Positions 1 to 64,000 of a stretch of DNA of 64,000 bases are shown in pieces (within the stretch, counting starts at the first letter, position 1; every line of letters begins with the position of its first letter). Source of the stretch: Agreia sp. COWG (lineage in GTDB: Bacteria; Actinomycetota; Actinomycetes; Actinomycetales; Microbacteriaceae); NCBI RefSeq assembly GCF_904528075.1, contig NZ_LR882035.1, forward strand, positions 1,798,001-1,862,000, in the 5' to 3' direction. The notes under the pieces were generated by a model. The model was not told the DNA's origin. It saw only the letters and a program-made list of their open reading frames with translations, and made no database searches. A program made the position numbers and the translations under genes.

Positions 1-3
1 CAT
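1..3 (-). CDS. Possible start codon of a gene running off the window
   Basis: The first three bases are the complement of ATG. On the minus strand they follow AGGAT with a four-base spacer, a usable ribosome-binding site, 29 bases downstream of the FKBP stop codon. Only the start codon would lie in the window, so nothing can be said of the product. Confidence 0.25.
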
Positions 4-32
4 GCTCATCCTGCCATTGGCGTGGCTCGTGC

Positions 33-1031
33 CTAGCCCGCGAGGATGTCGATGACGAAGACGAGGGTGTCGGTCGGCGTGATGGGCGAGCCCTCGGGCG
101 GGTTGTTTCCGTAGCCGTCGGCCGGGGGAATCGACACGATCACCTGCGACCCCACGGTCTGGCCGGCGATCGCCGATTCGAAGCCCTTGAGCGTTCCACC
201 GGGCTGCACGGCCAGCGGGGTCTTTCCCCAGCTCTGGTCGAAGACCGCCTTCGTGCCCCACACACTGCCGATGTACTGCACCACGGAGGGCTGTCCGGCG
301 CCGATGACCTTGCCGGTGCCCTTCTTCAAAACGGTGATCGTGGTTGCTGCCGGCGGGGCTGTGTCGGGGATGGTCACCGTCGGCGTGCCATCGGCAGCCG
401 TGGTCACCGTGGGCACGCCGTCGACGGCGGGCTGGTCGGCGCCGTCGGCCTTGAGCGAGTCGGGGTCGTTCGCGGCGAGCACCTGGCCGAGGTCGACGAC
501 GAAGACGAGGGGGTCGGTGGCGGTGATGCCCAGGTCTTTGTTGCCATTGGCGCCGAAGCCCTCGGACGCCGGCACGGCGACGGCGACACGCGAGCCGCCA
601 TTCACGCACTCGACCGCCTTCACCAGGCCCGGAAGGAACTGCGTGGAATCGACGACCATGCTCAGCGCCGCCGATCCCTGGTCGTACGTCGAGAAGACCT
701 CTTTGCCGGAGGTGCCGTTGAACAGGGTGAAGTTGATGATGCCGAAGTCGCCGACGTTGGCCTTGACGCCATCGCCGTTGTCGAGAACAGTGCGCTGCGT
801 CGAATCGACGGAGACGGGAGAGTCGAACGTGGCATCGGCCTTCGCGCCGGCATCGGAGGTCACCTTGATCGAGTCGGAGGCGGAGCCGGACGGCGTGTCG
901 GTGCACGAACCAGCGGGTGCCTGGGCCGCGGCCGTCGATGTCGGCGTCGCGCTCGGGTCGGGCGAGCCGGAGCATCCGGCCAGGGTCAATGCCAGGGCCG
1001 AGACGGCGACGATGACGGGGAGCTTGCGCAC
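33..1031 (-). CDS. Lipoprotein with two tandem FKBP-type peptidyl-prolyl isomerase domains
   Basis: Predicted extracytoplasmic prolyl cis-trans isomerase that would help secreted proteins fold. An N-terminal signal of basic residues and a hydrophobic stretch ends in the lipobox LAGC, so the mature protein should be lipid-anchored at the cysteine. After a Thr/Ala/Ser-rich linker come two FKBP-like domains, a divergent one (around residues 85-190) and a better conserved C-terminal one ending in VFVIDILAG. The GTG at 1031 is preferred because GAGGA lies five to six bases upstream; a GTG at 1043 would add four residues without a ribosome site. About 332 residues. The family is clear, the substrate unknown. 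Confidence 0.88.
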   Translation of the reverse strand: MRKLPVIVAVSALALTLAGCSGSPDPSATPTSTAAAQAPAGSCTDTPSGSASDSIKVTSDAGAKADATFDSPVSVDSTQRTVLDNGDGVKANVGDFGIINFTLFNGTSGKEVFSTYDQGSAALSMVVDSTQFLPGLVKAVECVNGGSRVAVAVPASEGFGANGNKDLGITATDPLVFVVDLGQVLAANDPDSLKADGADQPAVDGVPTVTTAADGTPTVTIPDTAPPAATTITVLKKGTGKVIGAGQPSVVQYIGSVWGTKAVFDQSWGKTPLAVQPGGTLKGFESAIAGQTVGSQVIVSIPPADGYGNNPPEGSPITPTDTLVFVIDILAG

Positions 1032-1099
1032 GGGAGTCCTCACAGACGACAGGGGGGAAGAAGGTCACAGTCTGACGCACCAAGCATGGGCGTTCCTGT

Positions 1100-2521
1100 T
1101 CAGGCGCTGGGAGCGGCGGGGGCCTGGGCGACAGGTCGCGCAGACTTCGATGCGTTTACGATCCCGATTCCCGAGATGACACCGCCGACGATGAGCAGTA
1201 CCCCCGTGGTCAGCGCCGCCCGGTGAAATCCGGAGACGTCGAGCGAGGGTCCGACGATGAGGCCGGCGGATGCCACGGCGACGAGCCCGGCGACCCTCGA
1301 GACCGCATTGTTCACGGCCGAGGCGATGCCGGCCCTGGCGGGCTCGATGGAGCCGAGGATGGCCGAAGTGAGCGGGGCGACCGTCAGAGTCATGCCGAAG
1401 CCGAACACGATGATGCCCGGAAAGACCTGCGTCCAGTAGTCGGCCTCGGCGCCGACGCGCGTGAGAAGGAGAAAACCGATGCCGGCGATGATCGGCCCGG
1501 CGAACATGAAGAGGCGAGGGCCGCGCACTCCGGCGAGCCTGCCGACCTGGGTCGACAGCACGATGCTGATGACGGTGGTCGGAAGCGTGCTGAGCCCAGC
1601 CAGCGTCGCCGAGTACCCGGCCACCTGCTGCAGGAAGACGGCGAGCAGGAAGGTGCCGAGCGAGAGCGCGCCGTAGACGAAAACGGTCGACACATTGCCC
1701 ACCGAGAAGTTGCGCACCCGAAAAAGCGAGAGCGGCATCATGGGCTGGGCGGTGCGTCGCTCGTGCCGGATGAACAGCGCGAACGAGGCCACGCCGACGA
1801 TGGCTGGCACGAAGATGATCGGGCTCGTCCAACCGAAGTGGGACTGCTCGATGAGGGCGAAGACGGGAAGGCCGAGCCCGACGATTCCGAGGACGGCCCC
1901 GCGAATGTCGATGCGCGTGCCCGCCGGTGCAGCGTGATCGTGCTGCAGCCGTCGCAGCAGAACCAGCGTCACGGCGATGGGCACGATGTTGATGGCGAAG
2001 ACCAGTCGCCACGAGAGCAGGTCGACGAGCAGGCCTCCGATCAGGGGGCCGGCGAGGAACGCGGTACTCGTCCATGCCGTCCACGAGCCGATCGCCTTGG
2101 CCTGGGCCGCTCCCCGGAAAGTCGACAGGATCAAGGCGAGCGAGCTCGGCACGAGAAGAGCGCCGGCGACTCCCTGCAGCGCGCGCGCCGCGATCAACAC
2201 GCCCGCCGACGGGGCGACCGCGCAGAGCACGGAGGCGATGCCGAAACCGATCAACCCCCAGAAGAGCACGCGCTTGCGGCCGAACGCGTCCGACAGCGAC
2301 CCCGCGAGAAGGATGATCGATCCGAGCGTGATCAGGTAGGCATCCGTCACCCACTGCTGGGTGGAGATTCCCCCGCCGAGCTCTCGGGTGATCGAGGGCA
2401 AGGCGACCGTGATCACCGAGCCGTCGAGGAAGGCGATGAACGACGAGAGGATGGCGACGACAAGAACCACTCGCCCGAGCGACGCGCCGGGGCTGTCTTC
2501 GTTACGGGGACTGTTCTTCAC
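1100..2521 (-). CDS. MFS transporter, DHA2 (EmrB/QacA-like) drug exporter
   Basis: Predicted proton-driven multidrug efflux permease of the inner membrane. The protein is almost entirely hydrophobic segments, consistent with the 14-helix DHA2 architecture. It begins with the typical first helix FIAFLDGSVITVALPSI and carries the loop motif GRKRVLFWG between helices 2 and 3. The start is taken as the GTG at 2521 (473 residues) because a TTAGCT box ends six bases upstream, the same leaderless arrangement as other genes here. The upstream in-frame ATG at 2596 would add 25 hydrophilic residues unlike the family. It is divergent from the NRPS gene and could export a small product or simply a drug; substrate unknown. 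Confidence 0.87.
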   Translation of the reverse strand: MKNSPRNEDSPGASLGRVVLVVAILSSFIAFLDGSVITVALPSITRELGGGISTQQWVTDAYLITLGSIILLAGSLSDAFGRKRVLFWGLIGFGIASVLCAVAPSAGVLIAARALQGVAGALLVPSSLALILSTFRGAAQAKAIGSWTAWTSTAFLAGPLIGGLLVDLLSWRLVFAINIVPIAVTLVLLRRLQHDHAAPAGTRIDIRGAVLGIVGLGLPVFALIEQSHFGWTSPIIFVPAIVGVASFALFIRHERRTAQPMMPLSLFRVRNFSVGNVSTVFVYGALSLGTFLLAVFLQQVAGYSATLAGLSTLPTTVISIVLSTQVGRLAGVRGPRLFMFAGPIIAGIGFLLLTRVGAEADYWTQVFPGIIVFGFGMTLTVAPLTSAILGSIEPARAGIASAVNNAVSRVAGLVAVASAGLIVGPSLDVSGFHRAALTTGVLLIVGGVISGIGIVNASKSARPVAQAPAAPSA

Positions 2522-2606
2522 ATGCCAAGCTAACCCCACCGCGTGCAGATCGACCCCGTTCGGCGCCGAGCACTTTTTCGTTAACCTCTCGTCCACCTCA
2601 CCCTTC

Positions 2607-2612
2607 TAGCCT
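2607..2612 (+). promoter_or_regulatory. Candidate -10 box for the Pls-type NRPS operon
   Basis: TAGCCT lies in the 166-base space between the divergent MFS and NRPS genes and would give a leader of roughly 70 bases before the GTG at 2688. No convincing -35 element was found, so this is tentative. Confidence 0.25.
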
Positions 2613-2687
2613 CGGCTGTCGCGAGTGTCTCTTCCGCGAAGACAACACGCCAGAACCGATCCGATCTCGAATTCCGGGAGACCTCAC

Positions 2688-5600
2688 GTGACCGACTCCC
2701 CCGCCCTCCGCGGACTCCTTCTGGGCGGCGCACGCACGCCCCCGCCGCGCACCCTGGTCGACATCCTTCGCGAGACCGCGGCTGAGCATCCGGCCGCCGC
2801 GGCCCTCGCCGACGCCGACGGCACCGTCAGCTACCGCGAGCTGCTGCGACTCGTCGGTGCGGCGGCCGTGTCGCTCTCGGTCGCAGGCGTGCGTCGCGGA
2901 GATCGCGTCGGCATCCGCATTCCCTCCGGCGGACGCACGCTCTACGTGTCGATCCTCGCCGTGCTGTTCCTCGGTGCGGCCTACGTGCCGGTCGATGCCG
3001 ACGACCCCGAAGAACGCGCCGAGCTGGTCTTCGGCGAGGCGGATGTCGTGGGCTGGGTCGGCGCAGACGGCACGCTCGTGCCGCGCGCGTCGAAAGACGG
3101 CTCGATTCGCGTGCACTCGCGCGAGCCGGTCTCGACGGAGCCTCTCCGCGCGGGGACCGGAACCATTCCCACGCTCGGCTCCCCCGAGCTCGACGACGAT
3201 GCGTGGATCATCTTCACCTCGGGTTCCACCGGCGTTCCGAAGGGTGTCGCCGTCACTCACCGCTCGGCGGCCGCCTTCGTCGACGCCGAGGCCCGCATGT
3301 TTCTGCAGCAGGAGCCCCTCGAGCCCGGCGATCGGGTGCTCGCCGGACTGTCTGTCGCCTTCGACGCGTCGTGCGAAGAGATGTGGCTGGCCTGGCGGCA
3401 CGGCGCGTGCCTGGTGCCGGCGCCGCGATCGCTCGTGAAGTCCGGCGCCGACCTCGGCCCATGGCTCATCGCCCACGGAATCACCGTCGTCTCCACCGTT
3501 CCCACCCTCGCCGGCCTCTGGCCCGCCGAATCGCTCGAGAACGTGCGGCTGCTCATCTTCGGCGGAGAGGCGTGCCCACCCGAGCTCGCGCAGCGACTTG
3601 CCACCGACGGCCGAGAGCTCTGGAACACCTATGGGCCGACCGAGGCCACGGTCGTCGCCTGCGGCGCGCTGCTCGATGGTTCAGCCCCCGTTCGCATAGG
3701 CCTGCCCCTCGACGGCTGGGACCTCGCGGTCGTGGATGCCGCCGGCGACCCCGTCGCCGACGGCGAGGTCGGCGAGCTGATCATCGGCGGAGTGGGCCTC
3801 GCCCGCTACCTCGACGCGTCGAAAGACGCCGAGAAGTACGCCGCGATGCCGAGCCTCGGGTGGCCGAGGGCCTACCGCAGCGGCGACCTCGTGCGCTTCG
3901 ACCGCGAGGGCCTCGTCTTCCAGGGCCGCGCCGACGATCAGGTGAAACTCGGCGGCAGACGCATCGAGCTCGGCGAGATCGAAGCGGCCCTGCAAGCTCT
4001 GCCCGGAGTGCACGGCGCCGCAGCCGTGGTGCAGACCTCCGGCGCAGGGAACCAGGTTCTCGTGGGCTACCTGGCGCTCGATCCCGGGGTCGATGAGTCC
4101 GACTTCGATCTGCGGACGGCCGCAGACCACCTCAGGCAAGAGCTGCCCGCGGCGCTCGTCCCCGCCCTCGCGGTGGTCGAGAGCATCCCCACCCGCATCT
4201 CCGGCAAGGTCGACCGCGCCGCGCTCCCCTGGCCGCTGCCTGGCAGCGCCTCGTCGGGCGGCGCCACGCTCGAGGGCACGACCGGATGGCTGGCGTCCCT
4301 CTGGACAGACGTGCTCGGCGCCACCGTCGGCTCGGCCACAGACGACTTCTTCGCCCTCGGCGGAGGAAGCCTCGCGGCCGCCCAGCTCACGAGCATTATC
4401 CGCGCCCGCTTTCCCGAGGCGCGCGTCTCCGACATCTACGACCACCCCCGCATCGGGGCGCTGGCAGACGAGCTCGATTCCCGCGTGCCGGCCGTCGTGG
4501 CGGAGCCTCGGCTGGTGAAGCCCACACCGCTCAGCACCCGATGGGCGCAGACGCTGCTCGGCATCCCCCTGCACGTGATCGTGGGCGCCCGCTGGAGCGT
4601 CTATCTGCTCGCGGCGAATGCGGTGCTCATCGCGTTCGCGGGCCTCGACTGGCTGCCCGCAGTCTCGTGGTGGTGGCTGATCGTCGGCTTCATGATTCTG
4701 GTCACCCCGCTCGGCCGGATGGCCGTCTCCGTCGTCGCCGCCCGGCTGCTGCTGCGCGGTGTCACCCCGGGCAGCTATCCCCGCGGCGGCCAGGTTCACC
4801 TGCGGCTGTGGCTGGCCGAACAGGTGGCCAGCCTGGTGGGAGCCGCGAGCCTCGCCGGTGCCCCGTGGATCGCCTACTACGCCCGGGCTCTCGGAGCCAC
4901 GGTCGGAGAGGGGGTCGACCTGCACTCCCTTCCTCCCGTCACCGGAATGCTCAAGCTCGGCGCGCGCGTCGCCATCGAGCCCGAAGTCGATCTGTCGGGG
5001 TGGTGGATCGACGGCGATCTGCTTCGCATCGGAGCGATCTCGATCGGGGCGGATGCGACCATCGGCTCCCGCAGCACCATGCTGCCGGGGGCTCGCGTCG
5101 GCCGCGGCGCCGAGGTCGCGCCGGGCTCGTCCGTATCCGGTCGCGTGCCCGGCGGGGAACGCTGGAGCGGGTCGCCGGCCCAGCGGCTCGGCAAGGCGCG
5201 GCCGGGGTGGCCGGCAGAACGGCCGCCGCGCGCATCCGGCTGGGTGGCGGCCTACGGCGCCGGAAGTGTGCTTCTCTCGCTGCTGCCGCTCGCGTCGCTC
5301 GCCGTCGGTGCGCTCATCACCGGTCTGCTCGTGAGAGGCTCCACCTCGCTCGGCGAGCTCGCATTGCGTGCATTCGCCTCCGTTCCTCTGGCCACGCTCG
5401 GCGCGGGAATCGTCTTCGCCGCGCTCGTCGTCGTGAGCGTCAGGCTCCTCGGTCTCGGGCTCGCACCGGGCTACTACCCCGTGCGTTCTCGGGTCGGCTG
5501 GCAGGTGTGGGCTACCGAACGTCTGCTCGACCTCTCGCGAACGATGCTGTTTCCGCTGTACGCCAGCCTCTTCACCCCGGTGTGGCTGCGCCTGCTCGGG

Positions 5601-6620
5601 GCGAAGGTGGGAGTGAACGTCGAGGCATCGACGGTTCTGCTGCTTCCCGCCATGACCACGATCGGCGACCACGCGTTTCTCGCCGACGACACCATGGTCG
5701 CGTCGTACGAGCTGGGCGGGGGCTGGCTGCGCATCGACGAGGCCAAGATCGGCCGGCGCGCGTTCCTCGGCAACAGCGGCATGACAGGGCCGGGCCGCAC
5801 TGTTCCGAAGAACGGCCTCGTCGCGGTGCTCTCGGCGACGCCGAAGAAGGCCAAGTCGGGATCGTCGTGGCTCGGCAACCCCCCTGTTCGCCTGCGCAGG
5901 GCCGTGGCGGAGTTCGACGAGGGGCGCACATACAAGCCGAAGAGGCGACTGCGCGTCGCGCGCGCGCTCTGGGAGACCGGTCGCGTCGTTCCCGTCATGG
6001 TGTCCACAGCCATCGGTCTCGGAGTGCTTCTCGCCCTCGAAGTGATCCTCGAGACGCTCGGCCTCGTCGCTGCGATCGCCCTCTCCGGTGTCGTCATGCT
6101 CGCCGCCGGCGCGGTGGCCGCTGGCATCACGACGATCGCGAAGTGGACGATCGTGGGCCGCATCACCGCGCGAGAGCATCCGCTGTGGTCGTCATTCATC
6201 TGGCGTAACGAGGTCGCGGACACCTTCGTCGAGATGGTGGCCGCGCCGTGGTTCGCCCGCGCCGCGACGGGAACTCCGGCTCTCGCCTGGTGGCTGAGCT
6301 CCCTCGGTGCGCGCATCGGTGAGGGAGCGTGGATCGAGTCGTACTGGCTGCCGGAGGCCGATCTCGTGTCGCTCGGAGCCGGCAGCACCGTCAACCGCGG
6401 CTGCGTGGTGCAGACCCACCTCTTCCACGACCGCGTCATGTCCCTCGACGCCGTCGAACTCGCCCCGGGCGCGACGCTCGGACCGCACAGCGTCATTCTG
6501 CCGGCGGCTCGCATCGACTCCGGAGCCACCGTCGGCCCCGCATCGCTCGTCATGCGCGGCGAGGTGGTGCCCCCGGGAAGTCGCTGGACGGGCAATCCGA
6601 TCGGGCCGTGGAATACTTGA
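2688..6620 (+). CDS. Pls/PosA-family non-ribosomal peptide synthetase (epsilon-poly-L-lysine synthetase-like)
   Basis: Single-module membrane NRPS of 1310 residues, essentially the length of Streptomyces Pls. The adenylation domain is complete: A3 loop TSGSTGVPKG near residue 177, A4 FDASCEEMW near 225, A5 NTYGPTE near 313, A7 YRSGDLVRFD, A8 GRADDQVKLGGRRIELGE and A10 lysine in SGKVDR near 507. A carrier domain follows with the phosphopantetheine serine in GGGSL (Ser561). The rest alternates hydrophobic segments with three soluble hexapeptide-like domains, as in Pls, where they act as tandem condensation-like domains that polymerise one amino acid. By-eye pocket residues are D-A-E-S-I-G-T-V-V-K, close to a published lysine code. 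The GTG start follows GGGAG by seven bases. The stop lies nine bases before the M1 peptidase start. Product identity is inferred. Confidence 0.9.
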   Translation: MTDSPALRGLLLGGARTPPPRTLVDILRETAAEHPAAAALADADGTVSYRELLRLVGAAAVSLSVAGVRRGDRVGIRIPSGGRTLYVSILAVLFLGAAYVPVDADDPEERAELVFGEADVVGWVGADGTLVPRASKDGSIRVHSREPVSTEPLRAGTGTIPTLGSPELDDDAWIIFTSGSTGVPKGVAVTHRSAAAFVDAEARMFLQQEPLEPGDRVLAGLSVAFDASCEEMWLAWRHGACLVPAPRSLVKSGADLGPWLIAHGITVVSTVPTLAGLWPAESLENVRLLIFGGEACPPELAQRLATDGRELWNTYGPTEATVVACGALLDGSAPVRIGLPLDGWDLAVVDAAGDPVADGEVGELIIGGVGLARYLDASKDAEKYAAMPSLGWPRAYRSGDLVRFDREGLVFQGRADDQVKLGGRRIELGEIEAALQALPGVHGAAAVVQTSGAGNQVLVGYLALDPGVDESDFDLRTAADHLRQELPAALVPALAVVESIPTRISGKVDRAALPWPLPGSASSGGATLEGTTGWLASLWTDVLGATVGSATDDFFALGGGSLAAAQLTSIIRARFPEARVSDIYDHPRIGALADELDSRVPAVVAEPRLVKPTPLSTRWAQTLLGIPLHVIVGARWSVYLLAANAVLIAFAGLDWLPAVSWWWLIVGFMILVTPLGRMAVSVVAARLLLRGVTPGSYPRGGQVHLRLWLAEQVASLVGAASLAGAPWIAYYARALGATVGEGVDLHSLPPVTGMLKLGARVAIEPEVDLSGWWIDGDLLRIGAISIGADATIGSRSTMLPGARVGRGAEVAPGSSVSGRVPGGERWSGSPAQRLGKARPGWPAERPPRASGWVAAYGAGSVLLSLLPLASLAVGALITGLLVRGSTSLGELALRAFASVPLATLGAGIVFAALVVVSVRLLGLGLAPGYYPVRSRVGWQVWATERLLDLSRTMLFPLYASLFTPVWLRLLGAKVGVNVEASTVLLLPAMTTIGDHAFLADDTMVASYELGGGWLRIDEAKIGRRAFLGNSGMTGPGRTVPKNGLVAVLSATPKKAKSGSSWLGNPPVRLRRAVAEFDEGRTYKPKRRLRVARALWETGRVVPVMVSTAIGLGVLLALEVILETLGLVAAIALSGVVMLAAGAVAAGITTIAKWTIVGRITAREHPLWSSFIWRNEVADTFVEMVAAPWFARAATGTPALAWWLSSLGARIGEGAWIESYWLPEADLVSLGAGSTVNRGCVVQTHLFHDRVMSLDAVELAPGATLGPHSVILPAARIDSGATVGPASLVMRGEVVPPGSRWTGNPIGPWNT

Positions 6621-6628
6621 GGCCGCCC

Positions 6629-7963
6629 ATGCCGAACCGACCAGACGACTCCACTCTCGGATCCCTGTCCACCGGGGACAGCTACGTTCCGTCGAGCGGC
6701 AACGGCGGCTACTCGGTCGTCTCCTACGATCTCGAGCTCGACTACCGAGTGTCGACGAACAGGCTCACCGCCACCGCGGTGATCTCGGCTGTGTCCACCC
6801 GTGACCTGAGCCGATTCAGCTTCGATTTCTCGGGCCTGGTCGCGACGCGAGTGCTCATCGACGGCACGGCCGCGGCGAAGACCACGGCATCAGCGCGCAA
6901 GCTCACGATCCATCCGGCGACCACAATCCGGGCAGGCGAAGAATTCGTGGTCACCGTGCGCTACGCCGGAGCGCCCAAGCCCGTGCGGAGTCCTTGGGGC
7001 GAGCTCGGCTGGGAGGAACTGAGCGACGGTGTGCTGGTCGCATCGCAGCCGTCGGGCGCTCCGAGCTGGTTTCCCTGCAACGACCACCCGAGCGCCAAGG
7101 CCCTGTTCAGCATCCGGGTGACGGCCGAATCGCCCTACGCGGTGCTCGCCAACGGCCGACTCGTCTCGCGTGTGCGTCGGGCGAGCCGAACGACGTGGGT
7201 CTACGAGACGTCCGAGCCCATGGCCACCTACCTCGCCAGCATCCAGATCGGCCTCTACAAAGAGGTCGCCCTCGCCTCGTCGCCCGTTCCGCAGAAGGCG
7301 CTCGTACCCGCCTCGCTGCTGCAGCGCGCCCAGAAGGACTTCGCCCAGCAGGCCGAGATGCTCGGTCTCTTCTCTCGACTGTTCGGCGACTACCCGTTTT
7401 CCGAGTACTCGGTGGTCGTGACCGACGACGTGCTGGAGATTCCCATCGAGGCGCACGGCTTCGCGGTCTTCGGACGCAACCACATCGACGGCCTCGGAGG
7501 CTCAGAGCGGCTCGTCGCGCACGAGCTCGCCCACTCCTGGTTCGGTAACAGTGTCACGGCCACGACGTGGAAAGACATCTGGCTGCACGAAGGGTTCGCC
7601 TGCTACGCCGAGTGGCTGTGGTCGGAGGAGTCAGGCGGGCCGTCGGCAGACAGGCTGGCGCACCAGCACTGGGGGCGACTTTCCTCGCTGCCGCAGGACC
7701 TGATCATCGGAGACCCGGGGCCCGCGCTGATGTTCGACGACCGAGTGTACAAACGCGGCGCCTTGACCCTGCACGCCCTTCGCACCGAACTCGGAGACGA
7801 CGCCTTTTTCGACATGCTCACGTCGTGGACAACCGAGAACAGATTCGGCAACGTCACCACAGAGAGCTTCTACCTGCACGCGCAGGAACGATCGACCCTC
7901 GACCTCGGCCCGCTTTTCGAGGCCTGGCTATTCAGCAGGCGTCTTCCCGCGCTTCCCCACTGA
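6629..7963 (+). CDS. M1-family zinc aminopeptidase, probable poly-lysine-degrading enzyme (PldII-like)
   Basis: Gluzincin aminopeptidase of 444 residues. The zinc site HEXXH-X18-E is exact: HELAH at residues 298-302 and the third ligand Glu321 in LHEGFACYAEW. The N-terminal part has the beta-sandwich typical of M1 enzymes, but the large C-terminal helical domain of PepN is absent, as in short bacterial M1 proteins. The ATG is preceded by TTGAGG overlapping the NRPS stop, so the two are one operon. In Streptomyces a zinc aminopeptidase gene follows pls and its product hydrolyses the polymer, so product turnover or self-protection is the likely role. No signal peptide is evident. Its last 32 bases overlap the end of the PPTase gene on the other strand. 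Confidence 0.9.
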   Translation: MPNRPDDSTLGSLSTGDSYVPSSGNGGYSVVSYDLELDYRVSTNRLTATAVISAVSTRDLSRFSFDFSGLVATRVLIDGTAAAKTTASARKLTIHPATTIRAGEEFVVTVRYAGAPKPVRSPWGELGWEELSDGVLVASQPSGAPSWFPCNDHPSAKALFSIRVTAESPYAVLANGRLVSRVRRASRTTWVYETSEPMATYLASIQIGLYKEVALASSPVPQKALVPASLLQRAQKDFAQQAEMLGLFSRLFGDYPFSEYSVVVTDDVLEIPIEAHGFAVFGRNHIDGLGGSERLVAHELAHSWFGNSVTATTWKDIWLHEGFACYAEWLWSEESGGPSADRLAHQHWGRLSSLPQDLIIGDPGPALMFDDRVYKRGALTLHALRTELGDDAFFDMLTSWTTENRFGNVTTESFYLHAQERSTLDLGPLFEAWLFSRRLPALPH

Positions 7964-8564
7964 TCGTCTCGACGTCGGCCGCTGTACCGCTCCCGTCGAT
8001 CAGCTCCACGGTCACGGGGCCGTCACCGAGTACGGCCAGGCTCAGCATCATCGAGTCCTCGTCCCAGGGCACGTCGACGATCATGGCCGGCACGGGCGTG
8101 CCCTGCGCGAGGTCGACCCGCACCAGATCGAGCCGAACACCCTGACCGGTGGCCTTCAGGTAGGCCTCCTTCCGACTCCACAGGCGCGTGCGGAGTGCCT
8201 CGCGCGACAGAGGCGACTCGTCGTCGATGAGATCTCGCTCGGCGACAGAGAACGCCACCTCATCGACCCTGGCCCGGGAGACGGCGACGACCGATTCGAG
8301 GTCGACGCCGATGTCTCGCGGTCCCTCGGCGACCGCCGTGGCGACGCGCCCCCCGGCAGAGCTCTTGCTCACGACGAGCGGCTGTCCTCCGTGTGCCGTC
8401 GGCGAGAGGATGCGCGGCTTTCCGTGGGGGCGACCGCAATCGGGGCAGCTGCTGTCGATCACGACGTCGGACGCCTCGACCCCGGCGAAGGCTGCGACGG
8501 CGCGTTCTAGAGGCCGCGAGAGAGTAGCATCCTCGATGCGCACGACGACCCGCGTGGGCTTCAC
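7932..8564 (-). CDS. 4'-phosphopantetheinyl transferase, Sfp type
   Basis: Transfers phosphopantetheine from coenzyme A to the carrier-domain serine of NRPS/PKS proteins. The two family signatures are present: GVDLE (magnesium-binding Asp and Glu) and WSRKEAYLKATGQG, containing the W-x(3)-E-x(3)-K motif. 210 residues, usual for the family. An upstream CPDCGRPHGKP stretch matches the conserved GKP region. The GTG start overlaps the OsmC stop as GTGA, so it is translationally coupled to OsmC. Its position against the Pls-like gene makes the Pls carrier domain the obvious substrate, though it may serve others too. Confidence 0.92.
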   Translation of the reverse strand: MKPTRVVVRIEDATLSRPLERAVAAFAGVEASDVVIDSSCPDCGRPHGKPRILSPTAHGGQPLVVSKSSAGGRVATAVAEGPRDIGVDLESVVAVSRARVDEVAFSVAERDLIDDESPLSREALRTRLWSRKEAYLKATGQGVRLDLVRVDLAQGTPVPAMIVDVPWDEDSMMLSLAVLGDGPVTVELIDGSGTAADVETISGEAREDAC

Positions 8565-9025
8565 CGGGCGAGCGGCTCGTGGTGCACGTCGAACGACACC
8601 GAGTTCGCGATGAAGCACTTGGCTCTTGCTTCGGCGTGCAGGCTCTGCGCAAGCTCCGCCTGAGTGGCATCGGCGAGGGTGACGACCGGATGCAGCGTCG
8701 CCGAGGTGAACCGGCCGCCGCCGCTCCGATCGAGCGCGAGGACGCCCGTCGCCTGGTCGCTGTAGTCGGTCACGACGACCCCGTGCAGCACTGCCGCGTG
8801 CAGATACGACAGCATGTGGCACTGGCTGAGGGAGGCGAGCAGCATCTCCTCGGGATTCCAGCGTTCCGCATCGCCGTGGAAGATGCGATCGGCGCTGCCA
8901 GCGATCTCGTGCTTTCCGTGCGCTCGCACCAGATGTTCTCGGCCGTAGTCACGATAGCCGCTGGTGCCCGTGCCGCGATTTCCAAGCCACTCTACGGTCA
9001 CCGTGTAGGAATGCTGCGCTTTCAC
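8561..9025 (-). CDS. OsmC/Ohr-family peroxide reductase-like protein
   Basis: Small alpha/beta thiol protein of 154 residues. Family members reduce organic hydroperoxides using two conserved cysteines; here they are Cys in LSQCHMLSYLH and Cys in ARAKCFIANSV, both in the expected context. The Glu of RWNPEEMLLAS is also conserved. Start: GTG six bases downstream of a TAGGCT -10 box, with no ribosome site, so leaderless. It overlaps the PPTase gene by four bases, which suggests co-expression but gives no obvious functional link. Confidence 0.9.
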   Translation of the reverse strand: MKAQHSYTVTVEWLGNRGTGTSGYRDYGREHLVRAHGKHEIAGSADRIFHGDAERWNPEEMLLASLSQCHMLSYLHAAVLHGVVVTDYSDQATGVLALDRSGGGRFTSATLHPVVTLADATQAELAQSLHAEARAKCFIANSVSFDVHHEPLAR

Positions 9026-9031
9026 ACGACG

Positions 9032-9037
9032 AGCCTA
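9032..9037 (-). promoter_or_regulatory. -10 box, leaderless promoter of OsmC
   Basis: TAGGCT on the minus strand ends six bases before the GTG at 9025, placing the transcription start at or next to the start codon. It shares the 52-base intergenic space with the divergent gabT promoter. Confidence 0.6.
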
Positions 9038-9062
9038 GCCCGGGCCCGGCGGGCGACGACGA

Positions 9063-9068
9063 TAAACT
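9063..9068 (+). promoter_or_regulatory. -10 box of gabT
   Basis: TAAACT ends nine bases before the gabT ATG at 9078. No purine-rich ribosome site lies between them, so the message should be leaderless or nearly so. Confidence 0.5.
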
Positions 9069-9077
9069 CGACGCATC

Positions 9078-10430
9078 ATGACAGACACCCTCACTTCCTC
9101 GTTCACCGTCGCCCAGGAGCGCAAGATCGTCACGGCGATCCCCGGCCCCCAGAGCATTGCGCTGCACGAGCGACGCCTGGCCGTGGTGCCCGTGGGCGTC
9201 GGAACGGCATTGCCGATCTACATCGAGAGGGCCAACGGCGCCATTCTGGTCGATGCCGACGGCAATCAGTTCATCGACCTGGGCGCGGGCATCGGCGTGA
9301 CCACGGTCGGTCACACGTCGGCGGCCGTCATCGAGGCCGCCGCCGCTCAGCTGGGCAAGGTCACCCACACCCTGTTCACCGTCACACCGTACGAAGAATA
9401 CGTGAGGGTCGCCGAGCTGCTCGCCGAGCACACGCCCGGAGACTTCGCCAAGAAGACCGTGCTCGTGAACTCGGGTGCCGAGGCGGTCGAGAACGCGGTG
9501 AAGATCGCCCGCAAGTACACCCGGCGCACCGGTGTCGCCGTGCTGGAGCACGCCTACCACGGTCGTACCAACCTCACGATGGCCATGAACTTCAAGGCGG
9601 CCCCGTACTCCACCGGATTCGGACCGTTCGCGAGCGATGTCTACCGCGCGCCGAACTCGTACCCGTACCACGACGGCCTGTCGGGCGCCGAGGCCGCGGC
9701 CCGCACGATCTCGTACCTCGAAAAGACGGTCGGAGCCGTCGATCTCGCGTGCCTGGTCGTCGAGCCCATCCAGGGCGAGGGCGGATTCGTCGTTCCGGCC
9801 GATGGCTACCTGACGGCCCTGCAGGCGTGGTGCACGCAGAACGGCATCGTCTTCATCGCCGACGAGATCCAGAGCGGCATGGCCCGCACGGGCGCGTACT
9901 TCGCGAGCGAGCACTTCGGCCTCGTGCCCGACATGGTGCTGAGTGCCAAGGGCATCGCCGGCGGACTGCCGCTCGCGGGCGTCACCGGTCGCGCCGAGAT
10001 CATGGACGCCGCCCTCCCCGGCGGACTCGGCGGCACATTCGGCGGCAACCCGGTGGCGGCAGCCGCAGCCGTCGCCGTCTTCGGCCAGATCGAGCAGCAG
10101 AACCTGCTGGCCGAGGCCACCCGCATCGAGCAGACGCTCATCACGGGGCTCGAGGCACTGGCTGCGAAGTACGACATCATCGGCGAGATCCGTGGCATCG
10201 GTGCGATGATCGCCATGGAACTCGTGCAGCCCGGAACGGGCTCCACCACCAAGCAGCCCAACGCCGAGGCCGTGAACGCGATCGTCGCGCACGCCGCGTC
10301 GAACGGTGTGCTGGTCCTGAACGCGGGAACCTACGGCAACGTGATCCGGTTTCTGCCGAGCCTCGCCATCTCCGACGCCCTGCTCGTTGACGCGCTCAGC
10401 GTCATCGACGAGGCGATGGCCACGCTGTGA
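9078..10430 (+). CDS. gabT: 4-aminobutyrate--2-oxoglutarate aminotransferase
   Basis: PLP enzyme (class III, fold type I) that converts GABA and 2-oxoglutarate to succinate semialdehyde and glutamate. 450 residues, full length. Visible marks are the cofactor region VNSGAEAVENAVKIARKYT, the aromatic clamp HAYHGRTNLTMAMN, the catalytic DE pair in FIADEIQSGMARTG and the Schiff-base lysine in LSAKGIAGGLPLAG. Typical GabT start and end. It overlaps the following asparaginase start as GTGA, so nitrogen salvage from GABA and asparagine is probably co-transcribed. Other omega-amino acids could be substrates; no succinate-semialdehyde dehydrogenase is adjacent. Confidence 0.93.
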   Translation: MTDTLTSSFTVAQERKIVTAIPGPQSIALHERRLAVVPVGVGTALPIYIERANGAILVDADGNQFIDLGAGIGVTTVGHTSAAVIEAAAAQLGKVTHTLFTVTPYEEYVRVAELLAEHTPGDFAKKTVLVNSGAEAVENAVKIARKYTRRTGVAVLEHAYHGRTNLTMAMNFKAAPYSTGFGPFASDVYRAPNSYPYHDGLSGAEAAARTISYLEKTVGAVDLACLVVEPIQGEGGFVVPADGYLTALQAWCTQNGIVFIADEIQSGMARTGAYFASEHFGLVPDMVLSAKGIAGGLPLAGVTGRAEIMDAALPGGLGGTFGGNPVAAAAAVAVFGQIEQQNLLAEATRIEQTLITGLEALAAKYDIIGEIRGIGAMIAMELVQPGTGSTTKQPNAEAVNAIVAHAASNGVLVLNAGTYGNVIRFLPSLAISDALLVDALSVIDEAMATL

Positions 10431-11416
10431 CCTCGCCGCAGACCGCCGTGAGCGGCACCATGGGTGTCGACGAGGCGGTCGAGCTGGCCGTGCTCGAGCG
10501 CAGTGGGTTCGTTGAGTCGCGCCACGCGGGCGCGGCCGTTGTCGTGGGGCCGGATGGCGACATCCTCGAGCAGCTCGGCGATCCGTCCGCGCCCGTGTTT
10601 CCGAGATCGAGCCTCAAGCCGTTCCAGGCCCTCGCCGTGCGCGAGGCCGGCGTTCACCTGTCGCCCCTGCAGACGGCGCTCTCGATGGCGAGCCACGGGG
10701 GAACCTCTGCCCACGTCGACGTGGTGCGCAGCATCCTCGCCGAAGCAGCCCTCGGCGAAGACGACCTCGGCTGCCCGGCCGACTGGCCCGGCGCGCGATC
10801 GGCCCGCGACGAGGTCGTCCGGTCCGGTGGCGGGCCTTCCCGGCTCTACATGAACTGCTCGGGCAAACACGCCGCGATGCTGGTCGCCTGTGTGCAGAAC
10901 GGCTGGCCGACCGACGGGTACCTCGACCCCTCGCACCCGTTGCAGCAACGGGTCTCGGCACTGATCGAGCGCGAGACGGGTGAGCGCATCGCGGCATCCG
11001 GAGTCGACGGCTGCGGCGCCCCCGTTCACGCCATTTCGCTCGTCGCCTTGGCCCGCGGCGTCTCACGCATCGCGCAGCGACCCACCTCCGACGCCGAAGC
11101 CCTCGTCGACGCCGTGCTCGCCAATGGGTGGGCCGTCGACTCCCCCGGCGAGCAGAACACGCTCGTCATCGAGAGGCTGGGCCTGTTCGCGAAGCTCGGT
11201 GCTGAGGGAGTGATGGTCATCTCCACGACGTCGGGAACGGCCGTCGCCCTCAAGATTCTCGACGGCAGTCTGCGCACAGCCACCATCGTGGCGCTCGAGC
11301 TGCTCGTTCGAAACGGCGTTCTCGATCGCTCGGCACTCGACACACTGCTTCATGAGTTCGACCTCGATGTGCTGGGTGGCGGGGTTCCCGTCGGCCGCCT
11401 CCGCGTCACAGCCTGA
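10427..11416 (+). CDS. Asparaginase, Asparaginase_II (PF06089-type) family
   Basis: Predicted to hydrolyse L-asparagine to aspartate and ammonia. This 329-residue protein belongs to the actinobacterial/rhizobial thermolabile type, unrelated to the bacterial AnsA/AnsB fold. Diagnostic stretches are PRSSLKPFQALA, MASHGGTSAHVDVVRS, YMNCSGKHAAMLVAC and GVDGCGAPVHAISL, which include the conserved Ser-x-x-Lys and Cys residues. No signal peptide, hence cytoplasmic. The GTG start overlaps the gabT stop by four bases. Its 3' end overlaps the convergent FtsK-like gene by 11 bases, so no room for a separate terminator exists between them. Confidence 0.88.
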   Translation: MTSPQTAVSGTMGVDEAVELAVLERSGFVESRHAGAAVVVGPDGDILEQLGDPSAPVFPRSSLKPFQALAVREAGVHLSPLQTALSMASHGGTSAHVDVVRSILAEAALGEDDLGCPADWPGARSARDEVVRSGGGPSRLYMNCSGKHAAMLVACVQNGWPTDGYLDPSHPLQQRVSALIERETGERIAASGVDGCGAPVHAISLVALARGVSRIAQRPTSDAEALVDAVLANGWAVDSPGEQNTLVIERLGLFAKLGAEGVMVISTTSGTAVALKILDGSLRTATIVALELLVRNGVLDRSALDTLLHEFDLDVLGGGVPVGRLRVTA

Positions 11417-14273
11417 AGCGGTGAAAAACCTCTGGGTCGACACGGCTGACGCATCCATCGATCCCGAGCAGCCATAGCGCGGGCCGCGACCGCTCCACCG
11501 GGGGCGGCAGCTCCCGCCGCCTCGTGAGAGAGCGAAACTCTGCGAGCGAGCACCCGTCGAACAAGATGGGTATCGATCGCCGCAGCGACTGGAGTGCGCT
11601 CCACGCGCTGAGCCAGGAATCGGATTCGGCCACGACCCAGCTGTCGTCATCGAGGCCGGCGCCCACAGCAACGTCGCCGATCTCGAGCACCCGGATGTCC
11701 GCTGCCGGGCTCCGCACGCCACCGTCACGATAGGCGCGAACGTTCGGGGTCGCGACAAGGAGTCTCCGTGGCAGCGCCGACGGCGAGGTGCGTCGATCGG
11801 CATCGGTGTCTGCCCGACGAGCGGGCGACTCGTCCGACACCGCCACCTGCAGCCGAACTCCTCGCCAGTGCCCGGCCCCGGCCCCGAGAGAGGGATCGTA
11901 ATCGCGCGCCGCGCCATCGGCCATCAGATACTCCTGTTTGCTCGAGAATCGCAACAGGATGCGCTCGGCGAACAGCGGCGCGAGTGGCGACAGCGCGCCG
12001 ACCATCCGTTGGGCGCTCGCCACGACGGTGACGCCAAGCGCCGGGCCATCCCGGAGCAGCAACTGCACCCTCGCGACGAACTCGGTCTGGTGCTCCGTGC
12101 CGAAGGAGCCCACCAGCGAGTCCAGGTCGTCGAGCACGAGCAGAGTCGGCACCTCGCGCGAAGATCCGGTCGTCTGTGGCGGGAGGTGAGCCAGGGACTC
12201 GACACGATCCCACGCCTCCTCGAGGCCGGACGGCCGGATCACCGCATCCGTCTGTTGCGATCGGATCGTGTGGAGCAACGTCGACTTGCCCGCTCCCGCC
12301 GAGCCGAGTACCAGCAGGGGCCCGTGGCGCGTTTCGTCGAAGTGAGCGGGAGGCTGAGCCTGATCTTCCGGTACGTCGAAGAGGCCGATCACCACGCCGG
12401 CTTCGGTGGCCCGCAGCCCCTCGATGGCGAGTCGTTCGGGCAGCGGTGGCAGCCACGGGCGGCGCGCGGGCGGATCTGCCGCCGGTGTGTGGCGACGGTG
12501 CCCGGATGCCGCGGTGTGCGCCACCTGCACCAGCACCGGCGGTTCCCCTCCCACCGCGACATAGCAGCGGCCCCGCTGCGTGGCGGGGAGAGTCGACGCT
12601 GCGGGGCTGCCGATGAGCGCGGAGGAGTCCGCCGCGTTGGTGACCCGCAGGGACAGCCGCAGCTCGCAGTTGGCGAGCAGGGAATCACGCACGACGCCGG
12701 CGGGCCTCTGAGTGCACAGGATGAGGTGCATCCCCAGTGACCGTCCCCGCGCCGCGATGTCGGAGAACACGTCGTGCAGCGAGGGGAACCCGCTCAGCAT
12801 GGCGGCGAATTCGTCGACCACGATCACGAGCCGCGCCATGCGTCCGGCCAGGGCGGGGTCGGCGATACCTCTCGCGCCCTGGTCGCGAAGCACGCGCTCC
12901 CTGTGTCGGATCTCGGCGTTGAGGCTCGAGAGAGCCCTCAGGGCACCCGTCGGATCGAGGTCGGTGATGAGTCCGACACAGTGCGGCAGCGAGGTCAGGC
13001 CGTCGAACGCCGAGCCACCCTTGAAGTCGACGAGCAGCACGGTGACCTCCGCCGGGGTGCGGGAGGCCGTGATCGCCGCCACCCAGGTGACGAGGAGCTC
13101 GCTCTTACCGCTGCCGGTCGTGCCTCCCACCACCGCGTGGGGTCCCTGGGCGACGAGATCGAGGGCGAAGGTGCCGCCGTCGGTAGCCACGCCTATCGCA
13201 GCGGTGAGGTCGGAGGAATGAGGCGACGGCGGCGCCGGCTGCAACTCGTGCGCCGCAACGTAGAGGGGCAATGTGCGTGAGCGCGCGCCTAATGAGTGAG
13301 CCCGTGCGGCGAGCACGACGGCGAACTCTGTCGCCTGCAGCACTGAGACGAACTCGGCCGTGATCGAGCCATGCGCCGATTCGTCGGGGTGGCGCACCAC
13401 GGTGACCCCGCGGCTCGGATCGACCACGAGCACAACCGTGGCTTCGCTCGGTACCCCGTCGAGGTTCGAGGAGGTGAGAACGAATGCCCCGGGCGACGCG
13501 GGCCGGGCGCCAGATGACGCACCGAGCCGGATCGGCTCCGCTTCGTCGTGAGGAAAACCTTCCACCCAAGACCACGACGCAGAGTCCGCCGCCCCGCCAT
13601 GCACGAATGATGTCCGATGCCACGGGATCGCCGCCGCGAGCTGAACGACGAAGCCCCGGGCGACCGCCTCCGCGAGCCTGTGATGCCCGACGACGACGAT
13701 CCGGGCCGGCGCCGGAGCGAGGAGCGGCGCATCCTGCAGTGCGAGGGCGTAGGAGCGAAGCTGCTGCGCATCGTCGTCATCGCCTGTTCCTCCCTCCACC
13801 CTCAGCGAGCTGCGACGGGTGGCCGTGCCGAGCCGAACGCGCATCGACGCCACCTCGGCCGCCGCCGGACCGATGGGATCGGCGACGCAGTGAGCCGCCG
13901 ATGGTGCGGTTCGCTCGAGTGCCTGCCGCTCCCTGGTGTGCAGAGAGCTCACGCTGCGTCGAAAGGCGATGCGAGCTTCAGCCAGAGCGCGTTCGTCTTT
14001 TCGCCGAGCTCGGCGCCCCGAAGCGGCACCGTCGAGCACGGTCGCGAGGGCGACGACGGGCGACAGCAGGGCGAAGACCAGCGCCAATGGGGATTGCAGC
14101 ACAGCCCACAGCACCGCGGCCCCGAGAAGGGGGGCGAGGCATCCGAAGACGGGGAACGGGGTGCGCGCCGGCGCGGCGGCCCGTGTGGGAACCCGTAGCG
14201 GTGCGTCTGCGTCTACCTCGACGGGAACAGATGATGCGGGCGACGACGTGGTGTGTCGACGCGCTCGGAACAT
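11406..14273 (-). CDS. EccC/FtsK-SpoIIIE-type double ATPase
   Basis: Membrane-anchored motor of 955 residues resembling the EccC ATPase of type VII (ESX) secretion. Order: two N-terminal hydrophobic helices (PFPVFGCLAPLLGAAVLW and the next segment), a cytoplasmic linker, a first ATPase domain with Walker A GGTTGSGKSELL, Walker B LLVDFKGGSAF and RLVIVVDEFAAML, then a second, more degenerate domain with Walker A GSAGAGKSTLL and TLLVLDDLDSLVG. EccC usually has three such domains. Start at the ATG of MFRARRHTT; the upstream in-frame codons look non-coding. It is followed upstream by FHA and PP2C genes, suggesting phospho-control. No WXG100 gene, EccB/D/E or mycosin is seen, so the transported substrate is unknown. 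Confidence 0.85.
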   Translation of the reverse strand: MFRARRHTTSSPASSVPVEVDADAPLRVPTRAAAPARTPFPVFGCLAPLLGAAVLWAVLQSPLALVFALLSPVVALATVLDGAASGRRARRKDERALAEARIAFRRSVSSLHTRERQALERTAPSAAHCVADPIGPAAAEVASMRVRLGTATRRSSLRVEGGTGDDDDAQQLRSYALALQDAPLLAPAPARIVVVGHHRLAEAVARGFVVQLAAAIPWHRTSFVHGGAADSASWSWVEGFPHDEAEPIRLGASSGARPASPGAFVLTSSNLDGVPSEATVVLVVDPSRGVTVVRHPDESAHGSITAEFVSVLQATEFAVVLAARAHSLGARSRTLPLYVAAHELQPAPPSPHSSDLTAAIGVATDGGTFALDLVAQGPHAVVGGTTGSGKSELLVTWVAAITASRTPAEVTVLLVDFKGGSAFDGLTSLPHCVGLITDLDPTGALRALSSLNAEIRHRERVLRDQGARGIADPALAGRMARLVIVVDEFAAMLSGFPSLHDVFSDIAARGRSLGMHLILCTQRPAGVVRDSLLANCELRLSLRVTNAADSSALIGSPAASTLPATQRGRCYVAVGGEPPVLVQVAHTAASGHRRHTPAADPPARRPWLPPLPERLAIEGLRATEAGVVIGLFDVPEDQAQPPAHFDETRHGPLLVLGSAGAGKSTLLHTIRSQQTDAVIRPSGLEEAWDRVESLAHLPPQTTGSSREVPTLLVLDDLDSLVGSFGTEHQTEFVARVQLLLRDGPALGVTVVASAQRMVGALSPLAPLFAERILLRFSSKQEYLMADGAARDYDPSLGAGAGHWRGVRLQVAVSDESPARRADTDADRRTSPSALPRRLLVATPNVRAYRDGGVRSPAADIRVLEIGDVAVGAGLDDDSWVVAESDSWLSAWSALQSLRRSIPILFDGCSLAEFRSLTRRRELPPPVERSRPALWLLGIDGCVSRVDPEVFHRFRL

Positions 14274-14397
14274 ACCCCCAGTACAGCCTGGGCCACCGCG
14301 CAGAATTCGCGGTCGGGGCCTTCCTGTGGACAATCCCTGCATCCTCGTCGGAGTCGCGGAGAGGCTCAGCCGGGGTGCAGACAGCTAACGCATTCGA

Positions 14398-14919
14398 CTA
14401 GAGAACGTCGAAGAACTGCTCCCCGATGCGGATCCGCGTTCCTCGGGACACGCCGTATCGCTCGCCGGGAACGGCCTCGAGCGGATCGCGCCCGGCGACA
14501 GAGATCGTCGTGCCGTTGCCGGAGCGTCGATCACTCACCCAGAACAGCCCAGCCTCGACGCCGAACTCGAGGTGGGTCTTCGACACCGACAGCTGCGGAT
14601 CGACGATGCGAACGAGTGCCAGCGACTCTTCGCCGGCGGCGGGAGTTGGGTTTCGACCGACGAGTCCGCCCCCCGTCACCTCGACGCGCTCCCCCGTGCT
14701 GAAGACGAGTGTGAAGGTGGCCGGCACCGGTGTCGACGACGCAACCGGGGCATCCGGCTTCACCCGTCTCGGCGTTGTCGCGGCACGTCGTCCCGATGAG
14801 ATGAGGGGCTCGACGCGCTGGGTGTCGCTCGTCGCGGACGCGGCGAGGACGGAGTTGCCGCATTCGCCGCAGAACATCGCGCCGGCCGGAAGGTAGGTGC
14901 CGCAGGTCTTGCACTTCAC
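14398..14919 (-). CDS. Zinc-ribbon and FHA-domain protein
   Basis: 173 residues. The N-terminus carries a zinc ribbon with CxxC knuckles at Cys3/Cys6 and Cys17/Cys20. A Ser/Thr/Pro-rich linker leads to a C-terminal FHA domain with GRNP, the Ser-x-x-His of VSKTHLEFG and the NG of RRSGNGTTI, the residues that contact phosphothreonine. No membrane segment. It probably reads phosphothreonine marks on a partner, plausibly the neighbouring ATPase or a kinase encoded elsewhere. Start chosen at the GTG with GGGA six bases upstream. It lies 13 bases from the PP2C gene, in one operon. Confidence 0.85.
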   Translation of the reverse strand: MKCKTCGTYLPAGAMFCGECGNSVLAASATSDTQRVEPLISSGRRAATTPRRVKPDAPVASSTPVPATFTLVFSTGERVEVTGGGLVGRNPTPAAGEESLALVRIVDPQLSVSKTHLEFGVEAGLFWVSDRRSGNGTTISVAGRDPLEAVPGERYGVSRGTRIRIGEQFFDVL

Positions 14920-14932
14920 AGTGGGTCCCGTC

Positions 14933-15757
14933 TCATCGGGCGGAGCCTCTCGGCTGTGTCAGGTCGACCTCGTCGCTGGCCTCGGTCACGTCGAGCACCA
15001 GCACGGTGACGTTGTCGCGGCCGCCGTTCGCGAGTGATGCGGCGACGAGTTCGCTCGCCGCTCGCTCGGCCGTCGCTGTCGTGGCCAGGTAATGCCTGAT
15101 TCCGTGGTCGGTGAGTTCTTTCGTCAGACCGTCTGAACAGACCAGGATGCGCTGGCCCGGCTCGATGGGGACCAGCGCGTAGTCGGGCACGGGCTTCTCG
15201 TGAAAGCCAACGGCACGGGTGATGATATTGCCGTCAGGATGCACGTCGGCCTGCTCCCGCGTGATGAGTCCGGCCGCCACCATCTCTTGAACCACCGAAT
15301 GATCGGTGGTGATCTGCTCAAGCTCTCCGTCGATGAAGAAGTAGACGCGCGAGTCTCCGATGTTGAATACGGCCCACTGGGCCTCGTCGTCGACGATGGT
15401 GAGGGCCACCCCGGTGACCGTGGTTCCGGTTCCGAGATTGCTCTCGTCTCCGACCAGGTCGATATCGGCGAGGGCCGATCCGAGGGCCGCGTCGATCGTG
15501 TCGGCGTCAATGTACGCGCGACCCGAGATGTCTCCGAGCCGCGTCACCACGGCGGCACTGGCGATGTCTCCGGCCGAGTGTCCTCCCATGCCGTCTGCGA
15601 CGGCGAACAGCGGCGGGTTCGCGACGACGCTGTCTTCGTTCACCGCCCGCTTGTTGCCCCTGTCGGTGAGAAACGACCACGTCAGGGTGAGTGTCGAATC
15701 TGCGGCGCCGGGGAGCGCGACGCTCACGTGGGCATTGCTGTCACCGATCTGGGTCAC
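14933..15757 (-). CDS. PP2C-family serine/threonine protein phosphatase
   Basis: Metal-dependent phosphatase removing phosphate from Ser/Thr residues, the usual partner of PknB-like kinases. 274 residues with all metal-binding motifs: RAVNEDSVV, FAVADGMGGHSAG, LVCSDGLTKEL and GGRDNVTVLVLDV. No transmembrane segment, unlike the longer PstP. The GTG at 15757 is chosen because a strong AGGAG sits eight bases upstream; an in-frame start at 15826 would run into the neighbouring FHA gene region. Between two FHA genes, it forms a phospho-signalling set, but no kinase gene is in the window. Confidence 0.92.
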   Translation of the reverse strand: MTQIGDSNAHVSVALPGAADSTLTLTWSFLTDRGNKRAVNEDSVVANPPLFAVADGMGGHSAGDIASAAVVTRLGDISGRAYIDADTIDAALGSALADIDLVGDESNLGTGTTVTGVALTIVDDEAQWAVFNIGDSRVYFFIDGELEQITTDHSVVQEMVAAGLITREQADVHPDGNIITRAVGFHEKPVPDYALVPIEPGQRILVCSDGLTKELTDHGIRHYLATTATAERAASELVAASLANGGRDNVTVLVLDVTEASDEVDLTQPRGSAR

Positions 15758-15835
15758 GGATTCATCTCCTCGACGCGCCGTTGTCGGGCATGCGCGCGCA
15801 TTCTCGGCAGCCGTACGCTGCCGCACAAACAGTGC

Positions 15836-16882
15836 TCAGTCCGCCCCGGGAAGAATCTCTATGACGTTGCCGTCACCGATGTCGATTCGACTGTAGGGCG
15901 GGAGGACGATCGATCCGCCCTGATGCAACTTTATCCGAGGAGCGCCGGGCAGTGTGACGAGCGTTCCGTTCGTCGACCTCAGGTCGGTCACCAAGACCTG
16001 ATCCTGTCGCTGGACGATCTCGAGGTGCGACGCCGACACCTCCTTGGTCGGTGACGGCACCTCGATCAGAACGACCTGGTCGGCATTCATCTGACGTGGT
16101 CCTCGAGGACGACGCCCGATATAGACGGGAACGTGCAGCTCGAACGGCGCCGCATTGCCGATGCGCACCCGAGCGGGGCGGTGAACCGAGCGTACGGGCT
16201 GCGCCGACACAGCCGGGCGTGGTCCGAGCCGCACCGGCGGCGGTGCCGTTTCGCTCTCTGGCGCTCCCCCGTGCCTGCCTCGTCGACGTTCCGGCGCTCG
16301 CTCGAGCGTGATCTCGGTGTCGTCCACGCCGACCAGGCCCTGGGCCCGAAGAGTAAGGCCGACTGATTGCTCGTCGAAGATCCAGGCGGCGTGAGAGCAG
16401 GCCACGATACCGGTGAGCAACGGCAACTCGGAGCCGTCGAGCCAGCGCAGGCGATCCGCCCCGTCGGACCCCGTGAGCGCGCGGAAGCGCACGGCCTCGA
16501 CGTCGCGGAAACTCGCCAGGTGCCAGGGCTGCAGCCCCTGCGACGAGAAGTGCTGCGGCGCCACGTCGCGACGGAGCACCTCCACCACGCAGTCGCCTCG
16601 GGCCACGACAGTGAGCACGACGTCTCCGCGCTCGTCCGGTTCCCACAGCGCGACGGCGAACGACCGGACTCCACCACGTGAGCGCAGCGGAATAGCCTGA
16701 ACCACGCTCTCGAGTGACCGGTCGGTTGAGGTGGCAGCGCCCCACACCGCGTCACGAACGACCGGCTCCATGTCGCCGAAGAGCACCGCGACGAGGCCGG
16801 GGGCTGCCACGAGCACCATCCGTCCATCCTGCAGGTGCGGCGAGTACACGAGCTGTGCCGTCTGCTGGTGGTCTGAGGTCAC
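15836..16882 (-). CDS. FHA-domain protein with an uncharacterised N-terminal domain
   Basis: 348 residues. The last third is a clear FHA domain: IGRRPRGPR, the Ser-x-x-His of VSASHLEIV and DLRSTNGTLVT. The first two thirds, starting near LVYSPHLQDGRMVLVAAP, are not recognised; they are rich in short beta-strand patterns and have no membrane segment. A linker rich in Arg and Pro joins the parts. The GTG start lies six bases after a TAGGCT box, so the phospho-signalling operon probably begins here with a leaderless message and runs through PP2C, zinc-ribbon FHA and the EccC-like ATPase. Confidence 0.85.
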   Translation of the reverse strand: MTSDHQQTAQLVYSPHLQDGRMVLVAAPGLVAVLFGDMEPVVRDAVWGAATSTDRSLESVVQAIPLRSRGGVRSFAVALWEPDERGDVVLTVVARGDCVVEVLRRDVAPQHFSSQGLQPWHLASFRDVEAVRFRALTGSDGADRLRWLDGSELPLLTGIVACSHAAWIFDEQSVGLTLRAQGLVGVDDTEITLERAPERRRGRHGGAPESETAPPPVRLGPRPAVSAQPVRSVHRPARVRIGNAAPFELHVPVYIGRRPRGPRQMNADQVVLIEVPSPTKEVSASHLEIVQRQDQVLVTDLRSTNGTLVTLPGAPRIKLHQGGSIVLPPYSRIDIGDGNVIEILPGAD

Positions 16883-16888
16883 TCCACG

Positions 16889-16894
16889 AGCCTA
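16889..16894 (-). promoter_or_regulatory. -10 box, leaderless promoter of the FHA/PP2C/ATPase operon
   Basis: TAGGCT on the minus strand ends six bases before the GTG at 16882. It is the best visible promoter for the four-gene run down to the EccC-like ATPase. Confidence 0.55.
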
Positions 16895-16914
16895 ATGTTC
16901 CACGCCCACCCTCA

Positions 16915-17994
16915 TTACAGCGGAGCCCGCCCCACCCACTCCGGAACCCGTCCGGCCGCGATGAGGTCACGGAAGAGCCGCGCGAGTTCATACCCCGGGG
17001 CGATGTCGAGAGCTCCGTCGATGTAGTCCCCCGCCGCGGATCCGTGGCCGCGAGCCCACTCGCACCAGGCGAGCATCGTCAGCGGCGCCGGTGTCCACGG
17101 CGCGGGCGCCAGGGAGACCAGGTATCGAAGAAGACGAATGGCACCCTCGAGCCTCAAGCCGCTCGGCCCCGACCGCCCCTCGCCGACGAACGTCTCCAGA
17201 ATGGAACCGGCAGGCACTGGCACCCCTCGGTGAAGCCTCTCGGTGTCGCCGGCCGCCCTGTCGCCAGATGGCCGGCCCCACGCGAGAGACATCAGGACGC
17301 AGTCGCGCGTCGCCTTGTCTCGGATGCTCCAGAGCAGTGCTGCGACCACCGGCGCGGGCAGGTCCGTCGGTGTCGTCTCGATCGCATCCGCCCAGAGCTG
17401 GCCCGCACATACCCACTGCCATAATCGTTCACGCTCTTCGGTGTCCTCGGTGATGCTGCCCGCATGCAGCACGACGTCTGCCCGAACAGCAGCCTCCCCG
17501 GGCTCGATGGCTTCGGCTCCCTGTCTGCGGAGGCTCGGATCGGCGCTCGCCCCGATCTCGTTGCTGAGATCGGAGTACAGCGGGCTGTCGATGAGCTCGG
17601 CGAGCGAGCCGCTCTCGTCGTCGAGGTACGAGGCCCAGCGGGTCTCCGATGAGCACAGGGCATCGATGATCCCGAGCCCGGCCGACGCCAGGCGAGTGAC
17701 GATCCGCTCTATCAACTCGCCCTTCGGTGGCAGGGCTCCACGCCACAGCTCATCGGAGTACACGGCGATGAGTACGGCGTCGACCCCGGGCACCCGGCTG
17801 ACGAGCCTCACCAGTGCATCGGCCACGTGCCGAGGATCGGCCTTCTCGGTGGGAATATCGATGCGCAGGGTTGCCGCCGTCCGCCGACTCTGAAAGGTCT
17901 GCACGACGATGCTCTCGACCGGGGCGTAGCCGAGCATGCGGGGCAGAGCCACCAAGAACTCGGCGGGTCTTTTGGCCTTGAAAGTTTCTGTCAT
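16915..17994 (-). CDS. DUF4192-family protein
   Basis: Actinobacterial protein family of unknown function, about 359 residues. The N-terminal signature, AEFLVALPRMLGYAPVESIV followed by a stretch on RIDIP, is characteristic. The C-terminal half is helical and contains a WCEWARGHGSAAGDYIDGAL region that looks TPR-like. No signal peptide or membrane segment. The ATG at 17994 is preferred over a GTG at 18009, because family members begin close to this point. It lies 32 bases upstream of the FHA gene on the same strand, but that gene has its own -10 box. Confidence 0.8.
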   Translation of the reverse strand: MTETFKAKRPAEFLVALPRMLGYAPVESIVVQTFQSRRTAATLRIDIPTEKADPRHVADALVRLVSRVPGVDAVLIAVYSDELWRGALPPKGELIERIVTRLASAGLGIIDALCSSETRWASYLDDESGSLAELIDSPLYSDLSNEIGASADPSLRRQGAEAIEPGEAAVRADVVLHAGSITEDTEERERLWQWVCAGQLWADAIETTPTDLPAPVVAALLWSIRDKATRDCVLMSLAWGRPSGDRAAGDTERLHRGVPVPAGSILETFVGEGRSGPSGLRLEGAIRLLRYLVSLAPAPWTPAPLTMLAWCEWARGHGSAAGDYIDGALDIAPGYELARLFRDLIAAGRVPEWVGRAPL

Positions 17995-18169
17995 TCGTCC
18001 AGGATTCACGCTCCGAGCGGGCGAAAGCAGATCGAACGGCTGTTGTGGGAGGTGATCGGGCTCGTTGACAGCGGGTGAGGAGCTGAGCGCATCCCCTCCT
18101 CCCCAAGACGGGCGTGCCGTCGACCATCCACGCCCGCAGCCGGGGCCGGGACCACGTCGAGGTGGACGC

Positions 18170-18175
18170 TAGGGT
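18170..18175 (+). promoter_or_regulatory. -10 box, leaderless promoter of tag
   Basis: TAGGGT ends eight bases before the ATG at 18184, with no ribosome-binding site between. It lies in the 189-base divergent space shared with the DUF4192 gene. Confidence 0.5.
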
Positions 18176-18183
18176 CGGTGGCT

Positions 18184-18789
18184 ATGACACGAGAACTTCT
18201 GAACACCGGCGAAGACGGAGTGCTGCGGTGCGGCTGGGTCAACGCCGACCCCGACTATCAGCGCTACCACGACGAGGAGTGGGGCCATCCGGTTCACGGA
18301 GACAACGCGCTCTTCGAGATGATCGCTCTGGAGGGCTTCCAATCCGGCCTCTCATGGCTCACGATCCTGAAGCGGCGTGCGGCCTTTCGGGCCGCCTTTG
18401 TCGCATTCGATATCACCCGGGTCTCGGAAATGGACGACAGCAGCATCGACGTGCTCGCAGCAGACAGCACGATCATCCGTAATCGTCAGAAGATCGCAGC
18501 CACCCTAACGAATGCTCGGGTGCTTAACGAGCTCACCCGATCGGATGAGGGCGCTCTCGATCGCCTCGTCTGGAGGCACGCGCCCGCGACTCACGCCCGA
18601 CCACTCTCGGTCGAACAGATCATCACGGCCACGGACCGGTCGCATGAACTCAGCGGATCGCTTCGGGCCATCGGCCTGAAGTTCGTGGGTCCGGTGACCA
18701 TGCACGCCCTGATGCAGGCCGCGGGACTCATCAACGACCACGCAGCAGGGTGTCCCCGTGGAGACGAGCTCGAGGAGCTGAGGGCCTGA
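18184..18789 (+). CDS. tag: DNA-3-methyladenine glycosylase I
   Basis: Base-excision repair enzyme that removes N3-methyladenine from alkylated DNA. 201 residues, usual size. The zinc snap ligands are all visible: Cys of VLRCGW, His of YHDEEWGHP, and the C-terminal His and Cys of INDHAAGC. The signature EGFQSGLSWLTILKRRAAFR and FVGPVTMHALMQAAGL are intact. The gene is alone on the plus strand, divergent from DUF4192 and convergent with the DUF5684-like gene nine bases away. The ATG at 18184 is chosen over the GTG at 18178, which is only two bases from the -10 box. Confidence 0.95.
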   Translation: MTRELLNTGEDGVLRCGWVNADPDYQRYHDEEWGHPVHGDNALFEMIALEGFQSGLSWLTILKRRAAFRAAFVAFDITRVSEMDDSSIDVLAADSTIIRNRQKIAATLTNARVLNELTRSDEGALDRLVWRHAPATHARPLSVEQIITATDRSHELSGSLRAIGLKFVGPVTMHALMQAAGLINDHAAGCPRGDELEELRA

Positions 18790-18798
18790 CCGGCCTGA

Positions 18799-19293
18799 TC
18801 AGCGCACGGGAGCCTGCGGAATGTAGCGCAGCACCGGGCTGGTCGGCTTCGCCCACTCTGGCGCCACCACGATGCCGGCACGAGGGTGAGGGCTCCAGAC
18901 CGAGCGATTGAAGCCGAGGATGCCCCACCACACCAGCGGAAGGAAGATGAAGAGAACGACCCAGGTGCCCGTCTTGGCGAAACGCAGGCCGATGTTGTAC
19001 GCCGCGATGCACATCACGACCGAGGCCGCGATGCCGACGAGGGGAAGAAGGGAGACGAACACCCACCAGCCGGCGAAGCCACCCAGCTCCAAGAACACCC
19101 AGGAGTTGTACACGGGCACCCATGCCTTCCACGCAGGCTCCCCGGCCTTCACGAAGATCTTGCTCAAAAACCATGAGCTCACGACGTAGACAGCTGCTAT
19201 CAGCCCGATGTACGCCGTGCTGAAGACAAGAGCGAAGAGTAACGCGACGCCCGCTCCGGCAGCCGATCCGTCGGTGTCATAAGTCGAGAGCAT
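18799..19293 (-). CDS. Small membrane protein, DUF5684-like
   Basis: 164 residues with about four hydrophobic helices and the hallmark AGEPAWKAWVPVYNSW loop after the first two helices, as in DUF5684 proteins. The C-terminal tail is hydrophilic and Pro-rich. Function unknown; related domains occur next to signal peptidases and in large actinobacterial membrane proteins. The ATG follows a TAGCAT box by six bases, so the gene has its own leaderless promoter. Confidence 0.75.
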   Translation of the reverse strand: MLSTYDTDGSAAGAGVALLFALVFSTAYIGLIAAVYVVSSWFLSKIFVKAGEPAWKAWVPVYNSWVFLELGGFAGWWVFVSLLPLVGIAASVVMCIAAYNIGLRFAKTGTWVVLFIFLPLVWWGILGFNRSVWSPHPRAGIVVAPEWAKPTSPVLRYIPQAPVR

Positions 19294-19299
19294 GGGGCC

Positions 19300-19305
19300 A
19301 TGCTA
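19300..19305 (-). promoter_or_regulatory. -10 box, leaderless promoter of the DUF5684-like gene
   Basis: TAGCAT on the minus strand ends six bases before the ATG at 19293; the intervening bases carry no ribosome site. Confidence 0.55.
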
Positions 19306-19314
19306 GCGGCTGGG

Positions 19315-20058
19315 TCAGACCACCATCCGGATCTCTCCGGCCTCCCCCGGCTCCACCCGAAGTCCCGCATCCCGCGCGACGGCGAAAACCTCGTCGACTG
19401 TCGATAGAGGCCGGCCGTGCAACAGGAGGGCGCGCGTCAACACTCCCTTCGATTTCTTGTTGAAGTGGTTGAGCGCCCGCACCTGCCCGTCGGGCGACCC
19501 GGCAACAACCCTCAAAAACCAGGAGTTCCCCCGATCCGCCACGGGCGACAGTGCGACGTAAGCCTCGGAGCGGAAGTCGAGAACCAGCTGGCCGTCGGCT
19601 CCGATCTCATGGGGCGCCAGCGGCGCCCACACCTTGGCGAGTTGCACGCCGGGAAGACGAGAATCGTGCGAGAGGCGATATGCCGGTATCTCGTCGAGAG
19701 CCCCGACCGGCCCCAGCAGAGCCGACTGGATCACCAGGTGCTGGCCCGCGAACGCGCGAGCCTCCGGCGGCAGCGACCGGGCATCGAGCGCGTCGTACAG
19801 CACCCCGGTATAGCGATCGATCGCTGCCATGGTGCCCGAGACCGTCAATTCACGATTACGGTTCACTTCGCCGAGCTGGCGACGACTGAGTTTGAGCGCC
19901 CGCAGGCTCGCCTCCTCGTCGAGGGCAAGGGACTGCAACTCTCCGACGAGTCGCTGCCGGGTGACGTTCAGAGAGGGGAATCGCAACCGTCGGACATCAA
20001 AAAAGTCCGAGCCTCCCCCCTCCCGCTTCGTTTCGGAAGGCGGGAGGAGGATCAGCAC
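19315..20058 (-). CDS. yaaA: YaaA-family peroxide-stress protein
   Basis: 247-residue member of the YaaA (DUF328) family. In E. coli YaaA lowers free iron and so limits Fenton damage during peroxide stress. The start MLILLPPSETKREGGG is the family signature, and the SLALDEEASLRALKLSRRQL and TGVLYDALDARSL regions agree. The later NHFNKKSKG stretch is also conserved. It begins 36 bases after the atpC stop on the same strand. A GTG start is used, with no clear ribosome site. A long GC hairpin lies within its first 45 bases. Confidence 0.9.
   Translation of the reverse strand: MLILLPPSETKREGGGSDFFDVRRLRFPSLNVTRQRLVGELQSLALDEEASLRALKLSRRQLGEVNRNRELTVSGTMAAIDRYTGVLYDALDARSLPPEARAFAGQHLVIQSALLGPVGALDEIPAYRLSHDSRLPGVQLAKVWAPLAPHEIGADGQLVLDFRSEAYVALSPVADRGNSWFLRVVAGSPDGQVRALNHFNKKSKGVLTRALLLHGRPLSTVDEVFAVARDAGLRVEPGEAGEIRMVV
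20018..20046 (-). other. Hairpin at the 5' end of yaaA, about 50 bases after atpC
   Basis: On the minus strand CCTCCCG and CTTC pair with GAAG and CGGGAGG, with one bulged C and a six-base loop. A run of six T lies about 14 bases further on. It lies inside the yaaA coding region, so it could weaken read-through from the atp operon, but the sequence also encodes conserved YaaA residues. Confidence 0.3.
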
Positions 20059-20094
20059 GGACTGGTTGAACTGGCTTAGCGGGGCGTTACGACG

Positions 20095-20358
20095 TCAGAC
20101 CAGCGACGCGTTGCGCGCCACGATCGTGATGGTGTCGTTCTCGACAGACAGGAAACCGTCGTCGGCACGCGCCGTAATGCGAGTTCCTGAGGCTTCGGTC
20201 ACACGAACCTCACCCTCGGCGAGGATTGCCAACAGGGGCTCGTGGCCAGCGAGGATGCCGATCTCGCCCTCGACCGTCTTCGCGATCACCATCGACGCCT
20301 CGCCCGACCAGACTTCCTGATCGGCCGAGACGACGCTGACCTTGAGAGGCGACGCCAT
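20095..20358 (-). CDS. atpC: ATP synthase F1 epsilon subunit, short form
   Basis: Couples the central stalk to the c-ring. Only 87 residues: the N-terminal beta-sandwich is complete (from LKVSVVSADQEVWSGEA to TITIVARNASLV), but the C-terminal two-helix domain that inhibits ATP hydrolysis in many bacteria is missing. The ATG at 20358 is two bases from the atpD stop. Last gene of the atp operon. Confidence 0.93.
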   Translation of the reverse strand: MASPLKVSVVSADQEVWSGEASMVIAKTVEGEIGILAGHEPLLAILAEGEVRVTEASGTRITARADDGFLSVENDTITIVARNASLV

Positions 20359-20360
20359 GG

Positions 20361-22744
<2,384 letters not shown>

Positions 22745-22747
22745 AAG

Positions 22748-24385
<1,638 letters not shown>

Positions 24386-24443
24386 CGTTTTTCCTTTTTC
24401 TGCCGAAGGATTCGCTCCGGCGTGTAGCGAGCAAGCCGTGGGG

Positions 24444-25241
24444 CTAGCCAGCGAGCTGAAGTCTCAAATCGTTGATACGGGAGGAGATGCTGCCGTCGAT
24501 GACGTCATCACCGACCTGGATGCGAAGCCCACCGATGAGGGTGGGATCGATCTGCTGGTTCACCAGGAGCGCACGACCGTACAGCTTCGAGAGGCCCTTT
24601 TCGAGGCGGTCGAGCTGCTCTGCCGCGATCGGTGCCGCACTGGTGACGGTCGCTATTGACTTGCCCTCCGCGTCGGCCACGATGTCGGCGGCGACGGTCA
24701 GGAGCTCGCCGATGCGGCGACCTCGCGGCTGGCTGACGAGCTGTCGAACGATGGCCACGGTCTGTGCCGAGGCCTTGCCGTTCAGCAGTGCGTCGACGAG
24801 GGCGAGCTTCGCGTCCGCATCGCCCAGCTTCGAGCCGAGGGCGAGCTCGAGCTCATCGCTCGAGCTGACGGCCTCGCCGAAGCTCGCCAGCTCAGCCTCG
24901 ATCGACACACCGGCGGGCGCAGACGCGGCGAGAACACGGAAGCCGAGCTCCTCGATCGCCTCGAGCACGTCTGCGTGGTTGGACCAGCGGCTGGTGACGA
25001 CATCGGTGAGGATGCCCAATGCCTGCGGCTCCACCTGAGACGCGAACAGTTCCATGACCACGCCGGCCTTGCTCTCGCGCGGCGCGGACGGATCCGCGAG
25101 CAGTGACAGCAGGGCTGAGGAGTTACCGATGGCGCGACCGGCCGAGAGCAGCTGCTCACCCGTGAGGAGCGTGGCCGAACCGCCGAGGGCGGTCAGCTTC
25201 GCCCGCACGTCGGCGAGAGCTTCTCTTGACGCTGATCCCAT
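24444..25241 (-). CDS. atpH: ATP synthase F1 delta subunit
   Basis: Peripheral-stalk subunit joining F1 to the b subunits. 265 residues, longer than the roughly 180 of E. coli delta, as is common in actinobacteria. The C-terminal signature [19 protein letters not shown] and [16 protein letters not shown] is clear. The ATG at 25241 is four bases from the atpF stop. It is a separate gene, not fused to b as in mycobacteria. Confidence 0.95.
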
Positions 25242-25245
25242 GTTC

Positions 25246-25815
25246 TTACTTGTTTCCGGCGGACGAGGCGGAAGCCTCGGACGCCTCGAGGTCTGCGAGG
25301 AAGCGGTCCACGATGCTGGCAGCCTTGGCGTCGTCCTTGACGGACTCGCCGATGACTCCCGATGCGAGGTCGAGCGCGAGGCTTCCGACCTCTGCACGAA
25401 GCGAGACGACAGCTGCCTGGCGCTCCGCCTCGATCTGGCTGGTGGCCTGCGCCTGGATGCGACCGGCGTCGACCTGGGCCTGCTCCTTGATCTCGGCAGC
25501 GATCTTGAGGGCGTCGGCGCGAGCCTGTTCCCGGATCTTGCCGGCCTCGGCGCGCCCCTCGGCGAGCTGTGCCGTGTACTGCTCGAGTGCCGCTTCGGCT
25601 TGCGCCTGCGCGGCGTCCGCCTTCGCGATGTTGCCCTCGATGGCGGCGGAGCGCTCGTCGAGCATCGTCTTGACGCGGGGAAGCACCATCCTCCAGAAGA
25701 AGAAGAGGATGACGACGAAGCAGAGAGCCGACCATACGATGTCGTAGATCTCAGGGATCAGCGGATTCGTCGTCTCGGTCGTTTCCGCTGCGGCAGCTAG
25801 AAATGCGTGAAGCAC
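25246..25815 (-). CDS. atpF: ATP synthase Fo b subunit
   Basis: Peripheral stalk. 189 residues: one N-terminal membrane helix (IYDIVWSALCFVVILFFFW) followed by a long, Ala/Glu-rich helix that would form the right-handed coiled coil. No second b or b' gene is present. It starts 34 bases after atpE. Confidence 0.96.
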   Translation of the reverse strand: MLHAFLAAAAETTETTNPLIPEIYDIVWSALCFVVILFFFWRMVLPRVKTMLDERSAAIEGNIAKADAAQAQAEAALEQYTAQLAEGRAEAGKIREQARADALKIAAEIKEQAQVDAGRIQAQATSQIEAERQAAVVSLRAEVGSLALDLASGVIGESVKDDAKAASIVDRFLADLEASEASASSAGNK

Positions 25816-25849
25816 TCCAGCCTCCTATCTGTTAGTAAAACGGACCGGA

Positions 25850-26131
<282 letters not shown>

Positions 26132-26974
26132 TTAGTGTTCCTCAGCCAGCGCGAGCTGGGTGTAGACAGCGGTGAGCAGGGTGAAGACGTAGGCCTGAAG
26201 CACGGCGACGAGGATCTCGAACAGCGTGAACACGAAGCCGAAGGCGAGCGTTCCCACTCCGAAGAGAGAGAACCATCCGCCAGCCGTGAAGAAGAAGAAC
26301 CAGGTGGCTCCGAAGAAGAGCACGAGCAGCAGGTGTCCGACGACCATGTTCATGAGCAGTCGGAGCGTGAGCGTGACCGGCCGCAGGATGAACGTCGAAA
26401 GAAGCTCGATGGGCATCACGATGATGTACAGGCCCTTGGGCACTCCGGGCGGGAACAGGGCGTTCTTGAAGAATGCGTCCGGGTGCTTCTTGATACCGGC
26501 GTAGATGAAGGTCACGTAGGCGACGACGGCGAGCACGAGCGGAACACCGATCACCGATGTCCCTGCGAGGTTGAGGAACGGAACGATTCCGGTGAGGTTC
26601 ATCGCGAGAACCATGAAGAAGATCGTGGTGAGAATCGGCAGGAAGCGCCGACCGTCTTTCTTTCCCAACAGGTCTTCTGCGATATTGACCCGCACGAAGT
26701 CGAGCGCCATCTCGGCGATGCTCTGGCCTCGGGTGGGAACCAGCTTCATCTTGCGGGTACCGAGCCAGAAGAGGATCAGGATGGCCGCAACCGCGATGAA
26801 GCGGATCAGAATGACCCGGTTGATCTCGAAGGGGGTGCCGGGGAAGAAGATGACCTCGGGAAAGAATTCCTCGATAGACGGACCGTGGAATTCACCATCG
26901 TCGGTGGCCAGCGGCACAAGCAAGTTCAGGGCGTTAGCTAACAGCGCTGTCTCCTGGTTCGGGGCGTGGAGCAA
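26132..26974 (-). CDS. atpB: ATP synthase Fo a subunit
   Basis: Stator membrane subunit that forms the proton half-channels. It has five to six hydrophobic helices and the essential arginine in TLRLLMNMVVGHLL. The frame can be read from a TTG at 26974 (280 residues), which has no good ribosome site. A CTG at 26944 stands six bases after AGGAG and gives a natural start LANALNLLVPLA of 270 residues; it is the better candidate by ribosome site, though CTG starts are rare. First structural gene of the complex. Confidence 0.94.
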   Translation of the reverse strand: MLHAPNQETALLANALNLLVPLATDDGEFHGPSIEEFFPEVIFFPGTPFEINRVILIRFIAVAAILILFWLGTRKMKLVPTRGQSIAEMALDFVRVNIAEDLLGKKDGRRFLPILTTIFFMVLAMNLTGIVPFLNLAGTSVIGVPLVLAVVAYVTFIYAGIKKHPDAFFKNALFPPGVPKGLYIIVMPIELLSTFILRPVTLTLRLLMNMVVGHLLLVLFFGATWFFFFTAGGWFSLFGVGTLAFGFVFTLFEILVAVLQAYVFTLLTAVYTQLALAEEH

Positions 26975-27120
26975 GGCTCTCGCGACGACGAATGATGGGG
27001 GTGTGCAGCCACCGGGTGAAAACCCGATTCCGGCTGCCGAACGATCTTCATTACCCTATCAATACTTAGGGGTACCTGACCAATCGAGGGCAGAGGGCCG
27101 CCGCGTTTGTGCGGCCGGCG
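26975..27120 (-). promoter_or_regulatory. Intergenic region with candidate atp operon promoter
   Basis: The 146 bases between atpI and atpB hold TAGGGT (27053-27058) and TTGGTC (27078-27083) on the minus strand, 19 bases apart, a tolerable promoter that would give a leader of about 100 bases. A small hairpin, CGGGT-TTTC-ACCCG, lies in that leader near 27012-27026. A GC-rich inverted repeat near 27090-27112 follows atpI. Confidence 0.35.
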
Positions 27121-27594
27121 TCACTCCCCGGGGAGGACGATGTCGCTGACGTAGCCCAGGCGAGTCCGCGCGACCACGAGCACATCGACGATGAGGGAAC
27201 CGAGCACCCCGGCGATGATGCAGAGGAAGAGCACGAGGGGGTTGATCCACTCCTGATCGCGCAGAAGGAACACCAGCACCAGGAAGATGACGAACTTCAC
27301 GATCCATGCGCCCATGACTATGGCGAAGAAGAATGCGGTGAAGAATTCCCGCCCCGAGAACCGATTCGCGATCAGGATCGATGCAGCGGTGAGGCCCGTG
27401 AACACGATGGCCATCACCGTGCCGATGAGTGCGCTGACGAGGCCACGCTCAGCGTCGACGATGTAACCCGCGACCCCGCCCACGACGGCGATGGCAAGGG
27501 CGAGGATGCCGCCGAGGCGGAGGATGCGAACGAAGATCGGTCGGGCCGAGGCTCCCGACGTGGCGTTGGTGGGACGGGGGGTGGTCGAGGACAC
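27121..27594 (-). CDS. Small membrane protein upstream of atpB (AtpI-position protein)
   Basis: 157 residues with four hydrophobic helices (around ILALAIAVVGGVAGYIV, GTVMAIVFTGLTAASILI, FFAIVMGAWIVKFVIFLVLV and ILGSLIVDVLVV region). Its place immediately before atpB and its topology match the AtpI/protein I genes of actinobacteria, which assist c-ring assembly or magnesium uptake in other bacteria; primary sequence similarity cannot be judged by eye. GTG start with AAAGG upstream, one base after the wecA stop. Confidence 0.75.
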   Translation of the reverse strand: MSSTTPRPTNATSGASARPIFVRILRLGGILALAIAVVGGVAGYIVDAERGLVSALIGTVMAIVFTGLTAASILIANRFSGREFFTAFFFAIVMGAWIVKFVIFLVLVFLLRDQEWINPLVLFLCIIAGVLGSLIVDVLVVARTRLGYVSDIVLPGE

Positions 27595-27595
27595 G

Positions 27596-28810
27596 TTAGG
27601 CGCCTTTCGGTTCGGCGGATGACGGTGCGGTTTCTGATGCCTCGTCGAGGGGGTCGAACGACGCCGCAAGCGGAGCATCCGGCGACTGGATCTCAGTGGA
27701 TTGGGCGGTGGCCTCCACCACCTTGCGCCGACTGAGTGGCGCGAGGGTCAGGACGGTGCAGGCGAGCAGTCCGACGGCGAGGAAGACGATGGCGTAGAGA
27801 GGATCGACGAGGAAGAACAGCAGGCAGCCGATCGAGACCACCGCAGTCCAGGCGTAGAAGATCAGCACGGCGTGAAAGTGGGAGTGGCCCATGTCGAGAA
27901 GGCGGTGGTGCAGGTGCTTGCGGTCTGCGCTGAACGGGCTCTTGCCCGCCCTGAGGCGCCGGAAAACAGCCAGCCCGAAATCGAGCAAGGGAAGCACGAG
28001 GATGGCGAAGGGCAGCAGGATGGGGATGAACGCCGGTAGCAGCTCGCGCCGACCGAGCGTGGCCGGGTCGATGACCCCGGTGACGGCGATAGCGCTGGTC
28101 GCCATTAACAGCCCCACCAGCATGGCTCCGGCGTCTCCCATGAAGAGCTTCGCCGGGTGCCAGTTGAGAGGCAGGAACCCCGCGCAGGCTCCGATCAGAA
28201 TGGCCGTGATCAGCGCCGCGAGGTTGAAGTAGTCGGTGGCCGACCCCTCCTGGATGAGGAGGAAGGTGTACAGGAAGAAGACACCATTCGCGATGAGGCA
28301 TACGCCGGCGACGAGTCCGTCGAGTCCGTCGATGAAATTGATCGCATTCATGACGAGCACCACGGCGAAGAGGCTGATCACCAGCGACATGACACCGGAA
28401 CCGACGGCCAGCGTTCCCGCGATGGGAAGGGACACGATAGCAACGCCCTGCCAGACCAGCAGCCACGCGGCCATGATCTGGCCGGCCAGTTTGATGGTCC
28501 AGTCGAGGTCGATGAGGTCGTCGATGACCCCGATCACCACGATGATGAGGGCCGCGCCGAGGATGGCGAAGATCGGCCCGGGATTGACGAAGACAAGACT
28601 GAAGCCGTCGACCTGAGACGCGACAGCGAAGGCAACGACGATGCCGATGAACATCGCCACTCCCCCGAGCCTCGGCGTCGGACGCGTGTGCACGTCGCGC
28701 TCTCGGATCTTCGGGTAGAGGCGGTACCTGTGGCTGAGCTTGTAGACGACGAGTGCGAGCACGAAGGTGACGACGGCACTGATCGCGGCGACCAGCAGGT
28801 AGATGCGCAC
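27596..28810 (-). CDS. wecA: WecA/TagO-type undecaprenyl-phosphate N-acetylglucosaminyl 1-phosphate transferase
   Basis: Integral membrane enzyme of the MraY family that attaches a sugar-1-phosphate to undecaprenyl phosphate, starting a cell-wall glycopolymer. 404 residues, eleven or so helices. Marks include RPTPRLGGVAMF, the DD pair in VIGVIDDLIDLDW, NFIDGLDGLVAG, FMGDAGAML and the HLHHRLL loop typical of WecA rather than MraY. The GTG start lies three bases from the tsaC stop. The C-terminal tail beyond the last helix is long and Ser/Ala-rich. In mycobacteria WecA makes the arabinogalactan linkage unit; here the polymer is not known. Confidence 0.93.
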   Translation of the reverse strand: MRIYLLVAAISAVVTFVLALVVYKLSHRYRLYPKIRERDVHTRPTPRLGGVAMFIGIVVAFAVASQVDGFSLVFVNPGPIFAILGAALIIVVIGVIDDLIDLDWTIKLAGQIMAAWLLVWQGVAIVSLPIAGTLAVGSGVMSLVISLFAVVLVMNAINFIDGLDGLVAGVCLIANGVFFLYTFLLIQEGSATDYFNLAALITAILIGACAGFLPLNWHPAKLFMGDAGAMLVGLLMATSAIAVTGVIDPATLGRRELLPAFIPILLPFAILVLPLLDFGLAVFRRLRAGKSPFSADRKHLHHRLLDMGHSHFHAVLIFYAWTAVVSIGCLLFFLVDPLYAIVFLAVGLLACTVLTLAPLSRRKVVEATAQSTEIQSPDAPLAASFDPLDEASETAPSSAEPKGA

Positions 28811-28813
28811 GAC

Positions 28814-29494
28814 TCAGCCGTCCGTTCGGCTCGCCGGAGGGTCGATCTGCAAAAGGTCACCGAGCACCTCGCGAAGCTGCTCGGCCGATATGGCACCGTG
28901 CCTGACGATGCGCAGGGAGCCCGCGCCTGACACGACGCTCGCGTCGACGATCGTCGACGTCACGGTGTCGGTCTGGCCGCCGTCGAGGTAGACGCCCACC
29001 CGGTCGCCGAGGCTCTCCATGGCAAGCGAAGCCGTCGTCGCCGCCGGCTGTCCGGTGAGGTTCGCACTCGAGACGGCCAGCGGCCCGACCTCGGTGAGCA
29101 GCTCGAGAGCGATGGGGTCGGATGGCTGGCGCAGTGCGACCGTGCCACGGGTGTCGCCCAGATCCCAGGCGAGCGACGCCCGCGCTGGCACGATGATGGT
29201 CAGTCCACCGGGCCAGAATGCGTCGACGAGGTCGCGTACCGGCTGACTCACTGTCTCTGCGAGGGCATCGAGGGTCGCGACCCCCGGCACGAGCACGGGA
29301 GGCGGCGAACTGCGGGTGCGTCCCTTCGCGTCGAGCAGGGCCGTGACCGCGGCCGGGTTGAACGCGTCGGCGGCGATGCCGTAGACGGTGTCTGTGGGGA
29401 TGACGACGACCTCGCCGCGGCCGATGGCCGCGCGGGCGAGTCGCATTCCCGTGAGGAGCTCGGAAGGAACCGAGCAGTCGTAGAGGGCAGCCAT
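28814..29494 (-). CDS. tsaC: L-threonylcarbamoyladenylate synthase (TsaC/Sua5/YrdC)
   Basis: Makes threonylcarbamoyl-AMP for the t6A37 modification of ANN-decoding tRNAs. 226 residues. The YrdC core is clear: EVVVIPTDTVYGIAADA near the start, the basic KGRTRS and the SSANLTGQPA motif. A short C-terminal extension beyond YrdC is too small to be the Sua5 domain. The ATG at 29494 is preceded by TATCAT about ten bases away, so a promoter inside the intergenic space is possible. It sits between the acyltransferase and wecA. Confidence 0.93.
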   Translation of the reverse strand: MAALYDCSVPSELLTGMRLARAAIGRGEVVVIPTDTVYGIAADAFNPAAVTALLDAKGRTRSSPPPVLVPGVATLDALAETVSQPVRDLVDAFWPGGLTIIVPARASLAWDLGDTRGTVALRQPSDPIALELLTEVGPLAVSSANLTGQPAATTASLAMESLGDRVGVYLDGGQTDTVTSTIVDASVVSGAGSLRIVRHGAISAEQLREVLGDLLQIDPPASRTDG

Positions 29495-29529
29495 ATCGCC
29501 CACAATGATAGCCCGTGCTGTCGAGGCGA

Positions 29530-30786
29530 TCAGACAGAGACGCTGGGAGGCAGCATCCGGCGCAGCAGCTTGCGAGCCGGCTCCTCGATGAAGCGCCACA
29601 GCAGCCACGCCAGGAGCCACGCCGACGCAGCCGTGCCGATGCCGACGGCGAGAAGTGGCGGCCCATCCAGCGCGCCGAGACGCCCGGCCACGAGCAGACC
29701 CGCACCGATCAGCAGGGGGTGCACCAGATAGAACGCGAACGATGCACGGCCGCCGACCACGAAGGCACGCGTGCCGAGAAGGCGTGACAGCGGATCCCTG
29801 GGGCAGATCGCCAACGAGGCGATCAGGAGGACGAGTAGAGGGAGCACGATGATCGACTCCGTCGGCGCGATGACGTCGACGCCCGAGTGGAACTCCTCGG
29901 CTCCGGCCCGCATGTTGGCGAGAGGGTCTGCGTAGGCGACCCCGAGCAGCACCACGACGATAGCGACGGCGGTCAGCGTGGGCACGGGCAGCCGCCACAC
30001 GCCGGTGGGCTTCTCAGCCGCTGCGCCGAGGTAGCGGCGAAGCAGCAGGGCGACGATCGCGCCGATCCAGAATTCACTGAGCACCCGGATGGCCAGCACG
30101 GCTGGCGAGGTGACGTAGCTGTCGTTCGAGAAAAGCAGGATGGTGTCGTCTTGCATGCTGAAACCCACCACCAGGATGGGCAGCATCAGCAGGCAGGCGA
30201 TACTGATCATCGCGCGGCGGGAGGCGACGGTAGCGAACCGGCCGAGGGCGACGACTCCCACGGCGAACGTGAGGTAGGCCATCCATTCGGCGCTGACGGA
30301 CCAGTCGACACCGTTCCAATCGAGCGGGGCGGCGAACCAACCGTTGAGCAGTGTCAGGTGCACGACCAGCCGCGCGGGATCGGCCTGCGATAGGAACGAG
30401 GGGTCTCCGGACGACACGGCCTGGAAGACGAAATATGCGCCGAACAGCATGAGCACGAAGGCGGTCAGGGGCCAGACCCGCGCGAGTCTCAGCCACAGGA
30501 AACCGACTGCGGTGCGCCACGAATATCTCGTCGTCATCGTCTCGAGGTGCGTGTAGGTGAGGATGAAGCCGCTGAGAATGAAGAACAGATCCACTCCGAG
30601 GTAGCCCGCCGACGAGATGTGCACGATCGCCTGCGTCACTGGCCCCGGCCCTAGCGCGTCGATGATCTCCGTACGAAAGTGTCGGAGAAACACCCAGAAT
30701 GCTGCGACGGCCCGGATTCCGGTGAGGGCTCCGATCAGCGGAGCACGACGAGCCATCACCTGCGCGGGCATGACGTCCTTCGTCAT
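29530..30786 (-). CDS. Acyltransferase-3 family membrane protein (OafA-like)
   Basis: Predicted to O-acylate a cell-surface glycan. 418 residues with about ten membrane helices. The family signature is visible at the start: LTGIRAVAAFWVFLRHF with the catalytic His, then GYLGVDLFFILSGFIL and the Arg-rich FLWLRLARVWPLTAFVLM. No C-terminal SGNH domain. Its ATG overlaps the prmC stop by four bases (ATGA), so it is translationally coupled into an otherwise housekeeping operon. The proximity of wecA suggests a wall polymer as acceptor, but this is inference. Confidence 0.88.
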   Translation of the reverse strand: MTKDVMPAQVMARRAPLIGALTGIRAVAAFWVFLRHFRTEIIDALGPGPVTQAIVHISSAGYLGVDLFFILSGFILTYTHLETMTTRYSWRTAVGFLWLRLARVWPLTAFVLMLFGAYFVFQAVSSGDPSFLSQADPARLVVHLTLLNGWFAAPLDWNGVDWSVSAEWMAYLTFAVGVVALGRFATVASRRAMISIACLLMLPILVVGFSMQDDTILLFSNDSYVTSPAVLAIRVLSEFWIGAIVALLLRRYLGAAAEKPTGVWRLPVPTLTAVAIVVVLLGVAYADPLANMRAGAEEFHSGVDVIAPTESIIVLPLLVLLIASLAICPRDPLSRLLGTRAFVVGGRASFAFYLVHPLLIGAGLLVAGRLGALDGPPLLAVGIGTAASAWLLAWLLWRFIEEPARKLLRRMLPPSVSV

Positions 30787-31703
30787 TCCGAGAAGTGAAG
30801 GGCGGTCGTCGCACGGTCGCGGCCGGTGAGGTCGCGATGGGTGGACGGCGCGTGCCAGCCGTCGTCGCTCAACAGGGCGCGGATCTCCGAGCCCTGAAGC
30901 TCTCCGTGTTCGATGACCAGCACGCCACCCGTGTGCAGCAGCCTCAGGCCGGTCTTCGATACCTCGCGAATGACATCGAGACCGTCGACGCCGCCATAGA
31001 GAGCGTGTTCGGGGTCGAAGAGCCGTACTTCGGGGTCACGCGGGATCGCGGCCGATGGGATGTACGGCGGATTGGAGACCACGACGGACACCAGCCCGTC
31101 GAGCTCGGGAAGAGCATCGGCCAGGTCGGTGAACACCAGACGCGTGTTGTCCGGAGCGATGCGCCGAAAGTTCTGCTTCGTCCAGACGAACGCAGCGGAG
31201 CTGTTCTCGACCGCGACGACCTGGGCGTGTCGGACCTCGACCGCCAGCGACAGGGCGATGGCGCCGCTGCCCGTTCCGAGATCCACGGCTATGGGCCCCT
31301 CCTCGCGCCGGGGATCGAGCACGATCGAGCGAAGGGAGTCGATGGCGAGACCTGCCACGAACTCGGTCTCGGGCCGTGGAACGAAAACGCCGGGTCCGAC
31401 TTCGAGCTCGATCGTGCGGAACCACGCGACGCCGGTGATGTGCTGCAGCGGCTCTCGCGCCGCGCGACGCTCGATCGCCTCGGTGATGGCCACCGCATCA
31501 TCGACGCTGGTTGCAGCCTCGGTGATGCTCATGGCCTGCACCTGCCCCCGACTGGCACCGAGCACGAATCCGACGAGTAGCTCCGCGTCGACCTGCGGGT
31601 CGGTGATTCCGCTGCGGCCGAGAACGGCCACACCGTGCTCGAGCAGGCTCCTGACCGTTGCCGGTCGACGAGTGCTTGTCTCCTCGAGGGTGGCGGCGGC
31701 CAT
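30783..31703 (-). CDS. prmC: Peptide chain release factor N5-glutamine methyltransferase
   Basis: Methylates the Gln of the GGQ motif in release factors. 306 residues. An N-terminal helical domain precedes a SAM-dependent Rossmann fold with AVDLGTGSGAIALSL and the catalytic VVSNPPYIPSAA. The start [13 protein letters not shown] shares one base with the prfA stop (TGATG), so it is coupled to its substrate's gene, the standard bacterial arrangement. Confidence 0.95.
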   Translation of the reverse strand: MAAATLEETSTRRPATVRSLLEHGVAVLGRSGITDPQVDAELLVGFVLGASRGQVQAMSITEAATSVDDAVAITEAIERRAAREPLQHITGVAWFRTIELEVGPGVFVPRPETEFVAGLAIDSLRSIVLDPRREEGPIAVDLGTGSGAIALSLAVEVRHAQVVAVENSSAAFVWTKQNFRRIAPDNTRLVFTDLADALPELDGLVSVVVSNPPYIPSAAIPRDPEVRLFDPEHALYGGVDGLDVIREVSKTGLRLLHTGGVLVIEHGELQGSEIRALLSDDGWHAPSTHRDLTGRDRATTALHFSE

Positions 31704-32785
31704 CAGTCGGCCGCTCCCCCGAGTTCCTGCAGGCGAGCCTCCTCGTCGGCAGCGATGCACGACTCGATCACGGGCTCGAGGGCGCCGTTCATGACGCCGT
31801 CGAGGTTGTAGGCCTTGTAGCCCGTGCGGTGATCGGCGATGCGATTCTCGGGAAAGTTGTACGTGCGGATTCGCTCGGAGCGGTCCATGGTGCGGATCTG
31901 GCTCTTGCGCACGACGGAGGCCGCGGCGTCGATCTCCTCCTGCTGCCGCGCGAGCACACGGGCGCGCAGCACGCGCATTCCGGCCTCACGGTTTTGCAAC
32001 TGGCTCTTTTCGTTCTGCATCGCCACGACGATTCCCGTGGGGAGGTGGGTGATGCGAACGGCGGAGTCGGTCGTGTTCACCGACTGGCCCCCGGGTCCGG
32101 ATGAGCGATACACATCGATCTTCAGGTCGTTCGGGCTGATCTCGACCTCTTCGGGCTCGTCCACCTCGGGGAACACGAGAACGCCGGCGGCCGATGTGTG
32201 GATGCGTCCCTGCGACTCGGTCGCCGGCACACGCTGCACACGGTGCACGCCACCCTCGTACTTGAGATGGGCCCACACGCCCTGGGCCGGATCGGACGAG
32301 GATCCCTTGATGGCGAGCTGAACGTCTTTGATGCCCCCGAGGTCGCTCGAGGTCTGCTCGATGATCTCGGTCTTCCACTTCTTGCTCTCGGCATAGTGCA
32401 GGTACATGCGCAGCAGGTCGGCGGCGAACAGCGCCGATTCGGCTCCGCCCTCACCCATCTTGATCTCCATGATCACATCGCGACCGTCGTTGGGGTCACG
32501 GGGAATCAGGAGTCGCCGAAGGCGCTCCTCCGCCACGGCGAGCTCCTCGGTGATACCGGGGACCTCTTCGGCGAAGGACGCGTCCTCCGCAGCCATCTCG
32601 CTGGCGGCCGCGAGGTCGCTCTCGAGCTGCTGCCACTGGCGGTACGCGGCGATGATGCGGCTCAACTCCGCGTAGCGGCGGTTGACCTTCTTCGACCGGG
32701 CGGGATCCGAGTGCAGCGCTGGATCGGCGAGCTGCTCCTGCAGCTCGTCATGCTCGGTCAGCAGGGTTTCGACTGACTCGAACAT
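31703..32785 (-). CDS. prfA: Peptide chain release factor 1
   Basis: Terminates translation at UAA and UAG. 360 residues. The stop-codon recognition region contains the PxT tripeptide in [16 protein letters not shown], which marks RF1 rather than RF2 (SPF). The peptidyl-transferase GGQ is in [20 protein letters not shown]. It begins three bases from the rho stop and ends one base into prmC. Confidence 0.97.
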
Positions 32786-32788
32786 GGC

Positions 32789-35098
32789 CTACTTCTCCAG
32801 GTCGCGTCCGTTGTGGCCGGTGGGGGTCGGCATCGACTTCTGCACCTGCATCAGGAATTCGACGTTCGACGTCGTCTCCTTCAGCCGGCCCAGAACGATC
32901 TCGAGCGCCTGCTGCTGGTCGACGCCGGCGAGGGCACGACGCAGCTTCCAGGTGATCTTGGTCTCGTCGACTCCCATGAGCAGCTCTTCGCGGCGGGTGG
33001 AGGAGGCGTTGACGTCAACCGCGGGGAAGATGCGCTTGTCGGCCAGCTGACGCGACAGGCGCAGCTCGCTGTTGCCGGTGCCCTTGAACTCCTCGAAGAT
33101 CACCTCGTCCATCTTTGAACCGGTCTCGACGAGGGCCGTCGCGAGGATCGTGAGCGAGCCACCGTTCTCGATGTTGCGTGCGGCGCCGAAGAAGCGCTTC
33201 GGCGGGTAGAGCGCCGATGCGTCGACACCGCCGGAGAGAATGCGGCCGGATGCCGGGGACGCGAGGTTGTATGCGCGGCCCAAGCGGGTGATCGAGTCGA
33301 GCAGCACGACCACATCGTGGCCGAGCTCGACCAGGCGCTTCGCGCGCTCGATGGCGAGTTCGGCGACGGTGGTGTGGTCTTCTGCCGGACGGTCGAAGGT
33401 GGAGGCGATGACCTCGCCCTTGACCGTGCGCTGCATGTCGGTGACCTCTTCAGGACGCTCATCCACGAGAACGACCATGAGGTGAACCTCGGGGTTGTTG
33501 GTGGAGATCGCGTTGGCGATCTGCTGCAAGACGATGGTCTTGCCGGCCTTCGGCGGAGCGACGATCAGGCCGCGCTGGCCCTTTCCGATGGGCGCGACGA
33601 GGTCGATGATGCGCTGCGTCAGCTTGCCGGGCTCGGTCTCGAGACGCAGGCGCTCCTGGGGGTAGAGCGGCGTGAGCTTGTTGAACTCGACGCGGTTGGC
33701 CGCCTCGTCGACCGGGAGTCCGTTGATGGACTCGATCTTGACGATCGCGTTGTACTTCTGACGACCGTTGCTGTCGCCCTCGCGGGGCTGGCGGATCGAA
33801 CCGACGACCGCGTCACCCTTGCGCAGGTTGTACTTCTTGACCTGTCCGAGCGAGACGTAGACATCGTTGTTGCCCGGCAGGTAGCCGCTGGTACGAACGA
33901 ACGCGTAGTTGTCGAGGATGTCGAGAATTCCGGCGACGGGGATGAGCACGTCGTCTTCGCTGATCTCGGGCTCGAACTCGTCGTTGCCGGTCTGGCCCCG
34001 ACGCTTGCGGTCGCGGTAGCGGTTGCGGGCGCTGCGGTCGCTGCGTCCGTCCTCGTCGAGCAGGGGTCCGTTGCCGTCGGAGCGATCGTTCGGCGTGCGC
34101 TCGTTCGGCAGCCGATCGTTCTGAGCACGATCGTTCTGGGCACGTTCCGTCTGGTTGCGGTCGTTCTGAGCCCGCTCGGACTGGTTGCGACCGTTCTGGT
34201 TGCGACCGCCGTCGTTCTGAGAGCGCTCGTTCTGGTTGCGCTCACCCTGGTTGCGACCGTTGCCCCGCTCGTTCGCGGGCCGCTCGGCACCCTGGCCGGC
34301 GGCTGCGGGCTGCGCATCCTGACCGGCCTGAGCGTTCTGGCCGTTCTGGTTGGCGCCGCGGTCACGATCGCGGTCACGGTTGCGGTTGCGGTTGCGTCCC
34401 TGGCGTCCGCCCTGTTCACGGGGCTCCGACGATCCTGTCTCGTCGCCCTCGCCCTGCGTGTCTGCGTTTCGGCCACGCGTCACGGGGGGAAGAAGCGCGG
34501 AGAGCTCGTCGCTCTTCGCGTTGACGTGGGAGACGGCCTGCACGCGGGATTCGGACTGCACGAGCTCGGACTGCACGGACTCCGTCTGGGCGGGCTCCGG
34601 CTGCGCCACCTCAGGCTGGGTGGTCTCAGGCTGGGCGGTCTCAGGCTTCGCGGCCCCGCGCTGGCCCCTGTCGGCCGAAACGACGATGGGCTGGGCCGCC
34701 TCGGTCTGGATGGCGCCGGCGCCGTCGACCGACTTGGCTCGGCGCGGCGCACGCTTTCGCGGCGCGGTCTGGGCGACCGGCTCTGCGGCGGACGGCTCTG
34801 CCGCGGCGGGCTCTGCCGACGCGACAGGCTCTGCCGCAGACGGCTCAGCCTGAGTAGCCTCGAACTCGAACGGGGCGTCGAGGGTGGCAGAGGCGGTCGC
34901 CGGTGCATCGGTGGTGTCGGCCTCGTTGCCGGTGGGGCCCTGATGGGCTGTGATGGCTGCTACGAGCTCACCCTTACGGAGCTTGTTCGCTCCCGGGATG
35001 CCGAGCGTGTTGGCCAGTGCCTGGAGCTCGGCGACCTTGAGGCCGGCGAGGTCCGTGCGAGTTTCCGCACCTGTAGTACGGAGATTGACGTCAGTCAC
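32789..35098 (-). CDS. rho: Transcription termination factor Rho with long low-complexity insertion
   Basis: Hexameric RNA helicase that ends transcription. 769 residues, against about 420 in E. coli. The extra length is between the N-terminal SAP-like helix ([15 protein letters not shown]) and the RNA-binding domain: an Ala/Glu/Pro-rich tract, an array of AQPE-type pentapeptides and an array of RxxN(E/D) pentapeptides. The core is normal: cold-shock-like RNA-binding region ([12 protein letters not shown]), Walker A in [16 protein letters not shown], Walker B in [16 protein letters not shown] and the Q/R-loop region. The GTG start has AAGGA about eleven bases upstream. Three bases from prfA. 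Confidence 0.96.
34070..34258 (-). repeat. 15-base degenerate tandem repeat inside rho
   Basis: About twelve consecutive units encoding pentapeptides of the form R-x-x-N-E/D (such as [20 protein letters not shown]), with one Gly-Gly interruption. A second, different 15-base array encoding AQPE-like pentapeptides lies at about 34556-34655. Both keep the reading frame. Confidence 0.85.
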
Positions 35099-35262
35099 GT
35101 GTGGGGGATTCCTTCCACTGCCACCCGACCGAAGCAGAACGCTTGGGCCGAGAGGAACAGAGAGCTGTCCGCGTACACGAATGAGGGCTTCTAAGAAGTG
35201 CCAAAACGCGTTTGTCGCGGGGCAGCGATGAGTGTGAGATTGCTACCGGGTACGAGCTTGAG

Positions 35263-36195
35263 TCAAGCCGCTTCAACCGGATGCGTGACAACTGTAGCAC
35301 CTTTGAAGTCCACGGCCAGGATGAGCGACTGCCACGGGGTGTCGGACTCGGCTGCGACGAGCTCTGCGGCCGCGAGGCGCTGAGCCGGATCGCTGCACAG
35401 CACGAGGATGCTCGGACCTGCGCCCGAGACCACGGCGGGGAAGCCCTGTTCTCGCAGCAGACCGATCAGGCGAGACGTGTCGGGCATGGCCTCTGCCCTG
35501 TAGTTCTGATGCAGTCGGTCTTCCGTGGCCGCGAGCAGCAGCTCGGGGCTCTGGATGAGCGCAGCGATCAGGAGGGTCGAGCGCGAGACGTTGAAGATGG
35601 CATCCGCGTGCGGCACCGACTCCGGCTGCAGGCTGCGCGCCAATTCGGTCGACATGGTGGCCTGGGGAACGAGCACCAGGGGCGAGACGCCGCGGTGCAC
35701 GATGAGCTTCTTGAACTGTGGGCCATCCGGTGTGACCCACGCGATGGTCAGTCCGCCGAACAGACACGGGGCGACATTGTCGGGGTGGCCCTCCATCTCT
35801 GTGGCCAGGGCGAGCAGGCCGAGCGCATCGATCTCGACGATGCCCTCGAGCAGCCCCTTGGCAGCCATGATTCCCGACACGATTGCCGCGCCCGACGAGC
35901 CGAGGCCGCGCCCGTGCGGGATGACGTTCTTCGCCACGAGGTCGAGGCCGGGAAGCTGCTGGTCGTAGGCGGCGAACGCGTGCGCGATGGCACGCACCAC
36001 GAGATTGGTCTCGTCGGTCGGCACTTCCCCGGCGCCGATTCCGGAGACGTCGACGGTGGCACCCGGTTCGTCGCGCACCGTCACTGTGAGCTCGTCATAG
36101 AGGGCGAGCGCGAGGCCGAGCGTGTCGAATCCGGGGCCGAGGTTGGCCGTGGTGGCCGGAACCCTGACGGTGACGCTGCGCCCGGCAAGGCTCAC
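35263..36195 (-). CDS. thrB: Homoserine kinase
   Basis: Phosphorylates L-homoserine for threonine synthesis. 310 residues of the GHMP kinase family, with the start VRVPATTANLGPGFDTLGLA, the ATP-binding loop HGRGLGSSGAAIVSGI and the C-terminal VSGAGPSILVL. The GTG start overlaps the thrC stop by four bases, so expression is coupled. It is followed by 164 bases before rho, in which no strong terminator is seen. Confidence 0.96.
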   Translation of the reverse strand: MSLAGRSVTVRVPATTANLGPGFDTLGLALALYDELTVTVRDEPGATVDVSGIGAGEVPTDETNLVVRAIAHAFAAYDQQLPGLDLVAKNVIPHGRGLGSSGAAIVSGIMAAKGLLEGIVEIDALGLLALATEMEGHPDNVAPCLFGGLTIAWVTPDGPQFKKLIVHRGVSPLVLVPQATMSTELARSLQPESVPHADAIFNVSRSTLLIAALIQSPELLLAATEDRLHQNYRAEAMPDTSRLIGLLREQGFPAVVSGAGPSILVLCSDPAQRLAAAELVAAESDTPWQSLILAVDFKGATVVTHPVEAA

Positions 36196-37298
36196 GATGC
36201 GGCTTTCGCCAGGCCGAGCACACCGGCGATCTCGTCGGTATCGACGGCCACGGACGTGGGCGTGATGTCGGAGCCGTCTGCCGTCTTCAGCGCCCACTGC
36301 GGGTCTTTCAGACCGTGGCCCGTGACCGTGAGAACCACGACCGCGCCCTTGCCGATGACGCCGGCGTCGGCGCGCTCGAGCAGCCCCGCCACGCTGATCG
36401 CGGAGGCGGGCTCGACGAAGATGCCGACCTCGGCCGACAGGATGCGATAGGCCTCGAGAATCTTGTTGTCGTCGATTGCTCCGAAGTAGCCGTCGTTCGC
36501 CTCGCGGGCGGCCAGTGCCAGCTCCCACGACGCGGGGTTGCCGATGCGGATCGCCGACGCGATGGTATCGGGGTTCCTCACGATCTCTCCGCGCACGATC
36601 GGGGCGCTGCCCGAGGCCTGGAAGCCGAACATGCGGGGAAGCTTGGTGGTCTCTCCGCGAACGAGCTCTTCCGAATAGCCGCGGGAGTAGGCGGTGTAGT
36701 TTCCCGCGTTGCCGACGGGGACGATGTGGAAGTCGGGGGCGTCGCCCAGTACTTCGACGACCTCGAAGGCGGCCGTCTTCTGGCCCTCGATGCGGTCGGG
36801 GTTCACCGAGTTCACGAGGTGCACGGGGTAGTTGGCGGCGAGATCACGGGCGATGTCGAGGCAGTCGTCGAAGTTGCCGCGCACCTGGAGCAGCTCGGCG
36901 TTGTGGGCGATGGCCTGGCTGAGCTTGCCCAGGGCGATCTTGCCCTCGGGCACGAGCACGGCAGCAGTGATGCCCGCGTGCGTCGCGTAGGCCGCGGCAG
37001 AGGCCGAGGTGTTTCCGGTCGACGCGCAGATGACGGCCTTGGCGCCGTGCTCCACAGCCTTGGAGATGGCCATGGTCATGCCGCGGTCTTTGAAGGAGCC
37101 CGTGGGGTTCATGCCCTCGAACTTGACGTAGACCTGGGCGCCCGTGCGACGCGAGAGGGCAGGAGCCGGGATGAGGGGCGTTCCACCCTCACCGAGAGTC
37201 ACGATCGGGGTGGCCTCCGAGATGTCGAGGCGGTCCGCGTACTCGTGCAGCACTCCGCGCCACTGGCGGGATGCTCGTTGGGTGCTCACGGTATTCAT
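36192..37298 (-). CDS. thrC: Threonine synthase
   Basis: PLP enzyme converting O-phosphohomoserine to threonine. 368 residues, short actinobacterial type. The PLP lysine is in NPTGSFKDRGMTMA, the phosphate-binding glycines follow in a later VPVGNAGNYTAY stretch, and CASTGNTSASAAAYA is typical. It overlaps hom by an ATGA and thrB by a GTGA. Confidence 0.96.
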   Translation of the reverse strand: MNTVSTQRASRQWRGVLHEYADRLDISEATPIVTLGEGGTPLIPAPALSRRTGAQVYVKFEGMNPTGSFKDRGMTMAISKAVEHGAKAVICASTGNTSASAAAYATHAGITAAVLVPEGKIALGKLSQAIAHNAELLQVRGNFDDCLDIARDLAANYPVHLVNSVNPDRIEGQKTAAFEVVEVLGDAPDFHIVPVGNAGNYTAYSRGYSEELVRGETTKLPRMFGFQASGSAPIVRGEIVRNPDTIASAIRIGNPASWELALAAREANDGYFGAIDDNKILEAYRILSAEVGIFVEPASAISVAGLLERADAGVIGKGAVVVLTVTGHGLKDPQWALKTADGSDITPTSVAVDTDEIAGVLGLAKAAS

Positions 37299-38638
37299 GC
37301 TCCTTCAACTCTCAAGACGGATTGGACCCGCACGACGACCTCCTGGTCGGCGATGGCCTTTACCGTGCGCGACAGTGCGCGCTCGCTGGCCTCATGCGTG
37401 ACAATCACAAGGGTAGCGGTGCCGGAGGACTCCCCCGTTCCCCCGACGCGCGGCACGGCCGAGCTCGTGCCGACCGATTGTTCCACCGCTTCGACCGAGA
37501 CGCCGTGGTCGCTGAAGAGCCCGGCTATGCGGGCGAGCACACCCGGCGCATCCGACACCACGAGCGTGATCTGGTAGCGGGTGCTCACGCTGTCGATCGG
37601 CAGGATGGGCAGGTTCGCGTGGGTCGACTCCGCGACGCCCGGTCCGCCTGCCACGTGTCGGCGAGCGGCCGAGACCAGGTCGCCGAGCACGGCCGACGCC
37701 GTCTCGATACCGCCCGCGCCCGCACCGTAGAACATGAGGTCACCTGCAGCCTCGGCCTCGACGAAGACGGCGTTCTTGCCTCCGTGGACCGCCGCAAGGG
37801 GGTGCTGGCGCGAGATCAGGGCGGGGTATACACGAGCAGACACACCCTCGATGCCCGTCTCCGGATCGGTGAGCCGCTCGCAGATAGCGAGCAGCTTGAC
37901 CACATAGCCCGCCTTCTGCGCCTGGCTGACCTGTGCCGCCGTGATGTTCGTGATGCCCTCTCGATGCACGGCCTCGACCGGCACATCGGTGTGGAATGCG
38001 AGACGGGCGAGGATCGCCGCCTTCTGCGCCGCGTCGTAGCCCTCGATGTCGGCGGTCGGGTCGGCCTCGGCGTAGCCGAGCTCCGTGGCCGTCGCCAGCG
38101 CGGATTCGAACGACTCCCCCTCGACGTCCATCTTGTCGAGGATGAAGTTGGTCGTGCCGTTCACGATTCCGAGGATGCGCTTGACCCGGTCTCCGGCGAG
38201 GCTCTCGCGCAGCGGACGAATGATCGGGATCGCGCCGGCGACGGCGGCCTCGTAGTAGACCTGTGCGCCGACCTGCTCGGCGGCATCGAGCAGCTCGGGG
38301 CCGTGCGCCGCGAGCAGCGCCTTGTTGCCCGTCACGACGTCGGCTCCCGAGTTGAGCGCGTGCAGGATGTAGCTGCGCGCGGGCTCCAGGCCGCCCATGA
38401 GCTCGATCACGATGTCGGCGGACTCGATCAGCGACATGGCGTCGGTGGTCAGCAGCGAGGAGTCGATCGGCGCAGAGCGCGGTGCGTCGACGTCGCGCAC
38501 GGCGATGCCGACAAGGTCTAGCCCGGCGCCGACGCGCGCGGCGAGCTCCTCGCTGTGCTCGGACAGCAGGGTGGCGACCTGGGCGCCGACGGATCCTGCT
38601 CCGAGCAGGGCGACTCGAAGGTTGCGATAGGCGATCAT
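37295..38638 (-). CDS. hom: Homoserine dehydrogenase
   Basis: NAD(P)-dependent reduction of aspartate semialdehyde to homoserine, the branch point to threonine, methionine and isoleucine. 447 residues. The Rossmann start is VALLGAGSVGAQVATLL; substrate residues are in GNKALLAAHG and GYAEADPTADIEGYDAAQK. The C-terminus carries an ACT domain (VVSDAPGVLARIAGLFSDHG), which would give threonine feedback control. ATG overlaps the lysA stop (ATGA). Confidence 0.96.
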   Translation of the reverse strand: MIAYRNLRVALLGAGSVGAQVATLLSEHSEELAARVGAGLDLVGIAVRDVDAPRSAPIDSSLLTTDAMSLIESADIVIELMGGLEPARSYILHALNSGADVVTGNKALLAAHGPELLDAAEQVGAQVYYEAAVAGAIPIIRPLRESLAGDRVKRILGIVNGTTNFILDKMDVEGESFESALATATELGYAEADPTADIEGYDAAQKAAILARLAFHTDVPVEAVHREGITNITAAQVSQAQKAGYVVKLLAICERLTDPETGIEGVSARVYPALISRQHPLAAVHGGKNAVFVEAEAAGDLMFYGAGAGGIETASAVLGDLVSAARRHVAGGPGVAESTHANLPILPIDSVSTRYQITLVVSDAPGVLARIAGLFSDHGVSVEAVEQSVGTSSAVPRVGGTGESSGTATLVIVTHEASERALSRTVKAIADQEVVVRVQSVLRVEGA

Positions 38639-40101
38639 GATGCTCCCGTGGTGTTGCGGCCTGCGGCCTGATCGTGATCGGCTCCCGTGTCTCGACGGAG
38701 GAGGTCTTCGATACTCTCGCCGCGCACGATGACGCGAGCCTCCCCGTCTGAGACGGCGACGACGGGCGGCCTTCCTACGTGGTTGTAGTTGCTCGCGAGC
38801 GACCAGCAGTACGCACCCGTCGCCGGCACGGCGAGCAGGTCGCCCGGCGCAACGTCGCCGGGCAGGTAATCGGCGTAGACCACAATGTCTCCCGACTCGC
38901 AGTGCTTGCCCGCGATGCGCACCAGGGTGGGGTCGGCGTCGGATGCGCGCCCGGCGATGCGCACGGAATAATCGGCCCCGTAGAGGGCGGGGCGGGCGTT
39001 GTCGCTCATTCCGCCGTCGACGCTCACATAGCGCCGCACGGCTGTCGTGGCATCCGCGGCCGAGGGATCGGAGGACATCCCTGGCACGGCGACGGAGACG
39101 TCTTTGATGGTTCCGACCTCGTAGAGCGTGACACCCGCTCCCCCGATGATCGACCTGCCCGGCTCGAACGCGACGACGGGAAGGGGAATGCCGAGCCGCT
39201 CGCACTCGGCAGCAACGATGTCCGCGATACGGGCCGCCAGCTCGGAGATGGGTGTGGGGTCGTCGGCCGTCGTGTAGGCGATGCCGAAGCCGCCGCCGAG
39301 GTTGAGTTCGGGAACCGGACCCGCCTGGAGCAGCTGTGCCTGCACCTCGAGCAGCCGTGCCGCCGACTCTGCGAAGCCGTCTGCGCCGAAGATCTGCGAA
39401 CCGATGTGGCAGTGCAGGCCGAGGAACGTCAGCGTCGGACGAGAGCGGATGTCAGCGACGACGGTGGCTGCAGCCTCGAGTGGAAGCCCGAACTTCTGGT
39501 CTTCGTGGGCGGTGGCGAGAAAGTCGTGGGTGTGCGCGTGCACCCCACTGTTCACCCGCAGTCGCACAGCCTGCACTCGGCCATGCCTGGCCGCGGCCTC
39601 GGCCACCCGGCCGATCTCGATCTCGCTGTCGAGCACGATCGTGCCGACACCGGCCGCGACCGCCGCATCGATCTCGGCGAGCGACTTGTTGTTGCCGTGC
39701 ATGCCGATGCGGGCGGGATCGACACCCGCGGCCAGCGCGACGGCCAGCTCTCCCCCGCTGCAGACATCGACTCCGAGGCCCTCGTCGCTGACCCAGCGTG
39801 CGACGGCGGTGCTGAGGAAGGCCTTGCCCGCGTAGTAGACCTTCGCGCTGGTGCCCACACGGGCGAACTCCGCGGTGAAGGCCTCGAGCGCCTGCCGGGC
39901 ACGTAGGCGCACGTGCTGCTCGTCGACGACGTAGAGCGGCGTTCCGAATTGCGACGCGAGGTCGGTGGCCAGCACTCCGCCGATCGAGACGATACCGTCG
40001 GAGTCGCGTTCGACGCCGAGCGGCCACACGATCGGTGACAGATCGTTCGCATCGGCTGGGAGGGCAAGCCAGTCGGGCGCGAGGGGGCTGCGTGAGGTCA
40101 T
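38635..40101 (-). CDS. lysA: Diaminopimelate decarboxylase
   Basis: PLP enzyme that converts meso-diaminopimelate to L-lysine. 488 residues. The cofactor lysine is in KVYYAGKAFLS, with the glycine-rich phosphate loop NLGGGFGIAYT and substrate residues in HCHIGSQI and CESGDI. Start ATG with AGGA seven bases upstream. First gene of the lysA-hom-thrC-thrB run, each joined to the next by a four-base overlap. The 152-base gap before it shows no leader peptide or riboswitch that I can identify. It may supply lysine to the Pls-like enzyme. Confidence 0.96.
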   Translation of the reverse strand: MTSRSPLAPDWLALPADANDLSPIVWPLGVERDSDGIVSIGGVLATDLASQFGTPLYVVDEQHVRLRARQALEAFTAEFARVGTSAKVYYAGKAFLSTAVARWVSDEGLGVDVCSGGELAVALAAGVDPARIGMHGNNKSLAEIDAAVAAGVGTIVLDSEIEIGRVAEAAARHGRVQAVRLRVNSGVHAHTHDFLATAHEDQKFGLPLEAAATVVADIRSRPTLTFLGLHCHIGSQIFGADGFAESAARLLEVQAQLLQAGPVPELNLGGGFGIAYTTADDPTPISELAARIADIVAAECERLGIPLPVVAFEPGRSIIGGAGVTLYEVGTIKDVSVAVPGMSSDPSAADATTAVRRYVSVDGGMSDNARPALYGADYSVRIAGRASDADPTLVRIAGKHCESGDIVVYADYLPGDVAPGDLLAVPATGAYCWSLASNYNHVGRPPVVAVSDGEARVIVRGESIEDLLRRDTGADHDQAAGRNTTGAS

Positions 40102-40253
40102 GAAAGGATCCTGAACGAGATCGTGGGCGGCCCAACACGGGACCAGTGGTCGGGTGGGGGCGAGCGAACCCGGATTGGTTCCTGAAGCCGTGAGAGGTTC
40201 GGTATCGATGATGATGCCGAGCGACAGCACGATCTTAGCCGAATCGCGAACGG

Positions 40254-41192
40254 CTACCGGATGCCTGCCGCCCCGATGCCGTCGGCGGTCAGCTCGGCCA
40301 GAACACCCGACTCGAGCGCGACCCAGACGCTGCCCGACGCCGAAGCCACCAGCCCGCGCGGCGCGGCGGGCGCGTCGGGAAGCGCGACGAGTGTGACCTC
40401 GCCATCACCGCCGACGTGACCGAGCTCGTGGGAGCTCCGCAGGGTGAACCAGCAGCCACCGACCGCATCGGCGGCCACGGCCGAGGGCCGCCCGCCCCGC
40501 GACGGTACCCGAAACTCCCGGACCTCGCCGCGCCTGTCGATACGGCAGACGAGCCCGCGGGCGGCATCGGCGACCCACAGGGAACCATCGGCGCCGACGG
40601 ACACCCCATCGGGTTGGGCGCGAACGCTGTCGGGGTCACGTCCCTCTGCCTCCCCGAGTGCGATCAGCGACGGCCGCGAGTCCCCTCCCCTCAGGTGGGC
40701 GACGGCGCCGGCAGTGCTGAGGCTGAACCAAAGGGAGGTGCCGTTCGAGGCGATCGCGCCGGGCGTGCCGCCCGGAATCCCGGTGTCGAACTCCGAGACG
40801 CGACCCAGGATGTCGACGCGACCGACGGCATCCGCCCGGCCCTCGGTGAACCAGACCGTGCCGTCGTCGAGGCCGATGATGCCGCTCGGCCCGGCACCCG
40901 GCGTCGGCAGCAACGCAGAGAATCGCACGCCCCTGGCATCGACGCGCAGGATGCGATTGCCGGCGAACTCGGTGAGCCAGACGGAATCGTCGGTGGCGGC
41001 CGCGACGCTCGCCGGCTCCCCCGCCGAGTCGCCGAGATCGATGCGCGTGAGCTGCCCGTCTGCGGCACGACGCACCACCGAGCCCGTTCGAGCGAGGGTG
41101 CACCAGAGCGCGCCGTCGGCCGTCTCCGCGAGCCCGAAGGCACCGTCCGTCTCGTCGGCGAGGTCGTGCAGGACGAATGACGATGCGGTCAC
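40254..41192 (-). CDS. Virginiamycin B lyase-like beta-propeller protein
   Basis: 312-residue propeller with repeated blades of the form DGTVWFTEGRADAVGRVD, DDSVWLTEFAGNRILRVD and DGSLWVADAARGLVCRID. This is the pattern of streptogramin lyase (Vgb) and SMP-30-like proteins. I cannot place the catalytic His/Glu residues of Vgb, so true lyase activity is doubtful. No signal peptide. The GTG start overlaps the LmeA-like gene by four bases. Confidence 0.75.
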   Translation of the reverse strand: MTASSFVLHDLADETDGAFGLAETADGALWCTLARTGSVVRRAADGQLTRIDLGDSAGEPASVAAATDDSVWLTEFAGNRILRVDARGVRFSALLPTPGAGPSGIIGLDDGTVWFTEGRADAVGRVDILGRVSEFDTGIPGGTPGAIASNGTSLWFSLSTAGAVAHLRGGDSRPSLIALGEAEGRDPDSVRAQPDGVSVGADGSLWVADAARGLVCRIDRRGEVREFRVPSRGGRPSAVAADAVGGCWFTLRSSHELGHVGGDGEVTLVALPDAPAAPRGLVASASGSVWVALESGVLAELTADGIGAAGIR

Positions 41193-41938
41193 GGGCACAC
41201 TCCAGTGGTACTCAGGCTGGTCTTGTCGAGAACGAAATCCGTCGCAGACGCCGTCACCATGGCGCGGCCAGGAGTTACGTCGAGACCGGTCAGCTCGACG
41301 CCCCTGGGCAGCTGGTTCGCGATGCACACGGGAATCGGCTGGTCGAGAACGGCCTGCAGCGGAGTCGACAGGTCGACGACGGAAGAGCCATTGGCCAGCG
41401 TCGCAGTCTTGGGTGCCAGGACGACCGAATCGGCGGTGACCGAGACCCCCGCCGTCACGAGGTAGTCGATGCCGAGGCCGAGAAAAGACACGCTGCCGTC
41501 GTAACCGACAGCCTGATCGTCGAGAGTGAGGGTGGCCGAGCCGGGCACCGTCACGAAACTGTTCACGGCATCCTGGTCGAGAGCAAGGGTTGCCGTCAGC
41601 CTGTCGACGGGCTGGGCGAGATCCGTCGGCACGCCGCCGGCAGTCACGCTCACAGCAACGGGGCTGCCGTCGACGACCAGCGAAGGCGCGTCGAGGGTGA
41701 CCGTGTCGAAGCGTCCTGCCAGATACTGCTGCAGAAACGAGAAGCCGCCGATCTGCACGGACACGTCGCCCGTGACCGTCGACGGCAGGGCGGCCTCGAT
41801 CTCGGATCGGGCCCGGTCTTGCGCATAGGCGCGCAGCGACACGTCGGCGACGACTATTCCGACGGCCAACAGCACGACGATGCCGACACCCACGATGAGA
41901 CCGACGCCGCGATGGCCTCGACCGTCCCGCTCGCTCAT
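41189..41938 (-). CDS. LmeA-like (DUF2993) membrane-anchored lipid-binding protein
   Basis: 249 residues: a basic N-terminus, one membrane helix (VGLIVGVGIVVLLAVGIVV) and an extracytoplasmic beta-rich domain. The repeated short strands and GGFSFLQQYLAGRFDTVTL match DUF2993, whose mycobacterial member LmeA binds phospholipid and supports lipomannan elongation. The ATG is 35 bases after the argS stop. Coupled by GTGA to the propeller gene. Confidence 0.8.
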   Translation of the reverse strand: MSERDGRGHRGVGLIVGVGIVVLLAVGIVVADVSLRAYAQDRARSEIEAALPSTVTGDVSVQIGGFSFLQQYLAGRFDTVTLDAPSLVVDGSPVAVSVTAGGVPTDLAQPVDRLTATLALDQDAVNSFVTVPGSATLTLDDQAVGYDGSVSFLGLGIDYLVTAGVSVTADSVVLAPKTATLANGSSVVDLSTPLQAVLDQPIPVCIANQLPRGVELTGLDVTPGRAMVTASATDFVLDKTSLSTTGVCP

Positions 41939-41972
41939 GCGACCCGCCCGCTCACTGGTGCGCCGTCTTTCG

Positions 41973-43652
41973 TCACATGCGCTCGGGCGCCGAGACACCG
42001 AGCAGCTCGAGGCCGTTGCGGATGACCTGCCCGGCCGCATCATTCAGCCACAGCCGAGTGCGGTGCAGGTCGGTGATCTCTTCGTCGCCGAGAGGAAGCA
42101 CGCGTGCCTGCGAGTACCAGCGGTGGTAGTGACCGGCGACCTCCTCGAGGTAGCGGGCGATGCGGTGGGGCTCACGCAGCTCCGCCGACTTCTGCACGAT
42201 GCGCGGAAGCTCCTGAAGCGAGCCGAGCAGCTCGGTCTCGGACTCGTGGGAGAGAAGGGTGGGGTCGAAGGCGCTGCGATCGACCCCGGCCGCTGCAGCG
42301 TTCCGCGCAACCGAACGGGTGCGCGAGTGCGCGTATTGCACGTAGAACACGGGGTTGTCATTCGTCTTGGAGCGCAGCACGTCGCCGTCGAGCGACAGCG
42401 GAGAGTCGGCCGGGTAGCGTGCCAGCGAGTAGCGCAGCGCGTCGGCACCGACCCACTCGAGAAGGTCGTCGAGCTCGATGATGTTGCCGGCCCGCTTCGA
42501 CAGCTTGGCGCCGTTCAGATTCACGAGCTGGCCGATCAGCACCGACAGGTTCACGTCGGGGTCGTCTCCGGCCGCGGCGGACAGCGCCTTGAGCCTGCCG
42601 ACGTAGCCGTGGTGGTCGGCGCCCAGCAGGTAGATCTTCTCGGTGAAGCCGCGGTCCTTCTTATTCAGGTAGTACGCGGCGTCGGCGGCGAAATAGGTGA
42701 CGACGCCGTTTCCTCGCGTGAGAACCCGATCCTTGTCGTCTCCGAAGTCGGTGGTACGCACCCAGACGGCGTCGTCGGCCTCGTAGACGTGGCCCTGAGC
42801 CCGCAGTCGGTCCGCCGCGTCGTCGATCAGGCTGCGGCCCGTCTCCGGGTCGATGGCGTGCAGGGTGCGCTCCGAGAAGTACACGTCGAAGTGCACGTGG
42901 AAACGCTCGAGCGAGTCCTTGATCTCTTCGAGCTGCTTCAGGTAGCCGAGGTCGCGGGCGAGAGCCACAGCCTCGTCGAGTTCGAGCTCGAGCAGGTTCG
43001 GCACCCTCTCGAGCACGTGCTTAGCAAGCTCGCCGATGTAGGCGCCCGGGTAGCCCTTCTCCGGTGTCGGCTCCCCCTTGGCGGCCGCGAGAATCGACAG
43101 ACCGAAGTTGTCCATCTGGTTGCCCGCGTCGTTGATGTAGTACTCGGTCGCGACCACGGCGCCGGATGCGCGCAGCACCCGCGCGATCGCGTCGCCGAGG
43201 GCGGCCCAGCGCGTGTGGCCCAGGTGCAGCGGCCCCGTCGGATTGGCGGAGACGAACTCCATGTTGACCGAGAGGCCCGCGAGGGAGTCGTTCCGGCCGT
43301 AGGCGTCGCCGGCCTCGACGATCTGGCGGGCGATCTCCGCGGCCGCGGCGGTGTCGAGCGTGATGTTGATGAATCCCGGACCCGCGACATCCACCCCGGC
43401 CACGCCGGGAATCGCCTCGATCTCGGGAACGATCAGCGCTGCGAGCGCGCGGGGGTTCATGCCGAATCGGCCAGCGAACTTCATGGCGACATTCGATGCC
43501 CAGTCGCCGTGGTCGCGGTTGCGGGGCCTCTCGAGCACGAGGTCATCGGCGGTGACCGCCACGTCGGCCGTTTCATCGCCGGATGCGCGGCGCCGCGCGA
43601 CGAGGCCGGTCACGATGTCGACAAGGGCGAGGGAGAGCTGTTCGGGAGTCAC
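41973..43652 (-). CDS. argS: Arginyl-tRNA synthetase
   Basis: Class I aminoacyl-tRNA synthetase, 559 residues. The HIGH-type motif is HLGHTR after VSANPTGPL; the KMSKS-type motif is LSKRAGN. The C-terminal DALR-like anticodon-binding helical domain ends the protein. The GTG start follows TAAGAT by eight bases with no ribosome site. The gene begins the long minus-strand run. Confidence 0.97.
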   Translation of the reverse strand: MTPEQLSLALVDIVTGLVARRRASGDETADVAVTADDLVLERPRNRDHGDWASNVAMKFAGRFGMNPRALAALIVPEIEAIPGVAGVDVAGPGFINITLDTAAAAEIARQIVEAGDAYGRNDSLAGLSVNMEFVSANPTGPLHLGHTRWAALGDAIARVLRASGAVVATEYYINDAGNQMDNFGLSILAAAKGEPTPEKGYPGAYIGELAKHVLERVPNLLELELDEAVALARDLGYLKQLEEIKDSLERFHVHFDVYFSERTLHAIDPETGRSLIDDAADRLRAQGHVYEADDAVWVRTTDFGDDKDRVLTRGNGVVTYFAADAAYYLNKKDRGFTEKIYLLGADHHGYVGRLKALSAAAGDDPDVNLSVLIGQLVNLNGAKLSKRAGNIIELDDLLEWVGADALRYSLARYPADSPLSLDGDVLRSKTNDNPVFYVQYAHSRTRSVARNAAAAGVDRSAFDPTLLSHESETELLGSLQELPRIVQKSAELREPHRIARYLEEVAGHYHRWYSQARVLPLGDEEITDLHRTRLWLNDAAGQVIRNGLELLGVSAPERM

Positions 43653-43660
43653 GAGCGTCG

Positions 43661-43666
43661 ATCTTA
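43661..43666 (-). promoter_or_regulatory. -10 box, leaderless promoter of argS
   Basis: TAAGAT on the minus strand ends eight bases before the argS GTG, with no Shine-Dalgarno sequence between. Confidence 0.5.
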
Positions 43667-43696
43667 CCGTTCGCCCCACCCGAGGCCTCCGGCGGG

Positions 43697-44491
43697 TCAG
43701 CGCAGCTGCACCAGCTGGGTCACGTCATCGGTGGGCAGAGAGTCGACGGTGGCCGTGACCTGCAGCTCCGTGAGCGTCAGCAGTCCGTCGTGGTTGGTGA
43801 GAAACGCCGTGTCGGCGGCATCCCGGCCCGTGGAGATGCGAACGAGACTCTGCCGCGGGGCGAGCGCCGTGGCATCCACGATGTGCCACGCGCCCTCGAC
43901 GTAGGCCTCGGCGACCGCGTGGAAGTCCATGGGGTCGAGTCCCGGGGCGTAGACCGCGACCAAGCGGGCCGGCACGTCGAGGGCCCTCAGCAGCGCGACG
44001 ACGAGGTGGGCGTAGTCGCGGCACACGCCCTGGCGGGCGAGAAGGGTTCGCACGGCCCCGTCTGTCGGCAGGCTGGAACCCGGCACGTAGCTCAGCTTGT
44101 CGCCCACCCAGGAACTCACGCCGTCGAGCAGTGCCCGCCCCTTCAGGCCTGCGAACTCGGAGACGGCCGTCGGCAGAAGGATGTCCGACTCGCAGTAGCG
44201 GCTCGGCTTCAGGTAGGTGAAGCGGTCGAGGGCGGTCACCTCGGCGGGCACGGCGTCGCCCGTGACGGTCGCCCAATAGTTCATGGTGAGCGTTCCCGCT
44301 CCCACCGTGAACTGGTGCAGTCGAGACCCGTGCAGGTCGCTGATCTCGACGGGCGTGATGGTGGAGCCGCCGTAGCGGAAATCGATCGTCTCGATCTCTT
44401 TCGTGATGCCCTCGGCGACACTGGCCGCGAAGACCATGGTGACGGGGCTGTCGATTCTGACGGCGATGTGTGCGGAGACCGAGCGCTTCAT
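43697..44491 (-). CDS. Transglutaminase-like cysteine protease-fold protein
   Basis: Predicted peptidase or transglutaminase of the papain-like superfamily, about 264 residues. The triad is visible as Cys in RQGVCRDYAHL, His in MDFHAVAEAY and Asp in HIVDATALAP. An N-terminal beta-rich domain precedes the core, as in many actinobacterial members. No signal peptide. Start uncertain among ATGs at 44491, 44503 and 44524; MKRSVSAHI matches family starts best. Confidence 0.85.
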   Translation of the reverse strand: MKRSVSAHIAVRIDSPVTMVFAASVAEGITKEIETIDFRYGGSTITPVEISDLHGSRLHQFTVGAGTLTMNYWATVTGDAVPAEVTALDRFTYLKPSRYCESDILLPTAVSEFAGLKGRALLDGVSSWVGDKLSYVPGSSLPTDGAVRTLLARQGVCRDYAHLVVALLRALDVPARLVAVYAPGLDPMDFHAVAEAYVEGAWHIVDATALAPRQSLVRISTGRDAADTAFLTNHDGLLTLTELQVTATVDSLPTDDVTQLVQLR

Positions 44492-44526
44492 ATCGCGCAT
44501 CATGCCATCCGAATGTTTCGACAATG

Positions 44527-44551
44527 TTGACGGCCCTGCTTCTGGTAGGTT
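44527..44551 (+). promoter_or_regulatory. Candidate promoter of tRNA-Arg
   Basis: TTGACG at 44527 and TAGGTT (preceded by TGG, an extended -10) at 44546 lie just before the tRNA gene, but only 13 bases apart, so the pair is imperfect. Confidence 0.3.
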
Positions 44552-44564
44552 CTTACTGCAGTAC

Positions 44565-44636
44565 GCCCTCGTAGCTCAGCGGAAGAGCGCTTCCCTCCGA
44601 AGGAATAGGTCGCTGGTTCAAATCCAGTCGAGGGCA
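44565..44636 (+). tRNA. tRNA-Arg (anticodon CCG)
   Basis: A complete cloverleaf can be folded. The acceptor stem GCCCTCG pairs exactly with CGAGGGC, the D arm is GCTC/GAGC, the anticodon loop CTCCGAA carries CCG after the invariant U, and the T arm is GCTGG-TTCAAAT-CCAGT. The CCA end is not encoded. It would read CGG arginine codons. The lowest pair of the anticodon stem is a C-U mismatch. Confidence 0.93.
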
Positions 44637-44679
44637 CACCATCTAGCACGTCACGTGCCCAGCAGTGTTGACTGGGGCA

Positions 44680-46434
44680 ATGGCCAAAACTGTCGCAGAC
44701 CAGCTCATCGCCCAGCTCATCGACGCTGGGGTGCACCGCATCTACGGAATCGTCGGGGACAGCCTGAATCCGGTTGTCGATGCCGTGCGCAGATCCGGCG
44801 GCTCGGCCAAGGGCGGCATCGACTGGATCCACGTGCGCAATGAAGAGGCCGCCGCCTTCGCCGCCGGAGCCGAGGCCCAGCTCACCGGCCGACTCGCGGT
44901 CTGCGCGGGCAGCTGCGGCCCTGGCAACCTGCACCTGATCAACGGGCTCTACGACGCCCACCGCTCGGGCGCGCCGGTGCTGGCCATCGCCAGCCACATT
45001 CCGAGCATCGAGATCGGCAGCTCCTACTTTCAAGAGACGCACCCCGACAGGCTGTTCGTCGAGTGCTCGAACTACTGCGAGCTGGTGTCGACGGCCGCGC
45101 AGGCGCCGCGCGTCGTGAACTCGGCCATCCGGCATGCCACGGGCCTCGGCGGCGTGGCCGTCGTGACCCTGCCCGGCGACGTCGCCGAGCTGGATGCCGT
45201 GGGCTCGGCCCCGGCGTTCGTGCTGCCGGGCGCGCCCTCCGTAGTGCCGCACGCCGCCGATGTACGCGCGTTGGCCGATGCCATCAACTCGGCGAAGACG
45301 GTCGCCATCTTCGCCGGCGCGGGAGCGGAGGGCGCCCACGACGAGCTCGTGGCGTTCGCCGATCTGCTCGCCGCCCCGGTGGGGCACTCGATGCGCGGAA
45401 AGCAGTTCGTGCAGTACGACAACCCGTTCGACGTGGGCATGACCGGGCTTCTCGGCTACGGCGCAGCGCACGCCGGCATCCACGATGCAGATCTGCTGAT
45501 CCTGGTCGGCACCGATTTTCCCTATGAGCAGTTCCTGCCCGACGGCAGCACGGTGACGATCGCGCAGATCGACTCGAACGCCTCGCACCTGGGTCGCCGC
45601 ACCAGCGTCGCCCACCCGGTGCACGGCGACGTGCTCTCGACCATCGCAGCACTGACGCCGCTCATCTCAGGCCAGCGAAGCCGTTCGTTCCTCGACAAGA
45701 CGCTGAAGCGCCACGAGAAGCTGCTCGGCTCGGTGGTGGGTAAGTACACCGACGTCGACAGCACCGTGCCCATCCATCCCGAATACGCGGCCACGGTGCT
45801 CGACGAGCTGCTCGCCGACGACGCCATCGTCACCGCGGACACGGGCATGGGCAACGTGTGGCAGGCCCGCTACATCACGCCCAACGGGCGGCGCCGGCTC
45901 ATCGGTTCGTACCTGCACGGCTCCATGGCCAACGCGGTGCCCCAGGCGATCGGTGCGCAGGCCGCCTTCCCCAACCGCCAGGTCGTCACCATCTCGGGCG
46001 ACGGAGGACTGTCGATGCTCATGGGAGAACTCATCACGGTGGCGGCATACAAGCTGCCCGTCAAGATCGTGGTCTTCAACAACTCGACGCTCGGACTGGT
46101 GAAACTCGAGATGTTCGTCGACGGCTACCCGGACTTCGGGGTCGACGTTCCCGGGGTCGACTACGCGGCAGTCGCCGCGGCCCTGGGCTTCTTCTCGCGT
46201 CGGGTCGACGACCCGAAGCAGCTGCGCGCTGCGCTGGCCGATGCCTTCGCCCATGACGGGCCGGCACTGGTCGACATCTCGACAGACCCGCTTGCGCTCT
46301 CGCTTCCCCCGACCATCACCGCTAAGCAGGTCACGGGGTTCGGTCTCGCCATGTCGAAACTCGTGCTCAACGGCGGCGTCGGCGAGGCGGTGAAACTCGC
46401 GCGGTCCAACATCCGGCACGTGCCAGGTCTGTAG
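44680..46434 (+). CDS. poxB: Thiamine-pyrophosphate-dependent pyruvate oxidase/dehydrogenase (PoxB-like)
   Basis: Converts pyruvate to acetate and CO2, passing electrons to quinone, or to acetyl-phosphate in oxidase relatives. 584 residues. The N-terminal TPP domain has the catalytic Glu in VRNEEAAAFAAGAEAQLTG; a central FAD-binding-type domain and a C-terminal TPP domain with SGDGGLSMLMGELITVAAY ending at the NN of VVFNNS follow. The C-terminus carries a short tail as in PoxB, which there binds membrane. ATG at 44680, two codons before an in-frame upstream ATG at 44665 is less favoured. It is alone, after the tRNA. Confidence 0.88.
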   Translation: MAKTVADQLIAQLIDAGVHRIYGIVGDSLNPVVDAVRRSGGSAKGGIDWIHVRNEEAAAFAAGAEAQLTGRLAVCAGSCGPGNLHLINGLYDAHRSGAPVLAIASHIPSIEIGSSYFQETHPDRLFVECSNYCELVSTAAQAPRVVNSAIRHATGLGGVAVVTLPGDVAELDAVGSAPAFVLPGAPSVVPHAADVRALADAINSAKTVAIFAGAGAEGAHDELVAFADLLAAPVGHSMRGKQFVQYDNPFDVGMTGLLGYGAAHAGIHDADLLILVGTDFPYEQFLPDGSTVTIAQIDSNASHLGRRTSVAHPVHGDVLSTIAALTPLISGQRSRSFLDKTLKRHEKLLGSVVGKYTDVDSTVPIHPEYAATVLDELLADDAIVTADTGMGNVWQARYITPNGRRRLIGSYLHGSMANAVPQAIGAQAAFPNRQVVTISGDGGLSMLMGELITVAAYKLPVKIVVFNNSTLGLVKLEMFVDGYPDFGVDVPGVDYAAVAAALGFFSRRVDDPKQLRAALADAFAHDGPALVDISTDPLALSLPPTITAKQVTGFGLAMSKLVLNGGVGEAVKLARSNIRHVPGL

Positions 46435-46436
46435 GC

Positions 46437-46461
46437 GAGCGCGCGTCTCTACGCTGCGCTC
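46437..46461. terminator. Hairpin between convergent poxB and TPR genes
   Basis: GAGCGCGCGT-CTCT-ACGC-T-GCGCTC forms a ten-pair stem with one bulged T and a four-base loop. It begins three bases after the poxB stop and overlaps the end of the TPR gene. No T-tract on either strand, so a factor-dependent or bidirectional terminator is plausible. Confidence 0.45.
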
Positions 46462-46940
46462 TCGGTGAGCGCGGCAGCGTAGGCGCGAACGGAGCGGTGG
46501 TAGCGGGGCAACGTGGGCTCGATCGCCTCGATGACGACACGCAGGGCTTCGTCGTGCTCACCGGCACTGTGCAGGGCGAGGGCGAGGAATACGGCGGGCG
46601 CGGCTCCCGTGGCGGGATGCGGCGAGGCCCCTCGCAGCATCGTGATGGCCTCGTCGATGCGGCCGAGGTTGCGCAGCGTCGAGGCGTGCTGCACGACGAG
46701 CTGGGCAGCACGGGCGGAATCGACCTCGCCGAGGCCCGCGGCCGTCGCCCTCTCGTACTCCCCCACGGCCTCTTCTGCGAGCCCGGCCGAGTCGAATGCC
46801 CCGCCGAGCTCGAAAGCTCCCAGGGCCGGATGCGGTGCAGCCTCGGCGAGCACCCGCATCTTCTCGACGCGGTCGGCATCACCGACCACGGAATCGGCCC
46901 ACAGGGTCGCGACGCGCTCTTCCCATTCGGCGTTACTCAT
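46449..46940 (-). CDS. Tetratricopeptide-repeat protein
   Basis: 163 residues, all helical, with three or so TPR-type pairs (such as GAFDSAGLAEEAVGEYERA and STLRNLGRIDEAITMLRGA). Likely a protein-interaction module; partner unknown. ATG start six bases after TAGCCT, leaderless. Confidence 0.8.
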   Translation of the reverse strand: MSNAEWEERVATLWADSVVGDADRVEKMRVLAEAAPHPALGAFELGGAFDSAGLAEEAVGEYERATAAGLGEVDSARAAQLVVQHASTLRNLGRIDEAITMLRGASPHPATGAAPAVFLALALHSAGEHDEALRVVIEAIEPTLPRYHRSVRAYAAALTESAA

Positions 46941-46946
46941 GCGTCG

Positions 46947-46952
46947 AGGCTA
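46947..46952 (-). promoter_or_regulatory. -10 box, leaderless promoter of the TPR gene
   Basis: TAGCCT on the minus strand ends six bases before the ATG at 46940. Confidence 0.5.
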
Positions 46953-47019
46953 GCGGTCTCCCTTCGGTACCCAATCCACAGACGAACGGCTGAGTACGTA
47001 ATTTCCGCCCAGAATCCGA

Positions 47020-47523
47020 CTATTGCACGGTGAAGCGCACCCAGGAGTCGTGAGGCAGATCGAGTCTGCCGGGCACCTCACGATGCTCATGCGTCCATGT
47101 CGGATCAGCGTCGGCGGCGACAGCTCTCCAAAACTCCGCGGCGGGTTTGTTGGCGTCCTGAAAGGCGACAGCCCACCGGCCCCGGTGTTGTCGAGTGAGG
47201 TGACGTACGGCTGCTCGGCCATGTCCGGCCCTCCGTGCTCCTCTCACAACAAAAAAGCTGCTGATGATGCGCTCCTCGTCGTCGAACCCTCTGATGAGGC
47301 AGATCCCGACCGGCGACGCACCGAGACGCAGCACGTAACAACCCCAACCTGGTTCGGTCAGCGCGGCGTCGAGCCTCTGCCGCCGGAAGCGACCCTCGCC
47401 GTCGGGGAATACTCCAGAGGAAGACATATCGTGTTGGAAGAGCATCCAGAGCCTGTCGAGCAACGGCCTGTCCTTCGCGGTCGAGCGGACGATTGCGATG
47501 GGTGTCAGTGGAGAACTGGGCAT
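47020..47523 (-). CDS. GNAT-family N-acetyltransferase
   Basis: 167 residues, a single GNAT domain. The core strand-turn-helix is VGICLIRGFDDEERIISSFF and the acetyl-CoA loop is RGARRAGHGRAAVRHL. The end (DLPHDSWVRFTV) has the usual last strand. Substrate unknown. The only usual start codon is an ATG directly after a terminator-like hairpin and T-tract, without a ribosome site. Its base composition looks lower in GC than flanking core genes. Confidence 0.82.
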   Translation of the reverse strand: MPSSPLTPIAIVRSTAKDRPLLDRLWMLFQHDMSSSGVFPDGEGRFRRQRLDAALTEPGWGCYVLRLGASPVGICLIRGFDDEERIISSFFVVRGARRAGHGRAAVRHLTRQHRGRWAVAFQDANKPAAEFWRAVAADADPTWTHEHREVPGRLDLPHDSWVRFTVQ

Positions 47524-47546
47524 AAAAAAACCTTCACCGTGAAGGT
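47524..47546 (-). terminator. Intrinsic terminator-like hairpin with T-tract
   Basis: On the minus strand ACCTTCA-CGG-TGAAGGT forms a perfect seven-pair stem with a three-base loop, followed directly by six to seven T and then ATG of the GNAT gene. It lies 43 bases after the stop of the preceding hypothetical gene, whose terminator it most likely is. Confidence 0.7.
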
Positions 47547-47588
47547 GAAGGAGTTACATACGAATTCTACCGCGCGTGAAGGGTTCCG

Positions 47589-47858
47589 TCATAGCGGCTG
47601 CGATTGTCGTCGGAGTTCGTCGAGCTCGACTTGATATCTCCTCATCGCGAAGCGGGTAACGAGCATCTCCAACCGAGAGTTCGCCACGATCCGCGCCAGG
47701 GACGAATCGATCCCCAACCGGGCGGCGACGAGAGCAATGAATTCATCGGACGAATCGACCTCGGCGGACTCCCGTATGAGATCGACAATGGCTGGTCCGG
47801 CGGCGAGGAGCGCCTCGAGAACCTCCATTCTCGATTGAACGTCAGGGTCGGTAGCCAT
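47589..47858 (-). CDS. Small hypothetical protein
   Basis: 89 residues, mostly helical, ending LEMLVTRFAMRRYQVELDEL. The last part loosely recalls the coiled-coil segment of GyrA/ParC subunits, but this is a weak impression by eye. The ATG at 47858 is chosen because GACAAT ends seven bases upstream; a longer frame to 47939 adds basic low-complexity residues. It is divergent from the next gene. Confidence 0.6.
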   Translation of the reverse strand: MATDPDVQSRMEVLEALLAAGPAIVDLIRESAEVDSSDEFIALVAARLGIDSSLARIVANSRLEMLVTRFAMRRYQVELDELRRQSQPL

Positions 47859-47914
47859 GACCACGATTGTCCCTCGCGATGGCCGTGCCTGGAAATCCTG
47901 AATTTTCGCGCGGG

Positions 47915-47920
47915 TACTCT
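47915..47920 (+). promoter_or_regulatory. -10 box, leaderless promoter of the 47.9 kb hypothetical gene
   Basis: TACTCT ends six bases before the GTG at 47927, with only T and GC between. Confidence 0.45.
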
Positions 47921-47926
47921 TTTTGC

Positions 47927-48379
47927 GTGGAGGAAGCAATCCGGAAGCCCGATCCGTTCGATGGCCAACGGACCCTTCCGAAACCGCAAGACAAACGCGA
48001 GGCCTGCCGACTAAAGGGACGGAGTACCATTCCCCGCGACCTGAATCACGAAGAACGCACGCTTCTCGCCCTGCTGCTCAGCGGCGACTGGCTCGGAGCC
48101 GCTGAAGCACGCCATCAACTGGAGACGGCAAAACACGCAAGGCACTGGTTTGAAGGATCACTGAGCTTCGACTTGGCAATTGATCCCCATCTCCCGCTCG
48201 TGCCGGTATCGGACGGGATCCTGGAGCCCACGGATCGTCTCGTCTACCACCGCGAGGCCCTCGTCGGCGGCGTGATGATCTGGGTATGCGGCGGCAGGAT
48301 CAGCAGCTTCGAGTACTACTGGTCGACTGACGACATGCCAACCGCCCTCCCCGCGTCACACCAAATCGAAACCCGCTGA
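47927..48379 (+). CDS. Hypothetical protein, possible immunity-type protein
   Basis: 150 residues, no membrane segment. The C-terminal half, with LVYHREALVGGVMIWVCGGRISSFEYYWS and TALPASH, resembles small actinobacterial proteins often seen near polymorphic toxins; I offer immunity only as a possibility. GTG start six bases after TACTCT. Lower GC than its surroundings. No toxin gene is visible beside it. Confidence 0.6.
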   Translation: MEEAIRKPDPFDGQRTLPKPQDKREACRLKGRSTIPRDLNHEERTLLALLLSGDWLGAAEARHQLETAKHARHWFEGSLSFDLAIDPHLPLVPVSDGILEPTDRLVYHREALVGGVMIWVCGGRISSFEYYWSTDDMPTALPASHQIETR

Positions 48380-48404
48380 GCACCAGGCCGCTGCTGTACA
48401 GGGG

Positions 48405-48746
48405 CTATGCCCGCTTCGCGGCGGCCGATGCCCGCACGACGACCCACACAAGTCCAATGATGAATGTGGCGATGGCGGCCCAGTAGCCAGGGGGAAGACT
48501 CAAGCCGATCACGCTGGAGACGGCCGCAACGGCGAAAGAAATCGATCCTGGCACGACGCCGGCAGCGTGGCCGACTCTCCACGAGTGATCGTCGCGCATC
48601 AGGGCGGGAACGCGGAGGCCGATGGCGTGGTTGAGCGGTAGCGAGCCCCGACCGGCGACGACGCAGATCACGACGATGAGAAGAAGCAGCGCGGCCGAGA
48701 CCCAGCCACCGATGGCGAGACCGGCCGTCGGGTCCTGTGTATGCAT
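48405..48746 (-). CDS. SdpI-family membrane protein
   Basis: 113 residues with three membrane helices and the family loop LPLNHAIGLRVPALMRDDHSWRVGHAAG (read in two parts). Bacillus SdpI gives immunity to the SdpC toxin; most homologues have no proven role. Start chosen at MHTQDPTAG; a longer frame from 48812 adds basic residues unlike the family. Confidence 0.8.
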   Translation of the reverse strand: MHTQDPTAGLAIGGWVSAALLLLIVVICVVAGRGSLPLNHAIGLRVPALMRDDHSWRVGHAAGVVPGSISFAVAAVSSVIGLSLPPGYWAAIATFIIGLVWVVVRASAAAKRA

Positions 48747-48821
48747 GGCCCCATTCTTCACCCGATGCGAGCGAGTGCGTGAGACGCCGAATCTCGTTCG
48801 GCCGAAGGGCACCCGACTGGC

Positions 48822-49565
48822 TCAGACGAGTGCGCTCTCTCTTACCGTGAGCCTCGCTACGAGGGCGGCGAGCTGGCCGACCGGCGCACCCTTGTCTTCA
48901 GGGTGGAACTGCACTCCGGTCACGGGCAGAGAAGTGTGCTCGACGACCTCGACGACGCCATCGGGAGCCGTTCCCACTGCCTGGAGCCCCTCACCGAGCC
49001 GGTCCACGGCCTGGTGATGCGCGCTCTGCACCGTGAGCTCGTCGACGCCGAGGTCTGCTGCCACGCGGCTCGTCGAGTCCAGGGCCACGGGGTGCGTAGC
49101 CATGACAGAGCTGATCGGCGCACCGACGTTCTTGTGAAGGGTGTTCGAGCCGAGGTCCTGCACGATCGAGCCGCCGAGCGCGACGTTGATGACCTGCAGC
49201 CCGCGGCACACGCCGAGCAACGGAGTTCCACGACGAACGGCGCGCTGCACGAGGGCGATCTGAGCCTCGTCGGCGGTCTCGAAGTGCTGGCTCTCGAACG
49301 GATAGCCCGTCGGTGCCCCGTAGTACCGGGGCGAGAGGTCTTCGCCGCCCATCAGCATGAGCGCCTCACTCGCATCGGTCAGAGCAAGGAGTGCGGCGGT
49401 TCCCACGTCGGCCGCGGCGACGCGGTTGACGATCCAGCCGGCATCCTCGGCGCAACGGACGGCTCGGGAGTTCATCGCCTCGACATAGGAGTGGTACTCC
49501 ACGTCGCGCGGGCGGTACCGGGTGACCTCGACCACGCTCAGTCGCTTCGTCTCTCGAGATGCCAT
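48822..49565 (-). CDS. Class I glutamine amidotransferase-like protein, PuuD family
   Basis: Predicted gamma-glutamyl-GABA hydrolase or related enzyme. 247 residues. The nucleophile is Cys in LLGVCRGLQVINVALGG, the His-Glu pair is in VQFHPEDKG, and the oxyanion region GGEDLSPRYYG is conserved. Family members cleave gamma-glutamyl amides, for example in putrescine breakdown. Start ATG at 49565; the TPM gene is divergent. A putrescine pathway is not evident in the window. Confidence 0.87.
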   Translation of the reverse strand: MASRETKRLSVVEVTRYRPRDVEYHSYVEAMNSRAVRCAEDAGWIVNRVAAADVGTAALLALTDASEALMLMGGEDLSPRYYGAPTGYPFESQHFETADEAQIALVQRAVRRGTPLLGVCRGLQVINVALGGSIVQDLGSNTLHKNVGAPISSVMATHPVALDSTSRVAADLGVDELTVQSAHHQAVDRLGEGLQAVGTAPDGVVEVVEHTSLPVTGVQFHPEDKGAPVGQLAALVARLTVRESALV

Positions 49566-49687
49566 GACCCTATGATCCGCCGTCGCCTCGTGTCTGCTCC
49601 ACCCCGACCGTAACCGAACGACACAAAGCGACGGCTCGTGCTCGTGCCCAGCCTTGTTGCGCCTAGCCCCTGCCACAGCCCCTGTCC

Positions 49688-49693
49688 TAGACT
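49688..49693 (+). promoter_or_regulatory. -10 box, leaderless promoter of the TPM gene
   Basis: TAGACT ends seven bases before the ATG at 49701. Confidence 0.55.
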
Positions 49694-49700
49694 TCGATCG

Positions 49701-51797
49701 ATGCCACGCACCGATCGAAGTCGATATGTCCGCACGCGCTCACGGCTGCTGGCCGGGGCAGTGATCGTCGCCGCGATGGTGGGCCTGTCGGCGCCGCTGG
49801 CGGCCCAGGCCACGGACCCGGTGAGCCTGAACGGCGCCTACGTGCTCGACCGAACCGGTGCGCTCGGCAGCAGATCGGGCGAGGTACAGGATGCCCTCGA
49901 CGAGCTCTCATCGACGGCCGGCGTCAACCTGTTCGTCGTCTACGTCGACACCTTCACGGGTGCAGACGATAAAGAGGCCTGGGCCGATGAGACCGCCGTC
50001 AAGAATGATCTCGGCGTGAACGACGTTCTGCTCGCCGTCGCCACGAAAGACCGGCTCTATCAGGTGTCGGTCGACCCGAAGTTCGCCCTCGACGACGGCC
50101 AACTCTCCACCCTCGAAACCACGGCCATCGTTCCGTCGCTGCGGCAGAACGACTGGGCGGGCGCGGCGATCAACGCCGCAACCGGGTTGGGTGAGCTCAG
50201 CCGGGGCGAGTCCGTCTCGGCCCCGGTGATCACTCCGGGCAGCGCAACACCCTCGGGCGGGGGCGCGTCCAACGCGCTGACGCTCGTTCTCGGCGGCCTC
50301 GTCGTCGTGATCGCCGGCGTCGTCGGTGTGATCTACTTCAGAAAGCGCTCCAAAGCCACGATCGCCGCGTCGCAGACCGGCGCATCCGGCCCGACCCAGG
50401 CCCAGCTCGACCGGGAGGTCGGCAGACTGCTGGTGCAGCTCGACGACGCAGTGACATCGAGCGAACAGGAGCTCGGTTTCGCGATCGCGCAATTCGGTGA
50501 GGACGCGACAGGCGGCTTCACCGAGGTCCTCGCCGCCGCCAAAGACAAAGTTCGGCAGAGCTTCGCCCTGAAGCAGAACCTGGATGACCACACCCCCGAC
50601 AGCGCCGACGATCGTCGGGCCTGGTCACTCAAGATCATCGAGCTGTGTACCAGCGCCGAGGCGGATCTCGACGCCCAGGCTGAGGCATTCGCGGCGCTGC
50701 GCGAGGTGGAGAAGAATCCGCAGCCCTCCCTCGACAAGATCGCCGCCTCGGTTGCGGCGCTGCAGCCGCGCATCGGGCCGGCCGCACAGAAACTGGCGTC
50801 GCTCACCGCCCGGTACTCCCCCGCGGCCGTCGCCACGATCGCCGAAAACCCCGAGCAGGCAGACAAGCTCCTGGCCTACGCGAACAGCACGGCCTCGGCC
50901 GTCGCCGGCCAGATCTCGTCGGGTGCCGCCAGCGAGGCCGCGGTCAGCATCACCAGGGCCGAGGCCGCGGTCACGCAGGCAGACACCCTGTTGACGGCGA
51001 TCGACTCACTCGAACGAGGTCTGGACGATGCGGCCGCCGGCCTTGCGGCCGCCACGGCCGAGGCCGCCAGCGATGTCGCCGAGGCTCGCGCCCTGCTGTC
51101 GACCGCCGACGGGGCTCCCATGAGTGCCGAGCTCACGCCGCTGATCTCGGCGCTCGAGACCGCCGTCGCGCGCGCATCCGGTGCGGGGGCCCTGAACCCC
51201 CTCGCCGAACTGCAGGCGCTGCAGCTCGCCAACGCCCCCCTCGACCAGGCCCTCGCGGGCGTGCGGGAGCGCAACGCACAGCTGGCACGCACGCAGGAGC
51301 AGCTGACACGGACACTCTCATCGGCGTCGAGCACCATCTCGTCGGTCAAGGAGTACGTCGTGACCCGCCGCGGAGCGGTGAGCGTCGATGCCCGCACCCG
51401 CATCGCCGAAGCCGAGCGACTCCTGGGCGAGGCGTACAGCCTCCAGCAGACCGATCCGACATCAGCGCTCGCCCAGGCCACCCAGGCCGCGCGCTTCGCC
51501 CAGGCCGCCGATCAGGCCGCGCGCTCCGACGTGGATGCCTACGGTGCCTACTCGAATCAGGCCGGCGGATCCGGAATCGATGGTTCTGCCGTTCTCGGCG
51601 GCATCCTGGGCGGCCTGCTCTCCGGGAGCGGGGGTCGCTCCTACTCCGGAGGCGGCCTGTTCGGCGGCTCCTCCGGCTGGGGCGGCGGGTCTTCGAGATC
51701 ATCGGGGTGGGGCGGGGGAAGCCGTTCGTCGGGTTCCAGCCGCGGCTCGTCGTCCGGTCGCTCCGGCGGACGCCGGGGAGGCGGCGGGCGTTTCTGA
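49701..51797 (+). CDS. TPM-domain membrane protein with Gly/Ser-rich tail
   Basis: 698 residues. Order: signal peptide ending near AAQATDP, an extracytoplasmic TPM domain (about 45-180; LNGAYVLDRTGALG, TGADDKEAWADETA), one membrane helix (LTLVLGGLVVVIAGVVGVIYF), a long Ala-rich helical and probably coiled-coil cytoplasmic part, and a Gly/Ser/Arg-rich tail with WGGG repeats. TPM domains occur in photosystem repair and in predicted phosphatases. PspA follows 78 bases later, so an envelope-stress role is likely. Leaderless ATG. Confidence 0.88.
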   Translation: MPRTDRSRYVRTRSRLLAGAVIVAAMVGLSAPLAAQATDPVSLNGAYVLDRTGALGSRSGEVQDALDELSSTAGVNLFVVYVDTFTGADDKEAWADETAVKNDLGVNDVLLAVATKDRLYQVSVDPKFALDDGQLSTLETTAIVPSLRQNDWAGAAINAATGLGELSRGESVSAPVITPGSATPSGGGASNALTLVLGGLVVVIAGVVGVIYFRKRSKATIAASQTGASGPTQAQLDREVGRLLVQLDDAVTSSEQELGFAIAQFGEDATGGFTEVLAAAKDKVRQSFALKQNLDDHTPDSADDRRAWSLKIIELCTSAEADLDAQAEAFAALREVEKNPQPSLDKIAASVAALQPRIGPAAQKLASLTARYSPAAVATIAENPEQADKLLAYANSTASAVAGQISSGAASEAAVSITRAEAAVTQADTLLTAIDSLERGLDDAAAGLAAATAEAASDVAEARALLSTADGAPMSAELTPLISALETAVARASGAGALNPLAELQALQLANAPLDQALAGVRERNAQLARTQEQLTRTLSSASSTISSVKEYVVTRRGAVSVDARTRIAEAERLLGEAYSLQQTDPTSALAQATQAARFAQAADQAARSDVDAYGAYSNQAGGSGIDGSAVLGGILGGLLSGSGGRSYSGGGLFGGSSGWGGGSSRSSGWGGGSRSSGSSRGSSSGRSGGRRGGGGRF

Positions 51798-51875
51798 GCC
51801 AGACTTCCGAACACCTTCTTCAGCACACCACGATCGTCATCACCACTCGTTCATCAGACTCAAAGGAGCAAGACA

Positions 51876-52622
51876 ATGGCAAAGCAGTCCATCATCGGTC
51901 GCATCACTCAGCTCGCCAAGGCCAATATCAACGCACTCATCGACCAGGCCGAAGACCCCCAGCTCATGCTCGACCAGCTCGTTCGCGACTACAGCGACAA
52001 CATCGCCGATGCGGAGAGCGCCATCGCCCAGACCATCGGAAACCTTCGCCTGCTCGAGGACGACCACCGCGAAGACGTCAAGACCGCCGAGGACTGGGGC
52101 CGCAAGGCCCTCGCTGCAAGCCAGAAGGGTGACGAGCTGCGCGCTGCGGGCAACACCCTCGACGCAGACAAGTTCGACTCGCTCGCCAAGGTGGCGCTGA
52201 CCCGGCAGTTGCAGAGCGAGAAGGAGGCCACCGACGCCGAGCCCTCCATCGCCTCGCAGACCGAGGTCGTCGCCAAGCTCAAGTCGGGACTGAACCAGAT
52301 GAAGGAGAAGCTCGGCCAGCTCACCCGCAAGCGCGACGAGCTCGCCGCCAGGGCCAAGACGGTCGAGGCGCAGGGCAAGGTGCAGGACGCGCTCAAGAGC
52401 ATCGACGTGCTCGATCCCACGAGCGACCTCGGCCGATTCGAAGACAAGATCCGACGAGAGGAGGCCAAGGTGCGCGGGCAGGAGGAGCTTCAGGCATCGA
52501 GTCTCGACGCGCAGTTCGAGGGACTCGACGACCTCGGCGAGCTCACCGAGGTGGATGCCCGCCTCGCCGCGCTAAAGGCAGGCACCTCCGCACCTCGCCC
52601 CGTCGACGCGCCCGTCGAGTAG
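51876..52622 (+). CDS. pspA: PspA/IM30-family membrane-stress protein
   Basis: 248 residues, almost all helical. Family members form rods or rings that bind and stabilise stressed membrane. The N-terminal helix (SIIGRITQLAKANINALID) is the amphipathic membrane anchor, and QLVRDYSDNIADAESAIAQ is typical. An AAAGGAG site stands seven bases before the ATG. It is most likely co-transcribed with the TPM gene. Confidence 0.94.
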   Translation: MAKQSIIGRITQLAKANINALIDQAEDPQLMLDQLVRDYSDNIADAESAIAQTIGNLRLLEDDHREDVKTAEDWGRKALAASQKGDELRAAGNTLDADKFDSLAKVALTRQLQSEKEATDAEPSIASQTEVVAKLKSGLNQMKEKLGQLTRKRDELAARAKTVEAQGKVQDALKSIDVLDPTSDLGRFEDKIRREEAKVRGQEELQASSLDAQFEGLDDLGELTEVDARLAALKAGTSAPRPVDAPVE

Positions 52623-52678
52623 TCCCCGCCCTCCAGAGCATCGGGTGCACTGCCCCGCCACCGTGGAAGACTGAGGAC

Positions 52679-53527
52679 GTGCCAGCAACATTTGTCGTCG
52701 TGCCGCAGTGGCAGGGATCCGGTTCGTCGCGCGCCATGCGCCTCATAGACGGGGCGATGGCCGTCATGGGCGATCTGCCTGCGTCGGCGACACGTCTGGT
52801 CGAGGTTCCCGTCGGTGCCGGGGAGGCCCAGGGAACGGGGGTTCTGCGATACACGGCGCTGCACTCCATCGCGGCCGCCCAGAAGCGGGAACTGGCCCGC
52901 ACCTCGGGACTCGTGGTCACCATCGGCGGCGACTGCGGAGTCGAGCTCGCGTCGGTGCAGCATGCGCTCACCACCCCTGGCCCAGACGGCGACGCGACCT
53001 CAGATGACATCGCGCTCGTGTGGTTCGACGCGCACGGCGACGTGAACTCGGCGGAGTCGTCGCCGTCGCACGCCTTCCACGGCATGATCCTCCGAACGCT
53101 CCTGGGCGACGGCCCCGAGGGCCTCGTCCCCGACACAGCGGTCAGCCCCCGCCGCGTCGTCATAGCGGGAGCCCGCTCGCTCGACGACGCCGAGGCCGCC
53201 TACATCGACGAGGCGGGCATCCGGATGATCTCTGCCGCGGCTCTTCGAGACCCGGCGGCCCTCGTCGAGGCCGTCGCGGCGACCGGGGCCAGCCGCGTGT
53301 ACCTGCACGTCGATCTCGACGTTCTCGACCCCTCGGAGATCGACGGCGTGGGCTACCCGGAGCCGTTCGGTGTCTCGGTGCTGGAACTGGTGGCGGCCAT
53401 CGCTGCGGTGCGGTCCCGCTTCGAACTGGTCGGAGCCGGCATCACGGAGTTCGCTCCCTCGTCGCCCGAGGCAGCGTCCGACGACCTTCCCACCATCCTG
53501 CGGATCATCTCCGCCCTCACCCGCTGA
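52679..53527 (+). CDS. Arginase/agmatinase-superfamily protein, variant metal site
   Basis: 282 residues of ureohydrolase fold. Manganese-binding motifs are present as WFDAHGDVN and HVDLDVLDPSE. The first motif reads GGDCGVE where GGDH is usual, so a metal ligand His is replaced by Cys. Substrate therefore uncertain. GTG start at 52679 with GAGG just upstream. It lies 38 bases before the enoyl-CoA hydratase gene on the same strand. Confidence 0.85.
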   Translation: MPATFVVVPQWQGSGSSRAMRLIDGAMAVMGDLPASATRLVEVPVGAGEAQGTGVLRYTALHSIAAAQKRELARTSGLVVTIGGDCGVELASVQHALTTPGPDGDATSDDIALVWFDAHGDVNSAESSPSHAFHGMILRTLLGDGPEGLVPDTAVSPRRVVIAGARSLDDAEAAYIDEAGIRMISAAALRDPAALVEAVAATGASRVYLHVDLDVLDPSEIDGVGYPEPFGVSVLELVAAIAAVRSRFELVGAGITEFAPSSPEAASDDLPTILRIISALTR

Positions 53528-53565
53528 CCCCAGGCGTCAGAGGACAACGCCCGAGGAGGCCGTCC

Positions 53566-54384
53566 GTGTCCAACGAATTCACCGAAGAACCCGCCACGAC
53601 CGATGCCCAGAGGGTCGTCGTCGAGCGGCGCGGGCACGTGCTTCTCATTCAGCTTGCCAGGCCCGAGAAGCGCAACGCGGCGGACCTGCTCATGCTGAGA
53701 CAGCTCGCGGGGGCCTATGCGCTGCTGGAATCGGACGCCGAGCTGCGCGTCGGCCTCGTTCACGCTGCGGGCGAGCACTTCACCGCCGGGCTCGACCTGG
53801 CCGACGTCGCGCCTCGCATCACGGCCGAGGGCATCTCCTTCACCGACCACGACGGCATCGACCCCTGGCAGGTGTCGGGAGAGAGCCTGTCGAAGCCCGT
53901 GGTGATGGCCGTGCAGGGCATCTGTCTCACCCTGGGCATCGAGCTCATGCTCGCCAGCGACGTGGTCGTCGCGGCACAGTCGACGCGCTTCGGCCAGCTC
54001 GAGGTGAGCCGCGGCATCCTGCCGTTCGGTGGCGCCACCCTCCGCTTTCCTCGAGCCGTCGGCTGGGGCAACGCGATGCGCTGGATCCTGACCGGCGAGA
54101 TGTTCGACGCCGCGGAGGCGTTGCGCATCGGGCTGGTGCAGGAAGTCACGCCTGACGGCGCGCAGCTCGAGCGAGCACTGCAGATCGCAGAGCGCATCGC
54201 CGCACAAGCGCCGCTCGCGGTGCAGGCGGCGCTCACCAACGCGCGGCTCGCCGTGCGCTCGGGCGACGCGGCTGCAGAGGCCCAACTGCAACCCGCTCTC
54301 GTGCGGCTCATCGCCAGCGACGACGCACGCATCGGCATGGAGGCGTTCGCCACCAGGACGACCGCCATCTTCACGGGCCGTTGA
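53566..54384 (+). CDS. Enoyl-CoA hydratase/isomerase (crotonase) family protein
   Basis: 272 residues. The crotonase signatures are ARPEKRNAADLLML, the oxyanion-hole region HFTAGLDLADV, and LSKPVVMAVQGICLTLGIEL. The usual catalytic Glu pair is not both obvious: the ELMLASD part holds one. Exact reaction unknown. GTG at 53566 with a perfect AGGAGG six bases upstream. Confidence 0.87.
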   Translation: MSNEFTEEPATTDAQRVVVERRGHVLLIQLARPEKRNAADLLMLRQLAGAYALLESDAELRVGLVHAAGEHFTAGLDLADVAPRITAEGISFTDHDGIDPWQVSGESLSKPVVMAVQGICLTLGIELMLASDVVVAAQSTRFGQLEVSRGILPFGGATLRFPRAVGWGNAMRWILTGEMFDAAEALRIGLVQEVTPDGAQLERALQIAERIAAQAPLAVQAALTNARLAVRSGDAAAEAQLQPALVRLIASDDARIGMEAFATRTTAIFTGR

Positions 54385-54470
54385 CGGTTATGCACGCCGA
54401 CCCAGCCCCCTCTGACGAATCCCCCTCTCTCGACCCCACACCGCGCCACACGTTCGAAGGGACACAGCAC

Positions 54471-55922
54471 ATGACAACCACCGAATACGACCTCATCGTC
54501 ATTGGGGCGGGGGCGGTGGGCGAGAATGTCGCCGACCGCGCCGTGCGGGGCGGCCTCTCGGTCGCCCTCGTCGAGGCGGAGCTCGTGGGAGGCGAATGCA
54601 GCTACTGGGCCTGCATGCCGTCGAAGGCCCTCCTGCGCAGCGGCACCGTTCTTCGAGCGGCGCGCTCCGTCTCTGGCGCGAGCGAGGCGGTCACGGGCGA
54701 GATCGACGTCGCCGCCGTGCTCAAGCGGCGCGATTCGTTCACGAGCGAGTGGAATGACGAGGGCCAGGCATCCTGGGTCGAAGGAGCAGGAATCGACCTG
54801 ATTCGCGGCCACGCCCGCTTCACCGGTCCTCGCGAGATCGACGTGACGGCGACCGACGGCACCATCACGCACTACACGGCGACCCACGCCGTGACCGTCT
54901 CGACCGGTTCCTCGGCCCTGCTGCCCGATGTTCCCGGGCTGGCCGAGGCGAAGCCGTGGACGAGTCGCGAGGCGACCAGCGCCCAACGCATTCCCGCGCG
55001 CCTCGTCATCATCGGCGGCGGGGTTGTGGCCGTGGAGATGGCGACGGCCTACGCCACGCTCGGCTCGACCGTCACGCTCGTCTCACGGGGCTCTCTGCTC
55101 GCAACCATGGAGCCGTTCGCCGGCGATCTCGTCGGTACATCGCTTACGACGATGGGCGTCACCGTGCTCACCGACGTCTCCCCCACCTCGGTCGACCGCG
55201 ACGCAGACGGCGAGGTCACCGTGGTGCTCGACGGCGGCAAGACGATCGCGGCCGACGAAGTGCTGGTGGCAACCGGGCGAACACCACGCACCGACGATCT
55301 GGGGCTCGAGACCATCGGGCTGACCGCGGGCGACTGGCTTACCGTCGACGACACCATGCGGGTCGTGGATACCTCCGGCCAGCTCGTCGACGGAGGGTGG
55401 CTGTACGCGACGGGCGACGTGAATCACCGAGCCCTCCTGACCCACCAGGGCAAGTACCAGGCGCGCGCCGCCGGCGACGTCATCGCGGCCCGCGCCGCGG
55501 GACGCCCGGTGTCGGACGGCCCCTGGGGCAGCCACGTCGCCACTGCCGATCACGAGGCGGTTCCCCAGGTCACGTTCTCCGACCCTGAGGTCGCCTCCGT
55601 CGGACTCACCGCGGCCGCCGCCGCGAAGGCCGGTTACACCACCCGTGTCGTCGACTACGAGATCGGTGACGTCGCCGGCGCCGCCGTGCACGCAGACGGC
55701 TACAAGGGAACCGCTCGCATGGTCGTCGACGAGGATCGCCATGTGGTGCTGGGCGTCACCTTCGTGGGACCCGACGTGGGCGAGCTCGTCCACGCGGCGA
55801 CGATCGCCGTCGTGGGCGAGGTGCCCATCGACAGGCTCTGGCACGCGGTTCCCGCCTACCCGACCATCAACGAGGTCTGGCTGCGCCTGCTCGAGTCCTA
55901 CGGCCGCCCGGCCGACGCGTGA
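54471..55922 (+). CDS. FAD-dependent pyridine-nucleotide disulfide oxidoreductase
   Basis: 483 residues resembling dihydrolipoyl dehydrogenase and mercuric reductase. FAD motif IVIGAGAVGENVADRA, redox pair in GGECSYWACMPSKALL (C-x4-C), NAD motif VIIGGGVVAVEMATAYATLG, and LYATGDVNHRALLTHQG. The usual C-terminal catalytic His-Pro-Thr reads AYPTINEVWL, so Tyr replaces His. Substrate unknown. ATG at 54471 preceded by AAGGGA; it overlaps the next gene as GTGA. Confidence 0.9.
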   Translation: MTTTEYDLIVIGAGAVGENVADRAVRGGLSVALVEAELVGGECSYWACMPSKALLRSGTVLRAARSVSGASEAVTGEIDVAAVLKRRDSFTSEWNDEGQASWVEGAGIDLIRGHARFTGPREIDVTATDGTITHYTATHAVTVSTGSSALLPDVPGLAEAKPWTSREATSAQRIPARLVIIGGGVVAVEMATAYATLGSTVTLVSRGSLLATMEPFAGDLVGTSLTTMGVTVLTDVSPTSVDRDADGEVTVVLDGGKTIAADEVLVATGRTPRTDDLGLETIGLTAGDWLTVDDTMRVVDTSGQLVDGGWLYATGDVNHRALLTHQGKYQARAAGDVIAARAAGRPVSDGPWGSHVATADHEAVPQVTFSDPEVASVGLTAAAAAKAGYTTRVVDYEIGDVAGAAVHADGYKGTARMVVDEDRHVVLGVTFVGPDVGELVHAATIAVVGEVPIDRLWHAVPAYPTINEVWLRLLESYGRPADA

Positions 55923-56317
55923 GTCCCGTTCGACTGCCGAGAAACCGCGTGACCAGGGCGGTGCGCACCGTCGTTCTGGCTCCGCCGCTCGCCCGGGCGG
56001 GTTATCTCTACGCCACGGCGGTGGCCCTCGGCTGGGGCTTCGTTCTCTCCACCGGAAGGATCCGCCGGGTCGACGGCCTATTCGTGTGCCAGGGCCTGCC
56101 ACCGTGGGCCTTCAGCCGCGGAGGCTCGTGCGTCGGCGGGGTCTATCTCACCGACGACAATGCCAAGCCCGCCGTGCTCGAGCATGAGGCTGTGCACCGG
56201 CAGCAGTGGAAGACGTACGGCATGGTCTTTCCCGTTCTGTACTTCTTCGCCGGTCGAGACCCCCTGAGCAACAGATTCGAGATCGAGGCCGGCCTCGAGA
56301 AAGGCAACTACCGGTGA
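55919..56317 (+). CDS. Small membrane-associated protein with HEXXH motif
   Basis: 132 residues. One hydrophobic segment (GYLYATAVALGWGFVL) is followed by a short domain with LEHEAVHRQQWKTYG, an exact zinc-protease HEXXH (HEAVH), and a downstream RFEIEAGLEKG that could give a third ligand Glu. Function unknown; similar small actinobacterial proteins exist. It overlaps both neighbours as GTGA, so it is made with the disulfide reductase and the SDR. Confidence 0.75.
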   Translation: MSPVRLPRNRVTRAVRTVVLAPPLARAGYLYATAVALGWGFVLSTGRIRRVDGLFVCQGLPPWAFSRGGSCVGGVYLTDDNAKPAVLEHEAVHRQQWKTYGMVFPVLYFFAGRDPLSNRFEIEAGLEKGNYR

Positions 56318-57168
56318 CAGACCCGGAACGCCCACTCGCGGGACAGACGGTCGTCGTCACAGGCGCGAGCTCGGGCATCGGAAGGGCGGCCGCCACCGAG
56401 CTGTCCAGGCGAGGAGCCACACTGGCTGTCGTCGGGCGAGACAGTCACCGCACGCACGAGGTCGCCGCCTCCATCGACGGCGCCCAGGCGTTCGTCGCCG
56501 ACTTCGCCTCGCTCGACCAGGTGCGCTCGCTCGCAACCCGGCTGCTCGGGAGCTACGAGACCATCGATGTGCTCGCGAACAACGCCGGCGGACTGGAGTC
56601 CGCGAGGAGGATGACCGTCGACGGGCACGAGCGCACCATCCAGGTGAACTACCTGGCGCCGTTCCTGCTCACCACAGCGCTGCTGCCCCGTCTCGTCGCC
56701 TCCGCCGCAGGCGGCCGGAGCGTGCGCGTCATCTCGACGGCGAGCGTCGCCCATCGCTGGGGTCGCCTTCGTCTCGACGACCTCGACAGCGAACGCAGAC
56801 CCCACCTCGGCGGCTGGCAGGCATATGGATCGGCGAAAACGGCGGTGCTGCTCTTCACGAGGGAACTCGCCCGGCGCACAGCCGGTACGGGGGTGTCGGT
56901 CTTCGCGTTCCACCCAGGATTGGTCGCCACGAGCTTCGGCGCACGCTCGGCTCTTCTTCGCCTCGGCTCCGTCTTCGGGAGCGGCCCCCTCGGAATAGCG
57001 CCCGAGGCGGGGGCTGTTCCGCTGGTCGAGCTGGCGTCGGCAGCCGACATCACGACGCCGAGCGGCACCTACTTCGACGGGCTTGTGCCCGGCGGACGAA
57101 CGAGCGCGGCGGCGCAGGACGATGCGCTCGCCCGCCGCCTCTGGGCACTCTCCGAGACGCTGATCTGA
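56314..57168 (+). CDS. Short-chain dehydrogenase/reductase
   Basis: 284 residues. Coenzyme motif VTGASSGIGRAA, NNAG, and the catalytic Ser then Y-x3-K in YGSAKTAVLL. VGRDSHR after strand two favours NADP(H). Substrate unknown, possibly a ketone or retinal-like compound as in related SDRs. GTG start overlaps the HEXXH gene stop. Confidence 0.9.
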   Translation: MTDPERPLAGQTVVVTGASSGIGRAAATELSRRGATLAVVGRDSHRTHEVAASIDGAQAFVADFASLDQVRSLATRLLGSYETIDVLANNAGGLESARRMTVDGHERTIQVNYLAPFLLTTALLPRLVASAAGGRSVRVISTASVAHRWGRLRLDDLDSERRPHLGGWQAYGSAKTAVLLFTRELARRTAGTGVSVFAFHPGLVATSFGARSALLRLGSVFGSGPLGIAPEAGAVPLVELASAADITTPSGTYFDGLVPGGRTSAAAQDDALARRLWALSETLI

Positions 57169-57201
57169 CCCCGCGCCCTCGAGAGCCGTCGACGTCCGTG
57201 C

Positions 57202-57213
57202 GGAAACGTTTCC
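57202..57213. promoter_or_regulatory. LacI-family operator-like palindrome
   Basis: GGAAACGTTTCC is a perfect 12-base palindrome with the central CG typical of LacI/GalR operators. It precedes a TACGAT -10 candidate at 57224-57229 and lies 85 bases before the phosphoglucomutase start, so it would cover the -35 region. Confidence 0.7.
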
Positions 57214-57223
57214 ACTCAGCCGC

Positions 57224-57229
57224 TACGAT
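57224..57229 (+). promoter_or_regulatory. -10 candidate of the pgmB-GH65 operon
   Basis: TACGAT downstream of the GGAAACGTTTCC palindrome; -35 would be overlapped by the palindrome. Confidence 0.4.
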
Positions 57230-57298
57230 TGCAAAACTGCCCCGCGTGCCCGCTCTCCCTCCCTCCCGCTCGACCCTGTGATCCCGCAAGGAACTTTC

Positions 57299-58105
57299 GT
57301 GACTTCAGCCCCGAATCCGTCGCTCACCGTGCCTGCCACCCTCCAGAAGCTGCTCTCCCTCGAAGCCGTGTTGTTCGACCTCGACGGCGTACTCACTCCC
57401 ACGGCCACCGTGCACATGACAGCCTGGGCTCGCCTCTTCACGCCGTTCCTCGAATCGAGAGGCGACCGCCGGCCCTACACCGACGCCGACTACTTCGCCT
57501 ACATCGACGGAAAGCCGCGCTACGACGGCGTACGCACCTTCCTGGCCTCTCGCGGCATCGTGCTCGACGAAGGCACCATCGACGACGCCCCCGAGCTCGA
57601 CACCGTCTGCGGACTCGGAAATCGCAAGAACACGGTCTTCTCCGAAGCGCTGTCGACCGACGGCGTCGAGGCGTATGCCGGATCTGTGCGTTTTCTCGAC
57701 GCCGTCACCGCGCTCGGCATCCGGGTGGCCGTCGTGTCGAGCTCCCGCAACGCGGAACCCGTGCTGCGTGCCGCGGGGCTCCGCGACCGCTTCGATGTGG
57801 TCGTCGACGGGGTCGTGTCTGCTGAACGGGGCCTCGAGGGCAAGCCCTCCCCCGCCACCTACGTCTACGGCGCCGAGCTCCTGGGGCTCGCCCCCGGCCA
57901 GTGCGTCGTCGTCGAAGATGCCCACTCCGGCGTGCAGGCGGGAAGGGCGGGCGATTTCGGCCTCGTCCTCGGAATCGACAGGGGGGCCGGCGCGCAGTTG
58001 CTCCTCGACAACGGTGCAGATGTCGTCGTGACCGACCTCGACGAGCTGCTGCCGCTCACGAATGCCACGTCCCGCCCCGCATCGACCTCCGAGGTGACCG
58101 CATGA
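57299..58105 (+). CDS. pgmB: Beta-phosphoglucomutase-like HAD hydrolase
   Basis: Converts beta-glucose 1-phosphate to glucose 6-phosphate. 268 residues. HAD motif I is LFDLDGVLTPTATVH with nucleophile Asp27 and acid Asp29; the SSSRNAEPVL and KPSPATYVYGAELLG stretches are motifs II and III; VVEDAHSGVQAGRAG is motif IV. GTG at 57299 with AAGGAA upstream; an alternative at 57278 lacks a ribosome site. It overlaps the GH65 gene by ATGA; the pair is typical of disaccharide phosphorolysis. Confidence 0.9.
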   Translation: MTSAPNPSLTVPATLQKLLSLEAVLFDLDGVLTPTATVHMTAWARLFTPFLESRGDRRPYTDADYFAYIDGKPRYDGVRTFLASRGIVLDEGTIDDAPELDTVCGLGNRKNTVFSEALSTDGVEAYAGSVRFLDAVTALGIRVAVVSSSRNAEPVLRAAGLRDRFDVVVDGVVSAERGLEGKPSPATYVYGAELLGLAPGQCVVVEDAHSGVQAGRAGDFGLVLGIDRGAGAQLLLDNGADVVVTDLDELLPLTNATSRPASTSEVTA

Positions 58106-60609
58106 ACCTGATCTCAGCCGACCCACTCGACCGCAACAGATTTCCCCTCGACGAGTGGGCTCTCGTCGAGACCGACTTCAGCTCGAAGGACATGGGGCGC
58201 ACCGAGACGCTCTTCGCGCTCGGGAACGGCTACCTCGGTCTCCGCGGAAACGTCGACGAGGGCCGCGACGGCCACGAGCACGGCACGTACATCAACGGTT
58301 TCCACGAGACGTGGCCCATCCGCCACGCCGAAGAGGCCTTCGGCTTCGCCCGGGTAGGCCAGACCATCGTGAACGCACCGGACGCGAAGATCATCCGTCT
58401 CTACGTCGACGACGAGCCCCTGGTGCTCACCGAGGCCGATCTACCCACGTACGAGCGCAGACTCGACTTCGCCGACGGCATCCTGTGTCGCGAGCTCGAG
58501 TGGCGCACGCCATCCGGTAAGCGCGTGCTCATCAACTCACGCCGCATGGTGTCATTCACCGATCGCCACCTCGCGTTCATAGACTACGAGGTCACCCTTC
58601 TCGACGCCGACGCGTCGGTCGTGATCTCGAGCCAGATCCTGAACCGCCAGGACGGCATCGATGAATACCACGCACCGACCGCTGCGTCGAAGGACTTCGA
58701 TCCCCGCAAGGCCGAGGCCTTCACCGACCGAGTGCTGCAGCCCCGCTACAAGCGCGACGAAGACGGCCGGTACGTGCTCGGCTACCGTTGCACGAACTCG
58801 GGAATGACCATCGCCTGTGGTGCAGACCACGCGATCGACACCGAGAACGAGTTCGAGGAGTCCTCCCAGATCGGCGACGATCTCGCCAAGCACGTGTATC
58901 GCATCCGGGCGAAGCAGGGCCAGAAGATCCGCATCACCAAGACGGTGAGCTACCACACGTCCTCCGGCGTTCCCACGCGCGAGCTCGCCGATCGCTGCGA
59001 CCGCACGCTCGACCGCGCCCGCGACGAGGGAATGGACTCGTTCGTGGCCCGCCAGCGCGAGTGGCTGTCGGAGTTCTGGGCCAGAACAGACGTGGTGCTG
59101 CCCGGCCAGCCCGTACTACAGCAGGCCACGCGCTGGAACCTGTTCCAGCTCGCCCAGGCGTCGATGCGCGCCGACGGCCAGGGCGTCTCGGCCAAGGGGG
59201 TGAGCGGCTCCGGATACGGCGGACACTACTTCTGGGACACCGAGGTCTACGTCCTGCCCTTCCTCACCTACACCTCTCCCATCGCGGCGCGCAACGCGCT
59301 GCGCTTCCGGCACGCCATGCTGGACCACGCCCGCATGCGTGCCACCGAGCTCAACCAGCTCGGAGCCCTCTTCCCCTGGCGCACCATCAACGGCCTCGAG
59401 TCCTCGGCGTACTACGCCGCCGGAACCGCGCAGTATCACATCGATGCCGACATCTCCCACGCTCTCACGCAGTACGTCGCGGCCACCGGAGACGAGGATT
59501 TCCTGGCGCGCGAGGCCATCGACATCCTGGTCGAGACCGCCCGTATGTGGGCCGACCTGGGATTCTGGCGCGCCAACGGCGGCGATATCTTCCACATCCA
59601 CGGTGTCACGGGGCCCGATGAGTACACCACGGTGGTGAACGACAACCTCTACACGAACGTCATGGCCAGGCAGAACCTGCGCTCGGCGGCATCGGCCGTC
59701 ACCCGCATCCGCGAAGAGAACCCCCAGGCCTACGACCGCATGGTGGCGCGCGTCTCCTTCGACGAGGCCGAGATCGACGAGTGGTCCAGGGCCGCGGAGG
59801 CCATGCACATCCCGTTCGACGAGAACCTGCGTATCCACCCGCAGGACGCCCAGTTCCTCGAGAAAGAGCGCTGGGACCTCACCCACACCCCGCCGGAGAA
59901 GCGTCCGCTTCTGCTGCACTTCCACCCTCTGGTGATCTACCGCTTCCAGGTGTTGAAGCAGGCCGACGTCGTGCTCGCCCTCCTTCTGCAGGGCGACCAG
60001 TTCACGGCGACCGAGAAGCGTGCGGACTTCGACTACTACGATCCGATCACCACGGGCGACTCCACCCTGTCTGCCGTCGTGCAGTCGATCATCGCGGCCG
60101 AGGTCGGCTACTCCACGCTGGCCCTGAAGTACTTCACCTCAGGCCTCTTCGTGGATCTAGCCGATCTGCACAACAACACCGCGGACGGCGTGCACGTCGC
60201 CTCCACCGGCGGCGTGTGGAGTGCGCTCGTCTACGGCTTCGGCGGCTTCCGCGACCACAACGGCGTCATCACCATCGACCCGCGCCTTCCCGAGGGCTGG
60301 GAGGGCCTCAGCTATCGGATCACGCTTCGCGGCACGCGGCTGCGCGTCGACCTGCGCCAGGGCGACATCGAACTCACGGTCGAGGACGGCGACAGGGCGA
60401 CGGTGATCGTGCGCGGAGAGAGCGTCACCGTGCTCGCGCGCGAGCCGGTGCTCCTCTCACTCGATCACCAGGGCCCCCGCCTTCCCGGGGCACCGAGGGC
60501 CGCCGACGTCGAGGGCAATCTGCGCGCCGACGGCAGCATCATCACGTCGTCGCTTCCCACCATCTCACTCGACAACAGTGAGGTCGGACTGCTCGAGCCC
60601 ATCGACTGA
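58102..60609 (+). CDS. Glycoside hydrolase family 65 disaccharide phosphorylase
   Basis: Inverting phosphorylase of 835 residues that splits an alpha-linked disaccharide (maltose, trehalose, kojibiose or nigerose) with phosphate to beta-glucose 1-phosphate and glucose. The catalytic acid is Glu507 in VTGPDEYTTVV. An N-terminal beta-sandwich, an alpha/alpha-barrel (with YFWDTEVYVLPF and FPWRTINGLES) and C-terminal beta-sheet domains are all present. The exact sugar cannot be read. Paired with phosphoglucomutase; no sugar transporter is adjacent. Confidence 0.92.
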   Translation: MNLISADPLDRNRFPLDEWALVETDFSSKDMGRTETLFALGNGYLGLRGNVDEGRDGHEHGTYINGFHETWPIRHAEEAFGFARVGQTIVNAPDAKIIRLYVDDEPLVLTEADLPTYERRLDFADGILCRELEWRTPSGKRVLINSRRMVSFTDRHLAFIDYEVTLLDADASVVISSQILNRQDGIDEYHAPTAASKDFDPRKAEAFTDRVLQPRYKRDEDGRYVLGYRCTNSGMTIACGADHAIDTENEFEESSQIGDDLAKHVYRIRAKQGQKIRITKTVSYHTSSGVPTRELADRCDRTLDRARDEGMDSFVARQREWLSEFWARTDVVLPGQPVLQQATRWNLFQLAQASMRADGQGVSAKGVSGSGYGGHYFWDTEVYVLPFLTYTSPIAARNALRFRHAMLDHARMRATELNQLGALFPWRTINGLESSAYYAAGTAQYHIDADISHALTQYVAATGDEDFLAREAIDILVETARMWADLGFWRANGGDIFHIHGVTGPDEYTTVVNDNLYTNVMARQNLRSAASAVTRIREENPQAYDRMVARVSFDEAEIDEWSRAAEAMHIPFDENLRIHPQDAQFLEKERWDLTHTPPEKRPLLLHFHPLVIYRFQVLKQADVVLALLLQGDQFTATEKRADFDYYDPITTGDSTLSAVVQSIIAAEVGYSTLALKYFTSGLFVDLADLHNNTADGVHVASTGGVWSALVYGFGGFRDHNGVITIDPRLPEGWEGLSYRITLRGTRLRVDLRQGDIELTVEDGDRATVIVRGESVTVLAREPVLLSLDHQGPRLPGAPRAADVEGNLRADGSIITSSLPTISLDNSEVGLLEPID

Positions 60610-60633
60610 TTCGGACTCGACAGAGGCCTCCAC

Positions 60634-60639
60634 TAACGT
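60634..60639 (+). promoter_or_regulatory. -10 box, leaderless promoter of the Eis-like gene
   Basis: TAACGT ends seven bases before the GTG at 60647. Confidence 0.45.
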
Positions 60640-60646
60640 GGGAGCC

Positions 60647-61942
60647 GTGATTTCTTCGACCGAGCAGCACGAATTCCGAACGTTCCCCGCGCGTCTTCTG
60701 GGCGACGAACCGGATGCCGCGACCCGCGGCTGGCTCGAGGCCGACGTCATCGGGTTCCTCGGCCACAAGCCGACGCCGGCTCATCTGAGGGCGATGGCCG
60801 GCTACCTCGTGTCCGATGGACAGACGCTCACCGGTGTCTACGATCTCGAGGGTCCCGAGCAGGCCCTGCATGGCGACATTCCCGTGGCCACCTTCGCCTC
60901 CTTCGAGCAGCCGCTCACCGTGAGCCCCGGCGTGCAGCTGGCCGCACACCTCATCTCGTCGATCACGGTGCGCGCGACGCATCGCCGGCAGGGCATCCTG
61001 CGCCGCATGATGACCGACGATCTGACTCGGGCCAAGGAGGCCGGCTACGCAGTCGCCGCCCTGACGGCGTCCGAGGCGACCATCTACCGCAGGTTCGGCT
61101 TCGGCGCAGCGAGCTATGTGCACGACATCGCCGTCACGACCGACTCCCGCTTCGCACTCACGAGCACCCCCTCCGGGCGATGCGAGCTGGTCGACCCCGG
61201 CTCGATCCCCGCACTGGCCCCCGCCGTCTTCGAGCGCTTTCACCGATCGCAGCCCGGCTCGATCGGGCGCCACAGCCAATACGGGGATCGTGTCTCTGGT
61301 CGCCTCACGGAGGAGGGTGACGAGGATCGGGGCCGTCGTGCCGCCGTGCACTACGACGAGGCCGGAACCGTCGACGGCTACGTCACCTATCGTTTCGCCG
61401 GCTGGGAGTCGAAGCCGCACACCATCGCCGTCAATGACCTGGTGGCGGCCACGCCGGACGCCTATCTCGCTTTATGGGAGTTTCTGGCGTCGATCGACCT
61501 GAGCACGCGCGTCACGTTCACGTCCGCATCGCCCGACGATGTGCTGCGCTACGCACTCGTCGACCCTCGGGTCGTTCAGGTGACAGACATCGAGGACCGC
61601 ATCTGGCTCCGCATCCTCGACCCGATCGCAGCGTTCCAGGCACGCCACTACCGCGCCGACGGCAGCGTCTCCTTCCGTGTGAGCGACGAACTCGGCTTCG
61701 CCGAGGGCTCCTACCGGCTGACCACGAAGTCGGGTGACGGCATCGTCGAGCGGCTCGGTGACGAGTCCGCCGTCGACCTTCACCTCGACGCGTGGGTGCT
61801 GGCCGCCCTCTACCTCGGAGGCACGGATCCCCGAGTCACCGCCGCTGCACGGGTACTGGTCGAGCACACTCCGGGAGCAGCGTCGACGATGGCCGAGCTT
61901 CTCGCACCGTCGGCTACGGTGTACGCGAACACGTACTTCTAG
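60647..61942 (+). CDS. Eis-like multi-domain GNAT N-acetyltransferase
   Basis: 431 residues of the Eis family: two GNAT halves and a sterol-carrier-like C-terminal part. The acetyl-CoA loop is VRATHRRQGILRRMM. The general-acid Tyr is in ATIYRRFGFGAAS. The protein ends in Phe (ANTYF), whose terminal carboxylate is the base in Mycobacterium Eis. Related proteins acetylate aminoglycosides at several amines; a natural substrate is not known. GTG start after TAACGT; a GTG at 60638 is an alternative. Confidence 0.87.
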   Translation: MISSTEQHEFRTFPARLLGDEPDAATRGWLEADVIGFLGHKPTPAHLRAMAGYLVSDGQTLTGVYDLEGPEQALHGDIPVATFASFEQPLTVSPGVQLAAHLISSITVRATHRRQGILRRMMTDDLTRAKEAGYAVAALTASEATIYRRFGFGAASYVHDIAVTTDSRFALTSTPSGRCELVDPGSIPALAPAVFERFHRSQPGSIGRHSQYGDRVSGRLTEEGDEDRGRRAAVHYDEAGTVDGYVTYRFAGWESKPHTIAVNDLVAATPDAYLALWEFLASIDLSTRVTFTSASPDDVLRYALVDPRVVQVTDIEDRIWLRILDPIAAFQARHYRADGSVSFRVSDELGFAEGSYRLTTKSGDGIVERLGDESAVDLHLDAWVLAALYLGGTDPRVTAAARVLVEHTPGAASTMAELLAPSATVYANTYF

Positions 61943-61958
61943 CGAGTCGCGGCGCGTC

Positions 61959-61986
61959 CGCGCGAGCTTCTGACGCGCGAGCTTCT
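61959..61986. repeat. Two-copy 13-base direct repeat at a gene junction
   Basis: CGCGCGAGCTTCT occurs at 61959-61971 and again at 61974-61986, a 15-base period. The second copy runs into the stop codon of the SIP gene. It may be a slippage product. Confidence 0.5.
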
Positions 61987-62395
61987 AGCGGGCGAGCGTC
62001 ACGCGGCTCGAGCCGAGCCTGTGCGCGACGTCGGCACGCAGTTCGTCGACCGTGGCGGCCTCGCCGCCGAGCCAGACGCACAGTTCAGCGCCGTCGAGAA
62101 CGACGTCTCCCGTGGTCATCTCGGCGACCCATGCGGTGACGGCGGCGGTCAAGGCCTGCCCGCACGCCCCTCTTCGCACATCGCGTGCGAGCCAGCTGAC
62201 CGTGATGCGCTCGGGAGTCTCGATCGGCACGATCTGGGCTGAAGAGGCTACCTCGATGAAAATCTGCCCCCGGGCGCCGTCGGGAAGAGACTCGATCAGG
62301 CCGCTGATCACGGGGATGATCGTCTCATCGCCCGCAAGCAGAACGCGCCCCGCGGTCGTAGGCATGGCACCGGCCTCAGTCATCAAAAGTCTCAC
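61985..62395 (-). CDS. Stand-alone SIP (siderophore-interacting) domain protein
   Basis: 136 residues corresponding to the NAD(P)H-binding half of siderophore-interacting ferric reductases (GRVLLAGDETIIPVISGLIE, VSWLARD, LCVWLGGEA). The FAD-binding half is not encoded, so the partner is unknown. GTG at 62395 is taken because TATACT ends seven bases upstream; an ATG at 62383 is an alternative. The promoter overlaps an iron-box-like palindrome, so it should be repressed by iron. Confidence 0.82.
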   Translation of the reverse strand: MRLLMTEAGAMPTTAGRVLLAGDETIIPVISGLIESLPDGARGQIFIEVASSAQIVPIETPERITVSWLARDVRRGACGQALTAAVTAWVAEMTTGDVVLDGAELCVWLGGEAATVDELRADVAHRLGSSRVTLAR

Positions 62396-62400
62396 GAAAC

Positions 62401-62419
62401 TTAGTATAGGCATACCTAA
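62401..62419. promoter_or_regulatory. DtxR/IdeR iron-box-like palindrome
   Basis: On the minus strand TTAGGTATGCCTATACTAA matches the 19-base DtxR/IdeR consensus at 14 positions and keeps its symmetry. It covers the TATACT -10 of the SIP gene, consistent with iron-dependent repression. Confidence 0.75.
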
Positions 62420-62429
62420 CCTGAGATCA

Positions 62430-63869
62430 TCAGAAGGCGGTGTTCCAGCCCGCAGGATGACGCTCCTCCCAGCGCACTCGACGCTCCAGCTGTCGACCGA
62501 TCGCGAGCAGGGTACCCTCCCCGCCCGGTCGCCCGATGAGCTGCACACCGATCGGCAGCCCGTCTGCGCTCATGCCCACGGGCAGGCTGATGGCGGGCAG
62601 CCCGGCGACGTTCACATAGGAGGTGAACGGCGTATAGGCCACCTGCTTCGCAAAATTATCCACCGCATCCACCCCGTCGTACCAGCCGAGCGGCCTCGCG
62701 GTCATGGCGACGGTGGGCGTCACTATCGCGTCGTACCCCGCGAATTGCCGGATGACGCTGCGCTCGAAGGCAGCCAACTGCCCGAGTGCGGCCGCCAGCG
62801 CAGCCCCGGAGAGGGCGCGGCCCTCGCGCCGCAGCCAGAGGGTCACGGGTTCGAGGAGCTCCTCCTGCCCTGTGGTGAGCGGGATGCCGGTCGCCCCGGC
62901 CTGCCAGACCGAGCGGAAGGCATCCGGATAGCCCGGCGACGGCTCGAGCTCGACGCCCTCGACGCCGTGGCCGAGATCGCCGAGCATGCGCAGGGTGTCG
63001 TCGAGAACGGTGCGCACGTCGGGATCGATCGCGATGTCGTACTCGTGCGAGAACGGCGAGTCGAGGCACACACCGAGTTGAAAGCGCCCCTCGCCCCTGA
63101 TCGCGTAGCCCAGAAAATCGCCGTCGTTCTGCTCGGGCGCACGCAATGAGAAGTGGTCGTCGACGCGCGATCCCTTCCGGCCGATCATGCCGTCGAGCAG
63201 CAGAGCCGCATCGGCGACGGAACGCGCCAGCGGTCCCCCGACCGGCAGCCCGCCCAGAGCGTCGATTCCGGAGAGTGCGGGCACGCGACCTCGCGAGGGC
63301 TTGAGCCCGACGAGCCCGCAGGCCGACGCGGGAATGCGGATCGACCCGCCGCCGTCGGAACCCGGCGCGAAGGGCAGGAGACCCGCCGCGACCGCGGCTG
63401 CGGCACCGCCCGACGATCCGCCAGCACCCCTCGACGTGTCCCACGGATTGCGCGCAGGCGGCGCCACCAGGCTCTCGGTGTAGCTCGTCATGCCGAACTC
63501 GGGCGTCGCGGTCTTGCCAAGGCTGATTCCGCCGGCGTCGTCGAGGGTGCGAGGCAGCTCGTCGGATGTGTCGGGCACGAAGGCGTCGAAAGCTCGAGAA
63601 CCGTAGCTCGTTCGAACGCCCGCCCGGTTCCACAGGTCCTTGTCGGCGAAGGGCAGCCCCCACAGCCGAGTGGATCGGGGCAGCCGCTCCTCGACGAATC
63701 GCGCACGCTCGACGGCCCTGTCGGCCGTCACCGCGTAGAAGGCTCCGAGCCCCTGGTCCTGTGCCGCGATGCGGTCGAGGTAGTGCTTCGTGAGTTCGAC
63801 CGCACCGAGCTCCCGCCGCTGCAGGAGTCGGTACTGCTCGAGGGCCGAGAACTCGTGCGGTTGCGTCAT
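62430..63869 (-). CDS. Amidase-signature family protein
   Basis: Predicted amide hydrolase of 479 residues. The Ser-cisSer-Lys triad is visible: Lys in [13 protein letters not shown], and the two serines in [14 protein letters not shown] and [12 protein letters not shown]. Substrate unknown, nylon-oligomer or indoleacetamide hydrolases are distant relatives. ATG at 63869 follows TAGGCT by six bases. Confidence 0.9.
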
Positions 63870-63875
63870 GCATCG

Positions 63876-63881
63876 AGCCTA
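63876..63881 (-). promoter_or_regulatory. -10 box, leaderless promoter of the amidase
   Basis: TAGGCT on the minus strand ends six bases before the ATG at 63869. Confidence 0.5.
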
Positions 63882-63891
63882 GTTGGCCCCG

Positions 63892-63907
63892 ATCTCGACC
63901 CCGAGAT
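63892..63907. terminator. Short hairpin between GNAT fragment and amidase
   Basis: ATCTCG-ACCC-CGAGAT forms a six-pair stem with four-base loop five bases after the stop of the partial GNAT gene on the minus strand. No T-tract follows, so a terminator is only possible. Confidence 0.3.
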
Positions 63908-63911
63908 GCCC

Positions 63912-64000
63912 CTACTTGAGCGACTTCTGCAGCATGACCGTGCCCAGCCAGCGGTTGAACTTGAAGCCGACGCGGCCCAGCCGCCCCACCTCCTTGAAGC
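63912..64000 (-). CDS. C-terminal end of a GNAT-family N-acetyltransferase (partial)
   Basis: The last 28 codons read FKEVGRLGRVGFKFNRWLGT then VMLQKSLK and stop (TAG). This is the usual C-terminus of phosphinothricin-type acetyltransferases (GFKEVG...GFKFNRWLG). The gene continues beyond the window on the right. Confidence 0.65.
   Translation of the reverse strand, partial: FKEVGRLGRVGFKFNRWLGTVMLQKSLK

Follow-up and report, generated by a model that had tools for sequence, protein, structure and literature searches.

Judged from sequence comparison, the locus at positions 2,688 to 8,564 of the window (the whole 64,000-nucleotide stretch of Agreia sp. COWG DNA that was analysed) is very probably an ε-poly-L-lysine (ePL) biosynthesis operon of the pls–pldII type, accompanied by a phosphopantetheinyl transferase (PPTase) that is probably dedicated to it. 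ePL is a natural antimicrobial polymer, and an industrial food preservative made with Streptomyces. The pls–pldII type is already known and common, and a Corynebacterium pls–peptidase operon whose product was proven has been in print since 2021. Three features are additions to the known picture: the synteny of the PPTase, an M1 peptidase without an export signal and a three-repeat model of the polymerase. A preliminary description had proposed a Pls-type poly-lysine locus with an M1 peptidase and a PPTase; the identical substrate pocket, an end-to-end match to TIGR02353 and the identity of the C-terminal part all support that proposal.

Gene order and boundaries

Reading frames, Pfam and NCBIfam agree that the three genes are real and lie where the preliminary description had placed them (Table 1). 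The sequence GGGAG occurs upstream of the pls start, at 2676–2680. An alternative start at 2625 was discarded because the alignment with the closest relative (L003) begins at 2688. The peptidase carries the HEXXH-X18-E site first reported. Eight bases intervene between pls and its start, which had been put nine bases later. The PPTase and M1 genes lie tail to tail and their 3′ ends share 32 bases. The PPTase does read on the opposite strand, from 8564 to 7932, and its PF01648 match (45 bits) is over the cut-off of 25, as expected of the Sfp-type enzyme first described. Its length of 210 residues also fits an Sfp-type enzyme, and its translation contains GVDLE and WSRKEAY, which we take to be Sfp-like motifs.

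For comparison we used 80 named loci, the best 80 of 587 confirmed, so the sample leans to near relatives. A further 15 loci were picked by hand: five from a search of the class, five from one genus with two copies and five from the same genus as the window. The pls–M1 order is found in all 80 named loci and a PPTase in 32 of them, thus the three genes are not chance open frames. The Pls of Streptomyces albulus is represented by its solved A domain (7WEW) and by locus L097 (genome G677), whose Pls is 78% identical to 7WEW in that domain.

Table 1. Features of the locus and its neighbours (positions in the window)
Feature	Position	Strand	Details
DHA2-family MFS transporter, multidrug-type	1100..2596	-	divergent from pls; membership of the system doubtful
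pls NRPS gene	2688..6620	+	1310 aa; GTG start 2688; stop 6618-6620
Adenylation (A) domain	2739..4244	+	residues ~18-519; 7WEW alignment
Pocket residues			D226 A227 E230 S269 I290 G292 T314 V322 V323 K507 = DAESIGTVVK
Thiolation (carrier) domain	4287..4472	+	residues 534-595; PF00550
Polymerisation part	4488..6617	+	residues 601-1310; TIGR02353, AlphaFold model, hydropathy, PDB profile matches
C1 LbH domain	4845..5222	+	residues ~720-845
C2 LbH domain	5574..5927	+	residues ~963-1080; model secondary structure, weak PDB profile match
C3 LbH domain	6264..6599	+	residues ~1193-1304
Compact M1 zinc metallopeptidase gene, PldII-like	6629..7963	+	ATG 6629; 444 aa
HEXXH-X18-E zinc site	7520..7591	+	H298, E299, H302, E321; HEXXH at 298-302
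Sfp-type 4′-phosphopantetheinyl transferase gene	7932..8564	-	210 aa; convergent with the M1 gene
OsmC-like protein, class III (4-aminobutyrate-type) aminotransferase, L-asparaginase II	8561-11416		follow the PPTase gene

Substrate pocket and polymerisation domains of the synthetase

Pfam matched AMP-binding (residues 27–373), AMP-binding_C (430–507), PP-binding (534–595) and Hexapep (785–817) on the synthetase, bearing out the A–T–(membrane/hexapeptide) NRPS of 1310 residues first described. Neither a condensation nor a thioesterase domain was found by Pfam, and a canonical NRPS product was therefore dropped. The phosphopantetheine serine, Ser561 (codon 4368–4370), is conserved in the alignment. 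The best PDB chain for the A domain is 7WEW, from an epsilon-poly-L-lysine synthase (608 bits, 64–65% identity); the next best among the matches listed scores only 366.8 bits. The pocket DAESIGTVVK is identical in the window, 7WEW, all 80 named loci (best 80 of 587) and 12 of the 15 extra loci. Its positions were placed by the GrsA numbering. They are consistent with the PosA residues in the excerpts available of PMC10522769. The same excerpts associate Ala at the second pocket position with lysine, Met with ornithine and Phe with diaminopropionate or diaminobutyrate, while those of PMC8117764 judge Pls-like pockets a strong sign of lysine. With DAESIGTVVK in place, specificity for diaminopropionate, diaminobutyrate or ornithine was set aside. 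The pocket predicts the substrate and not the linkage.

Three paralogues from one genus (L102, L104 and L106; genomes G134, G071 and G187), each an additional member of the family in its genome, have the pocket DFECLSVVTK. The window protein is about 37% identical to them in the A domain and 24–26% in the C-terminal part. DFECLSVVTK has Phe at position 2, the mark of poly-diaminopropionate or poly-diaminobutyrate in the excerpted PMC10522769, but the pocket as a whole was matched with none of the verified enzymes. Two of the genomes, G071 and G134, have a PF01648 match some 5–8 kb from the terminal-domain match.

Could the locus encode a Pls/PosA polymerase of another homopolymer, such as poly-ornithine, poly-diaminobutyrate, poly-diaminopropionate or poly-β-lysine? 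The excerpts of PMC10522769 place enzymes for such polymers in the same family: PosA, the δ-poly-L-ornithine synthetase, shares the A–T–membrane domain architecture, and TIGR02353 passes the DFECLSVVTK paralogues too. The window pocket, however, equals that of Pls at ten of ten positions and differs from those of PosA (DMEHNGTVSK) and the poly-β-lysine enzyme (DGESISVVNK) (PMC10522769, excerpts). PosA, unlike the synthetase in the window, is described there as a single-gene operon. The low identity to the DFECLSVVTK paralogues in both parts of the protein, and the lack of an M1 neighbour in the 2.9–4.1 kb of sequence downstream of the three, point the same way. We consider another homopolymer improbable and retain ε-poly-L-lysine as the predicted product.

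The family model TIGR02353 (Pls/PosA family NRPS) aligns over residues 620–1305 (model positions 2–695 of 695) with 716.8 bits against a cut-off of 423.1, a match that by itself cannot separate the products of the family, the DFECLSVVTK paralogues also being over the cut-off. The C-terminal part is 48.5% identical to that of L097, versus 24–26% for the three paralogues with the other pocket. An alignment of the C-terminal domains had been suggested as a check on the preliminary description; with TIGR02353 matched end to end and this identity to L097, the domains are of the Pls type. The AlphaFold model of residues 601–1310 has a mean pLDDT of 86.8 and a pTM of 0.89. In the model, this region consists of three repeats, each with a long helix pair, an amphipathic helix and a left-handed β-helix (LbH), and hydropathy gives at least one segment in every one of the three. 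Model secondary structure and hydropathy thus combine to give three tandem acetyltransferase-related domains between transmembrane helix pairs. Fold comparison covers mainly C1, whereas the folds of C2 and C3 are drawn from model secondary structure and weaker profile matches. No solved chain spanning a whole Pls was present among the best 60 PDB matches listed per search. C3 holds E1223, Q1242, H1244 and D1248, all common to both pocket types. H1244 (codon 6417–6419) is the only histidine in residues 601–1310 common to both and is inferred as a candidate catalytic base.

The M1 peptidase and the phosphopantetheinyl transferase

The M1 protein matches PF01433 and PF17900 over their cut-offs, and its zinc-site residues H298, E299, H302 and E321 are kept in all 93 aligned M1 proteins, that of the window included. 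Its best PDB match is a compact two-domain zinc metalloprotease (6a8z/6iff, 175 bits), which we take to be the M1 enzyme of Deinococcus radiodurans; we know of no link between that enzyme and a polymer. All 80 named loci (best 80 of 587) and all 12 extra loci with the lysine code have an M1 gene downstream of pls in the same orientation, versus none of the three DFECLSVVTK paralogues (2.9–4.1 kb of downstream sequence examined). In this sample the peptidase therefore accompanies the lysine pocket, although the control is small and confined to a single genus. In 75 of the 80 loci (best 80 of 587) no more than 1.5 kb separates the pls stop from the end of the M1 gene. In the other five (L018, L021, L027, L033 and L039, from Williamsia and Tsukamurella) it ends 1.9–3.5 kb after the stop, so something sits between the two genes there.

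The M1 protein of L097, the locus whose Pls comes nearest to the S. albulus enzyme, served as a stand-in for S. albulus PldII; the window M1 is 44% identical to this stand-in. Export was judged from the mean hydropathy of 17 residues around the aligned start, a value below 1.0 counting as no segment. By hydropathy alone, 92 of 93 M1 proteins, including that of the window, have no N-terminal hydrophobic segment. The exception is L097, with a value of 2.09 (segment SRRGLLTAAAALPLGAAVL). This protein begins MSLRDRFACSRRGLLTAAAALPLGAAVLCA, which we take to be a twin-arginine-like (Tat-like) signal. Its signal suggests that the Streptomyces-type M1 is exported and that most others are not. An exported enzyme agrees with the excerpts of PMC9223678, in which S. 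albulus PldII lies at the exterior of the membrane and its repression gives longer polymer and lower tolerance. The window M1 resembles PldII but, lacking the hydrophobic segment, is predicted to be inside the cell. The window may differ from Streptomyces in the location of this enzyme, or hydropathy may have overlooked a route of export. For the polymer turnover first proposed for the locus, the sequence gives no support to an extracellular step.

The assignment of the PPTase to the synthetase draws on both the genome and the neighbourhood. At 99.98% completeness, the genome contains two PF01648 matches, a 134-residue open frame of AcpS size and the PPTase of the locus, and two PF00550 matches, a 99-residue open frame and the NRPS. 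Of the 38 Micrococcales loci (best 80 of 587), 32 have a PPTase in the 5 kb that follow pls, as judged by profile search; these are 19 of 24 from Microbacteriaceae, 12 of 13 from Micrococcaceae and the single Humibacillus locus. Families and groups are those we presume from the genus names of the 80 loci. All but one of the 32 genes are convergent. In five of the 24 Microbacteriaceae loci no PPTase was found within 5 kb downstream, and the one Micrococcaceae miss has just 1.9 kb of downstream sequence. Over all 95 loci the profile gave 38 matches, 33 of them within the 80, where the match in L058 lies upstream of pls; tblastn alone recovered a PPTase in 22 of the 80 (best 80 of 587). Among 150 genomes of the same family, 47 of the 59 that have a Pls/PosA gene over the cut-off show at least two PF01648 matches, compared with 13 of the 91 others (odds ratio 23.5, Fisher P 5e-16, a test that ignores kinship and counts any second PF01648 protein).

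These observations bear on a different reading, that the PPTase is an unrelated neighbour serving other carrier proteins. It is encoded on the opposite strand, and no PPTase was found next to pls in any of the 42 loci outside Micrococcales (best 80 of 587; one of the 42 has just 1.3 kb of downstream sequence). Among the family genomes, the 13 with two or more PF01648 matches and no pls, and the 12 of 59 with pls and a single match, also fit that reading. Yet the gene stays within 5 kb of pls in most Micrococcales loci, unlike the other neighbours in the window, and the genome offers one other carrier match, the 99-residue open frame. We regard an unrelated PPTase as unlikely, and the enzyme is probably dedicated to Pls in this genome. 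The literature searched, which most subscription papers lay outside, held no mention of a PPTase adjoining Pls.

Distribution, known systems and proposed mechanism

A Pls/PosA gene scored over the curated cut-off in 117 of 299 sampled genomes of the same family, and in the other 182 no match reached it. In all six genomes of the genus, that of the window counted, pls scores over the cut-off, and in the other five M1 and PPTase genes are retained next to it. Across the class, 95 of 394 sampled genomes match the 7WEW A domain at 1e-100. Four family genomes (G076, G250, G219 and G285) show split or partial terminal-domain matches, pointing to loss or to assembly breaks. The tree, which is without support values, broadly follows taxonomy, with Microbacteriaceae and Micrococcaceae as separate groups, the pattern that vertical inheritance would give. 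Agreia sp. VKM Ac-1783 and the genomes of the same genus fall into one group with the window protein. The DFECLSVVTK paralogues, on which the tree is rooted, lie apart on a long branch; no full-length verified Pls is included. The spread of the gene through Microbacteriaceae is wide and mostly looks like descent, which suggests that a cationic polymer is common in soil and leaf habitats. The product had been called not well known in Microbacteriaceae, which holds for the chemical product; the gene itself is present in 117 of 299 genomes and has published homologues.

Among the closest known systems is that of S. albulus, which shares the A–T–TM/LbH architecture (as published), the identical ten-residue pocket and a peptidase gene that comes immediately after pls in the same orientation. 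There, a single operon contains pls and pldII, which overlap by 4 bp (PMC4361855, available excerpts), whereas the window has the eight-base gap, its A domain is 64–65% identical and its M1 is without the Tat-like signal seen beside L097. The convergent PPTase after M1 is described here as a feature of the window side only. In the excerpts of PMC8117764, published in 2021, Corynebacterium variabile and related coryneform cheese and skin bacteria are non-filamentous actinobacteria, like the source of the window, with a pls–peptidase operon and a Pls-type pocket. The Corynebacterium operon gave ePL on expression in S. coelicolor, and pls homologues are reported in Microbacterium, Arthrobacter and others. 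Unlike the window Pls, those enzymes come mostly from other families; their product was shown by heterologous expression, and the excerpts do not mention a PPTase. From the same family come the clusters of two other Microbacteriaceae, both known from prediction only in the excerpts available: an antiSMASH epsilon-polylysine-like cluster in Subtercola endophyticus (PMC9287328) and, in Marisediminicola antarctica, an NRPS gene with a peptidase M1 gene after it, as in the window; the function of that cluster was left open (PMC6669644).

An intact but silent locus, whose genes are kept by descent while the polymer is not made under ordinary conditions, has a precedent. According to the same excerpts, C. 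variabile made no detectable ePL and its Pls was unseen in proteome data. The absence of ePL there also counts against the main reading, as does that in C. glutamicum given the C. variabile gene, which had no detectable ePL although the protein was expressed (PMC8117764). The gene is also dispensable in the family: 182 of 299 genomes show no match over the cut-off, and split or partial matches occur in a few genomes. Against this, the frame in the window is full length, the pocket, carrier and zinc-site residues are kept, and pls is retained in six of six genomes of the genus, the other five with M1 and PPTase. Silence appears very unlikely to us, and an operon for ePL synthesis is still the favoured reading.

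In the mechanism proposed for this operon, the PPTase would place phosphopantetheine on Ser561, probably its sole task in this genome. The A domain would then activate L-lysine with ATP and load the carrier. Joining of the lysyl thioester to lysine through the ε-amine would fall to the membrane-bound LbH domains, with C3 (H1244) most likely responsible. With what look like two membrane crossings per repeat, polymerisation would take place on the cytosolic face. The chain would be exported through the membrane part. The M1 peptidase, predicted to be cytosolic, would trim lysines from polymer remaining in or returning to the cell, for self-protection and possibly for length trimming. A cytosolic step conflicts with the presumed Tat-like signal of the L097 peptidase. 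It likewise conflicts with the placement of S. albulus PldII outside the membrane (PMC9223678, excerpts).

More tentatively, the Micrococcales ePL system might be self-contained, consisting of pls, a cytosolic polymer-editing M1 without export signal (unlike that of Streptomyces) and a PPTase with Pls as its only client. Polymerisation would then be carried out by the intramolecular LbH trio, acting like a carrier-protein-dependent acyltransferase of the LpxA/CysE type in which H1244 of C3 is the single catalytic histidine, and M1 would work at the same membrane face as synthesis. If the PPTase has Pls as its only client, polymer synthesis could be licensed by post-translational activation. 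Should M1 lie inside the cell in most lineages but outside it in the S. albulus type, the purpose of the degrading enzyme would become directly testable. A compact cassette from a non-filamentous relative that brings a PPTase of its own would be convenient for expression work, because lack of carrier modification is, we infer, one possible cause of silent expression.

The genes flanking the three-gene locus have a narrower distribution. The OsmC-like, aminotransferase (GabT) and asparaginase block is conserved in the Agreia-like genus (L003, L107–L111) and has few matches in the other named loci. Counted over the 80 loci (best 80 of 587) with weak matches included, OsmC and asparaginase occur once each, and the MFS transporter and GabT six times each. 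All four were dropped as parts of the system, being conserved in the genus with few matches beyond it. The MFS transporter, kept beside pls in the same six loci, could be an exporter or a chance neighbour.
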